DNA of 64,000 nucleotides. Origin: Rhodopseudomonas palustris (GTDB lineage Bacteria > Pseudomonadota > Alphaproteobacteria > Rhizobiales > Xanthobacteraceae). The stretch spans positions 62,001-126,000 of the forward strand of contig JACRJB010000024.1 in the NCBI GenBank assembly GCA_016215605.1. The letters run 5' to 3'. The position numbers were made by a program, and so were the translations under genes. This document shows positions 1-64,000 of the stretch, piece by piece. Each line of letters begins with the position of its first letter. Within the stretch, counting starts at the first letter, position 1. The notes beneath the pieces are model-generated. The model worked only from the letters and a program-made list of their open reading frames with translations. It did no database searches and had not been told where the DNA came from.

Positions 1-220
1 TGGGAAATTGATGTAAATCATATCCCTTGCTCGCCCGGATTGATCAACTTGATCTCGCAGTGTTGCGGTTTGGTAATTTTATTCCGCCTTGGCGGAGCAG
101 ATTTCACAGCAACCTGCAGCGGTAAGGACTGTATTCTTGATGGTGATCGAGCCGCCTATGGCTTCGTGCATTCGTGCCCGGCCCTTAAGCGACGCCCGTT
201 GCCGATTTAGTCGATAATGG
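1..220. other. Unassigned left-edge sequence
   Basis: No convincing gene, RNA or repeat is visible in this stretch. Its composition is less GC-rich than the neighbouring genes. Open frames on the minus strand here look like chance frames, with no family features. It probably holds the promoter of the small operon that follows. Confidence 0.4.
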
Positions 221-229
221 GTGCCCGTT

Positions 230-418
230 ATGGTGGATGTGGTCAATTTGAAACGTTTCAAGAAACGAGCGGAGCGGGAAGCAGCCGCGAAGCTCGCCGA
301 CGTCAACCGCGCCCGATTTGGCAGAACCAAATCGCAGCGCGCAGTGGACGAGCATCGGGTCAGCCGCGCCAATGAACTGCTCGATCAACATGCAATCGGT
401 GGCGAGGACGCGTCATGA
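230..418 (+). CDS. DUF4169-like small basic protein
   Basis: A 62-residue, highly charged protein. The N-terminus (VVNLKRFKKR) is followed by a helical stretch rich in Lys, Arg, Ala and Glu, as in the DUF4169 family of alphaproteobacteria, whose function is unknown to me. ATG at 230 was chosen; a GTG three codons upstream at 221 would add MPV. The stop overlaps the start of the next gene by 4 bases (ATGA), so the two are translationally coupled. The assignment to the family is from recall of its characteristic N-terminus. Confidence 0.7.
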   Translation: MVDVVNLKRFKKRAEREAAAKLADVNRARFGRTKSQRAVDEHRVSRANELLDQHAIGGEDAS

Positions 419-699
419 AATCGCCGGTCGTCAAACGGTCGATCGTGGTCGCGGGCCACAAGACCAGTGTCAGCCTCGAAGAAGCTTTCTGGAACGGCAT
501 GAAGGAAATCTCCGGCGTGCGGGACATGACCTTGTCCGAGCTCGTCGGTGAGATCGACGGCAATCGTCAGCAGGGCAACCTGTCGTCGGCGATCCGCCTG
601 TTCGTGCTGGATTACTTCCGCAGCCGCGCGATGCAGCAGCCGCAGCCGACTCAGGCGGCGGTCGAGACCAAGGCTGATAGCAGCCTCGTGGCGCACTGA
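415..699 (+). CDS. Ribbon-helix-helix domain protein
   Basis: A 94-residue protein resembling the RHH_4-type ribbon-helix-helix family. A short beta segment (KRSIVVAGHKTSVSLE) precedes two helices (EEAFWNGMKEI and TLSELVGEID), the order expected of a DNA-binding RHH dimer. The C-terminal 25 residues are low complexity (Gln/Pro/Ala). It overlaps the DUF4169-like gene upstream, so the two are probably one operon. A DNA target is not evident. It could act as a regulator of unknown genes; this role is inferred from the fold only. Confidence 0.75.
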   Translation: MKSPVVKRSIVVAGHKTSVSLEEAFWNGMKEISGVRDMTLSELVGEIDGNRQQGNLSSAIRLFVLDYFRSRAMQQPQPTQAAVETKADSSLVAH

Positions 700-721
700 T
701 CAGCACTGCTGATCGGTGCGC
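691..721. terminator. Hairpin between convergent genes
   Basis: A 15-base arm at 691-705 pairs with 707-721 with a single G-U type mismatch. It overlaps the stop codon of the RHH gene and ends just before the stop codon of the AsmA-like gene at 725. There is only a weak T-rich stretch, so it may serve both convergent genes as a bidirectional terminator. Confidence 0.45.
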
Positions 722-724
722 TGA

Positions 725-3700
725 TTAGTAGGCCGCCCGCGAGTTGTTCGGGGGCGTGAGAACTAACGGTGGGCGCGGCCGAGACGGTCGCGCATCGCCC
801 GGCGCAGGCTTGATTTCCACAGGCGGTGGCAGTGGCGCGACGTGCTCGCGAGCGGCAGGTGCTGCTTCGCGAGCGCTCGGGGCTGCGCTGTTCAGCACCT
901 GGGGCGCAGGCTGGGCCGGCGCAGGTTTCGGCGTCGACACCCGCGGCTTCGGCGCAGGTGCGCGGCGCGGATCTGCGTCCGGCAGCGGCGCCGGCGCGGC
1001 GACTGGCGGCGAAGCGGCTTGCGGCGCCGGGGTCTGCGGTGCCACGGTCTGCGGAATCACCGGTGCGGTTGCCGGCGGTGCGGCCCGCACGGCATCCGGC
1101 GTCCCCTGTCGCGGCGCAACGGCGGCATTTCCCGGCTTTGGCGTTTCCACCGACGGCGGCGCGGCAGCGTCCGGCGTTGCCGCGGACGGGCCAGGCGCGC
1201 CCGCCGATGGCGCGTCGGTCCTTGCGGCCGGCAGCACCGGCGGCTTCGCCTCCTGCTCCAGGCTCTGAAGCTTCCGGGTCTCGCGATCGATCCGCTTCAC
1301 CGTCAGCCAGGACGACAGCGCCGACAGATCGACATTGCGGGTCAGCCGATCCGGCGGCCCGGCGGCGAAGATCCGGATTTCGGGCGGCTGCTCCGGCCCC
1401 GTTCCGGCCAGCGCCAGCGTGACACGGAGGTCGGCCTGCCCGGCCGGAATGTCGTAGCCGCCGGACAGCACCGCACGGGCCCCCTTCGCGGTCAGCGTCG
1501 TCGCCGCGACTCGCAGCCGCCCGTCCGCCAGGCTGATCGGAAACTGCGCGCTGTCCACCGCCAGCGTGCCGCCCGCGAGCACCGGCTCGATCATCTTCGC
1601 GAGGCTCGTATCGTCGATCGGCTTGGCCGATTCGCCGGCGCGCAGCGCGACCTCGAACGCCTTCGGATCCAGCCCCGGAAGCTGCGCCCGCTCCAGCGTC
1701 AGCGTGCCTCCGCCCGCCAGCGCCCCGCTCAGCGCCGAGGCGCTGCGGCCGACGCTGTCGAGCGTCATCTGCAGCGAAGCCTTCGCCGCCGGCATCGCCT
1801 GTTCGCCGAACCGCAGCGCCTTCGCATCGGCGCCCGCCAGCGCGACATTGGCGTCGAGCGCGACGCCGGCATCGCCCGGCTTGGCGTGCAGCACCACCTT
1901 GGCGTCACCGCCGCCGAGCTTGCCTTTGGCATCCAGTGTCAGCGTTCGGCCGTCATGGCGCAGCACGCCGCCGAACGGCTGCAATTCGGAGCCGCCCGGC
2001 AACGACGCGCGTAGCGCCTGAAACGACAGTTTGCCACGCCAGCCGCGCAGCAGGCCGCGGCCGAGCGGCTCCGCTGCATCCTGGCCGGTGACGCCGAGCG
2101 CCAGTTGCAGCGCCGGCCCGACCGCCAGCGTATCGAGCCCGGCTTCGCCGTCCACGGCGATCTCGTCGCCGAGCGTCAGCGCCAGCCGCCCGCGCAGCCG
2201 CGCACCGCCGAGCCCGGCGTCGATCTCGTTGAAACTCCATTGCCGCCCAGCGATCGCGAGCCGGGTGGTGGCGCTGATCCGGGCCGCATCCGCACCCGGC
2301 CCGGCGAGGTCGAGCAGCGGCGCCAGGTCGACCCGGCGCGCGTTCAGCGACAGCGTCGCCTTGGGCTCCTCCGCCCACGGCTCGACCCGGCCGTCGGCCT
2401 CGATATCGAAGGCGCCGCCGTTCAGCCGCCCCTTCACCTTCAGCGGCGCGCCCCAGGCTCCGCTCGCCGAGGCCTCGATCGTGCCGCCGCCCTCGCCGGC
2501 GGCGAGCGCCCGCTCGAGCCCGAGCAAAGTCAGCAACGATGCGCCGCGCCCGGCCGACAATCTGCCGTCCAGGCCGACGTCGCTGCGGCTGAGCAGATCG
2601 GCCTTGAGGTCGCCGATGTCGGCGCCCTGCGGCGTCGCCTTCAGCGTCACGCGGCCTTCGAGCTGCGGGCTGTCGATCTGCACCACGGCGCCGGCGTTGA
2701 CCTGCCCGGCCTTGGCCTTGTCGGCGGCCAGCGTCAGCGCGAGCGACACCCGCGCCGCGCCGGGCCCGTCGCCGATCGCTTTCAGCCGCGCGGCGATGGT
2801 CGGCGCCAGCGGATCGAGCGCATCAGCGAGCGGCCGCAGCGACGGCGCCAGCGCGGCGAGATTGAGCCTGCCGGTGGCGGTGCCGCGGTCGAGCGCGCCG
2901 TCGCCCTGCAGCGTGACGCCGCTGGCGCTTCTGGCCTCGAGCTGGTCGAGCGACACGGTGCCCGGTCCATAGCCGAACCGCGTCCGCAGCGGGCGCCAGG
3001 TCTGGCCGCCGGATTTGGCTTCGCCGAGGTCGAGCGAGACGCTGGCCTGCTCCGGCCAGGAGTCGCGCGGCCCGGCGAGCGAGCTCCACAGCTCCGTCGC
3101 GGCATCGAGATCGACGCGGTCGCCTGTCAGCACCGCCTCGATGCGCCCGCCGCGATCGGCGGTCCGGCTGCTGACGACGCGGCCGCGCAGCGTGCCGCCG
3201 TCGGCCTCGATGGTGAGCGGATCGACCGTGACGCTGTCGGCAGCGGCGGCGACGCTGCCCTGCACCCGCAGCGGCTTCGCCAGGCTGCCGACGCTCGGCG
3301 GCCGGCCCTGCAGCCACGCGGTGAGCAGATCGGGATCGGCGGATTCGATCGTCAGCGCGCCCTTGAAGCGGTCCGCCGCGCCCGCCGGCTGGGCGCCGGT
3401 CAGCGCCAGCCGCGACCCACCGGGCGCCCGCAGCGCCAGCCGGTCGATCCGCCACACCTCGCCGTCCGAGCGCAGCTCCGCCGAAATCTCGGTCAGCGGC
3501 CGGCCGCCGAGCGTGAGCTGCTCGGCGTCGAGCCCGATCCGCATCGGCAGCGGCGGCTGCGGCACGCCGCCGATGCGCTCGCGCAATTGCGGCAGCCAGA
3601 CCTCGGACCCGTCGCCGTCCTTGGCCAGCAGCCTGTCGCCGTCGAGCTGGCGCGCCGACAGCTTCGCCGTCAGCAAGGGCGACGCGCCGAACCGGACATC

Positions 3701-4555
3701 GCCGGCGCCGGCGAGCTTCAGCGCCCGCTCTTCGGCGCCCCACGACACGTCGAGCTGATCCAGCGCCGCCAGCGCCGGATCGGCCTTCACCTTGGCCGAC
3801 ACCCGCCACGGCGTGCGCGAACCATCCGCCACGGCGGCCGCGGACAGCACCGCGGTGCCGTCGAACCGCGGCGAGCGGCCGGCGAACGCCAGCACGCCGT
3901 CGAGATCGGCGGACACGCCGCGCCCCGCCTGATCGACCGTGAGATGCAGCCGCGTGCCGTCGGTATTGGCCGCGCGGCCGGCCGACAGCCGGAACGGATA
4001 GCGCGTGCCGCGCATCAGGAAATTGCCATCGCCGCGCAGCGAGGCCCCCTGCGCGCGCAAATCGCCGGCGAAGGCGATGTCGCTGAGTTCGATGGTGGAG
4101 CGGCTGGCGGCGTCGTGCAGCGCGATCCGCCCGGTCAGATTGAGCCGGTCGATCGACAGCGCCGCGAGATCGGACAGGCCGGAGGCCGGCCAGTCGAGCC
4201 GGCCGTTGGCGTCGAGTCCGAGGTCGAGCGCGAAGCCGTTGACCGAGAGTTCGTCGGCGCGCCACTCGCCGCGCATCAGCGCGCCGAGGCTGAATTCGAC
4301 GTCGAGCTTGGCGGCGCGGATGCGGCCGGGATCGTTGGCGCCGCCGATGGTGACGTCGCGCAGCCGCAGCGTCGGGGTCGGCAGCAGCCGCGCGTCGAGC
4401 GGCCCGGCGACCCGGACCGGCGCGCCGGCCAGCCGCGTCGCCTCGGCTTCGAACTGATCGCGGAACTGATTCCAGTCGATCACGAACGGCCCCACCAGGG
4501 CGGCAAGCAGCGCCAGAATCAGCGCAATGGCCAGGCCGAGCAAGGTGGTCTGCAA
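725..4555 (-). CDS. AsmA family protein, large
   Basis: A 1276-residue AsmA-type protein. An N-terminal membrane helix (about residues 5-27) is followed by the typical start of AsmA proteins, with DWNQFR and then a run of beta-rich repeats (LRLRDVTIGG, LSLGALMRGE-like blocks). AsmA proteins are inner-membrane anchored and span the periplasm; they are linked to outer-membrane lipid and protein homeostasis. The last 200 residues or so are Pro/Ala-rich low complexity, unusual for the core family and perhaps a periplasmic or wall-spanning tail. The start is TTG at 4555, preceded by a GGGGA ribosome site about 7 bases away. It converges with the RHH gene. Confidence 0.9.
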   Translation of the reverse strand: MQTTLLGLAIALILALLAALVGPFVIDWNQFRDQFEAEATRLAGAPVRVAGPLDARLLPTPTLRLRDVTIGGANDPGRIRAAKLDVEFSLGALMRGEWRADELSVNGFALDLGLDANGRLDWPASGLSDLAALSIDRLNLTGRIALHDAASRSTIELSDIAFAGDLRAQGASLRGDGNFLMRGTRYPFRLSAGRAANTDGTRLHLTVDQAGRGVSADLDGVLAFAGRSPRFDGTAVLSAAAVADGSRTPWRVSAKVKADPALAALDQLDVSWGAEERALKLAGAGDVRFGASPLLTAKLSARQLDGDRLLAKDGDGSEVWLPQLRERIGGVPQPPLPMRIGLDAEQLTLGGRPLTEISAELRSDGEVWRIDRLALRAPGGSRLALTGAQPAGAADRFKGALTIESADPDLLTAWLQGRPPSVGSLAKPLRVQGSVAAAADSVTVDPLTIEADGGTLRGRVVSSRTADRGGRIEAVLTGDRVDLDAATELWSSLAGPRDSWPEQASVSLDLGEAKSGGQTWRPLRTRFGYGPGTVSLDQLEARSASGVTLQGDGALDRGTATGRLNLAALAPSLRPLADALDPLAPTIAARLKAIGDGPGAARVSLALTLAADKAKAGQVNAGAVVQIDSPQLEGRVTLKATPQGADIGDLKADLLSRSDVGLDGRLSAGRGASLLTLLGLERALAAGEGGGTIEASASGAWGAPLKVKGRLNGGAFDIEADGRVEPWAEEPKATLSLNARRVDLAPLLDLAGPGADAARISATTRLAIAGRQWSFNEIDAGLGGARLRGRLALTLGDEIAVDGEAGLDTLAVGPALQLALGVTGQDAAEPLGRGLLRGWRGKLSFQALRASLPGGSELQPFGGVLRHDGRTLTLDAKGKLGGGDAKVVLHAKPGDAGVALDANVALAGADAKALRFGEQAMPAAKASLQMTLDSVGRSASALSGALAGGGTLTLERAQLPGLDPKAFEVALRAGESAKPIDDTSLAKMIEPVLAGGTLAVDSAQFPISLADGRLRVAATTLTAKGARAVLSGGYDIPAGQADLRVTLALAGTGPEQPPEIRIFAAGPPDRLTRNVDLSALSSWLTVKRIDRETRKLQSLEQEAKPPVLPAARTDAPSAGAPGPSAATPDAAAPPSVETPKPGNAAVAPRQGTPDAVRAAPPATAPVIPQTVAPQTPAPQAASPPVAAPAPLPDADPRRAPAPKPRVSTPKPAPAQPAPQVLNSAAPSAREAAPAAREHVAPLPPPVEIKPAPGDARPSRPRPPLVLTPPNNSRAAY

Positions 4556-4690
4556 CGTGATGTCCCCTCGGGCGATCAGCCGTCCCGGCCAACGATCAAT
4601 AGCTCCGTCTTTTCAACGCATAACAACGAAAGATGGCGAACTCACAGCAATTTACGCCGCACCTCAGCGTACGACGGAAATCTCAGATCT

Positions 4691-6118
4691 TCAAAGCGCT
4701 TGCGGCAGGATCTTGCCGGGATTGAAGATGTTCTGCGGATCAAGCGCCTGTTTGATCGCACGCATCGCCTGCAACGCCTCGACGCCGAGCTCGGCCTGCA
4801 GATATTTCTGCTTGCCCTGGCCGATGCCGTGCTCGCCGGTGCAGGTGCCGTCCATCGCCTGCGCGCGCTCGACAAGCCGGTGCATGAACTCGTCGGCGCG
4901 CGCCAGTTCGTCGGAATCGTTGACGTCGCACAGCAGCGAGCAATGGAAGTTGCCGTCGCCGACATGGCCGACGATCGGCGCCAGCAGCCCGAGCCGCAGC
5001 ATGTCCTGCTCGGTCTCGGCGACGCAATCGGCCAGCCGCGAGATCGGCACGCAGACGTCGGTGGCGACCACGCCCACCCCGTCGCCGGGCCGCAGCGCCC
5101 GCACCGACCAATAGGCGTCGTGCCTTGCCTGCCACAGCCTGTTGCGATCCTCCGGACGGGTCGTCCAGGTGAACTCGCCGCCGCCGCAATCCTTGGCGAT
5201 GGCGCCGAAATTCTTCGACTGCTCGCCGACCTCGACCTCGCTGCCGTGAAATTCCAGCAGCAGCAGCGGCGTCTCCGCCAGCGTCAGCTTGGAATAGGCG
5301 TTGACCGCCTTGACCTGGGATTCGCTGAGCAGCTCGATCCGCGCCAGCGGGATGCCGGTCTGGATCGCCAGGATCACCGCCTGGCAGGCGTCGGTGACCG
5401 ACGGGAACGAGCACGACGCCGCCGCGATCACCTCGGGGATGCCGCGCAGCTTGATGGTCAGTTCGGAAATGATGCCGAGCGTGCCCTCGCTGCCGACGAA
5501 CAGGTGGGTCAGGTCGTAGCCGGCCGAGGACTTCTTCGCCCGTGTGCCGGTGGTGATGATCTCGCCGTCGCCGCGCACCACCTTCAGCGCCAGCACGTTG
5601 TCGCGCATGGTGCCGTAGCGGACCGCATTGGTGCCGGAGGCGCGGGTCGCCGCCATGCCGCCGATCGAGGCGTCGGCGCCGGGGTCGATCGGGAAGAACA
5701 GGCCCTGGTCGCGCAGATTCTCGTTCAGCGCCTTGCGGGTGACGCCGGGCTGGATGACGCAGTCGAGGTCCTCGGCGTGCACGCTGAGGATCTTGTTCAT
5801 GTCGCGCAGGTCGATCGAAATGCCGCCGGCCGGAGCGTTGACGTGGCCCTCCAGCGAGGTGCCGGTGCCGAACGCGATCACCGGCACGCGGTATTTGGCA
5901 CAAATGCGCACCACGTCCTGAATGTCCGCCGTCTCCTGCGCCATCACCACCGCGTCCGGCGGCTGGTTCGGCAGCCAGGTCGTGGTGTGACCGTGCTGTT
6001 CGCGCACGGCGAGCGAGGTGACGAGACGGTTGCCGAACCGCGCCGCGAGCGCTTCAATGGCGCCGGCCACAGCTTGCGGCTCCGCGCGCGGCGGAATGTT
6101 GGTGATGGTCAGACCCAC
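4691..6118 (-). CDS. FAD-linked oxidase, D-lactate dehydrogenase type
   Basis: A 475-residue flavoprotein of the FAD_binding_4/FAD-oxidase_C family (Dld/GlcD/LDHD group), oxidising a 2-hydroxy acid such as D-lactate. The FAD-binding segment includes GTGTSLEGH and PGADASIGGMAATRASG. The C-terminal domain has the HVGDGNFH and GEHGIGQGK motifs that bind metal and substrate. The frame extends to 6154, but GTG at 6118 has a strong GGAGG site 9 bases upstream and gives a conventional N-terminus. The electron acceptor and exact substrate cannot be read from sequence. It is divergent from the thioesterase gene, with only 66 bases between their starts. Confidence 0.88.
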   Translation of the reverse strand: MGLTITNIPPRAEPQAVAGAIEALAARFGNRLVTSLAVREQHGHTTTWLPNQPPDAVVMAQETADIQDVVRICAKYRVPVIAFGTGTSLEGHVNAPAGGISIDLRDMNKILSVHAEDLDCVIQPGVTRKALNENLRDQGLFFPIDPGADASIGGMAATRASGTNAVRYGTMRDNVLALKVVRGDGEIITTGTRAKKSSAGYDLTHLFVGSEGTLGIISELTIKLRGIPEVIAAASCSFPSVTDACQAVILAIQTGIPLARIELLSESQVKAVNAYSKLTLAETPLLLLEFHGSEVEVGEQSKNFGAIAKDCGGGEFTWTTRPEDRNRLWQARHDAYWSVRALRPGDGVGVVATDVCVPISRLADCVAETEQDMLRLGLLAPIVGHVGDGNFHCSLLCDVNDSDELARADEFMHRLVERAQAMDGTCTGEHGIGQGKQKYLQAELGVEALQAMRAIKQALDPQNIFNPGKILPQAL

Positions 6119-6184
6119 GATAAAAATCCTCCGGCTCGCGGGCGACCGTGGCAAAGGATACCGGAGGGGTCAAGGGAGGCAGGA

Positions 6185-6706
6185 TTGACTTTGGAAGTAG
6201 ATCGCAATGTCGACGCCAGCGGCATTGCCGCGCCGTTCGTCACCACGGTGATGCAGATCGAACCGGCCTGGATCGACTACAACGGCCATCTGAACATGGC
6301 TTATTACAACGTGTTGTTCGACCGTGCGATCGACCAGATGTGGCTCGAACTCGGGATCGGCCCGGACTATCTGAAGACCCGCGGCGGCTCGACCTTCACG
6401 GCGGAATGCCACGTCCGCTATCTGCGCGAGGTGCATCTCGGCGATCCCGTGGAGGTGCACGTCTATCTGATCGCCGCCGATGAGAAGCGGATCCACACCT
6501 TCGAGGAGCTGCGCCACGCCGAAGAGGGCTGGCTGTCTGCGACCTCCGAAAACATGTCGATGCATGTCGACATGAGTTCGCGCAAGGTGGCGCCGTTTCC
6601 GGCGGACATTCGCGCCCGGGTCGACCGTATCGTCGACGCGCATCGCGCGGTGCCGAAGCCCGAGGGCATCGGACGCAGCGTCGCGATGCCCTCGAAGCGC
6701 AGTTAG
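6185..6706 (+). CDS. Hotdog-fold thioesterase, betainyl-CoA type
   Basis: A 173-residue thioesterase of the 4-hydroxybenzoyl-CoA/YbgC hotdog superfamily. The catalytic-type motif WIDYNGHLNMAYY is at about residues 31-43. It most resembles the thioesterases paired with carnitine dehydrogenase that hydrolyse betainyl-CoA; no carnitine gene is nearby, so the substrate is uncertain. The start is placed at TTG 6185 behind GGGAGG at 6174-6179; a second TTG at 6191 is possible. Its frame stays open far upstream over the opposite-strand genes, but that extension has no family features. Confidence 0.82.
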   Translation: MTLEVDRNVDASGIAAPFVTTVMQIEPAWIDYNGHLNMAYYNVLFDRAIDQMWLELGIGPDYLKTRGGSTFTAECHVRYLREVHLGDPVEVHVYLIAADEKRIHTFEELRHAEEGWLSATSENMSMHVDMSSRKVAPFPADIRARVDRIVDAHRAVPKPEGIGRSVAMPSKRS

Positions 6707-6717
6707 TTGGCTTCCGG

Positions 6718-6891
6718 CTAGACCCGGCTGCGGCCGCGCACCAGGCCGACCACGGCCGAGATCAGGAACAGCACGATCGCGATGAAGAAGATGATCTTGG
6801 CGATTTCGATCGACGCGCCGGCGATGCCGCCGAAGCCGAGCAGACCTGCGACCACCGCGACGATGAGGAAAGTAACGACCCAACCCAGCAT
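6718..6891 (-). CDS. DUF1328 small membrane protein
   Basis: A 57-residue hydrophobic protein with two predicted membrane helices separated by a Gly/Ala-rich turn (FGGIAGAS). It ends in a basic tail (RGRSRV). This matches the DUF1328/YtjA family of small inner-membrane proteins, often linked to general stress. ATG at 6891 follows a GGAGAG site and gives the usual family length; an upstream ATG at 6918 would add nine polar residues. It converges with the thioesterase, the stops being 11 bases apart. Confidence 0.85.
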
Positions 6892-7204
6892 GAGATGCTC
6901 TCCGTTTGCTTCGGACATCTCCAACCGGGATGTCCCTTGACATTCGGCGCGCCTGCGATCAGCCGCACCGGCTGAGCCAACAATCCGGCGCTGGAACGAA
7001 AGTTCCGGCGCGTTCCGACGCCGCCGGCCGCTTGATTTTTGGCGCGGCACGGAACGATTTTGCGGGAAAAGCGCAGCATCGCGGCGGCCATGCGCCGGAA
7101 AGCCTGTCGCCGCGGGGCCGCAGCCCCTATATGGCCGGATAATCCTGCTATGAAGGCTCCCCTTCCCCGGCCCGCGGTGCCATCGTGGGGCAAAGACGAT
7201 TCGC
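6892..7204. promoter_or_regulatory. Divergent intergenic region upstream of uvrD
   Basis: The 313 bases between the DUF1328 gene and uvrD hold no convincing gene. A palindromic GGAAC...GTTCC cluster lies near 6990-7015. It recalls sigma-EcfG -35 elements, but the spacing to a CGTT -10 does not fit. Promoters for both flanking genes are expected here; none can be fixed by eye. Confidence 0.3.
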
Positions 7205-9778
7205 ATGACTGAACCGAACAAGCGCGCCGATCTCGACCTCTCCGGCTATCAGCCCGCCGCCGGCGGAATCGCCGCGCGGGCGCGCGCCGCTGCGGCGCCG
7301 GCCTACCTGTCCGGGCTCAACCCGGAGCAGCGCGAGGCGGTCGAGACGCTCGACGGCCCGGTGCTGGTGCTGGCCGGCGCAGGCACCGGCAAGACGCGGG
7401 TGCTGACGACGCGGATCGCCCACATCCTCTCCACCGGCCGCGCCCGCCCCGCCGAGATCCTGTCGGTGACCTTCACCAACAAGGCCGCGCGCGAGATGAA
7501 GCTGCGGCTCGGCCAGATGCTCGGCCAGGCGGTCGAAGGCATGCCGTGGCTCGGCACCTTCCACTCGATCGGCGGCCGCATCCTGCGCTATCACGCCGAA
7601 CTGGTGCAGCTCACCTCGAACTTCACGGTGCTCGACACCGACGACCAGATCCGCCTCCTGAAGCAGTTGCTCGCCGCCGACAATATCGACGACAAGCGCT
7701 GGCCGGCGCGGATGCTGGCCGGGCTGATCGATGGCTGGAAGAACCGCGGCCTGACGCCGTCGCAGGTCCCCGCCGGCGAAGCCGCCAGCTTCGGCAACGG
7801 CCGCGGCGGCAAGCTCTACGCCGCTTATCAGGAGCGCCTGAAGGTGCTCAACGCCGCCGATTTCGGCGATCTCTTGCTGGAAAACATCCGGCTGTTCCGC
7901 GAACACCCCGACGTGCTGCGGCAATATCAGAACCGCTTCAAGTTCATCCTGGTCGACGAGTATCAGGACACGAACGTCGCACAATACCTCTGGCTGCGGC
8001 TGCTGTCGCAGACGCCGTCGTCCCCATCCCCCATCCTTCGAGACGCCGCGCGCCGCGCGGCTCCTCAGGATGAGGGTGCCGAGACAGTGGCCGACGCAGG
8101 CACTGACTTAGTCCCTCACCCTGAGGAGCGCGGGCAAAGCCCGCGCGTCTCGAAGGGCGAGGCCGAGGTGCCGGCAACATCCTCCCCACCGAAGAACATC
8201 TGCTGCGTCGGCGACGACGATCAGTCGATCTATGGCTGGCGCGGCGCCGAGGTCGACAACATCCTGCGCTTCGACCACGATTTTCCCGGCGCCAAGGTCA
8301 TCCGCCTCGAACGCAACTATCGCTCGACCGGCCACATCCTCGCCGCCGCCTCGCATCTGATCGCCCACAATGAAGGCCGGCTCGGCAAGACGCTGCGCAC
8401 CGAGGACGTCGACGGCGAGATGGTCACCGTCACCGGCGCGTGGGATTCCGAGGAAGAGGCTCGCGGCATCGGCGAGGAGATCGAGCAGCTGCAGCGTCAG
8501 GGCCACAAGCTCAACGAGATCGCGATCCTGGTCCGCGCGTCGTTCCAGATGCGCGAATTCGAAGACCGCTTCGTCACCCTCGGCCTGCCCTATCGGGTGA
8601 TCGGCGGGCCGCGGTTCTACGAGCGCGCCGAAATCCGCGACGCGCTGGCCTATCTGCGGGTGATCAATTCGCCGGCCGACGATCTCGCCTTCGAGCGCAT
8701 CGTCAACGTGCCGAAGCGCGGCCTCGGCGACGCCACCGTGCAACTGCTGCACGACCACGCGCGCAAGCGCCGTATTCCGCTGTTCGAAGCGTCGCGGCTG
8801 GTGGTCGAGACCGACGAGCTGAAGCCCAAGGCGCGAAGCTCGCTGCGCGCGTTGGTGGAGAGTTTCGAGCGCTGGCAGGTGCAGCGCAACGCGCTGTCGC
8901 ACACCGAGCTCGCCGAGATCGTGCTCGACGAGAGCGGCTACACCGACATGTGGCAGAAGGACCGCTCCGCCGACGCCGCCGGTCGGCTGGAGAACCTGAA
9001 GGAACTCGTCCGCTCGATGGAGGAGTTCGAGAACCTGCAGGGCTTTCTCGAACACATCTCGCTGGTGATGGACCGCGACGGCGCCGCCGACGAGGACGCC
9101 GTCAGCGTGATGACGCTGCACTCCGCCAAGGGGCTGGAATTCGAAACCGTGTTCCTGCCCGGCTGGGAGGAAGGCCTGTTTCCGCACCAGCGCGCGCTCG
9201 ACGATCAGGGCCGCGCCGGGCTCGAGGAAGAACGCCGCCTCGCCCATGTCGGCATCACGCGCGCAAGGCGCCGGGCGAAATTGTACTTCGCCACCAATCG
9301 CCGGATTCACGGCACCTGGAACACGACGATCCCGTCGCGCTTCCTGGACGAACTGCCGCAGGCCAATGTCGAGATCACCGAGTCCAAGGGCGGCTCCGGC
9401 TGGGGCGGCATGAGCGGCTACGGCCCGTCGCGCTTCGACAACGTCGAGTCGTTCGGCTCGAGCTACTCGACGCCGGGCTGGCAGCGGGCGCAGGCCCAGC
9501 GCGGCCGCAACGGCGGCGGCAATGGCGGCCGCGGCGGCGGCTTCAGCGACAGCGGCTCACCGTTCGGCGGCAGCCCCCGCCGCGCGCCTTTCACCATCGA
9601 AGGCGAGCTGGTGGCGAAATCCACCGGCACCGAATCTGACTTCACCGTCAGCGACCGCGTCTTCCACCAGAAATTCGGCTACGGCCAGGTGACCAAGATC
9701 GACGGCAACAAACTCACCATCGCCTTCGACAAGGCCGGCGAGAAGAAGGTGGTCGATAGCTTCGTGCAGCGGGTGTAG
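7205..9778 (+). CDS. uvrD: UvrD/PcrA DNA helicase with repeat insert
   Basis: An 857-residue superfamily-1 helicase for DNA repair and replication-fork processing. Walker A (AGAGTGKT) is at residues 57-64, Walker B (DEYQDTN) at 251-257 and motif III ([12 protein letters not shown]) near 336-347. The late motifs [14 protein letters not shown] and HVGITRAR follow. After a Gly-rich linker, the C-terminus has the Tudor-like domain of PcrA/UvrD ([16 protein letters not shown]). Between Walker B and motif III it carries an insert of roughly 60 residues, low complexity and rich in Pro, Arg and Glu. The insert is encoded by a palindromic repeat (about 8030-8165) that recurs at 14171-14278. The reading frame is intact, so the gene is probably functional. 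Confidence 0.95.
8030..8165. repeat. Palindromic repeat family B, copy 1, inside uvrD
   Basis: Two inverted half-elements, each with its own hairpin. The left half (about 8030-8077) reads CCTTCGAGACG...CTCCTCAGGATGAGGG. The right half (about 8113-8160) is its reverse, starting CCCTCACCCTGAGGAGC and ending GTCTCGAAGG. The element is translated in frame within uvrD, without a stop, and lies between two essential helicase motifs. Confidence 0.85.
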
Positions 9779-9786
9779 AGGCCGCG

Positions 9787-10071
9787 ATGGTCCACTACGT
9801 CGCCTTGATCCACCAGGATTCCGACGGCAGCTACAGCGTGTCGTTTCCCGACATTCCCGGCGTCGTGACCGCGGGCGAGACGATCGAAGAAGCCGAGGAG
9901 GAAGCCGCCGAGCTTCTGGCTTTCGCGGCCGAGGATCCGGACGGCGCCATCGTGCTCAATCCGCCGCGCACGATCGACGAGCTGAACAAGGATCCGGCCT
10001 TCGTCGCCGCCAGCAAGGACGCGATCGTGGCGCTGATCGCGTACTCCGCTGACGCCGACGCGGCCGAATAG
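9787..10071 (+). CDS. HicB-like protein, first copy
   Basis: A 94-residue protein with the HicB antitoxin-type partial RNase H fold. A YVALIHQDSDGSYSVSFPD strand pair is followed by PGVVTAGETIEEAEEEAAELL, the canonical HicB turn and helix. It lies only 8 bases after uvrD. It has no HicA directly upstream, but hicA follows 116 bases downstream. It is acidic and lacks an obvious DNA-binding tail. It may be a duplicate of the downstream HicB or an orphan antitoxin-like protein. Confidence 0.82.
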   Translation: MVHYVALIHQDSDGSYSVSFPDIPGVVTAGETIEEAEEEAAELLAFAAEDPDGAIVLNPPRTIDELNKDPAFVAASKDAIVALIAYSADADAAE

Positions 10072-10187
10072 CGGCCGCTCGCAAACCATCTTTGAGGCTG
10101 CGGAACGGAAGAATACCCTCGCTCATTTTGCGAGGAAGATATAGGCTACGGCATTATAGTTTGAATCGATTACCTGACGTCCGTTCG

Positions 10188-10382
10188 ATGTTGACCAGCA
10201 GCCGCGATGTTATCCGACGTCTCGAACGTGAAGGCTGGACTTGCGTCCGCATCACCGGATCGCATCATGTCTTCAAGCATCCTGTACGCCGGGACATCGT
10301 CACCGTGCCGCATCCCAAGAAGGACTTGGGAAAAGGCTTGGTCCGTGCCATCTATAGGGGCGCAGGCTGGGAGCCGGATTGA
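10188..10382 (+). CDS. hicA: HicA toxin, mRNA interferase
   Basis: A 64-residue HicA family toxin. The fold is dsRBD-like, with SSRDVIRRLEREGW followed by the GSHHVFKHP motif; the His at about residues 26-27 is in the catalytic position. VTVPHPKKDLGKG then gives the family's C-terminal signature. HicA toxins cleave mRNA on the ribosome when not bound by HicB. The ATG at 10188 gives a normal-length protein; the frame is open upstream but without family features. The hicB start lies 8 bases downstream, as expected for a toxin-first hicAB operon. Confidence 0.88.
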   Translation: MLTSSRDVIRRLEREGWTCVRITGSHHVFKHPVRRDIVTVPHPKKDLGKGLVRAIYRGAGWEPD

Positions 10383-10390
10383 GGTCGGCC

Positions 10391-10681
10391 ATGACCCACT
10401 ACATTGCCATCATCGAAGACGCCGGGCCGGATGTGGCGGTCGGCGTATGGTTTCCGGACCTGCCCGGCTGCGTTTCTGCCGGCGACGACATCGACGAGGC
10501 GCTGAGCAATGCGCCGGAGGCGCTGGCGCTGTATCTCGAGCAGGTCGAACAGGACGGCAGGCCGCTGCCGAAGCCGCGCACACTGACTGAGCTGAAGGCC
10601 GACCCCGAAGTTGCCGACGACATCCAGAATTACATCGTCGCGCTGATCGAAACGCCGAGCCGCGCCCACGCGGCGGAGTGA
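10391..10681 (+). CDS. hicB: HicB antitoxin
   Basis: A 96-residue HicB antitoxin. MTHYIAIIEDAGPDVAVGV and FPDLPGCVSAGDDIDEAL carry the partial RNase H fold, and LKADPEVADDIQNYIVALIE closes the protein. ATG at 10391 has GAGG upstream; an in-frame TTG at 10379 overlaps hicA. No ribbon-helix-helix or HTH tail is apparent, so autoregulation may rely on the complex with HicA. It resembles the first HicB-like gene at 9787-10071 along its whole length, which points to duplication. Confidence 0.87.
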   Translation: MTHYIAIIEDAGPDVAVGVWFPDLPGCVSAGDDIDEALSNAPEALALYLEQVEQDGRPLPKPRTLTELKADPEVADDIQNYIVALIETPSRAHAAE

Positions 10682-10698
10682 TCACCCGGCCTCTCCCC

Positions 10699-10782
10699 GT
10701 CATTGCGAGCGAAGCGAAGCAATCCAGGGCGCAGTGCACGGGGTTTATGGATTGCTTCGTCGCTGCGCTCCTCGCAATGACG
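10699..10782. repeat. Palindromic repeat family A, copy 1
   Basis: An inverted repeat with outer arms GTCATTGCGAGCG and CGCTCCTCGCAATGAC. The inner arms read GAAGCAATCC and GGATTGCTTC around a short spacer. The same element occurs at 58349-58430. It lies between hicB and the ABC transporter operon. Confidence 0.9.
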
Positions 10783-10942
10783 CGGTGAGGTTCGGTGCCG
10801 GCAAGCCGCTGCCCAGATTTCTCGAACCTCCCGCCCCTTCCCCCTGTCGGTTGCGCCCGTCCGCCGCCGTCCTTATGTAAGCCGCCCGCGCGTCGGCGGC
10901 GTTCCGCCGCTCTCCCCCTGCGCCCAACGTTCACGAGCCCGC

Positions 10943-11863
<921 letters not shown>

Positions 11864-11865
11864 GC

Positions 11866-12627
11866 ATGAACCATCGGGCCGTCAAGGCGATCTATCTGTT
11901 CGAAATGGCGCGGGCGTGGCGCACGCTGATGCAGAGCATCGTCTCGCCGGTGCTGTCGACCTCGCTGTATTTCATCGTGTTCGGCGCGGCGATCGGCTCG
12001 CGGATCGATCAGGTCGAAGGCGTCAGCTACGGCAGCTTCATCGTGCCCGGGCTGATCATGCTGAGCGTGCTGACGCAGAGCGTCGCCAACGCCTCGTTCG
12101 GCATCTACTTCCCGAAATTCACCGGCACGATCTACGAGATCCTGTCGGCGCCGGTGTCGTTCCTGGAGGTGGCGCTGGGCTATGTCGGCGCGGCGGCGAC
12201 CAAGTCGATCATCCTCGGCCTGATCATCCTCGCCACCGCCGGCCTGTTCGTGCCGCTGAAGATCGCGCATCCGGTGTGGATGCTGAGCTTCCTGGTGCTG
12301 ACCTCGGTGGCCTTCAGCCTGCTCGGCTTCATCATCGGGATCTGGGCCGACGGCTTCGAGAAGCTGCAGATCGTGCCGCTGCTGATCATCACGCCGCTGA
12401 CGTTCCTCGGCGGCAGCTTCTATTCGATCTCGATGCTGCCGCCGATCTGGCAGACCATCGCGCTGTTCAATCCGGTGGTCTATCTCGTCTCCGGCTTCCG
12501 CTGGAGCTTCTACGAGATCGCCGACGTCGATATTGGCATCAGCGTCGCCGCGACCTTCGGCTTCCTGCTGCTGTGCATGGCGGTGGTGTGGTGGATCTTC
12601 AAGACCGGCTATCGGCTGAAAGCCTGA
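11866..12627 (+). CDS. ABC-2 type transporter permease
   Basis: A 253-residue inner-membrane protein with six predicted membrane helices and the ABC2_membrane pattern, including the late [15 protein letters not shown] and [13 protein letters not shown] segments of the YadH group. It starts two bases after the ATPase gene and would form the membrane dimer of the same exporter. The substrate is unknown. Confidence 0.92.
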
Positions 12628-12677
12628 GCCCGGCGGCGCTCGCGCCCCAGGCGCGGGCCGATCTCCCGCCGGACAGC

Positions 12678-12704
12678 AAAAAGGCGCGGCCCGATGGCCG
12701 CGCC
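12678..12704 (-). terminator. Rho-independent terminator
   Basis: A 9-base perfect stem (12683-12691 with 12696-12704) and a 4-base loop. Read on the minus strand it is followed by five T (12678-12682). It serves the minus-strand gene 12731-13072. It also lies just after the ABC operon, where the T run is on the wrong side. Confidence 0.8.
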
Positions 12705-12730
12705 CGTCTCACATCAATCGCGCCGCTCGG

Positions 12731-13072
12731 TCAGCGGCGATAGCAGCGGAAATTGCCGTTGCGGGTGTAGTAACCGCGGCAGCGATGACCGCGATGGTAG
12801 CGCGGCCCGTGGTTCGGCAGGCCGAGTACGCCGTTGACCGCACCCACCGCACCACCGACACCGGCGCCGATCGCACCACCGACGACGCCGCCCACCGGCC
12901 CGGCCGCGCGGTTGCCCTCGCGCGCGCCTTCCTGGGCGCCGCGCACGATACCTTGGGAGTGGCCGGCGGTCGGGATCGCCAGCAGCGCCAGAGCCAACGC
13001 GGCAGCCGCCAGCATCGCCTTCATCGGCGTTTGGTCGGCGCGCATGGCGAGCGTCTTGGTTTTGGTGTTCAT
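12731..13072 (-). CDS. Secreted glycine-rich small protein
   Basis: A 113-residue protein with a signal peptide (AMLAAAALALALLAIPTAGHSQG) cleaved near residue 39. A Gly-zipper-like stretch (GGVVGGAIGAGVGGAVGAV) follows, then a basic, Cys/Arg/Tyr-rich tail (RGHRCRGYYTRNGNFRCYRR). No domain is recognised. ATG at 13072 has an AAGGATG-type ribosome site; the frame extends upstream to 13180 without a signal-like start. Likely periplasmic or outer-membrane associated. Confidence 0.7.
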   Translation of the reverse strand: MNTKTKTLAMRADQTPMKAMLAAAALALALLAIPTAGHSQGIVRGAQEGAREGNRAAGPVGGVVGGAIGAGVGGAVGAVNGVLGLPNHGPRYHRGHRCRGYYTRNGNFRCYRR

Positions 13073-13133
13073 CGATGTGCATCCTTCGGGATTTGTCCCC
13101 CGATCGATCGTCGGAGCAGACTTGCGACAGGAC

Positions 13134-13158
13134 AACCCGCAGCGGCGGTTTCGGTTCC
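13134..13158 (-). promoter_or_regulatory. Possible sigma-EcfG type promoter
   Basis: On the minus strand GGAAC (13158-13154) is followed after 16 bases by GGTT (13137-13134), about 60 bases before the ATG of the glycine-rich secreted protein. The alphaproteobacterial general stress sigma EcfG recognises GGAAC-N16/17-CGTT, so one -10 base differs. A weak suggestion only. Confidence 0.25.
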
Positions 13159-13336
13159 ATTCACCTTGATTTCGCCGCAACTCGGTCTTGGCCGCGCCCG
13201 GAGCGGTGGCCAGTTAACGATGACCGCGGATTTTCGCCTGCGACGCGGGCGCCACTGGAAACGGCGAAGTCCGCTGTGCATATTACCGTCGGGGCGGGTG
13301 GACAGTTCAAAGGATCGGGCCGAGGAGGCCGGCACT

Positions 13337-14116
13337 ATGCGTTCGTATCTCGTTTCCCTCACCGGTTTGATCCTGCTCGCCACGTCCAGCATCGCCCAGG
13401 CGAAAATCGCCATCACCGTCGACAAGGACAATCAGCAGATGACCGTCGCGGTCGATGACGTCGAGCGCTATCGCTGGCCGGTCTCGACCGGCAACCCGTC
13501 GCACGAGACGCCCAACGGGTCGTTCCAGACCTTCCGGATGGAGCCCGATCACTACTCCAAGGAATTCGACGACGCGCCGATGCCGCACGCGATCTTCTTC
13601 ACCAAACGAGGCCACGCCATTCACGGCACCGACGCCGCCGGCAAGCTCGGCGTGCCGGTGTCGCACGGCTGCGTCCGCCTGTCGCGCGCCAACGCCTCGA
13701 CGCTGTATGCGCTGGTCGAGAAGGACGGCGTGCTCAACACCACCGTCACGCTGACCGGCTCGTCCCGGGTGGCGCTGGCGCGGCAGCCGGCCAACCGGAC
13801 GGCCACCGCGGCGGCACGGAGCGCGCCGGCGCCGGCCTATGACGGCAGCGGCGAACCGGTCGAACTGGTGCCGAGCGCGCGGCCGCGCGTGGCGGCGCCG
13901 CAGATCGCCGACGACGGCTACATCTATCCGGCCGACGGCAACGACGGCCGCCGCTATCCGGCCCCTCCCGGCTATCGCCGCAGCTACGTGCAGCCGCAAT
14001 ATCAGCCGCAGTACCAGTATCAATATTCCGACGACGACACCTACGCGGCGCAGGCCTACCAGCCGCGGCGCCTCTACCAGCCCCGCGGCTATTACGGCGG
14101 CTACTCGGCCTACTGA
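13337..14116 (+). CDS. L,D-transpeptidase, YkuD family
   Basis: A 259-residue periplasmic enzyme. A signal peptide (residues 1-22) is followed by a YkuD domain with the catalytic motif SHGCVR at residues 109-114 (Cys112, His110) and the upstream His of HAIHGT. L,D-transpeptidases form 3-3 peptidoglycan cross-links or attach proteins to the wall. The C-terminal third is low complexity (Pro, Tyr, Gln, with repeated QPQYQ units). The start has GAGGAGG about 10 bases upstream. Confidence 0.9.
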   Translation: MRSYLVSLTGLILLATSSIAQAKIAITVDKDNQQMTVAVDDVERYRWPVSTGNPSHETPNGSFQTFRMEPDHYSKEFDDAPMPHAIFFTKRGHAIHGTDAAGKLGVPVSHGCVRLSRANASTLYALVEKDGVLNTTVTLTGSSRVALARQPANRTATAAARSAPAPAYDGSGEPVELVPSARPRVAAPQIADDGYIYPADGNDGRRYPAPPGYRRSYVQPQYQPQYQYQYSDDDTYAAQAYQPRRLYQPRGYYGGYSAY

Positions 14117-14170
14117 GCGCTAGCGGTTCACCATTTGATTGACGCGACACAGCCTTTCGAGATGCACTGA

Positions 14171-14278
14171 ATCCTCATCCTGAGGAGCCCGGCGAAGCCG
14201 GGCGTCTCGAAGGATGGGGCGACGCATCGCTTGCGGCGCATGGTTCGAGACGGCGCTACGCGCCTCCTCACCATGAGG
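14171..14278. repeat. Palindromic repeat family B, copy 2
   Basis: Two inverted halves. 14171-14217 starts ATCCTCATCCTGAGGAGC and ends GTCTCGAAGGATGG. About 14240-14278 reads GTTCGAGACGG...CTCCTCACCATGAGG. This is the same family as the element embedded in uvrD, here in non-coding DNA after the L,D-transpeptidase gene. Confidence 0.85.
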
Positions 14279-14358
14279 TTTTGCCCGTGGTCAGCGTCGC
14301 AGCGCGCCAATTCTGATTCCAACAGAAACAGACCTGCGCTGGCGCTTCAAACCTGCCC

Positions 14359-14388
14359 AACGCGCGGCCGCCTCGGCGGTCGCGCGTT
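14359..14388. terminator. Hairpin terminator candidate
   Basis: A 14-base near-perfect stem (14359-14372 with 14375-14388, one G-U pair) directly precedes the stop of the minus-strand membrane protein gene. On the plus strand it is followed by TTTCGTTT. It could serve both convergent genes. Confidence 0.5.
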
Positions 14389-14399
14389 TCGTTTGACCG

Positions 14400-16679
14400 C
14401 TATTCCTCGCCGTCGCGCAGCCGGCGCCACACCGCGCCGAGCACGTTGGAATAGTTGTCGCTCCACACCCGCTGATGCGGGCGCGGCGGGGTCAGGGTCC
14501 AGTCGGTCGACGTGGCGATGCCGCCGACATCCTCGGGCGCGCGCGCCGAGATCACCACCGCGGTGGCGAAGACGTACTCGGCGTTGCGCTCGGGGTCGTC
14601 GGAATAGGCCCAGCTCTGCATCCCGTTGGCGGCGGCGATCCCGACCACGACGCTGGTCAGTTCGAGATGCCGGTTGGAGACGTGCATCAGCACCGCGCCC
14701 TGCGGCGCCAGCTTCGACTTGTAGATCGCCATCGCCTCGCGGGTCGCGAGGTGAATCGGAATCGCGTCGGAGGAATACGCGTCGACGATGATCAGGTCGT
14801 AGGCGCCGTCGGGTTCGTTGGCGAAGGTCAGCCGTGCGTCGCCCATCACCGGCTGCAGCTCGGGCGCACATTTGCTGACATAGGTGAAGTATTTCGGGTC
14901 GCGGGCGGTATCGACCATCGACTGGTCGATCTCGAAGAACCGCCAGCTTTCGCCGGGCTGCGACGCGCAGGCCAGCGAACCCGATCCGAGCCCGATCACC
15001 GCGACCCGGAGCGGCCCGGCCTTGCGGGCGCGGATCGCGGCGATCCCCTGCCCGATGCCGCCGTCCTTCTCGTAATAGGTGATCGGCTCCGGCCGGCCGG
15101 TCACCGGCGTTCCATCGTCGTTCAGCATCTTCTCGGCGCCGTGGATCGTGGTGCCGTGCATCAGCACGTGATACTGGCCGTTCGGCGTCACCTGGATCTT
15201 GTGGACGCCGAAGAAGCTGCGCACCGTCTCGACCCGGCCGTCGTCGGGCGGATACAGCCGCGCCAGCGACAACGCCAGCACCACCGTCGCGAACACTTTC
15301 CAGCGGTTGGCGCGCAGCGCCAGCGCCGCGAACGCCGCCACCACCGCGACGTCGCCGACCAGCAGCAGCCGATTGACGCTGAGCCAGTCGAACACCTTGC
15401 CGGAGCTGAACGCCGGCGCGATCGACACCACCGCCAGCACCGCCAGAAATGCCCAGTACCAGCGGGTCCAGGCGGGCACGCGTTCTTCGGTGGCGGGCCG
15501 GCACAGCACTGCCAGCGCCAGCAGGATCGGATATTCGGCGATCCAGGAGAAGCTGTAGGGCGCGACCAGGCCGGCGAACAGGCCGCCGACCATGCCGCCG
15601 AACGACAGCGCGACATAGAAGCCGGTGAGATGCCGCGCATCCGGCCGCGTTCGCGCCAGTTCGCCGTGGCAGGCCATCGCGATCACGAAGAACGACAACA
15701 GATGGCCGCCGAGGATCACCAGCAGATTGGACGTCCCGGTGTAGGCCAGCAGCACGACGATCACCGCGATCGCCACCGGCTGCGCCGCCAGCATCCATTT
15801 GTGCGGCAGCAGCGGGCGCGGCTGGAACACCAGCACCCAGGTCAAGAGATACAGCGACAACGGCAGCACCCACATCAGCGGCGCCGCGGCGACGTCGGTC
15901 GAAATATGCGCGGTGACGGCGATCAGCAGGCCCGACGGCACCGCGGCGAGAAAGATCCAGCGCGCGCGCAGAATCCAGGACGGCGCGACCGCCGCGGCGT
16001 CGGAAGCGGCGGCGGCGTTGATGTCCATCCGCGGCGAGCGCAGCAGCAGATAGCCGCAGCCGGCGATCAGCAGGATCAGCAGGCCGTAGCCGCCGGTCCA
16101 CACCAGGTTCTGCACGCGCAGCGTCAGCGTCGGCTCGAGCAGCACCGGATAGGACAGCAGCGCCAGAAAGCTGCCGATGTTGGACGAGGCGTAGAGGAAA
16201 TACGGATCGGGCCCGTTGGGGTGGCCGGTGCGGACGAACCAGGCCTGCAGCAGCGGATTGTTGGCCGCGAGCGCGAAGAACGGCAGGCCGATCGACACCG
16301 CGAACAGGCCGAGCAGCCAGAACGCATAGCCGCTCGACGGCGGCGTGCCCCAGCCGGCGGCGATCGAGAGCGGCAGCGTCAGCATCGCGGCGATCAGCAG
16401 CGCCAGATGGATCGCGATCGGCACCGCGCGATTGGCGAACCGGCTGATGTAGTGCGCATAGGCATAGCCGCCGAGCAGCAGCGACTGGAAGAACACCATC
16501 GCCACCGACCACACCGCCGGCGAGCCGCCGAGCCGCGGCAGCACCATCTTGGTGAACAGCGGCTGGACCGAGAACAGCAGCAGCGCGCTGGTGAAGATCG
16601 CCGCGGTGTAGACGATCAGGATCACCCGGTTGCGCGCTTCGGAATTGTGAGCGGCAGCGGGCGGCATCGGCTCGGTCAT
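14400..16679 (-). CDS. Spermidine synthase-like fused membrane protein
   Basis: A 759-residue protein. The N-terminal half contains about ten predicted membrane helices. A C-terminal Rossmann methyltransferase-like domain of the polyamine synthase family follows, with VIGLGSGSLA (nucleotide binding) and DLIIVDAYSSDAIPIHL (active-site Asp region). Such fusions are common, but their substrates are mostly unproven; polyamine synthesis itself is uncertain. It is divergent from the oxidoreductase gene, with 292 bases between. ATG 16679 follows no strong ribosome site. Confidence 0.85.
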   Translation of the reverse strand: MTEPMPPAAAHNSEARNRVILIVYTAAIFTSALLLFSVQPLFTKMVLPRLGGSPAVWSVAMVFFQSLLLGGYAYAHYISRFANRAVPIAIHLALLIAAMLTLPLSIAAGWGTPPSSGYAFWLLGLFAVSIGLPFFALAANNPLLQAWFVRTGHPNGPDPYFLYASSNIGSFLALLSYPVLLEPTLTLRVQNLVWTGGYGLLILLIAGCGYLLLRSPRMDINAAAASDAAAVAPSWILRARWIFLAAVPSGLLIAVTAHISTDVAAAPLMWVLPLSLYLLTWVLVFQPRPLLPHKWMLAAQPVAIAVIVVLLAYTGTSNLLVILGGHLLSFFVIAMACHGELARTRPDARHLTGFYVALSFGGMVGGLFAGLVAPYSFSWIAEYPILLALAVLCRPATEERVPAWTRWYWAFLAVLAVVSIAPAFSSGKVFDWLSVNRLLLVGDVAVVAAFAALALRANRWKVFATVVLALSLARLYPPDDGRVETVRSFFGVHKIQVTPNGQYHVLMHGTTIHGAEKMLNDDGTPVTGRPEPITYYEKDGGIGQGIAAIRARKAGPLRVAVIGLGSGSLACASQPGESWRFFEIDQSMVDTARDPKYFTYVSKCAPELQPVMGDARLTFANEPDGAYDLIIVDAYSSDAIPIHLATREAMAIYKSKLAPQGAVLMHVSNRHLELTSVVVGIAAANGMQSWAYSDDPERNAEYVFATAVVISARAPEDVGGIATSTDWTLTPPRPHQRVWSDNYSNVLGAVWRRLRDGEE

Positions 16680-16971
16680 GCGGTCTCCAACGGGGATGAT
16701 CCGGCGATGCCGGCGCGGACGAAGTGAATTTCCAGCGGAAGCGACGCGCTCCTATGGACGGCGCCCGATGCGGTCCGCCAGGCCCGACCATCGCAGAACG
16801 GAAGGCCGCCATCCACTCGGATCGCACCACCGCGACGTTGTGCCTTGGCCGGCGGACGGCCTCTTGTGCCGGTCGGCAAGTCTTTGATATTCAAGTCTTT
16901 GATGACGGAGTGTGGACTCCGTATGGCCGGCGGCGGCGCCGCAGCCGTTTCTCACCCCTCCTGGAACACCA

Positions 16972-18582
16972 ATGTCCGATCCCGATGTGCTGATTATCGG
17001 CGCCGGTCACAACGGCCTCACCTGCGCCGCCTATCTGGCGCAGGCCGGGTTGAAGGTGAAGGTGGTCGAGCGCCGCAGCGTGGTCGGCGGCGCCGCGGTG
17101 ACGCAGGAGTTTCATCCGGGTTTCCGGAACTCGGTCGCCGCCTACACGGTCAGCCTGCTCAATCCCAAGGTGATCGCCGACCTGAAGCTGGCCGAGCACG
17201 GGCTGCGCATCGTCGAGCGCCGGGCGCAGAATTTCCTGCCGGCGCCAAACGGCAAATATCTGCTCACCGGATCGAAATATACCGCGAAGTCGGTGGCGCA
17301 TCTCAGCAAGCGCGACGCCGGCCGGATCGACGGTTTCAACGCCGAGCTCGAGACCATCGCCGACGTACTGCGCCACTTCGTGCTGCGCGCGCCGCCGAAT
17401 CTGGTCGAGCGCTTCGGCGTCGGCGCGATCCGCGAGGGCTTCGGTGCGCTCGGCGCCGCCAACCGGCTGCGGGCGCTGACGCTGGAACAGCAGCGCCTGC
17501 TGCTCGATCTGTTCACCTGCTCGGCCGGCGAGATGCTCGACGCGCGGTTCGAGAACGATCTGGTTAAGGCGCTGTACGGCTTCGACGCCATCGTCGGCAA
17601 CTACGCCAGTCCTTATGCCGCCGGCTCCGCCTATGTGATGCTGCACCACGCCTTTGGCGAGGTGAACGGCAAGAAGGGCGTCTGGGGCCACGCGATCGGC
17701 GGCATGGGGGCGATCACCCAGGCGATGGCCGCCGCGGCGCGCGCCGCCGGCGCCGAGATCGAGACAGCCGCCGGTGTCCGCGAGGTGCTGGTCGAGAAGG
17801 ACCGCGTCGTCGGCGTCACGCTCGACGACGGCCGCAGCCTGCGGGCCAAATACGTCGCCGCCAACGTCAATCCGAAGCTGCTCTACACCAGGCTGCTGCC
17901 GAAGGATTCGCTGCCCGGCGATTTCCGCCGCCGCATCAAGGCGTGGAAGAACGGCTCCGGCACCTTCCGGATGAACGTCGCGCTGTCCGGCCTGCCCTCG
18001 TTCAAGGCGCTGCCCGGCACCGGCGACCACCTTACCGCCGGCATCATCATCGCCCCCGGCCTCGACTACATGGACCGCGCCTATGGCGACGCCCGCGCCC
18101 ACGGCTGGAGCCGCGAGCCGGTGGTCGAGATGCTGATCCCCTCGACGCTGGACGACAGCCTCGCCCCGCCCGGCCAGCACGTCGCCAGCCTGTTCTGCCA
18201 GCATGTCGCGCCGCAGCTGCCCGGCGGCGTGTCCTGGGACGATCGCCGCGACAAGGTCGCCGACCTGATGATCGCGACCGTCGACCGCTACGCCCCCGGC
18301 TTCGCCGCCAGCGTGCTCGGCCGCCAAGTGCTGTCGCCGCTCGACCTCGAGCGCGACTTCGGCCTGCTCGGCGGCGACATCTTCCACGGCGCGCTCAGCC
18401 TGAACCAGCTGTTTGCCGCCCGGCCGATGCTCGGCCACGCCGACTATCGCGGCCCGCTCAAGGGCCTGTACCATTGCGGCAGCGGCGCCCACCCCGGCGG
18501 CGGCGTCACCGGCGCCCCCGGCCACAACGCCGCCGCAGCGATCCTGTCGGACCACCGCAGCCTGTTCACAGCGCGTGGATAA
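16972..18582 (+). CDS. NAD(P)/FAD oxidoreductase, CrtI/PYROXD2 type
   Basis: A 536-residue flavoprotein of the phytoene dehydrogenase-like superfamily. The N-terminus has the dinucleotide-binding DVLIIGAGHNGLTCAAYLA (residues 4-22). VKVVERRSVVGGAAVTQEF follows, and the C-terminus ends in the family GSGAHPGGGVTGAPGHNAA signature. It is nearer the PYROXD2 group than carotenoid desaturases, as no carotenoid genes flank it. The reaction is not known. Confidence 0.86.
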   Translation: MSDPDVLIIGAGHNGLTCAAYLAQAGLKVKVVERRSVVGGAAVTQEFHPGFRNSVAAYTVSLLNPKVIADLKLAEHGLRIVERRAQNFLPAPNGKYLLTGSKYTAKSVAHLSKRDAGRIDGFNAELETIADVLRHFVLRAPPNLVERFGVGAIREGFGALGAANRLRALTLEQQRLLLDLFTCSAGEMLDARFENDLVKALYGFDAIVGNYASPYAAGSAYVMLHHAFGEVNGKKGVWGHAIGGMGAITQAMAAAARAAGAEIETAAGVREVLVEKDRVVGVTLDDGRSLRAKYVAANVNPKLLYTRLLPKDSLPGDFRRRIKAWKNGSGTFRMNVALSGLPSFKALPGTGDHLTAGIIIAPGLDYMDRAYGDARAHGWSREPVVEMLIPSTLDDSLAPPGQHVASLFCQHVAPQLPGGVSWDDRRDKVADLMIATVDRYAPGFAASVLGRQVLSPLDLERDFGLLGGDIFHGALSLNQLFAARPMLGHADYRGPLKGLYHCGSGAHPGGGVTGAPGHNAAAAILSDHRSLFTARG

Positions 18583-18617
18583 AGCTGTGCACAAGCCTGT
18601 GGAAAGGCTGTGGAAAA
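18574..18617 (+). other. Cluster of DnaA-box-like 9-mers
   Basis: Three 9-mers resemble the reverse of the DnaA box (TGTGGATAA). CGTGGATAA at 18574-18582 is an 8/9 match over the oxidoreductase stop. TGTGGAAAG at 18598-18606 matches 7/9 and TGTGGAAAA at 18609-18617 matches 8/9, with starts 11 bases apart. Further similar words lie at 19327-19335 and 19338-19346. Function unproven. Confidence 0.3.
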
Positions 18618-18752
18618 GTCGCGGCTAAAGCTGTTCGTGAATCGGTTGATGAGCGGTGTGAACTGCGTGCGAAAGCTGTCTATTCGCCCGGCAGGCGCTG
18701 GCCGGGAAAGGCCGTCGGGATTGCCCGACGGCAGCGGTCACGCCATGCCGGC

Positions 18753-19070
18753 TCAGCCCTTCAGGCACTTCCGCGCTTCGTTGATCTGCGCCCAGGAGTA
18801 GCCGTTCTTGACCGCCCAGGCGATCGACTTGGCCTTGCCGTGCTCGGCGACGTGATAGCGGACCGTGGCGCAATCGACGGACGTCACGGGCGGCGCGAAC
18901 GAATGCTGCTGGGGCGACTGGAGCGAGGCCGGCTGTCGGAAGGCGGGTTGCTGTTGTTCCGCGACGGCCTCGCCGATCCCGGCCCAAGAGCCGGCCAGGC
19001 ACAGAGCAACCGCAGACAGGAAACCGACGCGATGCGTCGACCGTGAAGAGATTTCGCTAGACTTGTTCAT
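18753..19070 (-). CDS. Small secreted protein, unknown function
   Basis: A 105-residue protein with a signal peptide (residues 15-38, FLSAVALCLAGSWAGIGEAVA). A Gln/Pro-rich linker precedes a compact C-terminal unit with two Cys (DCATVRYHVAEHG and INEARKCLKG) that may form a disulfide. The helix-turn region AKSIAWAVKNGYSWAQINEA looks conserved, but I do not recognise a named family. Start ATG 19070. Confidence 0.65.
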   Translation of the reverse strand: MNKSSEISSRSTHRVGFLSAVALCLAGSWAGIGEAVAEQQQPAFRQPASLQSPQQHSFAPPVTSVDCATVRYHVAEHGKAKSIAWAVKNGYSWAQINEARKCLKG

Positions 19071-19433
19071 ACGCCCTCATTGCTGCGTGGCGCTCGTGCG
19101 GAGCGCCTGGAGGGGCGTCGCTGCTCCATGAGCAGCCATTGGACACAGGGACGTTGTTGACCCAGTCCGCACCTCTCTCCGTGGTTAACGCGGGAATCGT
19201 CAGGTCGATCCCTCGCCTGTGTCCCGTGAGACACAAATATGGCTTTTTGGTTACGGCCGGTCCTCACATGCCATTCAATATTACCAGAGCCGCCTGCTTC
19301 GGGATCGCAAGCCGGATCTTCAACACTGTGGGTAAGTCGTGGACAAACCCTGCCTTTCGGGCGCAGAAGCTGTGCACATTCTGTTGATCCATCACGTCAG
19401 CCGCGCCAGCGGCCGCCAACCATCGGACCTGCC
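19071..19433. other. Intergenic region upstream of prmA
   Basis: The 363 bases hold no convincing gene; short frames here lack family features and do not fit codon use. They contain a 9-base inverted repeat GGACACAGG/CCTGTGTCC (near 19141 and 19214) and two DnaA-box-like words near 19327-19346. The prmA promoter must lie here. Confidence 0.35.
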
Positions 19434-20324
19434 ATGCCTGATCCCGCCCCCACAACGCGCGCCAGTTTCGTGATCGGCGACGAGGCGACCGCCCGCCGGG
19501 TCACGGATCTGCTCGGCGAGTGCTTCGACGAGGCCGAGATGGCGATCGCGGCGTTCGAGCGCCCGGACAAGAGCTGGGAGATCGCGCTGCATTTCGGCGA
19601 ATTGCCGAACCTCGACGGCATCCGCGATCTGGTGGCGCAGGCGGCCGGCGACGACGCCGCCAAAGCGATGAGCGTCGAGACCATCGCGGCGAAGGATTGG
19701 GTGGCGGCCAGCCTTGAAGGGCTGGTGCCCGTCCCGGCCGGCCGCTTCATCGTCCACGGCAGCCACGACCGCGACCGGATCCCGCCGAACAAGCTCGGCA
19801 TCGAGATCGAGGCCGCGCTCGCCTTCGGCACCGGCCATCACGGCACCACGCGCGGCTGCCTGACGCTGCTCGACCTGGTGCTGCGCGCCGGGCCGCCGAA
19901 CCGCGTGCTCGACCTCGGCACCGGCACCGGCGTGCTGGCGATCGCCGCCGCCAAGGCGCTGCGCCAGCCGGTGCTGGCCACCGACATCGACAGGCAGTCG
20001 GTCGCGGTCGCCAAGGAGAATGCGCGGCTCAACGGCGTCGGCACTCTGGTCGAGGCCGTGCACGCCACCGGCTTCTCGGCACCGGTGTTCGACGCGTGGG
20101 GGCCGTTCGACCTGGTGCTGGCGAACATTCTCGCCAACCCGCTGCGCGCGCTGGCGCAGCCGATGTCCGAGCATCTGGCGCCGTCGGCGCTGGTGATCCT
20201 GTCCGGACTGCTGCAGCCGCAGGCGCAAAGCGTGATCGCCGCCTATCGGGCGCGCGGCTGCGTGCTGCTGCGGCAGATCGTGATCGAGGGCTGGAGCAGC
20301 CTGCTGCTGGCCAAGACGTTCTGA
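19434..20324 (+). CDS. prmA: Ribosomal protein L11 methyltransferase
   Basis: A 296-residue PrmA. The middle has FGTGHHGTTRGCL and the SAM-binding VLDLGTGTGVLAIAAAK; DLVLANILANPL (motif IV) follows. PrmA trimethylates Lys and the N-terminus of ribosomal protein L11. ATG at 19434 was chosen because the N-terminal domain starts at ASFVIGDEATA; the open frame to 19239 has no family features. The last bases lie in a short tandem degenerate repeat. Confidence 0.92.
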   Translation: MPDPAPTTRASFVIGDEATARRVTDLLGECFDEAEMAIAAFERPDKSWEIALHFGELPNLDGIRDLVAQAAGDDAAKAMSVETIAAKDWVAASLEGLVPVPAGRFIVHGSHDRDRIPPNKLGIEIEAALAFGTGHHGTTRGCLTLLDLVLRAGPPNRVLDLGTGTGVLAIAAAKALRQPVLATDIDRQSVAVAKENARLNGVGTLVEAVHATGFSAPVFDAWGPFDLVLANILANPLRALAQPMSEHLAPSALVILSGLLQPQAQSVIAAYRARGCVLLRQIVIEGWSSLLLAKTF

Positions 20325-20359
20325 CGGCCAAAGACGTACTGATGATCAAGACGTTCTGA
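20312..20359. repeat. Short tandem degenerate repeat at prmA end
   Basis: Three near-copies of CAAGACGTTCTGA-like units, starting at about 20313, 20330 and 20347 (period 17). The first includes the prmA stop codon and the last precedes the minus-strand gene stop. Confidence 0.5.
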
Positions 20360-20362
20360 GGA

Positions 20363-20566
20363 TTACTTCCCGGGCGGCTTCGGGAAGCGGACATAGACGC
20401 CGTCTTTCGGCACCGCGCGCTTGCCGCGCGCTTCGGCCAGCCGATCCAGCATCTGAGTGATCACACCGCGCTGCTTCTTTTCGTGTTCGATGTTGTCGAC
20501 CTGCGCGCTTGGGTTCGGATTCGGGCGAACGGGCGCGGAAATCTTCTCGAAGGAAAAAGCAGGCAT
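20363..20566 (-). CDS. Small conserved-looking protein, unknown function
   Basis: A 67-residue hydrophilic protein (MPAFSFEKISAPVRPNPNPS at the start, KRAVPKDGVYVRFPKPPGK at the end), with no signal peptide or membrane helix. ATG at 20566 follows a good GAGGGGAT site. The frame is open to 20710, but that part is Cys-rich and unlike the gene. Function unknown; likely cytoplasmic. Confidence 0.65.
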   Translation of the reverse strand: MPAFSFEKISAPVRPNPNPSAQVDNIEHEKKQRGVITQMLDRLAEARGKRAVPKDGVYVRFPKPPGK

Positions 20567-20742
20567 GTGTATCCCCTCATCGTTGAGTTGAGACACTCCC
20601 GGGTTTGTCCCGGACGCGTTATCGGAGTGCGTGAGCACTCGGGCCTGTTGCTTGCAGGCTCGATAATTCAAGCATAACTCATGCCATAAGCAACGCTTTT
20701 CGCAGCACAAAGTTTCGCCCAGCGACCGAGGAACAGGAATCG

Positions 20743-22572
20743 ATGTTCGAAGCGCATTTCCAGACCTTCGAAGAGCCGGAAGGCGGCGTCGCCCTCACTG
20801 CGCGGCTCGCCGCATTCCGCGAGGAGCTGGCGCGGCGCAAGCTCACCGGCTTCGTGATTCCACGCGCGGATCAGCAGCAAAACGAGTATGTGCCGGCGTC
20901 CGACGAGCGGCTGGCCTGGCTCACCGGCTTCACCGGATCGGCTGGTCTGGCGGTGGTACTGACCCACGAAGCCGCGGTGTTCGTCGATGGCCGCTACACG
21001 CTGCAGGCCGCCAAGCAGGTCGACGGCAAGGCGTGGGCGATCGAGTCGCTGGTGGAACCGCCGCCGGAACGCTGGCTGGAACAGCATCTCGAAGCCGGCG
21101 ACCGCCTCGGATTTGATCCGTGGCTGCACACTTCTTCGGCAGTCGAGCGGCTGCAGGCCGCCTGCGCCAAGGCCGGTGCCGAACTGATCGCGGTCGACGG
21201 CAACCCGCTCGATGCGGTGTGGACCGAGCGCCCGGAGCCGCCGCTCGGCCAGGTCAGCATCCACGGCGTCGAGTTCTCCGGCGAGAGCGAGAGCGCCAAG
21301 CTCGACCGGATCCGCGGCGAACTGGCGCGGCTGAAGGCCGACGCGCTGGTGCTGTCGGATTCGCACGCGGTGGCCTGGACCTTCAACATCCGCGGTGCCG
21401 ACGTCTCGCACACGCCGCTGCCGCTATCCTACGCGGTTGTGCCGCAAGACGGCCGTCCGACCATCTTCATCGACGCGCGCAAGCTGTCGAACTCGGCACG
21501 CGACCATCTCGAACAGACCGCCCAGGTCGAAGAGCCCGCGGCGCTGACGACGACGCTGGCGGCGCTGGCCGAGACCGGCGCAGCGATCGCGCTCGACAGC
21601 GCCACCGCGGCCGACGCACTGACACGGTTGATCAAAGAGGCCGGCGGCAAGCCGCTGCGCGGCGCCGATCCGGTCGCGCTGCTGAAGGCGGTGAAGAACA
21701 AGACCGAGATCGAGGGGACGCGGACCGCGCATCGCCGCGACGCGGTGGCGCTGGCCCGCTTCCTCGCTTTCATCGACCGCGAAGCGGGCAGCGGCGCGCT
21801 GACCGAGATCGACGCCGTCGAGGCGCTGGAGAGTTTTCGCCGCGACACCGGCGCCCTCAAGGACGTGTCGTTTCCGACCATCTCCGGCACCGGGCCGAAC
21901 GGCGCGATCGTGCATTATCGCGTCACCCGCAAGAGCAATCGCCGGATCCAGCCGGGCGACCTGCTGCTGATCGATTCCGGCGCGCAGTATCAGGACGGCA
22001 CCACCGACGTCACCCGCACCATCGCGATCGGCGAGCCGACCGCCGAAATGCGCGACCGCTTCACCCGCGTGCTGCGCGGCCACATCGCGATCGCCCGCGC
22101 GGTCTTCCCCGACGGCACCACCGGCGCGCAGCTCGATACGCTGGCGCGGCAATTCCTGTGGCAGGCCGGCATCGATTTCGAGCACGGCACCGGCCACGGC
22201 GTCGGCTCCTATCTGTCGGTGCACGAAGGCCCGGCCCGGATCTCCAAGCTCGGCACCACGCCGCTGAAGCGCGGCATGATCCTGTCCAACGAGCCCGGCT
22301 ACTACAAGGAGGGCGCCTTCGGCATCCGGATCGAGAATCTCGAACTGGTGGTGGAGAGGACGATTCAAGGCGCCGAGAAGCCGATGAACGGCTTCGAGAC
22401 CCTGACGCTGGCGCCGATCGACCGCCGGCTGATCGACCTCGACATGCTGAGCCGCAAGGAGCTGGCCTGGCTGAACGCCTACCACGCCCGCGTCCGCACC
22501 GAAGTCCGCCCGCATCTCCACGGCCCGACGCAACTCTGGCTCGACCAAGCGACAGCGCCGCTGGAGCGCTAA
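20743..22572 (+). CDS. Xaa-Pro aminopeptidase, three-domain M24B type
   Basis: A 609-residue metallopeptidase removing an N-terminal residue before proline. Two N-terminal creatinase-like domains are followed by a catalytic pita-bread domain with the metal ligands of LLIDSGAQYQDGTTDVTRT, HGTGHGVGSYLSVHEGP and NEPGYYKEGAFGIRIEN. A C-terminal M24_C tail follows. The length matches eukaryotic-like XPNPEP1 rather than E. coli PepP. ATG 20743 follows AGGAA. Confidence 0.93.
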   Translation: MFEAHFQTFEEPEGGVALTARLAAFREELARRKLTGFVIPRADQQQNEYVPASDERLAWLTGFTGSAGLAVVLTHEAAVFVDGRYTLQAAKQVDGKAWAIESLVEPPPERWLEQHLEAGDRLGFDPWLHTSSAVERLQAACAKAGAELIAVDGNPLDAVWTERPEPPLGQVSIHGVEFSGESESAKLDRIRGELARLKADALVLSDSHAVAWTFNIRGADVSHTPLPLSYAVVPQDGRPTIFIDARKLSNSARDHLEQTAQVEEPAALTTTLAALAETGAAIALDSATAADALTRLIKEAGGKPLRGADPVALLKAVKNKTEIEGTRTAHRRDAVALARFLAFIDREAGSGALTEIDAVEALESFRRDTGALKDVSFPTISGTGPNGAIVHYRVTRKSNRRIQPGDLLLIDSGAQYQDGTTDVTRTIAIGEPTAEMRDRFTRVLRGHIAIARAVFPDGTTGAQLDTLARQFLWQAGIDFEHGTGHGVGSYLSVHEGPARISKLGTTPLKRGMILSNEPGYYKEGAFGIRIENLELVVERTIQGAEKPMNGFETLTLAPIDRRLIDLDMLSRKELAWLNAYHARVRTEVRPHLHGPTQLWLDQATAPLER

Positions 22573-22605
22573 TTATCAGAGCCGCGGCCGCCTGCCCCAC
22601 CCCAA

Positions 22606-22730
22606 GTCATTCCGGGGCGGCCGCCGCGCAGCGGCGGGCGAACCCGGAATCTCGGCGGCGCGGCTGATACCGGGTGCCCTGAACGTCGGGATTCCGGGTT
22701 CGCTCGCAAACGCGAGCGCCCCGGAATGAC
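22606..22730. repeat. Palindromic repeat family C, copy with short spacer
   Basis: The left half, 22606-22655, starts GTCATTCCGGGGCGGCC and ends AACCCGGAATCTCG. The right half, to 22730, starts CGTCGGGATTCCGGG and ends CGCCCCGGAATGAC. It is preceded by GGCTGATACCGGGTGCCCTG. The halves and this inner sequence match those flanking the GIY-YIG gene at 26811-27098, so this is an empty version of that element. Confidence 0.85.
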
Positions 22731-22867
22731 GGTGGGCGGGGCGAAGCGGCCCGCCCCCCTCCGCATAGCCTCATGCCGAAAACGGCCTGTTAGCGTTGAT
22801 CCGGCACGTTACAGTCTTGCGCTCACCGACACCTCACACAGCGGCACGTCCCGGGAACCTCCTCTTC

Positions 22868-24157
22868 ATGCACGGCATCGTCGGCAGATACGGCAGGATC
22901 GACGCCAGCGTGCGGGACCGGCCGCCGTCGAAGCTGCTGCTGCTGCTGCTCGTGCTGATGAACGGTGCGGCGCCGATCGCGCTGTATATCTTCGTGCCGG
23001 CGCTGCCGATCCTCGCACAGGATTTCGCCAGCGACATCTCGGTCGCGCAGATGACCGTGTCGCTCTACATGGTCGGGCTGGCGTGCTCGCAGCTGATCAT
23101 GGGGCCGCTGTCGGACCGGTTCGGCCGCCGCCCGGTGCTGCTCGCCGGGCTGGCGCTGATGGTGGTCGCCAGCATCGGCTGCATCTTCGCCCATACGCTG
23201 CCGCAACTGATCGCCGCGCGGTTCTTCCAGGCGCTCGGCGGTGCTTCCGGCATGGTGATCAGCCGCGCGGTGATCCGCGATCTCTACAGCCGCGACCGCG
23301 TCGGCGGCATGCTCAGCCTGGTCATCGCCGTGATGATGATCGCGCAGATGCTGTCGCCGCTGTTCGGCGGCCTGATCGAAACCGCATTGGGCTGGCGCGC
23401 GATCTTCTACGTCGTCACCGCGGGCGCCGTCATCGTCGCCGCCGCGATCGCGCTGGCGCTGCCGGAGACGCGCCGCCGCGACGGCCCCGCTGTGCCCGGC
23501 AGCTTTCGCCGCGATGTCGGCGCGCTGTTCAGGAGCCGCGCCTTCATCGGCTACGCGCTGTGCCAGGTGCTGGCCTCGGCGATCATCTTCACCTTCGCGG
23601 GCGGCGGGCCTTACGTCGTGGTGACGCAAATGGGCCGGACCAGCGCCGAATACGGCGCATGGTTCGCCAGCTCCGGCTTCGCCTATCTGCTCGGCAACGT
23701 GTTCTGCGTGCGGTTCTCGCCGCGCTACTCGCTCGACAAGCTGATCTGGTTCGGGCTGGCGATGCAGATCGGGGGCGCGCTGCTCAACCTCGTCTGGGGC
23801 GTACTCGGCTGGAATCAGGTGCCGAGCTGGCTGTTTGTCACCCACATGATCATCATGTTCGGCAACGCCAGCGTGATGGCCAACGCCACCGCGGGCGCGA
23901 TCAGCATCCGCCCGCAGGCCGCAGGCACCGCGTCGGGGATGCTCGGCTTCACCCAATTCGGGATCGGCTCGCTGTGCTCGCAATTCGGCGCCTGGCTCGG
24001 CGGCCACTTCGCCACCCCGCTGCCGCTGAATATCGCCGTCGTCGGCCTCGCCCTCGCCGGCGCCGCCTCGATGATCTTCCTGGTGCCGCGCAGCAATTTC
24101 GTTCCGACCGAGGAGCTGATCGAACGCGCAGAAGGCGAAGAGCCGCCGATGATGTGA
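22868..24157 (+). CDS. Bcr/CflA family drug transporter
   Basis: A 429-residue major facilitator with 12 predicted membrane helices. The loop motif GPLSDRFGRRPVLLAG lies between helices 2 and 3, and FQALGGASGMVISRAVIRDLY is the helix 4 region, both typical of Bcr/CflA multidrug exporters. It stands alone between two family C repeats. ATG at 22868 was chosen, as it starts a conventional N-terminus. Confidence 0.9.
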   Translation: MHGIVGRYGRIDASVRDRPPSKLLLLLLVLMNGAAPIALYIFVPALPILAQDFASDISVAQMTVSLYMVGLACSQLIMGPLSDRFGRRPVLLAGLALMVVASIGCIFAHTLPQLIAARFFQALGGASGMVISRAVIRDLYSRDRVGGMLSLVIAVMMIAQMLSPLFGGLIETALGWRAIFYVVTAGAVIVAAAIALALPETRRRDGPAVPGSFRRDVGALFRSRAFIGYALCQVLASAIIFTFAGGGPYVVVTQMGRTSAEYGAWFASSGFAYLLGNVFCVRFSPRYSLDKLIWFGLAMQIGGALLNLVWGVLGWNQVPSWLFVTHMIIMFGNASVMANATAGAISIRPQAAGTASGMLGFTQFGIGSLCSQFGAWLGGHFATPLPLNIAVVGLALAGAASMIFLVPRSNFVPTEELIERAEGEEPPMM

Positions 24158-24192
24158 GCGGGCACACCTGATACGCACTCCCCTCTCCCCAA

Positions 24193-24296
24193 GTCATTCC
24201 GGGGCGGCCGCCGCGCAGCGGCGGACGAACCCGGAATCTCGATGATTGGGGCACGGCAGAGATTCCGGGTTCGCGCTTCGCGCGCCCCGGAATGAC
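24193..24296. repeat. Palindromic repeat family C, short copy
   Basis: The left half 24193-24240 (GTCATTCCGGGGCGGCC...CCGGAATCTC) and right half to 24296 (GATTCCGGGTTCGCG...CCGGAATGAC) have a different, shorter spacer containing GATGATTGGGGCACGGCAGA. It lies between the Bcr/CflA gene and ligA. Confidence 0.85.
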
Positions 24297-24400
24297 TCGC
24301 GGAGAGGACGGTGAACCACTGCGAGGCTCTGCGATACTGGGTCGCCCGCCTACGCGGGCGATGGGGCGCCGACGATGTGAGAGGGTCGCACAAAGCCGCG

Positions 24401-26718
<2,318 letters not shown>

Positions 26719-26743
26719 GTGTTCGGAACGAAACCTGTCAACG

Positions 26744-26793
26744 AGTCATTCCGGGGCGGCCGCCGCGCAGCGGCGGGCGAACCCGGAATCTCG
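26744..26793. repeat. Family C left half flanking the nuclease gene
   Basis: GTCATTCCGGGGCGGCC through AACCCGGAATCTCG, nearly identical to the left half at 22606-22655. The GIY-YIG start codon lies 17 bases further on. Confidence 0.9.
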
Positions 26794-26810
26794 CCGCGCG
26801 CGAGGCGTCG

Positions 26811-27098
26811 ATGGCCTATTATGTCTATCTCCTCGCCAACCGGAAACATGGGCCACTCTATGTTGGCGTCACCAACGATCTCGTGCGGCGGGTCTATGAA
26901 CATCGCAGCAAGGCCGTGCCGGGTTTTACCTCGCGATACAACATCACCAGACTGGTCTGGTTTGAGGTCCATGACGACCCGATCTCCGCGATCACCCGGG
27001 AGAAGGAGATCAAGAAATGGCGGCGCGATTGGAAGATCGCGCTGATCGAACGCGACAATCCGGGGTGGGACGATCTGTACGAGACGATCGTGCGATAG
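26811..27098 (+). CDS. GIY-YIG endonuclease domain protein
   Basis: A 95-residue single-domain GIY-YIG protein of the URI/YhbQ type. YVYLLAN (residues 4-10) and LYVGVTNDLVRRVYEHR (residues 16-32) carry the GIY/YIG motifs and the catalytic Arg, and the Glu of ITREKEIKKWRR is the metal-ligand candidate. It is bracketed by the two halves of a family C palindromic repeat, and its stop codon abuts the inner sequence of the right half. A mobile-element role is inferred; the family also includes housekeeping nucleases. Confidence 0.9.
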   Translation: MAYYVYLLANRKHGPLYVGVTNDLVRRVYEHRSKAVPGFTSRYNITRLVWFEVHDDPISAITREKEIKKWRRDWKIALIERDNPGWDDLYETIVR

Positions 27099-27167
27099 GC
27101 TGACGCCGGGTGCCCTGAACGTCGGGATTCCGGGTTCGCTCGCTGACGCGAGCGCCCCGGAATGACG
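27099..27167. repeat. Family C right half flanking the nuclease gene
   Basis: GGCTGACGCCGGGTGCCCTG from just after the nuclease stop, then GTCGGGATTCCGGGTTCGCTC...GAGCGCCCCGGAATGACGG. It is the counterpart of the right half at about 22668-22730. Confidence 0.9.
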
Positions 27168-27198
27168 GTGGTTGGAGCGGGCCACCACACCTCAACCA

Positions 27199-27246
27199 GT
27201 CATTCCGGGGCGCCCGCCGCGCAGCGGTGGGCGAACCCGGAATCTC
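27199..27246. repeat. Solitary family C half before recN stop
   Basis: GTCATTCCGGGGCGCCC through CCCGGAATCTCG. It is a single left half with no matching right half before recN ends at 27276. Confidence 0.8.
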
Positions 27247-27275
27247 GAGATTCAGGGCACTGCTGCTGAGAAATT

Positions 27276-28961
27276 CTACCCCGCCGCCTTGATCAGCCGA
27301 TCCGCGGCAGCCCGCGCCTCTGCGGTGATCTCCGCGCCCGCCAGCATCCTCGCGATTTCCTCGCGGCGGTGGTCCTGTTCCAGCGCGGCGACGCGGGTGG
27401 CGACGCGTTTGCCTTTGTCGAGGGCGGCTTTCGAGATCAGCAGATGCTGGTCCGCGCGGGCGGCGACCTGCGGGGCGTGGGTCACGGCCATCACCTGCAC
27501 CTTGGTGGCGAGCCGCGCCAGACGGCCGCCGATGGCGTCGGCGACGGCGCCGCCGACGCCGGTGTCGATCTCGTCGAACACCAGGGTCGGCGCCGAGCCC
27601 TTGTCCGACAGCACCACTTTCAGCGCCAGCAGGAAGCGCGACAGCTCGCCGCCGGAGGCGACCTTCATCATCGGGCCGGGCCGCGTGCCCGGATTGGTCT
27701 GCACCCAGAACTCGACGCGGTCGATGCCTTGCGGGCCCGGCGTCGCCGGATCGGCCTCGACCTGGGTCATGAACTTGGCGCGTTCGAGCTTGAGCGGCGC
27801 CAGCTCGCCGTTGACCGCCTTGTTGAGCTTGTCGGCCGCCTTGCTGCGCGACGCCGACAGCTTCGCCGCGGCGGCGGCGTAGCGGCCATCGGCTTCGCCG
27901 GCGGCTTTCTCCAGCGTGACGAGCCGTTCGGCGCCGGCGTCGATCAGCGCGACATCCGCCGCGTATTTCGCCGCCAGCGCGGCGAGCCCGTCGACCGGCG
28001 TCGAATACTTCCGCGCGGCGGCGCGCAGCGCAAACAGCCGCTCCTCGATCCGCTCCAGTTCGAGCGGGTCGAAATCGGCGGCGGCGAGCGCCGCGTTGAG
28101 ATGCTGGTCGGCCTCCTCCAGCGCATTGATCGCCGCATCGATCGCCCGCACCGCCGGCTCGATCAGCTGCGGCGCGGTGCCGGCGCGACGCTCCAGCCGG
28201 CGCACCGCGGCGGCGAGCGTCGCCACCGGCGAATGATGCCCGCCGACCGCTTCCTGCGCCTCGCGCAGATCGGCGGCGATCTTCTCGCCCTGCATCATCC
28301 CGGTGCGGCGTTCCGCCAGCGTGGTTTCCTCGCCGTCCTGCGGCGCAAGCTTCTTCAATTCGTCGGAGGCGTGGCGCAGATAGTCGGCCTCGCGGGCGGC
28401 CCGCTCCATCCCGGCGCGGTGCTCGTCGAGCGCGGCGCGGGCGGTGCGCCGGCCGTCCCACAGCGTCTCCAGCGCGGCGACGTCCTTCTCCAGCCCGGCG
28501 AAGGCGTCGAGCAGGCGGCGGTGAGTCGCGGCGTCGACCAGCGCCCGCTCGTCGTGCTGACCGTGGATCTCGACCAGCGCCGCGCCGACCGCCTTGAGGG
28601 TCTGCACGCTGACCGACTGGTCGTTGATGAAGGCGCGGGTGCGGCCGTCGGCGAGCTGGACGCGGCGCAGGATCATCTCGCCGGCGTCTTCCTCGTCACG
28701 ATCGTCGAGGCCGTTGGCGGTGAGAATCGCGAACGCCGGATGGCCCTTGGCGAGGTCGAAGGTCGCGGTGACCTGGCCGTGCTCGGCGCCGTGGCGGACC
28801 AGAGCGGCATCGCCGCGGCCGCCCAGCGCCAGCGCGAACGCATCGAGCAGAATCGATTTGCCCGCGCCGGTCTCGCCGGTGAGCACGGCGAGGCCGCGGG
28901 AGAACTCGATATCGAGCCGCTCGATCAACACGATATCGCGGATCGACAGGCGCGAAAGCAT
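27276..28961 (-). CDS. recN: DNA repair protein RecN
   Basis: A 561-residue SMC-like ATPase for double-strand break repair. Walker A (GETGAGKSILLDA) is near residue 30. A long coiled coil occupies the middle. The C-terminus has the signature GGELSRFLLALKVVL and Walker B PTLVFDEIDTGVGG. It starts 12 bases after bamD, so the two are probably cotranscribed. ATG 28961. Confidence 0.95.
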   Translation of the reverse strand: MLSRLSIRDIVLIERLDIEFSRGLAVLTGETGAGKSILLDAFALALGGRGDAALVRHGAEHGQVTATFDLAKGHPAFAILTANGLDDRDEEDAGEMILRRVQLADGRTRAFINDQSVSVQTLKAVGAALVEIHGQHDERALVDAATHRRLLDAFAGLEKDVAALETLWDGRRTARAALDEHRAGMERAAREADYLRHASDELKKLAPQDGEETTLAERRTGMMQGEKIAADLREAQEAVGGHHSPVATLAAAVRRLERRAGTAPQLIEPAVRAIDAAINALEEADQHLNAALAAADFDPLELERIEERLFALRAAARKYSTPVDGLAALAAKYAADVALIDAGAERLVTLEKAAGEADGRYAAAAAKLSASRSKAADKLNKAVNGELAPLKLERAKFMTQVEADPATPGPQGIDRVEFWVQTNPGTRPGPMMKVASGGELSRFLLALKVVLSDKGSAPTLVFDEIDTGVGGAVADAIGGRLARLATKVQVMAVTHAPQVAARADQHLLISKAALDKGKRVATRVAALEQDHRREEIARMLAGAEITAEARAAADRLIKAAG

Positions 28962-28973
28962 GCGAGAAAGGTC

Positions 28974-29879
28974 CTATCCGAGACCGAGCTTCTTGAAGGA
29001 CTTGCTGATCCAGGAGCCCTTGTTCTCGGTCGGTTCGAGTCCGCCGGACTTTACAAGATTATAAGCGTCTTTGTACCAGCGGCTGTCAGGAAAGTTGTGG
29101 CCAAGCACGGCGGCGGCGGTCTGCGCCTCGCCGACGATGCCGATCGCCATATAGGCCTCGGTCAGGCGGGCCAGCGCCTCCTCGACGTGCCGGGTGGTCT
29201 GATAGCGCGTCACGACGGTCTTGAAGCGGTTGATCGCCGCCGCGTAATCGCGCTTCTCCATGTAATAGCGGCCGACGTCCATCTCCTTGCCGGCGAGCTG
29301 GTCGCGGGCGCCTTCCAGCTTCTGCTTGGCCTGGGTGGCGTATTCGGAGGTCGGATATTTGCGGATCACCTCTTCCAGCGCCGCGATCGCCTTCTCGGTG
29401 CGGCCCTGGTCGCGCGAGATGTCCGGGATCTGGTCGTAATGCGACGCCGCGATCAGATATTGCGCATAGGCCGCGTCCGGGCTGCCCGGGTGCAGCGTGA
29501 CGTAGCGGGTGGCGGAGCCGATGCAGCTGTCGTAGTCGCCGGCCTGATAGAACGAATAGGCCGACATCAGCAGCGATTTGCGGGCCCAGTCGGAATAAGG
29601 ATGCTGGCGGTCGACTTCCTCGAACTTCTTCGACGCCGCCTTCGGGTCCTTCTCCTTGTTCATCAGGTACAAGCCCTCATTGTAGAGCTTGTCCGCGGGC
29701 TCGTCGTTGAACTTGTCTTCGTCCTTGGCCAGGAACTTGTCCCAGATCGCGCCGGTGCCGCAGCCGCCGAGCGGCAGCGCCAGCATCGCCAGGCTGGCGA
29801 GCAAAGGAAGGCTGCGCCAAAGCCGATCGCTTCCGCGCGCCACCAGCCTGTTTCGCAGTCCGAGCCGCTGTGCCGACAT
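28974..29879 (-). CDS. bamD: Outer membrane assembly lipoprotein BamD
   Basis: A 301-residue lipoprotein of the BAM complex that inserts beta-barrel proteins in the outer membrane. The signal peptide ends in a lipobox (LALPLGGC), with the acylated Cys near residue 40. TPR repeats follow (YNEGLYLMNKEKDPKAASKKF, then DYAAAINRFKTV). ATG at 29879 was chosen because it begins the signal peptide; the upstream frame has none. It lies between lpxC and recN. Confidence 0.93.
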   Translation of the reverse strand: MSAQRLGLRNRLVARGSDRLWRSLPLLASLAMLALPLGGCGTGAIWDKFLAKDEDKFNDEPADKLYNEGLYLMNKEKDPKAASKKFEEVDRQHPYSDWARKSLLMSAYSFYQAGDYDSCIGSATRYVTLHPGSPDAAYAQYLIAASHYDQIPDISRDQGRTEKAIAALEEVIRKYPTSEYATQAKQKLEGARDQLAGKEMDVGRYYMEKRDYAAAINRFKTVVTRYQTTRHVEEALARLTEAYMAIGIVGEAQTAAAVLGHNFPDSRWYKDAYNLVKSGGLEPTENKGSWISKSFKKLGLG

Positions 29880-30138
29880 CAATTCCAACCTGACAAACTG
29901 GAGAACGGTGCGCCCCGGCATCCGATCAAGCCGCAGGGGCCGAGGCGGATCCGCCAACAGCCACCGACCTGCCCCCGAAGCATGGAGTCGACCGTCGGCT
30001 ATGTAGCCGAAAAAGGTTATCGAACCAACCGGGTACGCAGGCAATTCGCCGGGAATAAGGCGACCGGGCGGCCGCGGCCTGCAAGCGGGGATAACGACGC
30101 GGCGGAGGATCGTTGAGACGGCGGACCGATCCGGCGGA

Positions 30139-31101
30139 TCAGGTCATGTCCGGGCCGTAGGCCGGGGCCACCATGCCGCCGACCAGGCGGGTGACGGCCT
30201 CGGCGTGGCCACGCACCGCGCGGCGGGCCGGCTCGGCTTCGATCACCCGGAAGTTGGTGCGATCGGCCAGCAGCGCGGTCAGCACCGAATGGTTGAGCTT
30301 GTGGCCGCCCCGCATCGAGCGATAGGCGCCCAAAATCGGCAGGCCGGCCAGCGCCAGATCGCCGATCGCGTCGAGCAGCTTGTGGCGGGCGCATTCGTCG
30401 GCGTAGCGCAGGCCTTCGGTGTTCAGCAGCCGCTCGTCGTCGAACACCACCGAATTTTCGAACGACGCGCCCTTGGCGTAGCCCATTTCCCACAGCCGGG
30501 CGACGTCGCTCATGCAGCCGAAGGTGCGGGCGCGGGCGATTTCGCGGCGGAACGCTTCGGGCTCGACACCGAGGGTGTAATTCTGCCGGCCGATCACCGG
30601 GTTGGCGAAGTCGATCTCGACCTCGACGCGGAAGCCGCCGGTATAGGGACGCAGTTCGCCGACCGACTGGCCTTGCGTGACGCGGACCGGCTTGAGAACC
30701 TGGATGAAGCGGCGCGGCGCGGATTGTTCGCGGACGCCGGCCTGGTCGATCGCGGCGACGAACGGGGCGGCGCTGCCGTCCATGATCGGAACTTCGGGGC
30801 CGTCGACTTCGATGGTGGCGTTGTCGACGCCCATGCCGCGCAGCGCGGCGAGAACGTGTTCGGCGGTGGAAACCAGCGGGCCGTCGCTGTCGCCGAGGAC
30901 GGTGGCAAGCTCGGTGGCGACCACCGATTTGGCATTGGCCTGGATTTCACGATCGCCGCCGTCGAGGCCAGTGCGGACAAAAATATAACCCGCGTCGATT
31001 GATGCGGGCCCAATGGTGAGGCTGACTGGACGGCCGGAATGTACGCCTACGCCCGTCACCGTGGCTTGCGAACGCAGCGTTGTCTGCCGGCTGAATTTCA
31101 T
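30139..31101 (-). CDS. lpxC: UDP-3-O-acyl-GlcNAc deacetylase
   Basis: A 320-residue LpxC, the zinc-dependent first committed step of lipid A synthesis. The zinc ligands are H82 (STAEHVL), H240 and D244 (HKLLDAIGD), and the catalytic base is H267 (RGGHKLNH). ATG 31101. It sits downstream of ftsZ, after a terminator and a 350-base gap, so it is likely transcribed on its own. Confidence 0.96.
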   Translation of the reverse strand: MKFSRQTTLRSQATVTGVGVHSGRPVSLTIGPASIDAGYIFVRTGLDGGDREIQANAKSVVATELATVLGDSDGPLVSTAEHVLAALRGMGVDNATIEVDGPEVPIMDGSAAPFVAAIDQAGVREQSAPRRFIQVLKPVRVTQGQSVGELRPYTGGFRVEVEIDFANPVIGRQNYTLGVEPEAFRREIARARTFGCMSDVARLWEMGYAKGASFENSVVFDDERLLNTEGLRYADECARHKLLDAIGDLALAGLPILGAYRSMRGGHKLNHSVLTALLADRTNFRVIEAEPARRAVRGHAEAVTRLVGGMVAPAYGPDMT

Positions 31102-31390
31102 GCGTTAACCGCCCACCAATGACCACCTGTCAGCCGATACCGGACATCTCGTTAAACTTGTCCGGGCGACTCGACCGTGTGTCCCCAAGTCCGAGAAACC
31201 ATAGCACTGCCTCAAAGAGCGCCAACTCACGCTTTTTTACGGATTGTTACCCCAACTCCGCCGCATTACCGCCGCCGCTTCCTCGATTTTGGTCCCAATC
31301 GTGGCGAGACTGCTCGCGTCCGGGTTTCGCACGCGCAGAATTCGTCTTTTAGAACAAAATCTTAGGCAACCCATCAAGGTTTGCATCGCA
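31102..31390. promoter_or_regulatory. Region between ftsZ terminator and lpxC
   Basis: About 290 bases of lower GC content than the genes, without a convincing gene. It should contain the lpxC promoter, but no -35/-10 pair could be assigned with confidence. Confidence 0.4.
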
Positions 31391-31427
31391 CAAAATAAAG
31401 ACCCCGGAGGCTGCCCTCCGGGGTCTT
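31391..31427 (-). terminator. ftsZ rho-independent terminator
   Basis: A perfect 13-base stem (31398-31410 with 31415-31427) and loop CTGC. On the minus strand it is followed by TTTATTTTG. It lies 26 bases after the ftsZ stop. Confidence 0.92.
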
Positions 31428-31453
31428 GTCATTGTTACAAATGAGGCATTGGC

Positions 31454-33244
31454 TCAGTTGGCCTGCCGCCGCAGGAAGGCGGGGATATCCAGATGGTCGT
31501 CGCCCTGTGGCGCCTGGGCCACAGGTGCGGGGCGGCCATGGACGTCCAGGCCCTGCGGTGCCGGGCGCTTGGCATATTCCGAAACCGGATCATGCCCCAT
31601 CTGCTCGGCGATGCTGCGCTGCGGCCGGCGTTCCGGCAGCGGCGGCATCTGCGGCGCGGCCGGGGCCGCGACGTTGCGGACCGGGGCGCCCTGCTCGGCT
31701 TCGTCGTCACGACGGCTGAGGCCGTTGGCGAGACGCTGCAGCAGCGACAGGCGGGTCTTCTGCGGCTCGTCGTCGACCTCGCCGCGCGCGGCCTGGCGGA
31801 TCTCGTTCTGGGCCGGCACCGGCAATTCGTCGAACCGCGGCATCCGCGGCGCGCGCATGGCGGCGCGGTCGGGCTGCTGTGGGATGAAGGCGTCCGGGGT
31901 CTCCGGCTCCTCGGCGACCGAGCGCGCCTGCTCGACGTCGGGGAACAGCGACGGCTTCTGCGGGATCGGGCGGACCGTGACGTCGCCATAGGAGGCCGAG
32001 TGAACCGGCGCCTGAGCGACCTCCTGGGCCGGCATCTGCTCGTTGCTGACGGCGGCGGCGATCGCGGCGAGCGCGGCGCGCTCGACATTGGCGGCGCGCG
32101 CCACCGGGGCGGCGGCCTGGGCCGGCGCAGCGGCAGCCTGCGCCGCACGGGCGGCGGCGGCTTCGGCGATGCGCAAATTGTCGGCGCGCAGCTTGGCGGT
32201 CAGTTCAGCCAGACGGCTGTCAGCCGGCGCAGCAGCCTGAGCAGCCGCGCCGGCCGCGGCTGCGTTCCGCGACAACTGCGCCTGCTCGATGCCGGTGGCC
32301 ACGACCGAGACGCGGATGATGCCGTCGAGGCTTTCGTCGAACGTCGCGCCGACGATGATGTTGGCGTCCTGATCGACCTCTTCACGGATCCGGGTGGCGG
32401 CTTCGTCGACTTCGAACAGCGTCAGGTCCTTGCCGCCGGTGATCGAGATCAGCAGGCCGCGGGCGCCCTTCATCGAGGAATCGTCGATCAGCGGGTTGGC
32501 GATCGCGGCTTCGGCGGCGGTCAGCGCGCGCTTCTCGCCGGAGGCTTCGCCGGTGCCCATCATCGCCTTGCCCATCTCGCGCATCACGGCGCGGACGTCG
32601 GCGAAGTCGAGGTTGATCAGGCCTTCCTTGACCATCAGGTCGGTGATGCAGGCGACGCCGGAATACAGCACCTGGTCGGCCATCGCGAAGGCGTCGGCGA
32701 AGGTGGTCTTCTCGTTGGCGACCCGGAACAAGTTCTGGTTCGGGATGATCAGCAAGGTGTCGACCACCTTGTGCAGCTCGGTGATGCCGGACTCCGCGGT
32801 CCGCATCCGGCGCGCGCCCTCGAAGTGGAACGGCTTGGTGACGACGCCGACGGTGAGGATGCCCATCTCGCGCGCCGCCTTGGCGATCACCGGGGCCGCG
32901 CCGGTGCCGGTGCCGCCGCCCATGCCGGCGGTGACGAACACCATGTTGGCGCCGGTGAGATGATCGCGAATCTCGTCAATGACTTCCTGCGCTGCAGCGG
33001 AGCCGACATCCGGCTGCGAACCGGCACCGAGGCCCTGCGTGACCTGGGTGCCCATCTGGATCAGCCGCTGCGCTTTCGACATCGTCAGCGCCTGCGCGTC
33101 GGTGTTGGCGACGACGAAATCAACGCCGTCGAGCCCGGCGGTGATCATGTTGTTGACCGCATTGCCGCCGGCGCCGCCGACGCCGAACACGGTGATCCGG
33201 GGCCGCAGCTCGCGAATGTCGGGAACGTTGAGATTGATGGTCAT
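31454..33244 (-). CDS. ftsZ: Cell division protein FtsZ
   Basis: A 596-residue FtsZ, the tubulin-like GTPase that forms the division ring. [13 protein letters not shown] is near residue 21 and the GTP signature [10 protein letters not shown] near residue 106. After the core (to about residue 320) a linker of roughly 250 residues is rich in Ala, Pro and Arg. The C-terminal peptide ([12 protein letters not shown]) is conserved in alphaproteobacteria. ATG 33244 follows GAGAGG. The gene ends the dcw series. Confidence 0.97.
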
Positions 33245-33338
33245 GAGTTGCCTCTCGATTACGCGCGCGTTGGTTCGTGGAGTCCCGGGCGAACGGCCTG
33301 GACGATCTGTGAAAGCGGAAGGGGGCGGAAAAGAGTCA

Positions 33339-34664
33339 TCAGAAGCCCTCGCGCAGCCAGCGGCCGACCTTGCCGAAGTAACCGGCGTGATCGGCGGTCC
33401 GGACGTGCCGGGCATGCCGCGGCTCGATGTGCTCGAGATGGGCGTATTGCGGATACACCAGCAGGCCCGAGGGAACCGCGAAGGATGCGCTCTTGGCTTC
33501 GGTGGGAAGCCGGCCGAAGCCGAGCGGACGGCCGACCCGCACCGGGCGGCCGAGAATGCGCGTGGCGAGTTCGGGGATGCCGGTCAGTTGCGACGCGCCG
33601 CCGCTCAGAACCACGCGCGCCCGCGGTTCTGCAGCAAACGGCGAATCCGCAAGCCGGTCCCTGACCATCTCAAAAATCTCCTCGGCGCGATGCCGGATGA
33701 TGTTCGCGATCGTCGCGCGGGAGATCACTTGCGGAGTATCCCGCTCATTGTCCCCGGCGGCCGGGATCGACATCAGCTCGCGCGCATCAGAACCGCCAGT
33801 TAGCACCGTGCCATATAACGTCTTGATTCGCTCGGCATCCGCAATGCATGCGCCGAGGCCGCGCGCGAGATCCATCGTGATGTGGTGACCGCCGAGCGCG
33901 AAACCGCTGGCGTGAACGAAGCGGCCGGCGGAGTAGATCGCCATCGTCGTCGTGCCGGCGCCCATCTCGATCAGCGCGGCGCCGATATCGGCCTCGTCGT
34001 CGGTCAGCACCGACAGGCCGGCGACGTACGGGCTCGCCGCCATCGCCTCGACCTCGAGATGACAGCGCTCGACCGCGAGCATCAGGTTCTTGGCGACGGT
34101 GGCGTCCGCGGTGACGACGTTCATGTCGACGCCGAATTGCCGCGCGACCATGCCGCGCGGATCGCGGATGCCCTTGACGCCGTCGAGCGTGTAGCCGACC
34201 GGCAGCGCGTGCAGCACGGCGCGGCCGGGCGCGGTGGCGTGGTGCATGCCGGTCGAGGTGACGCGGCTGACGTCGTCGGCGGTGACCGCGCCGCCCTTGA
34301 TGTCTGCGGCGGCTTCGATCAGTTGGCCCTGCAGCCGGCCGGCCGAGACCGACAGCAGCACGGACTCGACCCGCACCTTGGCCATCCGCTCGGCGAGCGC
34401 GACGGCATGGCGGATCGCCTTCTCGCATTCGACCATGTCGACGACGGCGCCGGCCTTGACGCCGCGCGACTGGATCTGGCTGTAGCCGACCAGTTCGACG
34501 GCGTGGCTGCGGCCGCGCAGCGCGTCCTTCGGAGGCGACGGCTTCAGCCGTGCGATCATGCAGGCGATCTTGCTGGTGCCGATGTCGAGCGACGCCACCA
34601 TCGCGGTCCGATGCGGCGGCATCGGGCGGGTCTTCGGCGTCTGGGTGCGATCGAAGCCGGTCAC
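33339..34664 (-). CDS. ftsA: Cell division protein FtsA
   Basis: A 441-residue actin-like ATPase that anchors FtsZ to the membrane. [17 protein letters not shown] starts the fold, and the C-terminus [14 protein letters not shown] forms the amphipathic membrane helix. It starts with GTG at 34664 (overlap GTGA) at the ftsQ stop. A 94-base gap separates it from ftsZ. Confidence 0.96.
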
Positions 34665-35659
34665 GCGTCACCAGCCTTCTTTTTGGACTTCTTGTCCTTG
34701 CTGTAGAGGTCTTCGCGGGCCTTCGCGGCGTTGTCCGACAGCCGCACCGTCAGCCGGTCCGGCAGCCGCATGTCGATCGCGGTGATGTCGCGCGTGAACA
34801 GCTTGTCGTCCTGATCGAGCTTGCTGAGCGTCGCCAGCGAATTTCCGACGTCCTGCTCCGGCAGCCGGATCACCAGGCCGTTCGCCAGCCAGACATTCCA
34901 GCGCCGCTCGCCGACCAGCGCGACCGCGCGGGTCTGCGACTGCACCTGCGGATAGCGCGCCAGCAGCGCGAGGAAGTCCTTGGCGCGTTCGCCGGCGCCT
35001 TTGCCGACCACCAGCGGCAGCGACAGGAAGCGGCGTGCCACATAGGGCTCCAGCACGGCGCCGTCATCGGCGATCACCGCAGTGCGACCGTCGAGCTGCC
35101 AGCGCGCGAAGGCGGTGCGCTCCACGATGTCGATCTGCAATTCGCCGGGATAGAATTTCAGCACCGTGGCGTCGGCGATCCACGGGTTTGCCTTCAGTTT
35201 GTCACGCACCGCCGCAGCGTCGAGGAACAGCAGCGAGGACCGCCCGGTGACCCCGCCGATCGCCAGAATCTCGTCCTGCGTCAATTGCTTGCGGCCGCTG
35301 ATCGCGACCTGCTCGATGCGGAACCCGGCGATGACCGCGACCGCGTTCCGGGCGTCGTCCAATCCCTGAACGAATTCATCGACATGGCCGCCCTTGACGA
35401 TGCCGAGACCGGCGCTGCCGAGCAGGATCAGCGCGGTCGCGGCCACGCCGATCCGGCGCGGCGTGTATTTCTCCAGCGTTGCGATGATGCCGCGCTGCGG
35501 CTCGGGCCGCACCAGCCGCTTGGTCGGACGCGGCTGCGGCCGCTTGCGGCGGGCCATGCGATGGCGCAGCAGTGCAGCGGCCGCAACGGCGACCGCTTTC
35601 AGGTCAGACTGAAACCCCGACAGTCGCGACGACTGGGCGAGGCGCCCTCCACCATCCAT
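34661..35659 (-). CDS. ftsQ: Cell division protein FtsQ
   Basis: A 332-residue bitopic divisome protein. A cytoplasmic basic N-terminus (KRPQPRPTKRLVR) precedes one membrane helix (IGVAATALILLGSAGLGI). A POTRA-type domain follows (FRIEQVAISGRKQLTQDEIL to FYPGELQIDIVER). The C-terminal tail is Lys-rich. ATG 35659 was chosen; the frame begins upstream at 35692. Its stop overlaps ftsA. Confidence 0.93.
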   Translation of the reverse strand: MDGGGRLAQSSRLSGFQSDLKAVAVAAAALLRHRMARRKRPQPRPTKRLVRPEPQRGIIATLEKYTPRRIGVAATALILLGSAGLGIVKGGHVDEFVQGLDDARNAVAVIAGFRIEQVAISGRKQLTQDEILAIGGVTGRSSLLFLDAAAVRDKLKANPWIADATVLKFYPGELQIDIVERTAFARWQLDGRTAVIADDGAVLEPYVARRFLSLPLVVGKGAGERAKDFLALLARYPQVQSQTRAVALVGERRWNVWLANGLVIRLPEQDVGNSLATLSKLDQDDKLFTRDITAIDMRLPDRLTVRLSDNAAKAREDLYSKDKKSKKKAGDA

Positions 35660-35937
35660 TGCTGCGCTCGTACTCGTTATGCCCGCAACCAACCGGGCTC
35701 AGGCGCAGCGACGTCTCGGTGCTGCACGGTCGTTCGATCGCGGAACGGAGAATCCGCCCGGTCACGCGCCCCGGCAGCCGAGCGCCAAATGCGCGGCCAG
35801 CGTTAACCTTCGGCTCTCCTGGTAAACAAAAAGTAAAGGCGCCCGCTGCAGGCCGGGATTTGTTGCGTTTTCTGAGGGATTTGCGCGCGAACGCGGTATT
35901 TTTGCCGGCAGATCCCGGGAACCCGCGCGGCCGGGCG

Positions 35938-36927
35938 TTAACGCCGGACGCTGCGCTCGGCCAAGGCGATCTGGCCGTGCAGGAAGTCGACGAAGCCGAT
36001 GCCCTGCGCCTGCAACGCCTTCGGATACAGCGACGCCTTGGTCAGGCCCGGCAAGGTGTTGGTCTCGAGGAAGATCGGGCCGTCGGCGGCGACGATGAAA
36101 TCCGAGCGCGAATAGCCGCGGCAGCCCATCACCCGGTGGGCCTTCACCGCGTCGGCCATGATCACCGCCGAGACCTCGGGCGCGAACCGGCCGGGGCAGA
36201 TCTCCTGGGTCGACTTGGCGAGATATTTGGCGGTGTAGTCGAAGCCGCCGTCGGCCGGCACGATCTCGATCGGCGGCAGCGCCAGCAGCGCACCGTCCGG
36301 CTGCTCCAGCACCCCGCAGGTCGCCTCGATGCCGGAGACGAACGGCTCGATCAGATAGTCCTCGGTCTTCGCCGCGTTACGCACCGCGACCAGATCCTGC
36401 TTCGCGTTGATGAAGAACAGGCCGTAGCTCGAGCCGTCGCGCATCGGCTTGGCGATCAGCCGGCCATGCGCGGCCAGCGCCTCGTCCGCCTGCTCGAGCG
36501 CAATGCCGGCCGGCGCCCGCACGCCGGCGATCGCGGCGAACCGCTTGGCGGCGACCTTGTCGAAGGCGAGATGCGACGACGCCGCGCCGGAGCCGGTGAA
36601 GGGCACGCCGCGCAGCTCGCACATCGCCTGCAATTCGCCGTTCTCGGCGACACCGCCGTGCAGGCCGAGCACCAGCAGCCGCTGATCGGCCGCCGCGCGA
36701 TCGAGCGCGCGTTCGAGCGGGCCGAGAGTCCCGCCGGCGGGCTGAAACGCGTCCTCGAACGGCCGCCGATGCGCCAGCAGCGCCTCCGCCGTCACCGCGT
36801 GCACGATGTCGTCGACGTTCCAGAACCACAGCTCGGCGTCGGGCAGCGCCGCATGCAGCGCCTGCGCCGAAGCCACCGACACCAGCCGCTCCTTGCTGGT
36901 GCCACCGAAGAGAATCGTCTGTCGCAT
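35938..36927 (-). CDS. ddl: D-alanine-D-alanine ligase
   Basis: A 329-residue ATP-grasp enzyme that makes D-Ala-D-Ala for the MurF step. The N-terminus is MRQTILFGGTSKERLVSVAS, the substrate loop LHGGVAENGELQ is at about residues 93-104, and the C-terminal FLETNTLPGLTKASLYP carries the metal ligands. It differs from the classic HGxxGEDG pattern, having AENG, so it may belong to a rhizobial Ddl subgroup. It sits between ftsQ and the GT87 gene. Confidence 0.88.
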   Translation of the reverse strand: MRQTILFGGTSKERLVSVASAQALHAALPDAELWFWNVDDIVHAVTAEALLAHRRPFEDAFQPAGGTLGPLERALDRAAADQRLLVLGLHGGVAENGELQAMCELRGVPFTGSGAASSHLAFDKVAAKRFAAIAGVRAPAGIALEQADEALAAHGRLIAKPMRDGSSYGLFFINAKQDLVAVRNAAKTEDYLIEPFVSGIEATCGVLEQPDGALLALPPIEIVPADGGFDYTAKYLAKSTQEICPGRFAPEVSAVIMADAVKAHRVMGCRGYSRSDFIVAADGPIFLETNTLPGLTKASLYPKALQAQGIGFVDFLHGQIALAERSVRR

Positions 36928-37034
36928 GAATTCGGTCCGCCGGGCGGTCCCTGTTGAATCAGAATGGTCGGTGCATCACCGCGGACCGGCGCGCCGGCAA
37001 TCTCACCGATTTGGCTGATTCGGAGAAGCCGCGA

Positions 37035-38390
37035 CTATTCCGCGCGGCGCAGGCAGATCAGCCCCGAGCCGAGCAGCGCCACCAGCGCCGGCGTCGCCAG
37101 CCCGATCACCCGCAGCGGCTCCCACATCCCGCCTTCGGTCGCGACCATGCCGATCCACATCACGCCGGCCCAGGCGATCAGCAGCGGCACGACCTTGACC
37201 TCACCACTGCGCCGCCACGCATCGAACTGCACCACCGCGACCAGCGGCACGACGAACGCGACGTAGTTCGGCTGCGACACCGACAGCATCACCGGCAACG
37301 CCGCGCACAGGATCGCACCGCCGATCAGCAGCGCTTCGGATGGCGCCGGCTGCGGCCCGGTCAACTGCCAGAACCGGCCGTGGCCGATCCACAGCAGCGC
37401 GCCGACCAGCGCGACGTTGAAGGCCATCTGCCCGGCTGTGGCGAAGGTCGGCAGCGTGTCCGTCGTCGGCAGACCGCCGGCGCCGATCCGCGCCAACATC
37501 GCGCCGATGCTCAGCATGTCGTAGGACGTGAAGGTGATCTCGGCCGCGATCTTCGGATTCGGCACGCCGGTGAAGATGCCGCTGAGATGCTGCGTCCACA
37601 TCGCGGTGTAGAGCTTCAGAACTTCGGCCGGACCGAGGCACAACGTCGGCACCACGAAGAGGAACAGCAGACTGAAGCCGGCCGTGGCGAGCACCGTCTT
37701 CATGTCCCGCCGCAGCACCGGAAAGATCAGCAGCGCCAGCGGAAACAGCTTGATGGTGAAACCGATCGCCAGCGCGCAGGCCGCCGCATAGATCCGGCCC
37801 TGAACATACAGCACCAGGAATGCCACCATCGTCAGCAGCACCAGCGCGCTCGGCTGACCGCGGCCGAGCCCGTCGCCGAGAAACGGCAGCAGCAACGCCA
37901 GCGGCCCGAGCCGCAGCATCCACCACGCATTCCAGTCGGACTGTTGCAGCGGCGCCGACCGACGTTCCAGCGCCCTCGCCCACCAGTCGATCGCGATCAG
38001 CAGAGCCGCCGCGCTCAGCGCGTACCAGACCGCGATCGAGGCGCGCAGCGGCAGCGCCCACGCCGGCTTGGGAACGCCGTCGAGCGGATAGGCGAACGGC
38101 CCCATCAAGAGCGCGAAGAACGGCGGGTAGTGATAGGTCCAGCCGTGATGATCGGCGACTTCGTACAACGGATAGCCGGTCCAAACCGCCCAACCGGCGC
38201 GGAAGAACACCTGGACGTCGCCGAAGCCGTGCACCGCCGAGCGCTTGACCACGATCGGAAGATAGATGCACAGCGCCAGCGTCACGGCGGCGATCAGCGC
38301 GATCTCGTACCAGTGCAGTTGCCGCAGACGCGGCGCGAAGGCTCGTTGCAACGAAAGTGCTCCAGTCCTCGAGAGCGGCGGGGGTGACAC
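37035..38390 (-). CDS. GT87 family glycosyltransferase
   Basis: A 451-residue membrane protein with about ten helices, matching the GT87/DUF2029 polyprenyl-phosphate-mannose-type transferases. GFGDVQVFFRAGWAVWTGYP carries the early acidic motif, and GRGQPSALVLLTM and YHYPPFFALLMGP are typical. The start is uncertain: GTG 38390 gives the full frame, while TTG 38351 would remove 13 residues and lies behind GGAG. It interrupts the dcw cluster between ddl and murB; the acceptor is unknown. Confidence 0.82.
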   Translation of the reverse strand: MSPPPLSRTGALSLQRAFAPRLRQLHWYEIALIAAVTLALCIYLPIVVKRSAVHGFGDVQVFFRAGWAVWTGYPLYEVADHHGWTYHYPPFFALLMGPFAYPLDGVPKPAWALPLRASIAVWYALSAAALLIAIDWWARALERRSAPLQQSDWNAWWMLRLGPLALLLPFLGDGLGRGQPSALVLLTMVAFLVLYVQGRIYAAACALAIGFTIKLFPLALLIFPVLRRDMKTVLATAGFSLLFLFVVPTLCLGPAEVLKLYTAMWTQHLSGIFTGVPNPKIAAEITFTSYDMLSIGAMLARIGAGGLPTTDTLPTFATAGQMAFNVALVGALLWIGHGRFWQLTGPQPAPSEALLIGGAILCAALPVMLSVSQPNYVAFVVPLVAVVQFDAWRRSGEVKVVPLLIAWAGVMWIGMVATEGGMWEPLRVIGLATPALVALLGSGLICLRRAE

Positions 38391-38638
38391 GTCGGCGGGG
38401 CGGAAGCATGGCGTTCATGTTTCAGCTTATGTGAAGGAAGCACCGCTGCACAGCCTGCCCGTATCGCCGTTTGTGCAGCCGAGCACTGCATCCACGCCGC
38501 ACGCCTAACGATGCGGCGATCGCTGCGCCGTCCCGCGGTGGACGTGACCGGTCAAAACGTTAAATGTTCGCGGCGCAAAATGAGACCCCTGCCGCCGGAT
38601 TCGGCTATGCGACGAACGATCGATTGACGGGAACCATC

Positions 38639-39472
38639 ATGATCAGGGCCTGGCTCGACCTCTCCACCACCGGCACCTTCGTGACGCTGGCGCTGCTGTA
38701 TTACGGCGTCGCGCTGGCGCTGGTCACGATCACCTGCCTTTCGCCGCTGCGCGGACCGGTTTCCAGGTTCAACGGCGTGGTCGCGCCGTTCTTCTCGTCG
38801 GTCGCGGTGCTGTTCAGCCTGCTCACCGGCTTCCTCGGCTACGAAGTCACGGAACGCAATCGCCGCGCCACCAGCGCGGTGCAGGCCGAGGCCGGGGAAC
38901 TGCAGAACCTCTACACGTTGAGCGTCGCGTCGGTCACCGACATGCACAAGATCCGCATCGCGCTGAAGGACTACGCGAAGTCGGTGCTGCACGACGAATG
39001 GCCGGCGGCGCGCGGCGAGAGTGCGGCGGCGACGACGCAGACCTACGACGAATTGCTGACCCAGCTCAGCGATCCGAGCATCAGCAGGGATGCCAGCGCC
39101 GCGGTGCATGTCGCGATGCTCAGCGCCGCCGTTCGGGTCGGGACCGCGCGCAATTCGCGGCTCAGCCTGTCGACCGACCGCACAAGCGAGCTGAAGTGGA
39201 TTTCGGTGCTGCTGCTCGGCGTCATCACCCAGGTGGCGCTGACGCTGGTGCATCTGGACAAGCCGCGCGCGATGCTGGCGGCGCTCACCGTGTTCGCCAC
39301 CGGCGCGATCGTCGCCTTGGGACTGATCGCGTTGCAGGAGGATCCGTTCAGCGGCGTGTTCCGTGTGTCGGCGGCGCCGCTCGAACGCGTACTGACGCTG
39401 CCGGATACGCCGACATTGCCGCCGTCGGCGCTGCCGCCCGTGGCGCCGACGGCGCCACCCGCCGCGAAGTAA
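38639..39472 (+). CDS. DUF4239 membrane protein
   Basis: A 277-residue protein. Two N-terminal membrane helices enclose the VAPFFSSVAVLFSLLTGFLGYEV segment typical of DUF4239 (bestrophin-like). A helical domain follows (EAGELQNLYTLSVASVTDMH), then two more helices near residues 185-230 and a Pro/Ala tail. It is the only plus-strand gene within the dcw region. Its stop is four bases from that of murB. ATG 38639. The function is unknown. Confidence 0.75.
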   Translation: MIRAWLDLSTTGTFVTLALLYYGVALALVTITCLSPLRGPVSRFNGVVAPFFSSVAVLFSLLTGFLGYEVTERNRRATSAVQAEAGELQNLYTLSVASVTDMHKIRIALKDYAKSVLHDEWPAARGESAAATTQTYDELLTQLSDPSISRDASAAVHVAMLSAAVRVGTARNSRLSLSTDRTSELKWISVLLLGVITQVALTLVHLDKPRAMLAALTVFATGAIVALGLIALQEDPFSGVFRVSAAPLERVLTLPDTPTLPPSALPPVAPTAPPAAK

Positions 39473-39476
39473 TCAC

Positions 39477-40409
39477 TCAGCGCGCGGCGCCCGCCGCGAC
39501 GCCGATCCGCTTGATCTCCCATTGCAGTTCGACGCCGGACTGCGCCTTGACGCGTTCGCGCACGGTTTCGCCCAGGGTCTCGATGTCGGCCGCGGTGGCG
39601 TCGCCGGTGTTGATCAGGAAGTTGCAGTGCATCTCCGAGACCTGCGCGCCGCCGATCTTCAGGCCGCGGCAGCCGGCGGCGTCGATCAGCTTCCAGGCGC
39701 TGTGGCCGGGCGGATTCTTGAAGGTCGAGCCACCGGTCTTCTCGCGCACCGGCTGCGCCAGTTCGCGATGCGCCTGCACCTCGTTCATCTTGGCGCGGAT
39801 CGCATCCGGCGACGCCGGCGTGCCGCGAAATCGTGCCGAGACAAAGATCAGCGACGGATCGGCGCCAGTGGCGCGATAGCTGAACCGCATGCCGGCATTG
39901 TCGATGACGTGCCGCGTTCCCGCGCGATCGAGCGCATGGGCGTCGATCAGCACATCCTTGGTCTCGCGGCCGTTGGCGCCGGCGTTCATCCGCAGCGCGC
40001 CGCCGATCGTGCCGGGAATTCCGAAATAGAATTCGAGCCCGCCGAGCTGCGCCGCCGCCGCGGTTTCGGCCACGCGCTTGTCGAGCGCCGCCGCGCCGGC
40101 CTGCACGATCTCGCCGTCGCTGCGCACCTCGCCGAAGCCGCGCGGCGCGAGGCGGATCACCACGCCCGGCAGCCCGCCGTCGCGCACGATCAGATTCGAG
40201 CCGACGCCGATGCACAGGACCGGCACCTCCGCCGGCAGAAGCGACAGGAAGTAACCGAGGTCGTCGGCGTCCGCCGGGGTGAACAGCACCTGCGCCGGCC
40301 CGCCGACGCGAAACCACGTCAGCGGCGCCATCGGCTCATTGCCGAGCAGCCGCCCGCGCAACTCCGGCATCGCGGCTTTGAGCTCTGCGGCGAGGTCGGG
40401 AAAGGTCAT
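39477..40409 (-). CDS. murB: UDP-N-acetylenolpyruvoylglucosamine reductase
   Basis: A 310-residue FAD enzyme that reduces UDP-GlcNAc-enolpyruvate with NADPH to give UDP-MurNAc. [14 protein letters not shown] and [14 protein letters not shown] bind [15 protein letters not shown] and [14 protein letters not shown] follow, the latter with the catalytic Ser, and SEMHCNFL holds the late Glu. Length and motifs fit type I MurB. ATG 40409. Confidence 0.96.
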
Positions 40410-40440
40410 GAACGCGGACTACGCTGACGGCCGACCGGCA

Positions 40441-41844
40441 TCAACCCAGCGCCTTCAGTTCGCCCGGCAGCGCGTAGGCCCATTGCGTGATGTTGCCGGC
40501 GCCGAGGCAGACCACGTAGTCGCCGCTGTTGGCGACGCCGGCGACGACGCCGGCGAGCGAGCCGGAATCGGGCAGCGGGACGACGTTGCGATGGCCGTGG
40601 GCGCGCAGGCCGAGCACGAAGTGATCGCGGTCGATGCCGGGGATCGGCGCCTCGCCGGCCGGATAGACGTCCGCGACGATCACGGTGTCGGCGTCGTTGA
40701 AGCAGGTGCAGAATTCCTCGAACAGCGATTGCAACCGCGTGAAGCGATGCGGCTGCACCACGGCGATGATCTTGCCGCTGGTCGACTCCCGCGCCGCCTT
40801 CAGCACCGCGGCGATCTCGACCGGGTGGTGGCCGTAATCGTCGATGATGGTGACGCCGCGCCACTCGCCGGTCTTGGTGAAGCGCCGGCGCACGCCGCCG
40901 AACGCCGCGAGCGCCTTGCGGATGGTGTCGTCGGACAGGCCCAATTCGTGCGCCACGGCGACGGCCGCGGTGGCGTTGAGCGCGTTGTGCCGGCCCGGCA
41001 TCGGCAGCATCAGATCGGCGATCTCGTGCGCGGTGCCGGCCTTGCGGTCGCGAAACGCGACCTTGAAGGTCGAGCCGCTGCCCTGCGGATTGAGATCGAT
41101 CAGCCGCGCGTCGGCCTGCGGATTTTCGCCGTAGGTGATGATGCGGCGGTCCTCGATCTTGCCGACCAGCGCCTGCACCACCGGATGGTCGATGCACATC
41201 ACCGCGAAGCCGTAGAACGGCACGTTCTCGACGAAATGCCGGAACGCGTCCTGCACCGCGTCGAAGGTCTTGAAGTGATCGAGATGTTCGGGATCGACAT
41301 TGGTGACGATCGCGACATCCGCCGGCAGCTTGAGGAAGGTGCCGTCGCTTTCGTCGGCCTCGACCACCATCCAGTCGCCGGCGCCGAGCCGCGCGTTGGT
41401 GCCGTAGGCGTTGATGATGCCGCCGTTGATCACGGTGGGATCGAGTTCGCCGGCGTCGAGCAGCGCCGCGACCATCGAGGTCGTGGTGGTCTTGCCGTGA
41501 GTGCCGGCGATCGCGACGCAGCTCTTCAGCCGCATCAGTTCGGCCAGCATCTCGGCGCGCCGCACCACCGGGATGCGCTGCGCCCGCGCTGCCAAGAGTT
41601 CCGGATTGTCGCGCTTGATCGCGGTCGACACCACCAGCACGTCGGCGCCGGCGACGTTGTCGGCCTTGTGGCCGACGCTGATCGAGATGCCCTTGTCGCG
41701 CAGCCGGTTGACGTTGGCGCTCTCCGAGGCGTCGGAACCCTGCACGGTGTAGCCGAGATTGCACAGCACCTCGGCGATGCCGCTCATGCCGATGCCGCCG
41801 ATCCCGACGAAGTGAATGGGTCCGATCTCGCGCGGCAGTCTCAT
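40441..41844 (-). CDS. murC: UDP-N-acetylmuramate-L-alanine ligase
   Basis: A 467-residue Mur ligase adding L-Ala to UDP-MurNAc. The N-terminus [18 protein letters not shown] binds UDP, the P-loop is [11 protein letters not shown] near residue 110, and [10 protein letters not shown] is the MurC-specific DDYGHHP motif. ATG 41844 matches the family start; the longer frame to 41919 lacks features. It is 31 bases upstream of murB. Confidence 0.96.
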
Positions 41845-41983
41845 GGGAAAGGTCTCTATCGTTGGCTCGGGACGCCCGGCTCGTTGCCGGCATCCACGGT
41901 TCAGGGTCACTTCATGCAAGACGAGGATGGCCGGGACAAGTCCGGCCGGGATGCAAAAACCAGGTTTTTCGGCGCGCCGGCCC

Positions 41984-43084
41984 TTAGACCCGCGCCACCT
42001 GCATAACCAGATCCGCCAGCCGGTCGGCGGCGTCGAGCCGGCCGACGGTGCGGGCGGCGGTGGCCATCGCGGTCAGCTTCGGCGGATCGGCGGCCAGCGC
42101 GGTGATCTCGGCGGCGAGCCGGTCCGGCGTGAAATCCGCCTGCACGATCCGAATCGCGCCGCCGGCGTCGGCCAGCACGCCCGCATTGGCGAACTGGTCC
42201 TGATCGATCGCACCGGGCAAAGGGACCAGAATCGAGGGGCGGCCGATGGCGCCGAGTTCGGCAACAGTGCCGGCACCAGAACGGGATACCACGAGCTGGC
42301 TGGCGGCGAGCCGCGCCGGCAGATCGTTGAAGAACGGCGCCAGCTCGCAATTCAGCTTCAGCCGGTCGTAGACGGCGCGGACCCGCGCCATGTCCTCGTC
42401 GCGGACCTGCTGCGTCAGCACCACCCGTGCCAGCAACGCCGGATCGAGCTTCTCCAGCGCGCCGGGCACGATGTCCGCCATGACCCGGGCGCCCTGGCTG
42501 CCGCCGACCACCAGCAGGCGCAGCGGCCCCTCGGCGTCGAGCGGCGTGAACCGCACCGCGGCGGCGGCGAGGATCGCCGGGCGCATCGGCGTGCCGGTCG
42601 TCGTCGTCTTGGCCGAGAGCGCGGGATCGCGGTCGAGCACGCCTGGCAGCGAGGTCGCGATCGCGCTGACGCGCTTCGACAGCAACCGGTTGGCGCGGCC
42701 CATCACCGCATTGGCATCGTGGATCAGCGTCGGAATCCGCAGCGCGCTCGCCGCGAACAGCGGCGGCAGCGTCGGATAGCCGCCGAAGCCGATCACCGCG
42801 GCCGGCTTCAGCCGCAGCATCAGCGAAAGCGCTTTGGCGGTGCCGGCGCCGAGCATCGCGCCGGTGCGCGCCAGCGCCCACGGGGTGCGGCCCCGCACCG
42901 TCTCGCTCGGCACCACGTCGATCATCTCGGCGGAGAACAGGCCGCTGTAGCGCATCGCGCGGCTGTCGGTGACGAGGCGCACCCGCAGGCCGCGCTTCAT
43001 CAGCACGACGCCGAGCGCCTCGGCGGGAAACAGATGCCCGCCGGTGCCGCCCGCCGCGAGAAGAATGAGAGGCGCGTCGCTCAT
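41984..43084 (-). CDS. murG: MurG glycosyltransferase
   Basis: A 366-residue GT28 enzyme that adds GlcNAc to lipid I to give lipid [17 protein letters not shown] (residues 10-24) and [16 protein letters not shown] and [20 protein letters not shown] bind the sugar nucleotide and lipid. ATG 43084, three bases after the ftsW stop. It is cytoplasmic-face membrane associated. Confidence 0.96.
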
Positions 43085-43087
43085 GGC

Positions 43088-44230
43088 CTACGCGTAGCTT
43101 CCTGCGGCCTCGATCGCATTGACCTCGGTCTTCGGCCGCTGCCGGGTCAGCGCCAGCATCATGCCGACGCCATAGGCCAGCGACACCATCGACGAGCCGC
43201 CATAGGAAATGAACGGCAGCGTCATGCCCTTGGCCGGGATCAGTTGCAGATTCACCGACATGTTGATCGCGGCCTGGATGCCGAACAGGATCGCCAGCCC
43301 GGACGCGGCGAAACGCGCGAACAGGTCGTCGGATTTGTAGGCGCGCGACAGCGTGCGCAGCACGATGAAGCTGAACAGCGCCAGCAGCGCCAGGCACAGC
43401 ACGATGCCGAACTCCTCGCCGGCGACGGCGAACACGAAGTCGGTGTGGCTGTCCGGCAGGCTGCGCTTGGCGATGCCCTCGCCCGGCCCCAATCCGAGCC
43501 AGCCGCCATTGCTGAACGCCTCGCTCGCCATGTCGACCTGGAAAGTGTCGCCCGAGGCCGGATTCATGAACCGCTTGATACGGCCGGCGACGTGCGGAAC
43601 GAACAGATAGGCGGCGAACAGCCCGCCGGCGGCGGCGCCGGCGAGGCCGAATACCCAGATGATCCGCATCCCGGCGATGAAGAACAGCGCGCCCCACACC
43701 ATCAGGATCAGCATGGTCTGGCCGAAATCCGGCTCCAGCACCAGCAGCGACACCAGCGTCAGCAGCAGCGCCATCGCCATCGAGGTCGCGGGCATTTCCG
43801 GGCGCCGCGCCGCTTCCGAGAACAGCCACGCCGCCAGCACCACGAAGGACGGCTTGGCGACTTCCGACGCCTGGATGTTGACGCCGAGCAGCGTGATCCA
43901 GCGCCGCGAGCCCTTCACTTCGGGCCCGAACATCAGGGTCGCGACGATCAGCACGATCGAGATCGCGAACACGATCAGCGCCGCGCGCCGGATCTGCCGC
44001 GGCGACAGGAACGACACACCGATCAGCACGATCATCGACGGCGCCAGAAACAGCACGTGTCGATTGAAGAAATGGAACGGGTCGAGCCCGATCCGGGTGG
44101 CGACCGGCGGCGACGCCGCCAGCGACAGGATCACGCCCGCCAGCATCAGCGCGATCAGCGCCGCCAGCAGCACACGGTCGATGGTCCACCACCATTCGCT
44201 GAACGGGGTGCGTTGTTCACGAGAGATCAT
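43088..44230 (-). CDS. ftsW: FtsW, SEDS septal peptidoglycan polymerase
   Basis: A 380-residue SEDS protein with ten membrane helices. PHVAGRIKRFMNP, GPGEGIAKRSLPDSHTDFVFAVAGEEFG and PFISYGGSSMV are the SEDS signatures. It works with FtsI to polymerise lipid II. ATG 44230 was chosen; the frame extends to 44332. It is tightly linked to murG, and a 351-base repeat-rich gap precedes it. Confidence 0.95.
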   Translation of the reverse strand: MISREQRTPFSEWWWTIDRVLLAALIALMLAGVILSLAASPPVATRIGLDPFHFFNRHVLFLAPSMIVLIGVSFLSPRQIRRAALIVFAISIVLIVATLMFGPEVKGSRRWITLLGVNIQASEVAKPSFVVLAAWLFSEAARRPEMPATSMAMALLLTLVSLLVLEPDFGQTMLILMVWGALFFIAGMRIIWVFGLAGAAAGGLFAAYLFVPHVAGRIKRFMNPASGDTFQVDMASEAFSNGGWLGLGPGEGIAKRSLPDSHTDFVFAVAGEEFGIVLCLALLALFSFIVLRTLSRAYKSDDLFARFAASGLAILFGIQAAINMSVNLQLIPAKGMTLPFISYGGSSMVSLAYGVGMMLALTRQRPKTEVNAIEAAGSYA

Positions 44231-44343
44231 CGGCGATCCTGGGCCAAGGGTTCGCCCATTGGTGCGCCCACGTGGTTGCCAAGAGGTTAACGGAATGTGT
44301 GGCAATCGAGGTTGTGAACGGCTCCCGCACATTGCGTTCGGTG

Positions 44344-44571
44344 AACCTCTCCCCGCCCTCTCGCGGGGAGAGGTCGGAAGTCACGCGCAGCGGGACTTCC
44401 GGGTGAGGGGCGAGGCACGGCCGATCAACAAGGAAAGCACATCCGGGGGCTATGCAGCGGAAGAGCCGGCGTGACCCGAGAGTTCAGCGCGCGTGGCAAA
44501 TGCCGTGCCCGGCCCCTCACCCGCCCGGCTTCGCCGGTCGACCTCTCCCCGCAAAAAGCGGGGAGAGGTTA
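44344..44571. repeat. Large inverted repeat, family E
   Basis: The outer hairpins are CCTCTCCCCGC...GCGGGGAGAGGT (44346-44373) and ACCTCTCCCCGC...GCGGGGAGAGGTT (44540-44571). Inner arms GGTGAGGGGC and GCCCCTCACCC, and GGCACGGC and GCCGTGCC, are inverted. It fills most of the gap between murD and ftsW. Confidence 0.85.
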
Positions 44572-44581
44572 AGTAAGCGCC

Positions 44582-45982
44582 TCACACTATCGGCTTCACG
44601 CCGTCCAGCGCCGTCACCAGATCGCGAAACTTCGTCCCGCGGATTTCGAAATTGCGGAACTGGTCGAACGAGGCGCAGGCCGGGGACAGCAGCACTACCG
44701 GCTCGGCCACCCCCGCCATTGCGGCGTCGCGCGCCGCGGCCGGGACGGCGTTGTCGAGCGTCCGGCTGATCTCGTAGGGCACGCGCCCCTCGATCGTCGC
44801 GGAGAACTCCGCCGCCGCTTCACCGATCAGATAGGCCTTGCGGATGCGCGGGAAGTACTCGGCGAGGCTCTCGATGCCGCCGGTCTTCGGCTTGCCGCCG
44901 GCGATCCAGAAGATGTCGCCGAACGACGCCAGCGCCTTCGCGGTGGCGTCCGCATTGGTGCCTTTGGAGTCGTTGACGAACAGCGTCGCGCCCTGCCGGC
45001 CGACCTGCTCCATCCGGTGCGCGAGGCCCGGAAAGCTGCGCAGCCCCTTCTGCAATACGTCGGCGCTGACGCCGAGCGCCAGCGCCGCAGCGGACGCGGC
45101 GGCGGCGTTCTGTGCATTGTGCAGCCCGCGCAGCGAGCCGATGCCGCCGAGCTTCGCGATCTCGCGCGACGCGCCGCCGGCGCTGCGCCGGATGGTCTCG
45201 TGATCGGCGCTGATGCCGTCCGCGAGCGGCTGCTTCACCGAAATCCGCACCACCTGCTTGCCGGCGCGCTCCAGCCGATCGGCGGCATCGCGGCCGAAGC
45301 CGTCATCGACGCCGATGATCGCGGTGCCGCCGTCCTGCACGCCGGCGACCAGGCGCTCCTTCACCGCGGCGTATTGCTCGATCGTGCCGTGACGATCGAT
45401 GTGATCTTCTGTGACGTTGAGCAGGATGCCGACGCTCGGATCGAGCGATGGCGTCAGATCGACCTGGTACGACGACATCTCGATCACATGGACGCGGCCG
45501 GCGCGCGGCGGCTCCAGCGACAGGATCGCGGTGCCGATATTGCCCCCCATCTGGGTGTCGTAGCCGGCCTGCCGCATCAGATGCGCGATCAGCGCCGTGG
45601 TGGTCGACTTGCCGTTGGTGCCGGTGATGGCGACGAACGGCGCATTCGGCGCATGCAGCCGCCGCTCGCGGCAGAACAGTTCGACGTCGCCGATCACCTC
45701 GACGCCGGCGGCGCGCGCCTTCAGCACGCTCCAATGCGGCGCCGGATGCGTCAGCGGCACGCCCGGCGTCAGCACCAGCGCGGCGAAATTGGTCCACGGC
45801 AGATTGCGCAGATCGGCGGTGATGAAATTGGCCTGGGCGGCTTCGACCATGCGGTCGAGATTGTCGTCGCAGGCGATCACTTCGGCGCCGCCGGCGCGCA
45901 GCGCATGGCAACTCGCCAGCCCCGACCCGCCGAGCCCGAACACGGCGACGGACTGGCCCGCGAAGCAGGTGACGGGGATCAT
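44582..45982 (-). CDS. murD: UDP-MurNAc-L-Ala-D-Glu ligase
   Basis: A 466-residue Mur ligase adding D-Glu. [18 protein letters not shown] binds UDP; the P-loop is [16 protein letters not shown] near residue 118. The substrate loop [11 protein letters not shown] follows, then the C-terminal [12 protein letters not shown] and [18 protein letters not shown] 45982 follows GGGAGTC. It is in the dcw order mraY-murD-ftsW. Confidence 0.96.
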
Positions 45983-46025
45983 GACAGACTCCCGATGAGC
46001 GTGCATGCCCTGCGAACGGAACGCC

Positions 46026-46143
46026 CGTCATCCCCGCGAAGGCGGGGATCCATACTCCCTGCGTTCACGATGGAAGCGCGCAGCTGAACACGTTCATACA
46101 AACGACCACAGGGGTTATGGGTCCCCGCCTTCGCGGGGACGAC
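46026..46143. repeat. Inverted palindromic repeat, family D
   Basis: GTCATCCCCGCGAAGGCGGGG at the left (46027) and GTCCCCGCCTTCGCGGGGAC at the right, with inverted CATACTCCCTGCG and CACAGGGGTTATG inside. It lies between murD and mraY. Confidence 0.85.
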
Positions 46144-46169
46144 TCGTGGAGGGGTGCGCATCGCGTGGC

Positions 46170-47255
46170 TCACCGCAGCTTCAGCGTCGACAGGCCGGCG
46201 AGCGCCAGGATCACGGCGATGATCCAGAACCGGATCACGATCTGCGGCTCGGTCCAGCCCTTCTGCTCGAAATGATGATGGATCGGCGCCATCCGGAACA
46301 CGCGCTTGCCGGTCAGCTTGAATGAGGTCACCTGCACGATCACCGAGACGGCTTCGAGCACGAACAACCCGCCGATCACCGCCAGCACGATCTCGTGCTT
46401 CACCGCCACCGCGATCGAGCCGAGCATGCCGCCGAGCGCCAGCGAGCCGGTGTCGCCCATGAAGATCGAGGCCGGCGGGGCGTTGAACCAGAGAAAACCC
46501 AGGCCGGCGCCGAGCAGCGCGCCGCACAGCACCGCGAGTTCGCCGGTGCCGGCGACGTAGTTGATCTGCAGATAGTCCGAGAACACCGCGTTGCCGGCCA
46601 GATAGGCGATCATGCCGAAGCTCGCCGCCGCGATCATCACCGGCACGATGGCGAGGCCGTCGAGGCCGTCGGTGAGATTCACCGCATTGCCGGCGCCGAC
46701 GATCACGAAGGCGCCGAAGATCACGAAGTACCAGCCGAGATTGATCACCACTTCCTTGAAGAACGGGATCACCAGCGAGCTCGACAGCGACGAGCGGCCG
46801 AGCCACACCAGCGCGAAACACGCCGCGCCGGCGATGGTGAATTCGATCAGCAGGCGGGTGCGGCCGGAGATGCCGGCATGGGTCTGCTTGGTCACCTTCA
46901 TGTAGTCGTCGTAGAAGCCGACGAAGCCGAAGCCGAGCGTCACCGCCAGCACGATCCAGACATAGGGATTGAGCGGATTGGCCCACAGCACGGTGCCGAC
47001 CGTCAGCCCCGACAGGATCATCAGCCCGCCCATCGTCGGCGTGCCGCGCTTCGACACCAGATGCGACTGCGGACCGTCGCTGCGGATCGGTTGTCCCTTG
47101 CCCTGGCGCAGCCGGAGATTGTCGATGATCCAGGGGCCGCACAGGAACACGAACAGCGCGCCGGTCACCACCGCGCCGCCGGTGCGGAAGGTGATGTAGC
47201 GAAAGACGTTGAACAACGGGAAAGAGCTGGAAAGGTCGATCAACCAATAAAGCAT
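46170..47255 (-). CDS. mraY: Phospho-MurNAc-pentapeptide transferase
   Basis: A 361-residue integral membrane enzyme making lipid I from UDP-MurNAc-pentapeptide and undecaprenyl phosphate. [21 protein letters not shown] and [12 protein letters not shown] carry the catalytic Asp residues, and [11 protein letters not shown] the His triad. About ten membrane helices. ATG 47255, ten bases after murF. Confidence 0.97.
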
Positions 47256-47265
47256 TCAAGCCGCC

Positions 47266-48705
47266 TTACACCGCAGCGTCGTCGCGCGCGGCCTTGTCGG
47301 GAAAGCGCTTCTCGAGCGCGGTGACAATCGTTTTCATGCGCGAGCCGAGCGAGCCTTTGATCATCAGCACGTCGCCGGCCCGCAGCGCCGCAACCACCTG
47401 GGATTCGAGCGCCGCCGCGTTCTCTGCATAGCCGCCCCGTCTGCCCGAGGAAAGTGCGTCCCACAGATTGCGCATCAGCGGGCCGCAGCAAAACACCAGA
47501 TCGACGGCATTATTCCGCACCGCCTCGGCGAGGCCGCTGTGCAGCTCCGGCCCGGTGGCGCCGAGTTCCAGCATGTCGCCGAGCACCGCGATCCGCCGCC
47601 CCTGCGGCCCGACCGCGGCCTGGCCGAGCACGCCGAGCGCCGCAGCCATCGACGCCGGATTGGCGTTGTAGCTCTCGTCGATCAGCGTCGCCTCGCCGTG
47701 CCCGAGGTCGAGCGCGCGACGAACGCCGCGGCCGGCCGCGGGCGCCACCTGCGCCAGCGCCAGCGCCGCCATCGCCAGATCGGCGCCGACCAGTTCCGCC
47801 GCGGCCAGCACCGCCAGCGAGTTCATCGCCATGTGGCGCCCCGGCATGCCGAGCTTGTAGGTGACGTCGCGGCCGAGGATGCTCGCATGCACCGCGGAGC
47901 AATCCGCATGCAGCGCGACGTCGAGCAGTCGCGCATCGGCTCCGGCGTCGGCGCCGAACGACACGATGCAGCCGACACCCGCGGTACGTGCGCTCGCGAC
48001 CAGCCGCTCGAACAGCGGATTGTCGCGATTGAGCACCGCGACGCCGTCCGACTCCAGCCCTGCGAAGATTTCCGCCTTGGCGTCGGCGATCGCCTCGATG
48101 CCGGAGAAAAACTCGAGATGCACCGGCTCCACCGTGGTGATGATCGCCACATGTGGTCGGACCATCTTCACCAGCGGTTCAATTTCGCCGGCGTGGTTCA
48201 TGCCGATTTCGAACACCGCGTAGCGCGCGCTCGCCGGGCAGCGCGCCAGCGTCAGCGGCACGCCCCAATGATTGTTGAACGACGCCACCGAGGCGTGGGT
48301 CTCGGCCTGCGCGCCGAGTACGCCGCGCAGCGCCTCCTTGGTCGAGGTCTTGCCGACCGAGCCGGTCACCGCGATCACCCTGGCGCCGAGCCGCGCCCGC
48401 GCCGCCCGGCCGAGATCGCGCAACGCCTCGAGCACGTCGTCGACCACCAGCAGCGGCGCATCGGCGGCGAAGGTGTCGCGCTGCGCCGTCTCCACCACCG
48501 CCAGCGCCGCGCCGGCCTTCAGCGCCGCATCGACGAAGGCGTGGCCGTCATGAACGTCGCCCTTGATCGCGAAGTAAGCGTCGCCCGGCGCCAGCGTGCG
48601 GCTGTCGATCGAGATGCCGAACACGTCGCGCGCCGGCGTGCCGCTGACGGCGGCGCGCATCGCCTCGACCATCGCATCCGACGTCCACAGCGGTGGTTTG
48701 CTCAT
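47266..48705 (-). CDS. murF: UDP-MurNAc-tripeptide-D-Ala-D-Ala ligase
   Basis: A 479-residue ligase completing the pentapeptide. The P-loop is TGSVGKTSTKEALRG near residue 111, followed by NNHWGVPLTL and MNHAGEIEPL, and DESYNANPASM is the MurF-specific motif. It starts within the last bases of murE (4-base overlap). It uses the product of Ddl. Confidence 0.96.
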   Translation of the reverse strand: MSKPPLWTSDAMVEAMRAAVSGTPARDVFGISIDSRTLAPGDAYFAIKGDVHDGHAFVDAALKAGAALAVVETAQRDTFAADAPLLVVDDVLEALRDLGRAARARLGARVIAVTGSVGKTSTKEALRGVLGAQAETHASVASFNNHWGVPLTLARCPASARYAVFEIGMNHAGEIEPLVKMVRPHVAIITTVEPVHLEFFSGIEAIADAKAEIFAGLESDGVAVLNRDNPLFERLVASARTAGVGCIVSFGADAGADARLLDVALHADCSAVHASILGRDVTYKLGMPGRHMAMNSLAVLAAAELVGADLAMAALALAQVAPAAGRGVRRALDLGHGEATLIDESYNANPASMAAALGVLGQAAVGPQGRRIAVLGDMLELGATGPELHSGLAEAVRNNAVDLVFCCGPLMRNLWDALSSGRRGGYAENAAALESQVVAALRAGDVLMIKGSLGSRMKTIVTALEKRFPDKAARDDAAV

Positions 48706-50174
48706 GCTGCGCTCGCTGACAACGCCGCCGCAGCGGCTTCGTGATCACTGAAGGGCAGCACCGTGCCTTGCACGATCTGCCCGGTTTCATGGCCCTTGCC
48801 GGCGATCAGCAGCGCGTCGCCGGGCTGCAGCGCCGCAACCGCGGTGCGGATCGCCTCGGCGCGATCGCCGATCTCGCGCGCGCCCGGCGCGGCGGCGAGG
48901 ATCGCGGCGCGGATCGCGGCCGGGTCTTCGCTGCGCGGATTGTCGTCGGTGACGATGACGCTGTCGGCCTGCTCCGCCGCGATCGCGCCCATCAGCGGCC
49001 GCTTGCCGACATCGCGGTCGCCGCCGGCGCCGAACACCACGACGAGTTTTCGCTTGGCGTAAGGCCGCAGCGCCTGCAGCGCCTTCGCCAGCGCGTCGGG
49101 CTTGTGCGCGTAGTCGACGAACACCGGCGCGCCGTTGCGCGCGCCGACCAGATCGAGCCGGCCGGGAGCGCCTTCGAGATGATCGAGCGCGGCGAACACC
49201 GCGGCCGGATCGCCGCCGGTGCCGATCACCAGCCCGGCCGCGACCAGCGCGTTCTCGATCTGGAATTCGCCGACCAGCGGCAGATGCACCTGATAGCGCT
49301 GCCCTGCATGGTCGAGCACCAGCTTCTGCGCAAAGCCGTCGATCGACGCCTCGACCAGCCGGATGCCCTCGCCCGCGTCGCCGCCCCGGCCGATCGTGAT
49401 CAGCCGCAGCCCGCGCGCGCGCGCCGCCTCGATCACCTCTGCCGAACAGTCGTGATCGGCGGAAATCACCGCGGCGCCGCCTGGGGCAACGAGATCGCGG
49501 AATAGCCGCAGCTTTGCCGCAAGGTAGTGCGCGACGGTCGGGTGGTAGTCCATATGGTCGCGCGACAAATTGGTGAAGCCGCCGGCCGCGACGCGGACGC
49601 CGTCGAGCCGGAACTGATCGAGCCCGTGCGACGACGCTTCCAGCGCCAGATGCGTGACGCCCTCGCGGGCGATGGCGTCGAGCGAGCGATGCAGCGCGAT
49701 CGGATCGGGCGTGGTCAGCGAGCCGTAGACCGAGCGCGTCGGCGTGACCAGGCCGATGGTGCCGATGCTCGCGGAGGCGTGGCCGAGCCGCTGCCATATC
49801 TGCCGCGCAAACGCCGCGACCGAGGTCTTGCCGCTGGTGCCGGTGACGGCGGCGATGGTCTGCGGCTGCTGCGGATAGAACCGGGCGGCGGCTCGCGCCA
49901 GCGCGCGGCGCGGATTGGCGAGGCGCACGAACGGCACAGCGAGCTCGGCCGCGGGCGGATGATCGCCGGCCACCGCGACGGCGCCGGCGGCGATCGCCGC
50001 GGCGATGAACCGCGCGCCGTCGGTCTTCGCCCCGGCCAGCGCGAAGAACACGTCGCCCGGCTTCACCGCGCGGCTGTCGACCGCGAGCCCGCCGACATCG
50101 AGATCGGCGGCCTCGCCCGGCAGGCCCTGCGGGCCGGGCACGGCGTCGTCGCTGAACAGATCGCGGAGCTTCAT
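48702..50174 (-). CDS. murE: UDP-MurNAc-dipeptide meso-DAP ligase
   Basis: A 490-residue ligase that adds meso-diaminopimelate to UDP-MurNAc-L-Ala-D-Glu. The P-loop reads VTGTSGKTSVAAF, with Ser where many family members have Asn. LEASSHGLDQFRLDG follows, and DNPRSEDP carries the DNPR motif for meso-DAP. ATG 50174; 118 bases after the ftsI stop. Confidence 0.96.
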   Translation of the reverse strand: MKLRDLFSDDAVPGPQGLPGEAADLDVGGLAVDSRAVKPGDVFFALAGAKTDGARFIAAAIAAGAVAVAGDHPPAAELAVPFVRLANPRRALARAAARFYPQQPQTIAAVTGTSGKTSVAAFARQIWQRLGHASASIGTIGLVTPTRSVYGSLTTPDPIALHRSLDAIAREGVTHLALEASSHGLDQFRLDGVRVAAGGFTNLSRDHMDYHPTVAHYLAAKLRLFRDLVAPGGAAVISADHDCSAEVIEAARARGLRLITIGRGGDAGEGIRLVEASIDGFAQKLVLDHAGQRYQVHLPLVGEFQIENALVAAGLVIGTGGDPAAVFAALDHLEGAPGRLDLVGARNGAPVFVDYAHKPDALAKALQALRPYAKRKLVVVFGAGGDRDVGKRPLMGAIAAEQADSVIVTDDNPRSEDPAAIRAAILAAAPGAREIGDRAEAIRTAVAALQPGDALLIAGKGHETGQIVQGTVLPFSDHEAAAAALSASAA

Positions 50175-50292
50175 GGTCCTTCAGTCCGGTCGGCCGGTTC
50201 GAATGGGATTCCGCACGCAAACCGGGCTTTTAGCGCAAGCGCGCCCCGGCGCAACAGGACTGACGCAGCACCGCCCCGCGCGTCACGCGGCG

Positions 50293-52047
50293 CTATTGAG
50301 TCGCCTTCGATGACGCCAGAATGAGGCGGTCGGGCGGCGGCAGATCGAACCGCGGCTCGATCCCCAGCAGCGGCGCGATTCGCTCGATCACCTTGCCACC
50401 GGTGGGCACGGCGTTCCAGCCCGAGGTGATGAAGCCGTGGGTCTCCGGCAGCGCCTTGGGCTCGTCCAGCATCACCAGCACCTGGTATTGCGGGTTGTCG
50501 GCCGGCAGCACCGCGGTGAACGAGTTCAGCACCTGCTTCTTGGCGTAGCGGCCGTTGATCACCTTCTCGGAGGTGCCGGTCTTGCCGCCGATGTAGTAGC
50601 CCTTGGCGATCTGGTCCGCGGTCTTGGCGGTGCCGATCTCGGCGTTCAGCCGCATCAGATAGCGGATCTTGTCGCTGGTCTCTTTCTTGACCACACGCTT
50701 GGCCATCTTCAGCGCGTCTTCCTCGCTGCGCCGCAGGAACGTCGGCGGGATCAGGTAGCCGCCATTGACCATGGCGTTGATGCCCATCACCGCCTGCAGC
50801 GGCGCCACCGCGACGCCGTGACCGAACGAGATGGTGATGGTGTTGAGTTCGCCCCAGCGCTTCGGCACGATCGGCGAGGCGCTTTCCGGCAGCTCGGTGC
50901 GCAGCCGGTCGAGCTGGCCGACTTTCTTCAGGAACGCCTTGTGGGCCTCGACGCCCATCGACAGCGCGACGCGCGCCGCGCCGACGTTCGACGAATAGGT
51001 GAACACTTCGGACAGCGAGATCGCGCGGCCCATGTTGTGGGTGTCGTGGATCGCGAACTTGCCGTAGTGCAGCGGGCCGCGCGCGTCGTACATCGTGTTC
51101 AGCGTCGCCTTGCCGGCGTCCAGCGCCATCGCCAGCGTCAGCGTCTTGAAGGTCGAGCCCATCTCGTAGACGCCGGTGGTGAGCCGGTTGATGCGGTCGG
51201 GGTCGTTGGCCTCGCGCGGATTGTTCGGATCGAAATCCGGCAGCGACACCATCGCCACGATCTCGCCGGTGCGGACGTTGGAGACCAGCCCCGACGCCGC
51301 CTTGGCCTTGTACTTGTCCTTCGCCTTGAGCAGTTCGTCGCGCAGCGCGTGCTCGACGCGGATGTCGACCGCGAGCTCGACCGGCGTCTGCAGCCGGTCG
51401 GAGGCGAAGCCGGCGCGATGCAGATCGGCGAGGCCGTTGTTGTCGAGCCACTTCTCGATGCCGGCGATGCCCTGGTTGTCGATGTTGACGAGCCCGATCA
51501 GATGCGAGACCTCGGGCCCGGTCGGGTACACCCGCTTGTTCTCGCGCAGGAAGCCGATGCCGGGAATGCCGAGCTTCTTGATGTCGACCTGCTGCCGCGG
51601 CGTGATTTCGCGCTTCAGCCAGACGAAGCCCTTCTTCGACGCCAGCCGGTCGCGGACCTCCTGGGTTTCGAGATCCGGCAGCGTCGCGGTGAGCAGCTCG
51701 ACCGCTTCGTCCTGATCGATGATGCGGCGCGGCTCGCCGAACAGCGACGGCGATTTGACGTCGGTGGCGAGGATGGTGCCGTTGCGATCGACGATGTCCG
51801 GCCGCGCGGTCGCGATCGCGTCGGACGCAGCGGTGCGCCGCGCGCCGTGGCTGTCGCCGAACACCGCGATCATCGACAGCTTGAACGCGATCACGCCGTA
51901 GACCGCGGCGAAGGCCAGCATCGCCAGGCCGACGCGGGCGCGCGCCTTGGCGTCGCGGTCGACGTCGCGGCCGTAGATCAGGCTGCGGATCAGCCGCTGG
52001 CGCCATTTGACGTGATGGCCGACGAGGGGAACCGCGGGGTCGGTCAC
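50293..52047 (-). CDS. ftsI: FtsI/PBP3 septal transpeptidase
   Basis: A 584-residue class B penicillin-binding protein. One membrane helix lies at residues 40-60, with a dimerisation domain to about 240. The transpeptidase has SxxK at S298-K301 (GSTFKT), SxN at S352-N354 and KTG at 487-489. It starts with GTG at 52047, overlapping ftsL (GTGA). The C-terminus lacks a PASTA domain. Confidence 0.96.
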
Positions 52048-52427
52048 TGCACGGCCTCCTTGGCCGGCAGCGAGCCGGTGACGATGTCGGGGTCGATCTT
52101 CTCGATCATCGAGGCGATCGGATCGGGGTCGTTCGGATTGACGATGCTCGGCGGACGCTCCGGCAGGTTCTTCAACTGGTCGAACTGGCGGGCCGCGATC
52201 GGCTTCACCTTGAGATGCCGCTCGGCGAGGCCCTGCAGCCGGCCGGGCGCGTCGAGCTTCGCCCATTCGGCGCGGAGCTGCGCGATCGCCTCGCGCTCCT
52301 TGCGGACTTCGGCATGGAGCTGCAGCACCTTCTCGGTGCGCACGGTCGACTCCATCTTGATCCGGTAGACATAGGCGGCGGCGAACACCAGCATGCCGAT
52401 CACCGCCAGATGGACGATGCGCATCAT
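52044..52427 (-). CDS. ftsL: Cell division protein FtsL-like
   Basis: A 127-residue bitopic protein. A membrane helix ([18 protein letters not shown]) is followed by a coiled coil ([20 protein letters not shown]) and a Pro-rich end. Position and form fit FtsL, which bridges FtsQ/FtsB to FtsW/FtsI. The tandem ATG at 52427 overlaps the rsmH stop (ATGA). Identity rests on context and topology, because FtsL sequences diverge. Confidence 0.88.
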
Positions 52428-53422
52428 CGGCGGGCCCTCATCACGCCGTCCAGCGTCGGCCATCCGGGCAGATCGTCGGGCCGGTGCGCCGGCGCCGCGG
52501 TGCGCTCGGCGCCGCGCAGCTTGGCGGAGCGCGCGCGCGGATTGGCGGCGACCTCGGCGTCGCCCGCGGTGACCGGGCGCTTGGTCAGGACCGTGAAGCT
52601 CGACGCCGCCTGGGCGAGTTCGGGCAGATGCCGCGAGCCCCCGCCGGTGCGGCTGCGCTCGGCGAGAAACGTCTTGACGATGCGGTCTTCCAGCGAATGG
52701 AACGACACCACCGCCAGCCGGCCGCCCGGCTTCAGCACGCGCTCCGCCGCGGCCAGCGCCCGATACAATTCGTCGAGCTCTTCATTGACGAAGATCCGCA
52801 GCGCCTGGAACGTCCGCGTCGCCGGATGAATCTCGCCCGGCTTGCTGAACACCACCTTGGCGACGATGTCGGCCAGCGCCCGCGTCGTCGTGATCGGCGC
52901 GTCCTTGCGCGCGGCGATAATCGCGCGGGCGACGTGGCGCGAATATTTCTCTTCGCCGAAGATGTAGATGATGTTGGCGAGGTCGGCCTCGGAGGCGCGC
53001 GCCACCACGTCGGCCGCGGTCGGCCCGTCGCCACCCATCCGCATATCGAGCGGGCCGTCGAGTCGGAACGAAAAGCCGCGCTCGGCCTGGTCGACCTGCA
53101 TCGAGGAGACGCCAATATCGATCACCACGCCGTCGACCGCCGCCCGGCCCTGCGCCTCGCAGACCTCGGCGAGATTGGAGAAGCGATCCTCGACCAGCGT
53201 CAGCCGGCCGCCGGTGCTCTGCACCAGATCGAACCCGCCGGCGATGGCGCTGCGGTCGCGGTCGATCGCGATCACCCGCGTGTCCGCCGCCTCCAGGATC
53301 AGCCGGGTGTAGCCACCGGCGCCGAAGGTGCCGTCGACATAGACGCCGCCGTCGTGCGGCGCGAGCAGGCCGACGGCTTCGGGTCCCAGCACCGGGATAT
53401 GGCGCGGCCGGGCGTCGGTCAT
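52424..53422 (-). CDS. rsmH: 16S rRNA C1402 N4-methyltransferase
   Basis: A 332-residue RsmH (MraW). [13 protein letters not shown] begins the fold; [14 protein letters not shown] and VIAIDRD bind SAM, and [17 protein letters not shown] is the family motif. ATG 53422 fits the family start, but the frame is open a further 66 codons to 53620. It is the first gene of the dcw cluster; mraZ is not seen. Confidence 0.95.
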
Positions 53423-53998
53423 GCGCCCTGCCCCGCCGGCGCGGCTGTCCGACCGGTTCGCGGTATATGAGAACCGGCTCCGGTACGGCTGGGCGGCAAG
53501 ATCGGCGGCAACGGGCGCATCGTCCTTCGAAACTCCCGGGTCCACGACGGTTTCAGCCAGTGCGCCGGAAACCCAGACTGGCGAACCCGGCGCTCCGGCT
53601 GGAATCTGTTGGATTGCCATCGGCTTAAGGGTTTTCAGAGGGGGGCCCGGCCGTTCCCGGCGGTTCGGCTCTTCACCCCTCAGTAACGTCCCTTAGCCTT
53701 AAGAAAACGTTGACGACGACGATGTGCGATCGCGCGACGCAGGCGATTTCAGGCGGTTGGCGGAACGGTACCCAGTGATGCCGAACATCGACACTCCACA
53801 GAAAACGACCAAATCATGACATCGGGCGTTGCCACCTGTGGTCGCCGCCGGGATAGTGGACACGGCGGTGCGCGGGGCGCGTCGGCCTACGCCGTTCTCC
53901 TGCCGGGTTTGGATAGTGTGATGCCAGCTTCGTTCGCGTCTGCCGGTCCAGAGTCGAAACCACGACGTGTCGTCCCACTGCCCAAGGGCATCGTGGCC
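53423..53998. promoter_or_regulatory. Divergent region between rsmH and amidase
   Basis: These 576 bases hold the open N-terminal extension of rsmH (to 53620) and no other convincing gene. A lower-GC patch near 53695-53730 (CCTTAAGAAAACGTTGACG) is the likeliest promoter zone for the dcw cluster. A mraZ gene is absent here. Confidence 0.4.
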
Positions 53999-54784
53999 AT
54001 GCAGACCTTTACGCCCGATTCATCCGTCGTCTCCGACGTCATCCCGTCGCCGAATTTCGGCGAGCGCGCCAAGGGCCGGCAGCCCGACATGATCGTGCTG
54101 CACTACACCGGCATGCCCGACGTCGAGGGAGCGCTGACCCGGCTGTGCAAGGCCGGCACCGAGGTCTCGGCGCACTACGTCGTGCTCGAGGACGGCCGCA
54201 TCCTGCAATGCGTGCCGGAATCCAAGCGCGCCTGGCACGCCGGCGTGGCGAAATGGGCCGGCGAGGAGGACATCAATTCCTGCTCGATCGGCATCGAGAT
54301 CATCAATCGCGGGCACGACTGGGGCTATCCGGACTACCCGCTCCGCCAGATCGCCGCGGTGATCACGCTGTGCCGCGGCATCATCATCCGCCGCAACGTG
54401 CAGCCGCATCGCGTGCTCGGCCATTCCGACGTCGCGCCGGCGCGCAAGAAGGATCCCGGCGAGAAATTCCCGTGGCGCGCGCTGGCGGCCTCCGGGGTCG
54501 GGCATTGGGTGGAGCCGGCGCCGATCGAGAACGGCGCGGTGCTGAGGATGGGCGCCGAGGGCGAGCAGGTCCAGGTGCTGCAGCAGGCGCTGGCCGATTA
54601 CGGCTACGGCATCGCGGTCAACGGCAAATTCGACCACGCGACCTTCGAGGTCGTCACCGCGTTCCAACGGCATTTCCGGCCGGACAAGGTCGATGGCATC
54701 GCCGACAGCTCGACGCTGGCGACGCTGCACATGCTGCGCGGCCAATTGCCGGTCGACGTCCGCGCCGCCGCCGCGCTGGGCTGA
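53999..54784 (+). CDS. N-acetylmuramoyl-L-alanine amidase, AmiD/AmpD-type
   Basis: A 261-residue Zn amidase of the Amidase_2 family, with a C-terminal peptidoglycan-binding domain. MIVLHYTGMPDVEGAL gives the first zinc His, with SAHYVVLEDGRI and RVLGHSDVAPARKKDPG later. The tail LQQALADYGYGIAVNGKFDHATFEVVTAFQ is a PG_binding_1 repeat. ATG 53999 has AAGGG upstream and no signal peptide is seen, so it is cytosolic or starts earlier (frame open to 53816). Confidence 0.9.
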   Translation: MQTFTPDSSVVSDVIPSPNFGERAKGRQPDMIVLHYTGMPDVEGALTRLCKAGTEVSAHYVVLEDGRILQCVPESKRAWHAGVAKWAGEEDINSCSIGIEIINRGHDWGYPDYPLRQIAAVITLCRGIIIRRNVQPHRVLGHSDVAPARKKDPGEKFPWRALAASGVGHWVEPAPIENGAVLRMGAEGEQVQVLQQALADYGYGIAVNGKFDHATFEVVTAFQRHFRPDKVDGIADSSTLATLHMLRGQLPVDVRAAAALG

Positions 54785-54810
54785 CGACACGATCCTACAT
54801 CACATTCGTC

Positions 54811-54847
54811 GCGCTGCCGGCCCCGATTCCCTCGGAGCCGACAGCGC
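54811..54847 (-). terminator. Hairpin after the secreted Cys-repeat gene
   Basis: An 11-base inverted arm pair (GCGCTGTCGGC/GCCGGCAGCGC on the minus strand, one G-U pair) just beyond the stop of gene 54855-55451. There is no T run, so this is a weak terminator candidate. Confidence 0.35.
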
Positions 54848-54854
54848 GTTCGCC

Positions 54855-55451
54855 TTATTGCTTGGCGTCGACGCCGATCCGGCCGACCGCCGGAGCGGCA
54901 GGCTTGCCGGCGGGCGCGGCGCGCTGCACCGGCGGCGGCGCGGCCGGGGCACGTGCAGTCTGCGGAGCCGGCGCCGGACCCGCAGCCCGCGGCGGCGGGC
55001 CGCGCCGCACGTCACGATCGCCACCGCGATCTCCCGATGCTGCGGCCGCACCGATCGCCGCGCCGAGCAGCCCGCCGGCGACTGCGGCAGCCGCCGCACC
55101 GTCGTCACGCGGGCCGGCGCCGTCGATCCACACGCAGGCCTGCCGGCGTTCGCTGAAGCGCTTGCCGGGGCCGCAATCGACGTAGCGGCGGGGCGGAGGC
55201 GGCGGCGGCGCGTAGCGGCGCTCCTCGTAGTAGCGCGGCGGCGGGCCGCGGTCGAAATCCTCGACGCAGGCCTGGCGGCGCTCGCTGAAGCGCATTCCGG
55301 GGCCGCAGCCGTCGCGAACCTGGATGATGTCGCCAGCGCCGGCGATCGGCCGCGCGCCGAGCATGGACTGCGCGCCGGCTTGCATCGGCGCGAACAGGGT
55401 GGCGAGAGCGATCAGAAATGTGAGCCGCGCTGCAATTCGCGAAGCGGTCAT
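54855..55451 (-). CDS. Secreted Cys-repeat protein
   Basis: A 198-residue protein with a signal peptide (residues 9-28, LTFLIALATLFAPMQAGAQS). Two copies of a short module follow: DGCGPGMRFSERRQACVEDF and then VDCGPGKRFSERRQACVWID, separated by an Arg/Tyr/Pro linker. The Cys pair in each probably forms a disulfide. An Ala/Gly and Pro-rich C-terminus follows. Start ATG 55451 has AAAGGACG upstream. Family not recognised; a wall or outer-membrane role is a guess. Confidence 0.75.
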   Translation of the reverse strand: MTASRIAARLTFLIALATLFAPMQAGAQSMLGARPIAGAGDIIQVRDGCGPGMRFSERRQACVEDFDRGPPPRYYEERRYAPPPPPPRRYVDCGPGKRFSERRQACVWIDGAGPRDDGAAAAAVAGGLLGAAIGAAAASGDRGGDRDVRRGPPPRAAGPAPAPQTARAPAAPPPVQRAAPAGKPAAPAVGRIGVDAKQ

Positions 55452-55691
55452 CGAGCGTCCTTTCTGAAACAAACGGGTCGAGAATCCCGCCACGAAAGAA
55501 AAATCTGTCTGCCCGGCGGTAGGGTTCCACGATGTGGGGAACCGAGCGTTAGAAGCGGCGGTTTCCCGTTGCAACGCTTTCTCAGCAAGCCGGGTGCGTC
55601 ATCTTGTCACGATTGGGGCAGCGCATCTCCCCTGCCCGGGCCCGCCGAGCCCGGCTTGACGCCGCAGCCCCCAGCCCGCATGGCTACCGCG

Positions 55692-56167
55692 TCAGTCGGC
55701 CGGACGGCCGCTCCCGCTACGGTCGAAAGGCTGCGGGGGAGGAAAGTCCGGGCTCCATCGACATACGGTGCCGGATAACGTCCGGCGGGGGCGACCCCAG
55801 GGAAAGTGCCACAGAGAACGAACCGCCCGCCTTCGCAGCTCCGCTGCTTCGGCGCGGCAAGCCCTCGGGCCTGCTGCGCCGTAACCCGCAAGGGTGAAGG
55901 CGAGTAAGGGTGAAAAGGTGCGGTAAGAGCGCACCGCGTCGCCGGCAACGGAGACGGCATGGTAAACCCCACCGGGAGCAAAACCGAATAGGGACGGCAC
56001 AGCGGACAGTTCGCTCTCGGGCGATAACTCCGCAGGGTGATGTCAAACCCGCCGTCCGGGTAGGTTGCTCGAGGCGCTGTGCAAACAGCGTCCCAGAGGA
56101 ATGGCCGTCGCGTACCACGTCCGCAAGGACGCGGTGCCCTCCAGAACCCGGCTTACAGGCCGGCTGA
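55692..56167 (+). ncRNA. rnpB: RNase P RNA, bacterial type A
   Basis: The catalytic RNA of RNase P, which cuts 5' leaders from pre-tRNAs. The conserved blocks are GAGGAAAGTCCGGGCTCC (55739-55756), ACAGAGA (55811-55817), GGTAAACCCC near 55961, AGAGGAATGG (56095-56104) and GAACCCGGCTTA near 56143. The ends TCAGTCGGCC and GGCCGGCTGA pair as helix P1, which fixes the limits. A terminator hairpin follows. Confidence 0.95.
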
Positions 56168-56179
56168 TACTTCTTCGAT

Positions 56180-56209
56180 GAAGGGCTCGGCGGAAACGCC
56201 GGGCCCTTC
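56180..56209 (+). terminator. rnpB terminator
   Basis: A 13-base stem (56180-56192 with 56197-56209, one G-U pair) and GAAA loop follow the P1 helix. The downstream sequence is CCTATT. Confidence 0.8.
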
Positions 56210-56211
56210 GC

Positions 56212-56400
56212 CTATTCGCCCGGCGGCAAATAGCGCCGCTTTCCATCCAGATAGCTTCTCTCACCAGCAACTTTCGCTGCCAGCGTCTCATCGCGCTGCG
56301 AACCGCGGCGATCCAGCCAGGTCTCGACGAGACCGACAATCGCCATGATCGCCGCCAAGACAATCGGCGACGTCAGCGCAAACCACTGAAAGGCCGTCAT
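56212..56400 (-). CDS. Small membrane protein, unknown
   Basis: A 62-residue protein with one membrane helix (FALTSPIVLAAIMAIVGLVE) and a charged tail. It overlaps the next upstream gene by 4 bases (ATGA), which supports it being real. No family recognised. Its base composition looks lower in GC than nearby genes. Confidence 0.6.
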   Translation of the reverse strand: MTAFQWFALTSPIVLAAIMAIVGLVETWLDRRGSQRDETLAAKVAGERSYLDGKRRYLPPGE

Positions 56401-56639
56401 TCCTCAAGCCCTCCAAGAGCAAGTCGACCTGCAAAACGTAGGAACACTCCAGCGGCGACGCAAACGATAAAACCCACCGTGCGGGAAAACTCATCCGCCG
56501 ACGTCGCAGCGGTTCCGTAAACGATGGTCCAGAACGGCGACAGGAATCCGGCAACGAGCACCGCTATCGAGGCGTTATTATACCACGCTGCACGTAGTTT
56601 CCGCAGTTCGTTCCGGACCAACTTGTTCGGATGAGCCAT
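56397..56639 (-). CDS. Small membrane protein, unknown
   Basis: An 80-residue protein with a basic N-terminus (HPNKLVRNELRKLR) and two membrane helices (SIAVLVAGFLSPFWTIV and TVGFIVCVAAGVFLRFAG). ATG 56639 follows GAGGAAG, a good ribosome site. It forms an operon with the next gene. Function unknown. AT content is higher than usual here, possibly a transferred pair. Confidence 0.65.
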   Translation of the reverse strand: MAHPNKLVRNELRKLRAAWYNNASIAVLVAGFLSPFWTIVYGTAATSADEFSRTVGFIVCVAAGVFLRFAGRLALGGLEE

Positions 56640-56722
56640 GTCGCTTCCTCACCAGCAACTCTAAGTGAGGACTTTTCACGCGCCTATTCGTCTAATGATG
56701 AGTCCTGGTCCGAAATGGCCCC

Positions 56723-58312
56723 TCAATGCCCGTCGCCCGCCGCCGCGGCCATCGGGTTCGCCGGCTTCGCCAGCAGCACCACCAGCGTCGACAGCCCGAT
56801 GTAGAAGAACGTCAGCAGGAAGAACGCGTCGCCGAAGCTCATGGTGACGGCCTGGCGGTGGACGATCTGATTGAACTGCTTCAGCGCCATCATCGAGGCG
56901 TCGCCCATGCCCTGGAAGCGCTGGGTCAGGGTGTTGAGGAAGTCGACCGCCTGGGCGTTGCCCCAGGTCACCTTGTCGTGCAGCCGCGAGATGTGGAAGT
57001 CGGTGCGGCCGTCGAGGATGGTGTTGATCAGCGCCAGCCCGAGCGCGCCGCCGAGATTGCGCGTCAGGTTGAACAGGCCGGAGGCGTTCTTGACCCGCTG
57101 CGGCGGCAGCGTGCCGAGCGCGATGTTGTTGGTCGGCACCATCGCCATCATCATGCCGACGCCGCGGAACACCTGCGGCCACAGCAATTCGTAGAAATCG
57201 TAGTCGCGGGTGATCCAGGTCATCTGCCAGGTGCCGCAGGCGAACAGCAGCAGGCCGATCGCGATCAACAGCCGCATGTCGACCAGCGCCATCAGCCGGC
57301 CGACCAGCGGCGCGGCGAAGAACATCGCGATGCCGGAGACGAACATCGTCTCGCCGATCATCAGCGCGCTGTAGCCGCGGACCTCGGCGAGGTAGCGCGG
57401 ATAGATGTAGGTCAGGCCGTACAGCCCGATGCCGACGCAGAACTGGAACATGCAGCCGATCGCGAAATTGCGATTGGTGAAGGCGCGAATGTCGACGATC
57501 GGCTCGCGCGCCGTCAGCACCCGCCAGAAGAACGCCACCGCGGAAAACGCGCAGACGATCGCGAAGATGAAGATCGACTCGTCGTTGAACCAGTCGTTGC
57601 GCGGGCCTTCTTCGAGCACGTATTCGAGCGAGCCGAGGAAGCCGGCCATGAAGCCGAGCCCCCACCAGTCGAAATGATCGAGCAGCTCGTAATGCGGCTC
57701 GTCGAAATCGACCAGCATCAGCACGCCGATGGTGATGCCGATGCCGGGCACGACGTTGATGAAGAACAGCCAGTGCCACGACATCAGATCGGTGATGTAG
57801 CCGCCGACGGTGGGGCCGATGGTCGGCGCCAGCGTCGCCACCAGGCCGATGATCGGCCCGACCATGTTGAACTTGCTGCGCGGAAACACCGTGTAGGCCG
57901 AGGCGAACACGGTCGGGATCATGCCGGCGCCGAGGAAGCCCTGAATCGCGCGCCAGACGATCATCTCGGTGATCGTCGAGGTGAAGCCGCACATCAGGCT
58001 GGCGAAGGTGAAGCCGGCCGCCGAGATCGCGAACAGATTGCGGGTGCCGAGCGCGCGCGACAGGAAGCCGGACAGCGGGATCGCGATCACCTCGGCGATC
58101 AGATAGGCGGTCTGCACCCAGGAGACTTCGCTCGACGACGCCGACAGCCCGGCCTGGATTTCGGACAGCGATGCCGAGACGATCTGGATGTCCAGGATCG
58201 ACATGAACATCCCGAACACCATGATCAGGAATGCGAACAGCCGGCTCGCCGGAACGTGTTCCGACGGCGCCTGCGGCACCGCCTCGCCTGTCGCTGTGGT
58301 CGATGCCGACAT
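56723..58312 (-). CDS. DHA2 family drug transporter, EmrB-type
   Basis: A 529-residue major facilitator with 14 predicted helices. GAGMIPTVFASAYTVFP and GPTVGGYITDLMSWHWLFFI are typical of EmrB/QacA exporters. It follows the EmrA-type gene on the same strand, separated by a family A repeat, and is probably the inner-membrane pump of that system. Confidence 0.93.
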   Translation of the reverse strand: MSASTTATGEAVPQAPSEHVPASRLFAFLIMVFGMFMSILDIQIVSASLSEIQAGLSASSSEVSWVQTAYLIAEVIAIPLSGFLSRALGTRNLFAISAAGFTFASLMCGFTSTITEMIVWRAIQGFLGAGMIPTVFASAYTVFPRSKFNMVGPIIGLVATLAPTIGPTVGGYITDLMSWHWLFFINVVPGIGITIGVLMLVDFDEPHYELLDHFDWWGLGFMAGFLGSLEYVLEEGPRNDWFNDESIFIFAIVCAFSAVAFFWRVLTAREPIVDIRAFTNRNFAIGCMFQFCVGIGLYGLTYIYPRYLAEVRGYSALMIGETMFVSGIAMFFAAPLVGRLMALVDMRLLIAIGLLLFACGTWQMTWITRDYDFYELLWPQVFRGVGMMMAMVPTNNIALGTLPPQRVKNASGLFNLTRNLGGALGLALINTILDGRTDFHISRLHDKVTWGNAQAVDFLNTLTQRFQGMGDASMMALKQFNQIVHRQAVTMSFGDAFFLLTFFYIGLSTLVVLLAKPANPMAAAAGDGH

Positions 58313-58348
58313 GGAGCGTCCTTAGAATTCGTCCCGAAGGTCCTATCC

Positions 58349-58430
58349 GTCATTGCGAGCGAAGCGAAGCAATCCAGAGGCTGAGTGCACAGCGCTGGAT
58401 TGCTTCGTCGCTTCGCTCCTCGCAATGACG
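58349..58430. repeat. Palindromic repeat family A, copy 2
   Basis: GTCATTGCGAGCGAAGCGAA at the left and CGCTTCGCTCCTCGCAATGACG at the right in inverted order, nearly identical to 10699-10782. It sits between the two genes of the efflux operon. Confidence 0.9.
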
Positions 58431-58438
58431 AGCGGTGC

Positions 58439-59698
58439 TTACTTCCCGGTTCGCGTATCGACCCTGATGTAGACCGACATTCCGGCGCGCAGCAGCCGTT
58501 CGCGCGCCACGTCGGCGGGGACGCGGATGCGGACCGGCACGCGCTGCACGATCTTGGTGAAGTTGCCGGTGGCGTTGTCGGGCGGCAGCAGCGTGAACAC
58601 CTGCCCGGCCGCGGGCGCCAGGCTGTCCACCGTGCCCTCGATCTTGCGGCTGGAGTAAGCGTCGACCGAAATGTCGACGGTCTGGCCGGGCTTCAGGCGC
58701 GCGAGCTGCGTTTCCTTGAAATTGGCGTCGATGTAGACGCCGTCGAGCGGCACGATGTTGGCGAGGCGCTGGCCGGCGTTGATGTAGTCGCCGGTATTGA
58801 CCAGACGGTTGGAGAACACGCCGTCAACGGGCGCGCGGACATTGGTGAAGTCGAGATCGCGCTCGGCCTTGGCCAGCGCGCTCTGCAGCTCGGCGAGCTG
58901 GGCGCGCGCCTCGTTCTGCTGCGCCTTGGTGACCTCGACATTGTCGCGCGCCGCGTCGTAGGCGGCCTTGGCGGCGGCGACCGACGCGGCGCCCTGGTCG
59001 CGGCTGGCCTGCGAGGTCTCGAACACCGCCCGCGACGCGAAGCCCTTGGTGCTCAGCGCCTGCTGGCGATCGAAATCGAGCGTGGCGCGCTTGGCCGAGG
59101 CTTCGGCGGAGTCGCGTTGCGCCTGCGCCTGCTCGACCGCGCTCTGCTGCGCGACGATCTGGCGGCCGATCCGCTCGATCGTGGCCTGCTGGGTGGCGAT
59201 CTTGGCGCGGGCGGAATCGACCGCGATCCTGTAGTCGCCGTCGTCGATCCGGAACACGACGTCGCCCGCCTTCACCAGCGTGTTGTCGCCCGGCACGATC
59301 GCGGCGATGTGGCCGGCGACGCGGGCGCCGAGCGTGGTGTTGTTGGCGCGGACATAGGCGTCGTCGGTCGACACCATGAAGCGGCCGACCAGCATGTAGT
59401 CGATGCCGAAATAGGCGATCGCGGCCAGCGCCGCGAGGCCGACGCCGGCCAGCACCAGCCGCTTCCTTCCGGGCTTCTTCACCGCGGCCGCGGGACGCGC
59501 CGCCGGCGCGACCGGCTCGGACTCGCTGTCCGGCTCCGGCGGATCGGCGAGCTTCAGCGTCGACGGATCTTCCAGCAGCGACCGGACGGTTTCGGCCTGC
59601 GACGGCGCGGCGCCGTGCGGCGGCGGAGCGGACACCTTCCCGGCCGCCTCCTCCGGCTCAGCGCGAAGAACTCGGGCAGCTTGGTCGCGTCCGGACAT
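58439..59698 (-). CDS. HlyD-type efflux adaptor, EmrA-like
   Basis: A 419-residue periplasmic adaptor. One membrane helix (residues 72-95, VLAGVGLAALAAIAYFGI region) is followed by a barrel-sandwich lipoyl half (ATVAGHIAAIVPGDN-like), long coiled coils (QQATIERIGRQIVAQQSAVEQ) and the second half (NTGDYINAGQRLANIVPLDG). ATG 59698 lies behind AGGAGA, a tandem ATG at 59701 also being possible. Linked with the EmrB-type gene and TetR. Confidence 0.92.
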   Translation of the reverse strand: MSGRDQAARVLRAEPEEAAGKVSAPPPHGAAPSQAETVRSLLEDPSTLKLADPPEPDSESEPVAPAARPAAAVKKPGRKRLVLAGVGLAALAAIAYFGIDYMLVGRFMVSTDDAYVRANNTTLGARVAGHIAAIVPGDNTLVKAGDVVFRIDDGDYRIAVDSARAKIATQQATIERIGRQIVAQQSAVEQAQAQRDSAEASAKRATLDFDRQQALSTKGFASRAVFETSQASRDQGAASVAAAKAAYDAARDNVEVTKAQQNEARAQLAELQSALAKAERDLDFTNVRAPVDGVFSNRLVNTGDYINAGQRLANIVPLDGVYIDANFKETQLARLKPGQTVDISVDAYSSRKIEGTVDSLAPAAGQVFTLLPPDNATGNFTKIVQRVPVRIRVPADVARERLLRAGMSVYIRVDTRTGK

Positions 59699-59767
59699 CA
59701 TGGTCTCCTGCACAGGTCACGCGCACCGCGGACCGGCGCCACCTTGGGGAATGGTTCGTAACTACCA

Positions 59768-59788
59768 TTGACCGAACGGTTCGGTCAA
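59768..59788. promoter_or_regulatory. Operator palindrome, TetR site
   Basis: A 21-base perfect palindrome, TTGACCGAAC, a central G, then GTTCGGTCAA. It lies between the divergent EmrA-type and TetR genes. TTGACC on each strand can act as a -35 box, so a bound TetR would block both promoters. Confidence 0.75.
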
Positions 59789-59871
59789 GATAGGTTCCCG
59801 CACGAATTGTTGTGCGGACTCCGCTTTCAGCGGGGTTTCGAGGCTTCCGATTCTGGAGACATGCTGAAGCA

Positions 59872-60534
59872 ATGGTTGCACATCAGGCCGCGACTCCCCT
59901 GCATCAGGGTCACGACGAGGACAGCGCCAAGCGTCGCCAGATCGTCAAAGGCGCGCGGGCGGTGTTCCTCGAGCTCGGCTTCGACGGCGCCAGCATGGGC
60001 GAGATCGCACGCGCCGCCGGCGTCTCCAAGGGGACGCTGTACGTCTACTTCGCCGACAAGAACTCGCTGTTCTGCGAGACCATCGAGCAGGAGAGCGTCG
60101 CGCAGGGCATGCTGGCGTTCGACTTCACCGTGGCGCGGGACGTCGAAACCACGCTCAAGGCGTTCGGCGCCGCCTACATCCAGGCGCTGTGCAACCCGCG
60201 CGGTGCGTCGGCGATCCGGACCGTGATGGCGATCGCCGAACGGATGCCGGAGATCGGCCAGCGCTACTACGAGCGGGTGATCGCCAACTCGCTCGGCCGG
60301 TTCGTGAGTTACCTCGAACTGCAGGTCCAGGCCGGCACGCTGGTGATCGACGATTGCAACCTGGCCGCGGGGCAATTCACCAAGCTGTGCCAGGCGACGC
60401 TGTTCCTGCCATTCATCTTCCAGATGACGGACTCGCCCTCGCCCGAACGCATCGCCGACGTCGTCGACAGCGCGACGCGGATGTTCCTCGCCGCCTATCG
60501 TCCGTCGGCGACGACGCCGGTCATGCCGGACTAA
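59872..60534 (+). CDS. TetR family repressor
   Basis: A 220-residue regulator. The N-terminal HTH is at residues 41-60 ([20 protein letters not shown]), and the C-terminal ligand domain has [19 protein letters not shown]. It is divergent from the efflux genes with an operator between them, so it should repress them and itself until a drug or metabolite binds. ATG 59872 was chosen; its stop overlaps the extensin gene stop by 4 bases. Confidence 0.92.
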
Positions 60535-61757
60535 TCGTCCTCGGCTTCCTCGCGGTCGACGGTTTTCGAGCGCGGCGGGACTTTGCCGATCGAGCCGGTC
60601 GGGCCGTTCCAGCCGCCCGATGCGTAGGGATTGCGCTGCTGCAGCCGCGCCGCGACTTCCTCGCCCGACACCGCCGCCGGCTTGCAGATGCTGCGCTGGC
60701 TCTTGCGGCGCATCAGATCGACGTGGATGTGATCGTAGTGATAGATGTTCGAACCCGGCGCCAGCACGGTGTTGAACACCTGACAGGCTGAATTCTGCAC
60801 GTCGTGCAGGAACGCCTGCTCTTCCGGCAGGCCCTTCCAGCCGCCCTTCACGGTGATGCGGCGGCCGTCGGCCAGCACGAATCCCGCGATGTCGAGCGCG
60901 TTGCCGAAGGCGTGTTCGGAGATGTGCGCGTTCGGATTGCCGTTCATGCCGCGGCAGGAATAGGCGGAGATCTGCTTGATCTCGACCACCCGCACGCCGA
61001 ACCAGCGCATCGCCGACGGCTGCACCGAGTCCGCCAGCCAGCGATCCAGCGCCGAGACGATCGGGCACGCCAGCGTCGCCGCCGGCTTCACCGCCACCGG
61101 GCCGACCGAGCCGGTGATGTTGCCCTGCGCCGGGCCGAGCCGCGGCAGCGGGCGCTCCGGCTCTTCCGTTATGCGGCCGCCGGCCGCCGGCGCGTAGTTG
61201 GGATTGCGCGAATAGCCGGTGATGTTCTCCGCCGGCGGACGATCATTCGGCAGCGCGCCCTCCTCCGGCAGATCGATATCGCGGCCGGCCGGCGCCACGC
61301 CGGGCGGCGCCAGCGGCACCGGACCATTGCCGCCATAGGCCGCCTGCGATCCGCCATAACCGCCGGATGCGGCGGCGCCATAGCCCGGCTGCTGCGCCTG
61401 CTGATTGAGCGTGTTGCGCGCCGGCGCATAGGACGGCTGCGCGCCCGGCCAGCGCGGCTGGCTGGCGCCGCCGATCGCCGCGGGCGGCCGCAGATCGTCG
61501 GCGAAGCCGATCGCGCCGCCTTCGCCGAGCGCCGCGACTTTCAGGGGGAATTCGGCGCCGCAGACGCCGGGGCCGGAAATCGGATCGATCCGGACCAGAT
61601 CCGGAGTCTCTTTGACCGCGCCCGATTTCAGACAAGCGACCTCGGCCTCGGTCCGCCAAGGTTCGCGTTCGGCGGTCTGAAACAATCCGCGTCCGCAACC
61701 TGCAAGCGACACAAGGACGAAGGAGCCGACGAGATACAAACGAACTCCGCGCGTCAT
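60531..61757 (-). CDS. Extensin-like lipoprotein
   Basis: A 408-residue protein. The lipobox (LVSLAGC) places the acyl Cys near residue 21. A Gly/Pro/Gln-rich middle of about 150 residues follows, then the extensin-like C domain ([31 protein letters not shown] and [11 protein letters not shown]), whose His/Asp pattern resembles D,D-carboxypeptidases. Likely periplasmic, acting on the wall. ATG 61757. Confidence 0.88.
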
Positions 61758-61829
61758 CCGCGCACAGTCGCGCAATCTGATTAAAGAGAATTGAACGGTA
61801 TCGGTTTAGTGCTGCTTAACCATGCGCAA

Positions 61830-61849
61830 GCGGGGGCCGAAGCCCCCGC
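61830..61849 (-). terminator. Hairpin after the chemoreceptor gene
   Basis: An 8-base perfect stem GCGGGGGC/GCCCCCGC with a 4-base loop, read on the minus strand, 29 bases after the MCP stop. No strong T run. Confidence 0.5.
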
Positions 61850-61877
61850 GGTCGTCATCGATCTCGATGCGCAGCGA

Positions 61878-63833
61878 TCAGGCGGCGCGAACCTCGCGCA
61901 GGAAGGTCTCGACCTGGGTCTTCAAGGTCTCGCCGGTGCGCGACAATTCACCGGCGGAATCGACCACCTGTCCGGCGGCCATGCCGGTCTCGCGCGCCGC
62001 GTCCTTGACGCCGTCGATGTTGCTCGAGACTTCGGTGGTTGACCGCGCCGCCTCGGCGACGTTGTGGGCGATCTCGCGGGTGGCGGCGCCCTGTTCGCGG
62101 ACCGCGCTGGCGATCGCCGTGGCGATCTCGTTGACGCGGCCGATGATGGTGGTGATGCCTTCGATCGCCACCGCCGAACTCTGCGTCGCCGTCTGGATCG
62201 AGCCGATCTGCGAGGAGATTTCCTCGGTGGCCTTGGAGGTCTGCTCGGCCAGCGCCTTGACCTCGGCGGCGACCACGGCGAAACCGCGGCCGGCCTCTCC
62301 GGCGCGCGCCGCCTCGATCGTGGCATTGAGCGCCAGCAGATTGGTCTGCGCGGCGATGTCGCTGATCAGCGTCACCACCTCGCCGATCTTCTGCGCCGCT
62401 TCCGCCAGCCCCTTCACTTCCTGGTTGGTGCGGCCGGCCTGCTGGGCCGCTTCGCTCGCGACATGGGCCGACTGATCGACGTGCTTGCCGATCTCGTTGA
62501 TCGACGCGTCGAGTTCCTCGACCGCGGCGGCGACCGCCTGCGCGTTCGAGGTCGCCTCCGACGACGCCGCCGTGGCCGCCACGATCCGCCGTTCGGATTC
62601 CTTGGCGGTGTCGGCCATCGAATCCGCGGTGCCGCGCAGTTCCGTCGCCGCAGAGCGGACCAGGTCGACCACGCCGCCGACGCTGGACTCGAACCGCGCC
62701 GCGAGTTCGAGCATCGACTGCCGTCGTTCGCTCTCGCTGGCGACGCGCTGCTGATCCTGCGCCGCGCGCAGCCGCTCGGTCTCGCCGAGGCTTTCCTTGA
62801 ACACTTCGACGGTGCGGGCCATCGAGCCGACCTCGTCGCGCCGGCCGCAGCCCGGCACGTCGACCGCGAGCTGACCCTGGCTGATCGCCCGCATCGCGCC
62901 TTCCAGCGCCACGATCGGCTTGGCCATGCCGCGGCCGAGCCACACGGCGATCGCCGCCGCCGCCAGCGCCGCGCACAGCGTGGCCAGCGCCAGCCACTGC
63001 ATCGCGCTCGCCGTCAGCGCCGCATAGGCGCTGGCGTCGCGCACGATCTGCATCACCGCGACCGGCGCGCCGGAATAGTTCTTGATCTGGCCGAACGACA
63101 CGCCGGTTTGCTTGCCGGCGTCCTCGCCCGTGCGGATCACCAGTTCGCCGGCCATCGCGCGGCGGACCGCTTCGGCGTCCGGCACCAGCCCCGGCATCGA
63201 CGACGCGATGACGTTGGTCTTGTCGCCGGCCGGCTGCAGAATGGCGACGTCGACGCCGAACCGCGATTTCATCCGCGCGACGAAATTCGCGCCGAACGGC
63301 GCGCCGATGTCCATCGTCCCGATCAGGCCCTTGCCGTCGACGATCGGTGAAGTTCCGAACACCGTGAGATTGTCGCGGCCGGGCTCGATGCCGCCCTCCG
63401 CCTTGGCCTTGGACAGCGCCTCGACCACCATCTTGCGGCGGCTGGAGACGTCGTCGCCGAAGGTGTCCGGCTTGTGGACGCGGACGAAAGTCACCGACGG
63501 CGGAACCTGAATGGTGATCAGGTCGAGCCCACGCGGCGCCAGCTTGCCGTGCGCCTCTTTCAGCAGCTTGACCGTGGTGTCGCGGTCGCCGGCGCGGATC
63601 GCGTCCTTGACCACCTGCATCGCCGCCATCGTCTCGCTGATCGCCAGCACGGTGCGGGATTCGGCCTCGATCGCGCCGGTGAGATTGGCGTAATCCGACC
63701 GAAGCTCGCGCTCGAGCGCGACGTCGATCGTCGCCTGCTGGCGCCAGAAACTGAAGCCGGCGAGGGTCGCGCATGAACCAATGGCGACCAGGGTAATCGC
63801 CACGATCATTCGCGCCGAGATCGATCTGAGCAT
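61878..63833 (-). CDS. Methyl-accepting chemotaxis protein
   Basis: A 651-residue receptor. Membrane helix 1 is at about residues 10-30; the periplasmic CACHE-type sensor runs to about 275 ([14 protein letters not shown] and [13 protein letters not shown], like dCACHE_3). Helix 2 and a HAMP follow. The signalling domain has [44 protein letters not shown] 63833 follows AGGGGA. The ligand is unknown; no other chemotaxis genes are nearby. Confidence 0.93.
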
Positions 63834-64000
63834 CCGATTGTCCCCTGAGGCTGGCCTTGTACTGGTACTTTCAGCCACAAGTACGCGCGGATGAACAAGA
63901 AGGGGTTAATATCGCTCACCTGGGAGAATTACGAGGTCGCCTCCGGAGGCGCCGCCGCCGGCCCGGTAAGGTTGATCGGTTAGGTTAAGGCGGCAATTTC
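63834..64000. other. Right-edge upstream region of the MCP gene
   Basis: No gene is apparent. A perfect 14-base palindrome CGCCTCCGGAGGCG lies at 63938-63951. The MCP promoter should lie here, but could not be fixed. Confidence 0.35.

Follow-up and report, generated by a model that had tools for sequence, protein, structure and literature searches.

A small GIY-YIG nuclease gene nested between inverted palindromes in Rhodopseudomonas palustris, a candidate partner enzyme of the CGTC-type REP family

The analysed window, the whole 64,000-nucleotide stretch of Rhodopseudomonas palustris DNA (assembly GCA_016215605.1, contig JACRJB010000024.1), contains in the gap between ligA and recN a gene for a small GIY-YIG nuclease, which reads from an ATG start to a TAG stop codon and encodes 95 amino acids. 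The two nearest palindromes, both of one repeat family termed here family C, have an unpaired GTC head pointing outward and a tail facing the gene (Table 1). As claimed in the first-pass annotation of this DNA, the gene lies between halves that match those of a gene-less doublet, the "empty twin": positions 27098–27179 match 22662–22743 of the twin at 91% over 82 nt, and the left halves of the two loci are alike over the entire palindrome. The homology to the twin restarts, again as annotated, at GGCTGA, the first G of which is the final base of the TAG stop codon. Elsewhere in the window, a GTCATCCCCGCG palindrome with a GGGGACGAC end about 100 nt further (46027–46143) is probably a doublet of another family, and a bacterial RNase P class A RNA (55692–56171) was the sole Rfam match in the window at gathering cut-offs.

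Table 1. Coordinates of genes, palindromes and doublets in the window.
Feature	Position	Strand	Remarks
GIY-YIG nuclease gene, 95 aa, Slx1-like/UPF0213-like single domain	26811-27098	+	PF01541, AlphaFold, omega
ligA	24401-26587	-	
recN	27276-28961	-	name from SMC/RecN domain
5' palindrome, family C	26745-26789	+	GTC head outward, A before GTC
3' palindrome, family C, inverted	27127-27166	-	CGTC head outward
GGCTGA..GGGTGCCCTGAAC stretch, stop codon to 3' palindrome	27098-27126	+	common to twin, partly to other doublet spacers
Additional family C palindrome, downstream	27199-27243	+	
Additional family C palindrome, upstream	26567-26606	-	
Additional family C palindrome, upstream	26679-26717	-	
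Gene-less doublet ("empty twin")	22606-22730		22606-22650 (+), 22691-22730 (-)
Second family C doublet	24193-24296		24193-24237 (+), 24262-24296 (-)
GTCATTGCGAGC.. family doublet	10697-10801		type flanking the stop-carrying nuclease copy L007
Second GTCATTGCGAGC family doublet	58347-58449		

The 95-aa protein matched PF01541 in a domain search (E-value 2.3e-15), and a scan against NCBIfam gave no match above the cut-off. For the AlphaFold model (mean pLDDT 95.1) the top match among solved structures was UPF0213 protein BH0048 (1zg2, E 8.8e-5), the only one below 0.001; the Slx1 structure 6seh, the title of which refers to the processing of branched DNA, was matched with E 8.5e-3, and I-TevI stood far lower in the list of fold matches (E 1.2). 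Residues R27 and E64 were invariant across 14 nuclease sequences, as expected of the conserved Arg and Glu of the GIY-YIG domain, the role of which we take to be catalytic. Neither the domain search nor the model disclosed a second domain in the protein (reverse transcriptase, intron, intein or NUMOD). Many homing enzymes have a GIY-YIG domain, according to the accessible part of a GIY-YIG survey (PMC1564403), and the gene could be viewed as a free-standing homing endonuclease cutting gene-less sites. We hold this extremely improbable and rejected it on account of the single domain, which at 95 aa leaves no DNA-binding extension; the fold is also nearer to Slx1 than to I-TevI, and the neighbour genes differ among the copies inspected, so that no common homing site is seen.

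Family C is a dispersed repeat of this genome and of the genus, with copy numbers here and below referring to pattern searches. The strict pattern gave 58 matches in the 5.79-Mb genome and 0 for a reversed control, which excludes a chance origin of the palindromes, and a looser pattern gave 82 in this genome (G000) and between 10 and 96 per genome in the 15 other members of the genus, its reversed control giving 0 in all 16. Out of 61 distinct palindromes, drawn from the eight nuclease loci and 30 of the 58 pattern sites of this genome, 42 faced an inverted partner tail to tail at no more than 110 nt, the spacers being approximately 20–70 nt long; about twenty doublets are accordingly present among these loci, in agreement with the mostly inverted dimers of CGTC REPs. 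A GTGCCCTGAA motif occurred within 110 nt after the tail in nine of the 61 palindromes, and also behind the stop codon of the nuclease gene. As about twenty gene-less doublets exist, the twin is an ordinary member of a set, and its earlier interpretation as a derivative that lost the gene is one reading only: a gene-less doublet with shared halves is indeed present, as one of some twenty.

The 8-bp ATTCCGGG stems of family C, with at most one mismatch, agree with the 8–9 bp stem starting with A-T pairs of CGTC REPs. In the nine family C copies of the window the base before GTC was C in three, A in five and G in one, for which reason the family is a looser fit to the CGTC heads. According to the available sections of PMC3733652, the CGTC REP loop is short (4–5 nt) and the tail CCA-like, with odd loops allowed in Bradyrhizobium CGTC-1; the inner hairpin of family C is longer and variable, and the tail reads CTCG at the window gene and CCATA in the sister clade L003. 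Over 73 distinct inner sequences from the genus loci the core of this hairpin was 94.6% paired, against 75.2% (maximum 80.6%) in a null in which halves were exchanged between copies of equal length; the sequence of the inner hairpin turns over and its pairing is preserved.

The nested arrangement recurs in many phyla. In 77 testable loci out of 80 diverse ones, which are the best 80 of 582 confirmed (L144, L170 and L188 were left out as their flanks were too short), the two flanks formed an inverted repeat (score at least 34) at 46 of the 77 loci, compared with 3 of the 760 control ORFs. Hairpins with outward GTC heads stood on both sides at 35 of these nuclease loci and 3 of the controls, and on either side at 58 and 44, respectively, the control rate being somewhat low because the control ORFs, called mechanically as the longest ORFs of at least 90 aa more than 1 kb from the nuclease, often have coding flanks. 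REPs lie in intergenic DNA, and an association by chance and shared intergenic location would draw on this and on the coding flanks of the controls; the size of the two-sided excess, as well as the own-versus-other stem test and the within-genome shuffle given below, both independent of the ORF control, leave this explanation with virtually no credence, and it was rejected on the within-genome tests.

When 250-nt flanks were inspected in 201 loci (the best 80 of 582 from many phyla and 121 further loci, 60 extra loci having been hand-picked from nuclease lists, chiefly from genomes with several nucleases), at least one outward GTC-headed hairpin was present in 138 and hairpins on both sides in 92, divided as 61 and 37 among the best 80 and 77 and 55 among the other 121. 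The heads of the 230 nearest outward hairpins were CGTC in 163 cases and TGTC in 49. The hairpins stand at near-fixed distances from the gene: the 5' hairpin ended a median of 22 nt before the start codon (75/111 within 11–28 nt, when about 9 are expected under uniform placement), and the 3' hairpin followed the stop codon at a median of 16 nt (91/119 within 3–40 nt, about 20 expected). No outward GTC-headed hairpin was found on either side in 19 of the 77 testable loci from the best 80 of 582, nor in 44 of the 121 further loci, most of these 44 showing by eye palindromes of other stem or head types, such as GTCGTCCCC..GGGGACCCA; at L113 and L120 the flanks contained no inverted repeat. Homologues sitting in unrelated sequence in most genomes, which the first-pass annotation had named as counter-evidence, were thus not what the best 80 of 582 and the further loci presented.

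Eight loci from a plasmid collection, chosen from 34 matching records partly for the species named in PMC3733652, had an inverted repeat between the flanks (score at least 30) in seven cases, the eighth being the Rhizobium tumorigenes locus (score 15), and nucleases beside such repeats were found in four taxa that this paper names. The S. meliloti locus has an outward hairpin on the 5' side and an inverted copy with one extra base on the 3' side, and in A. lipoferum a doublet stands on each side of the nuclease gene. Inverted palindromes in N. aromaticivorans (score 58) are headed GTCGCCCC, a head outside the hairpin filter, and in N. gonorrhoeae dRS3-like palindromes adjoin the gene with the nearest heads pointing inward. 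The Planktothrix locus scored just 30, without a recognised hairpin. As to gene neighbourhood, the Azospirillum lipoferum nuclease gene (L354) lies between sufB and sufC, and the relative on the Planktothrix plasmid (L356) between an MmeI-type restriction gene and the DISARM gene drmA. One relative was found in viral contigs, also between GTC-headed palindromes.

The genome under study contains eight GIY-YIG matches. L003 and L005 are each flanked by one kind of palindrome, each with a family of its own, and L004 has palindromes of two types at its two sides. At L002 a family C palindrome follows on the 3' side, and the 5' side shows a GTCCCCGC palindrome farther up; L006, without a GTC-headed hairpin, is flanked on either side, at a distance of about 130 nt, by the arms of a different type of inverted repeat. 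In L008, a distant and different GIY-YIG protein (38% identity), no flanking palindromes were seen. L007 is located between GTCATTGCGAG family doublets and contains an in-frame TAA; as this is the nuclease of the genome that has the corresponding flanking family, the GTCATTGCGAGC doublets of the window may be orphans.

Palindrome family and nuclease are matched within genomes. In 11 genomes having at least two two-sided loci (L008 and the duplicate loci L082 and L084 being left out), the stems on the 5' and 3' sides of one nuclease agreed at 8.50 of nine positions (n = 28; 25/28 at eight or more), against 6.26 of nine for different nucleases of the same genome (n = 50; 10/50 at eight or more), with a permutation p of 2e-4. 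The closest nuclease from another genus had the same flanking palindrome (score at least 34) in 100 of 120 loci, namely those of the 121 further loci that passed a length filter, when shuffling flanks within genomes (35 genomes, 104 loci) gave a mean of 34.2 and a maximum of 54 in 500 shuffles. Protein and flank similarity were correlated (Spearman 0.39; mean 0.096 and maximum 0.209 in 1000 shuffles). The tendency is for every nuclease clade to be paired with a palindrome family of its own, as would be expected for an enzyme and its substrate.

Repeat numbers also follow the presence of the nuclease, with exceptions. Exact palindromes of family F, counted in 80 genomes of the bacterial family and uncorrected for phylogeny, had a median of 22.5 in 24 genomes with an F-clade nuclease, 6 in 39 genomes with other nucleases only and 0 in 17 with none (F vs. 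none p = 1.1e-6, F vs. other p = 1.1e-3); F-clade presence was taken as at least 65% identity, and includes the stop-carrying copies of G027 and G040 and a partial match in G047. Within the genus, the median number of family C palindromes was 76 in 11 genomes with the recN-linked gene, one of them frameshifted, and 25 in four genomes without it (one-sided p = 0.02; G013 omitted because of a contig end). The exceptions are as follows: G011 lacks the recN-linked gene but has 64 family C palindromes, G001 has the gene but only 10 of them, G000 lacks an F-clade nuclease but has 45 family F palindromes, and no exact family F palindrome accompanies the F-clade nuclease of G042.

At ligA-recN, 11 of the 16 genus genomes have the gene and its palindromes (that of the window included; frameshifted in G004), or 11 of the 15 readable ones; the gene was absent in four and the site unreadable in one. 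Clean empty sites of the nuclease gene, which the first-pass annotation had called for, were not found, the four lacking genomes having unrelated intergenic DNA at ligA-recN without such a palindrome, and no movement of the gene was observed at this location in the genus. Among 10 orthologues (45 pairs), median dN was 0.077, dS 0.555 and omega 0.133 (range 0.057–0.230). This value and the residence at ligA-recN show the window gene to be resident and subject to purifying selection, which is also said of RAYTs; such selection is also compatible with a host function. The source gene at ligA-recN would be mostly inherited vertically and kept by selection.

The doublets vary at orthologous sites. 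In syntenic comparisons (280 kb at 92%; two 200-kb stretches at 93–94%), a GTC-headed hairpin was present in 3/10 and 8/40 indels, by eye as doublets or half-doublets, and few junctions were clean at 82–94% identity, one of them to the base. One doublet insertion is flanked by a 9-bp duplication, CTGAAATGA, and this site could be located in 12 of the 16 genus genomes, being empty in eight and filled in four; its two copies are identical in G006 and G005, differ by one change in G011 and have decayed in G010. A whole doublet is hence polymorphic for presence and absence at an orthologous site. Flanking duplications of at least 9 nt, the target-site signature of a MITE/IS pair, were counted four times among 60 doublets, with a mean of 0.96 and a maximum of 4 in 200 shuffles, and were not in significant excess.

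Three further observations concern the doublets. At the CTGAAATGA site (L336, L340), G011 and G010 have the same extra insert in the left palindrome, absent in G006 and G005, which suggests exchange of the locus between species. Several family F doublets of G001/G003 (L231–L270) have outer TTGGTATCAA / TTGATACCAA ends, and the moving unit may therefore exceed the two palindromes. A long doublet with CGTCATCCTGAGG ends and of another head family (L191–L198), a few kb from the nuclease locus, occurs in G010 and G008 but not in G000.

The nuclease could instead be a host-serving resolvase of hairpins or cruciforms that aids the passage of replication across its palindromes and co-evolves with the repeats without mobilising them, the doublets spreading by other means. 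The Slx1-like fold, a median omega as low as 0.13 and the residence of the gene at ligA-recN in most readable genomes are in favour of this, as is E. coli YhbQ, annotated as a nuclease of the DNA damage response, which is distantly related and has no flanking repeats; moreover, the copy-number link fits a resolvase and a mobiliser equally well and cannot by itself tell one from the other. A resolvase nevertheless offers no explanation for the position of the gene within the repeat unit, at near-fixed distances to the hairpins, in many phyla, or for the way in which doublets are gained and lost at orthologous sites where most genomes are without a Y1 transposase, and we consider it rather unlikely.

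Seven loci of Y1 transposases (PF01797), one of them below the curated cut-off, were found in six of the 16 genus genomes, and according to the accessible portion of PMC3733652 GTAG repeats occur together with CGTC repeats in Bradyrhizobium and R. palustris, so that RAYT/Y1 or other transposases might move the CGTC doublets and the nuclease be a passenger settled in REP-rich gaps. The genome of the window has 82 family C palindromes, yet no Y1 transposase at E 0.001. None of the seven Y1 loci of the genus had a GTCA[T/C]-headed hairpin within 250 nt on either side, and six had GTAG-type repeats by eye. Among transposases the search covered the Y1 class, and a passenger would not be matched to the repeat family by clade. 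We therefore assign this explanation a very small probability; in its RAYT-driven form it was rejected on these grounds.

The nuclease is strongly supported as the dedicated partner of the palindromes, in view of the nesting, its recurrence in many phyla, the co-assortment of clade and repeat family, the copy-number link and the purifying selection. It is probably the dedicated enzyme of the CGTC-type REP family in a manner similar to REP/RAYT, and would cleave the hairpins and mobilise the doublets. The unit would be an inverted pair of palindromes with tails inward and GTC heads outward, the autonomous form having the nuclease gene in the space between the two palindromes and the many non-autonomous forms, such as the twin doublet, only a short spacer. 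The nuclease would recognise its own palindrome when extruded as a hairpin or cruciform and nick it near the unpaired head, a structure-specific cut that we infer from the UPF0213 / Slx1 fold, and the freed or copied doublet would then be inserted elsewhere in trans, by analogy with what has been proposed for RAYT/REPIN. From these comparative data, nicking of the hairpin seems the best-fitting mechanism of mobilisation.

The REP/RAYT-like system with a GIY-YIG enzyme, as suggested in the first-pass annotation, is upheld by the flanking repeats of distant homologues, the match of each nuclease to its own repeat, the co-assortment, the copy numbers and the Y1 and YhbQ controls; the loss of the gene from the twin, one reading among others, and movement of the gene itself, which resides at ligA-recN in most readable genomes, are the two parts that gained no support, and the annotation as a whole is supported in part. 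The wider proposition, namely that the 95-aa GIY-YIG protein is the mobiliser of CGTC REPs throughout bacteria, a class unrelated to HUH, DDE, serine and tyrosine recombinases that would copy hairpin doublets by structure-specific nicking with a head and stem code for each clade, has in our judgement an even chance of being right.

In the sections of Di Nocera et al. (2013; PMC3733652) at hand, CGTC REPs are defined, reported from all alphaproteobacterial orders and from five phyla, including dRS3 of Neisseria and RPE-4/RPE-6 of Rickettsia, and their dedicated transposase is called apparently lacking. Br-REP1/2 of Bradyrhizobium were described by Hahn et al. (2016; PMC5082802, available in part). 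The string "GIY" does not occur in the text of either paper, nor in PMC12306157 and PMC5896051, later papers carrying the 2013 title. The GIY-YIG survey (PMC1564403) treats, in its accessible part, such proteins as prokaryotic Slx1-like and is a source also for the catalytic role of the Arg and Glu of the domain; "palindrom" gave no match in it. Among the papers listed in searches of the open-licence PMC literature, no title or abstract opening reported a link between GIY-YIG and REP, RAYT or dRS3. The CGTC REPs have been described since 2013 without an enzyme of their own, and a candidate now matches the repeat family clade by clade, by which the spread of these repeats becomes a direct question of cleavage and mobility. 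If true, two nucleases without common origin would each have become the centre of a REP life-style, and a function would be assigned to a large group of small, so far unnamed GIY-YIG proteins.

Compared with known systems, the palindromes of the window fit the CGTC REP super-family by head, stem and dimer organisation, and the outer arms of the Br-REP2 consensus, as given in the available part of PMC5082802, are those of family C; the CGTC REPs of PMC3733652 were described without a dedicated enzyme, whereas here they have a candidate nuclease partner. Penelope-like elements and GIY-YIG homing endonucleases likewise place a GIY-YIG nuclease inside a selfish element (PMC1564403, accessible part), but the protein of the window, unlike theirs, is a single domain of 95 aa. 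Slx1 and the UPF0213 proteins (YhbQ, BH0048) share with it the same minimal single-domain fold; E. coli YhbQ is 25% identical to it over 79 columns, and the E. coli gene, unlike that of the window, is without flanking repeats, having neither a flanking inverted repeat (score 16) nor a GTC-headed hairpin. REP/REPIN-RAYT systems are alike in their imperfect palindromes with a conserved unpaired head, in the inverted doublets and in the enzyme gene lying between inverted cognate repeats. RAYTs have their own repeat family for each enzyme and are mostly inherited vertically, traits in which the nuclease system of the window is similar. The two differ in the enzyme, which is here a GIY-YIG nuclease (PF01541) unrelated to the HUH/Y1 RAYTs, and in the head of the palindrome, GTC here and GTAG in theirs.
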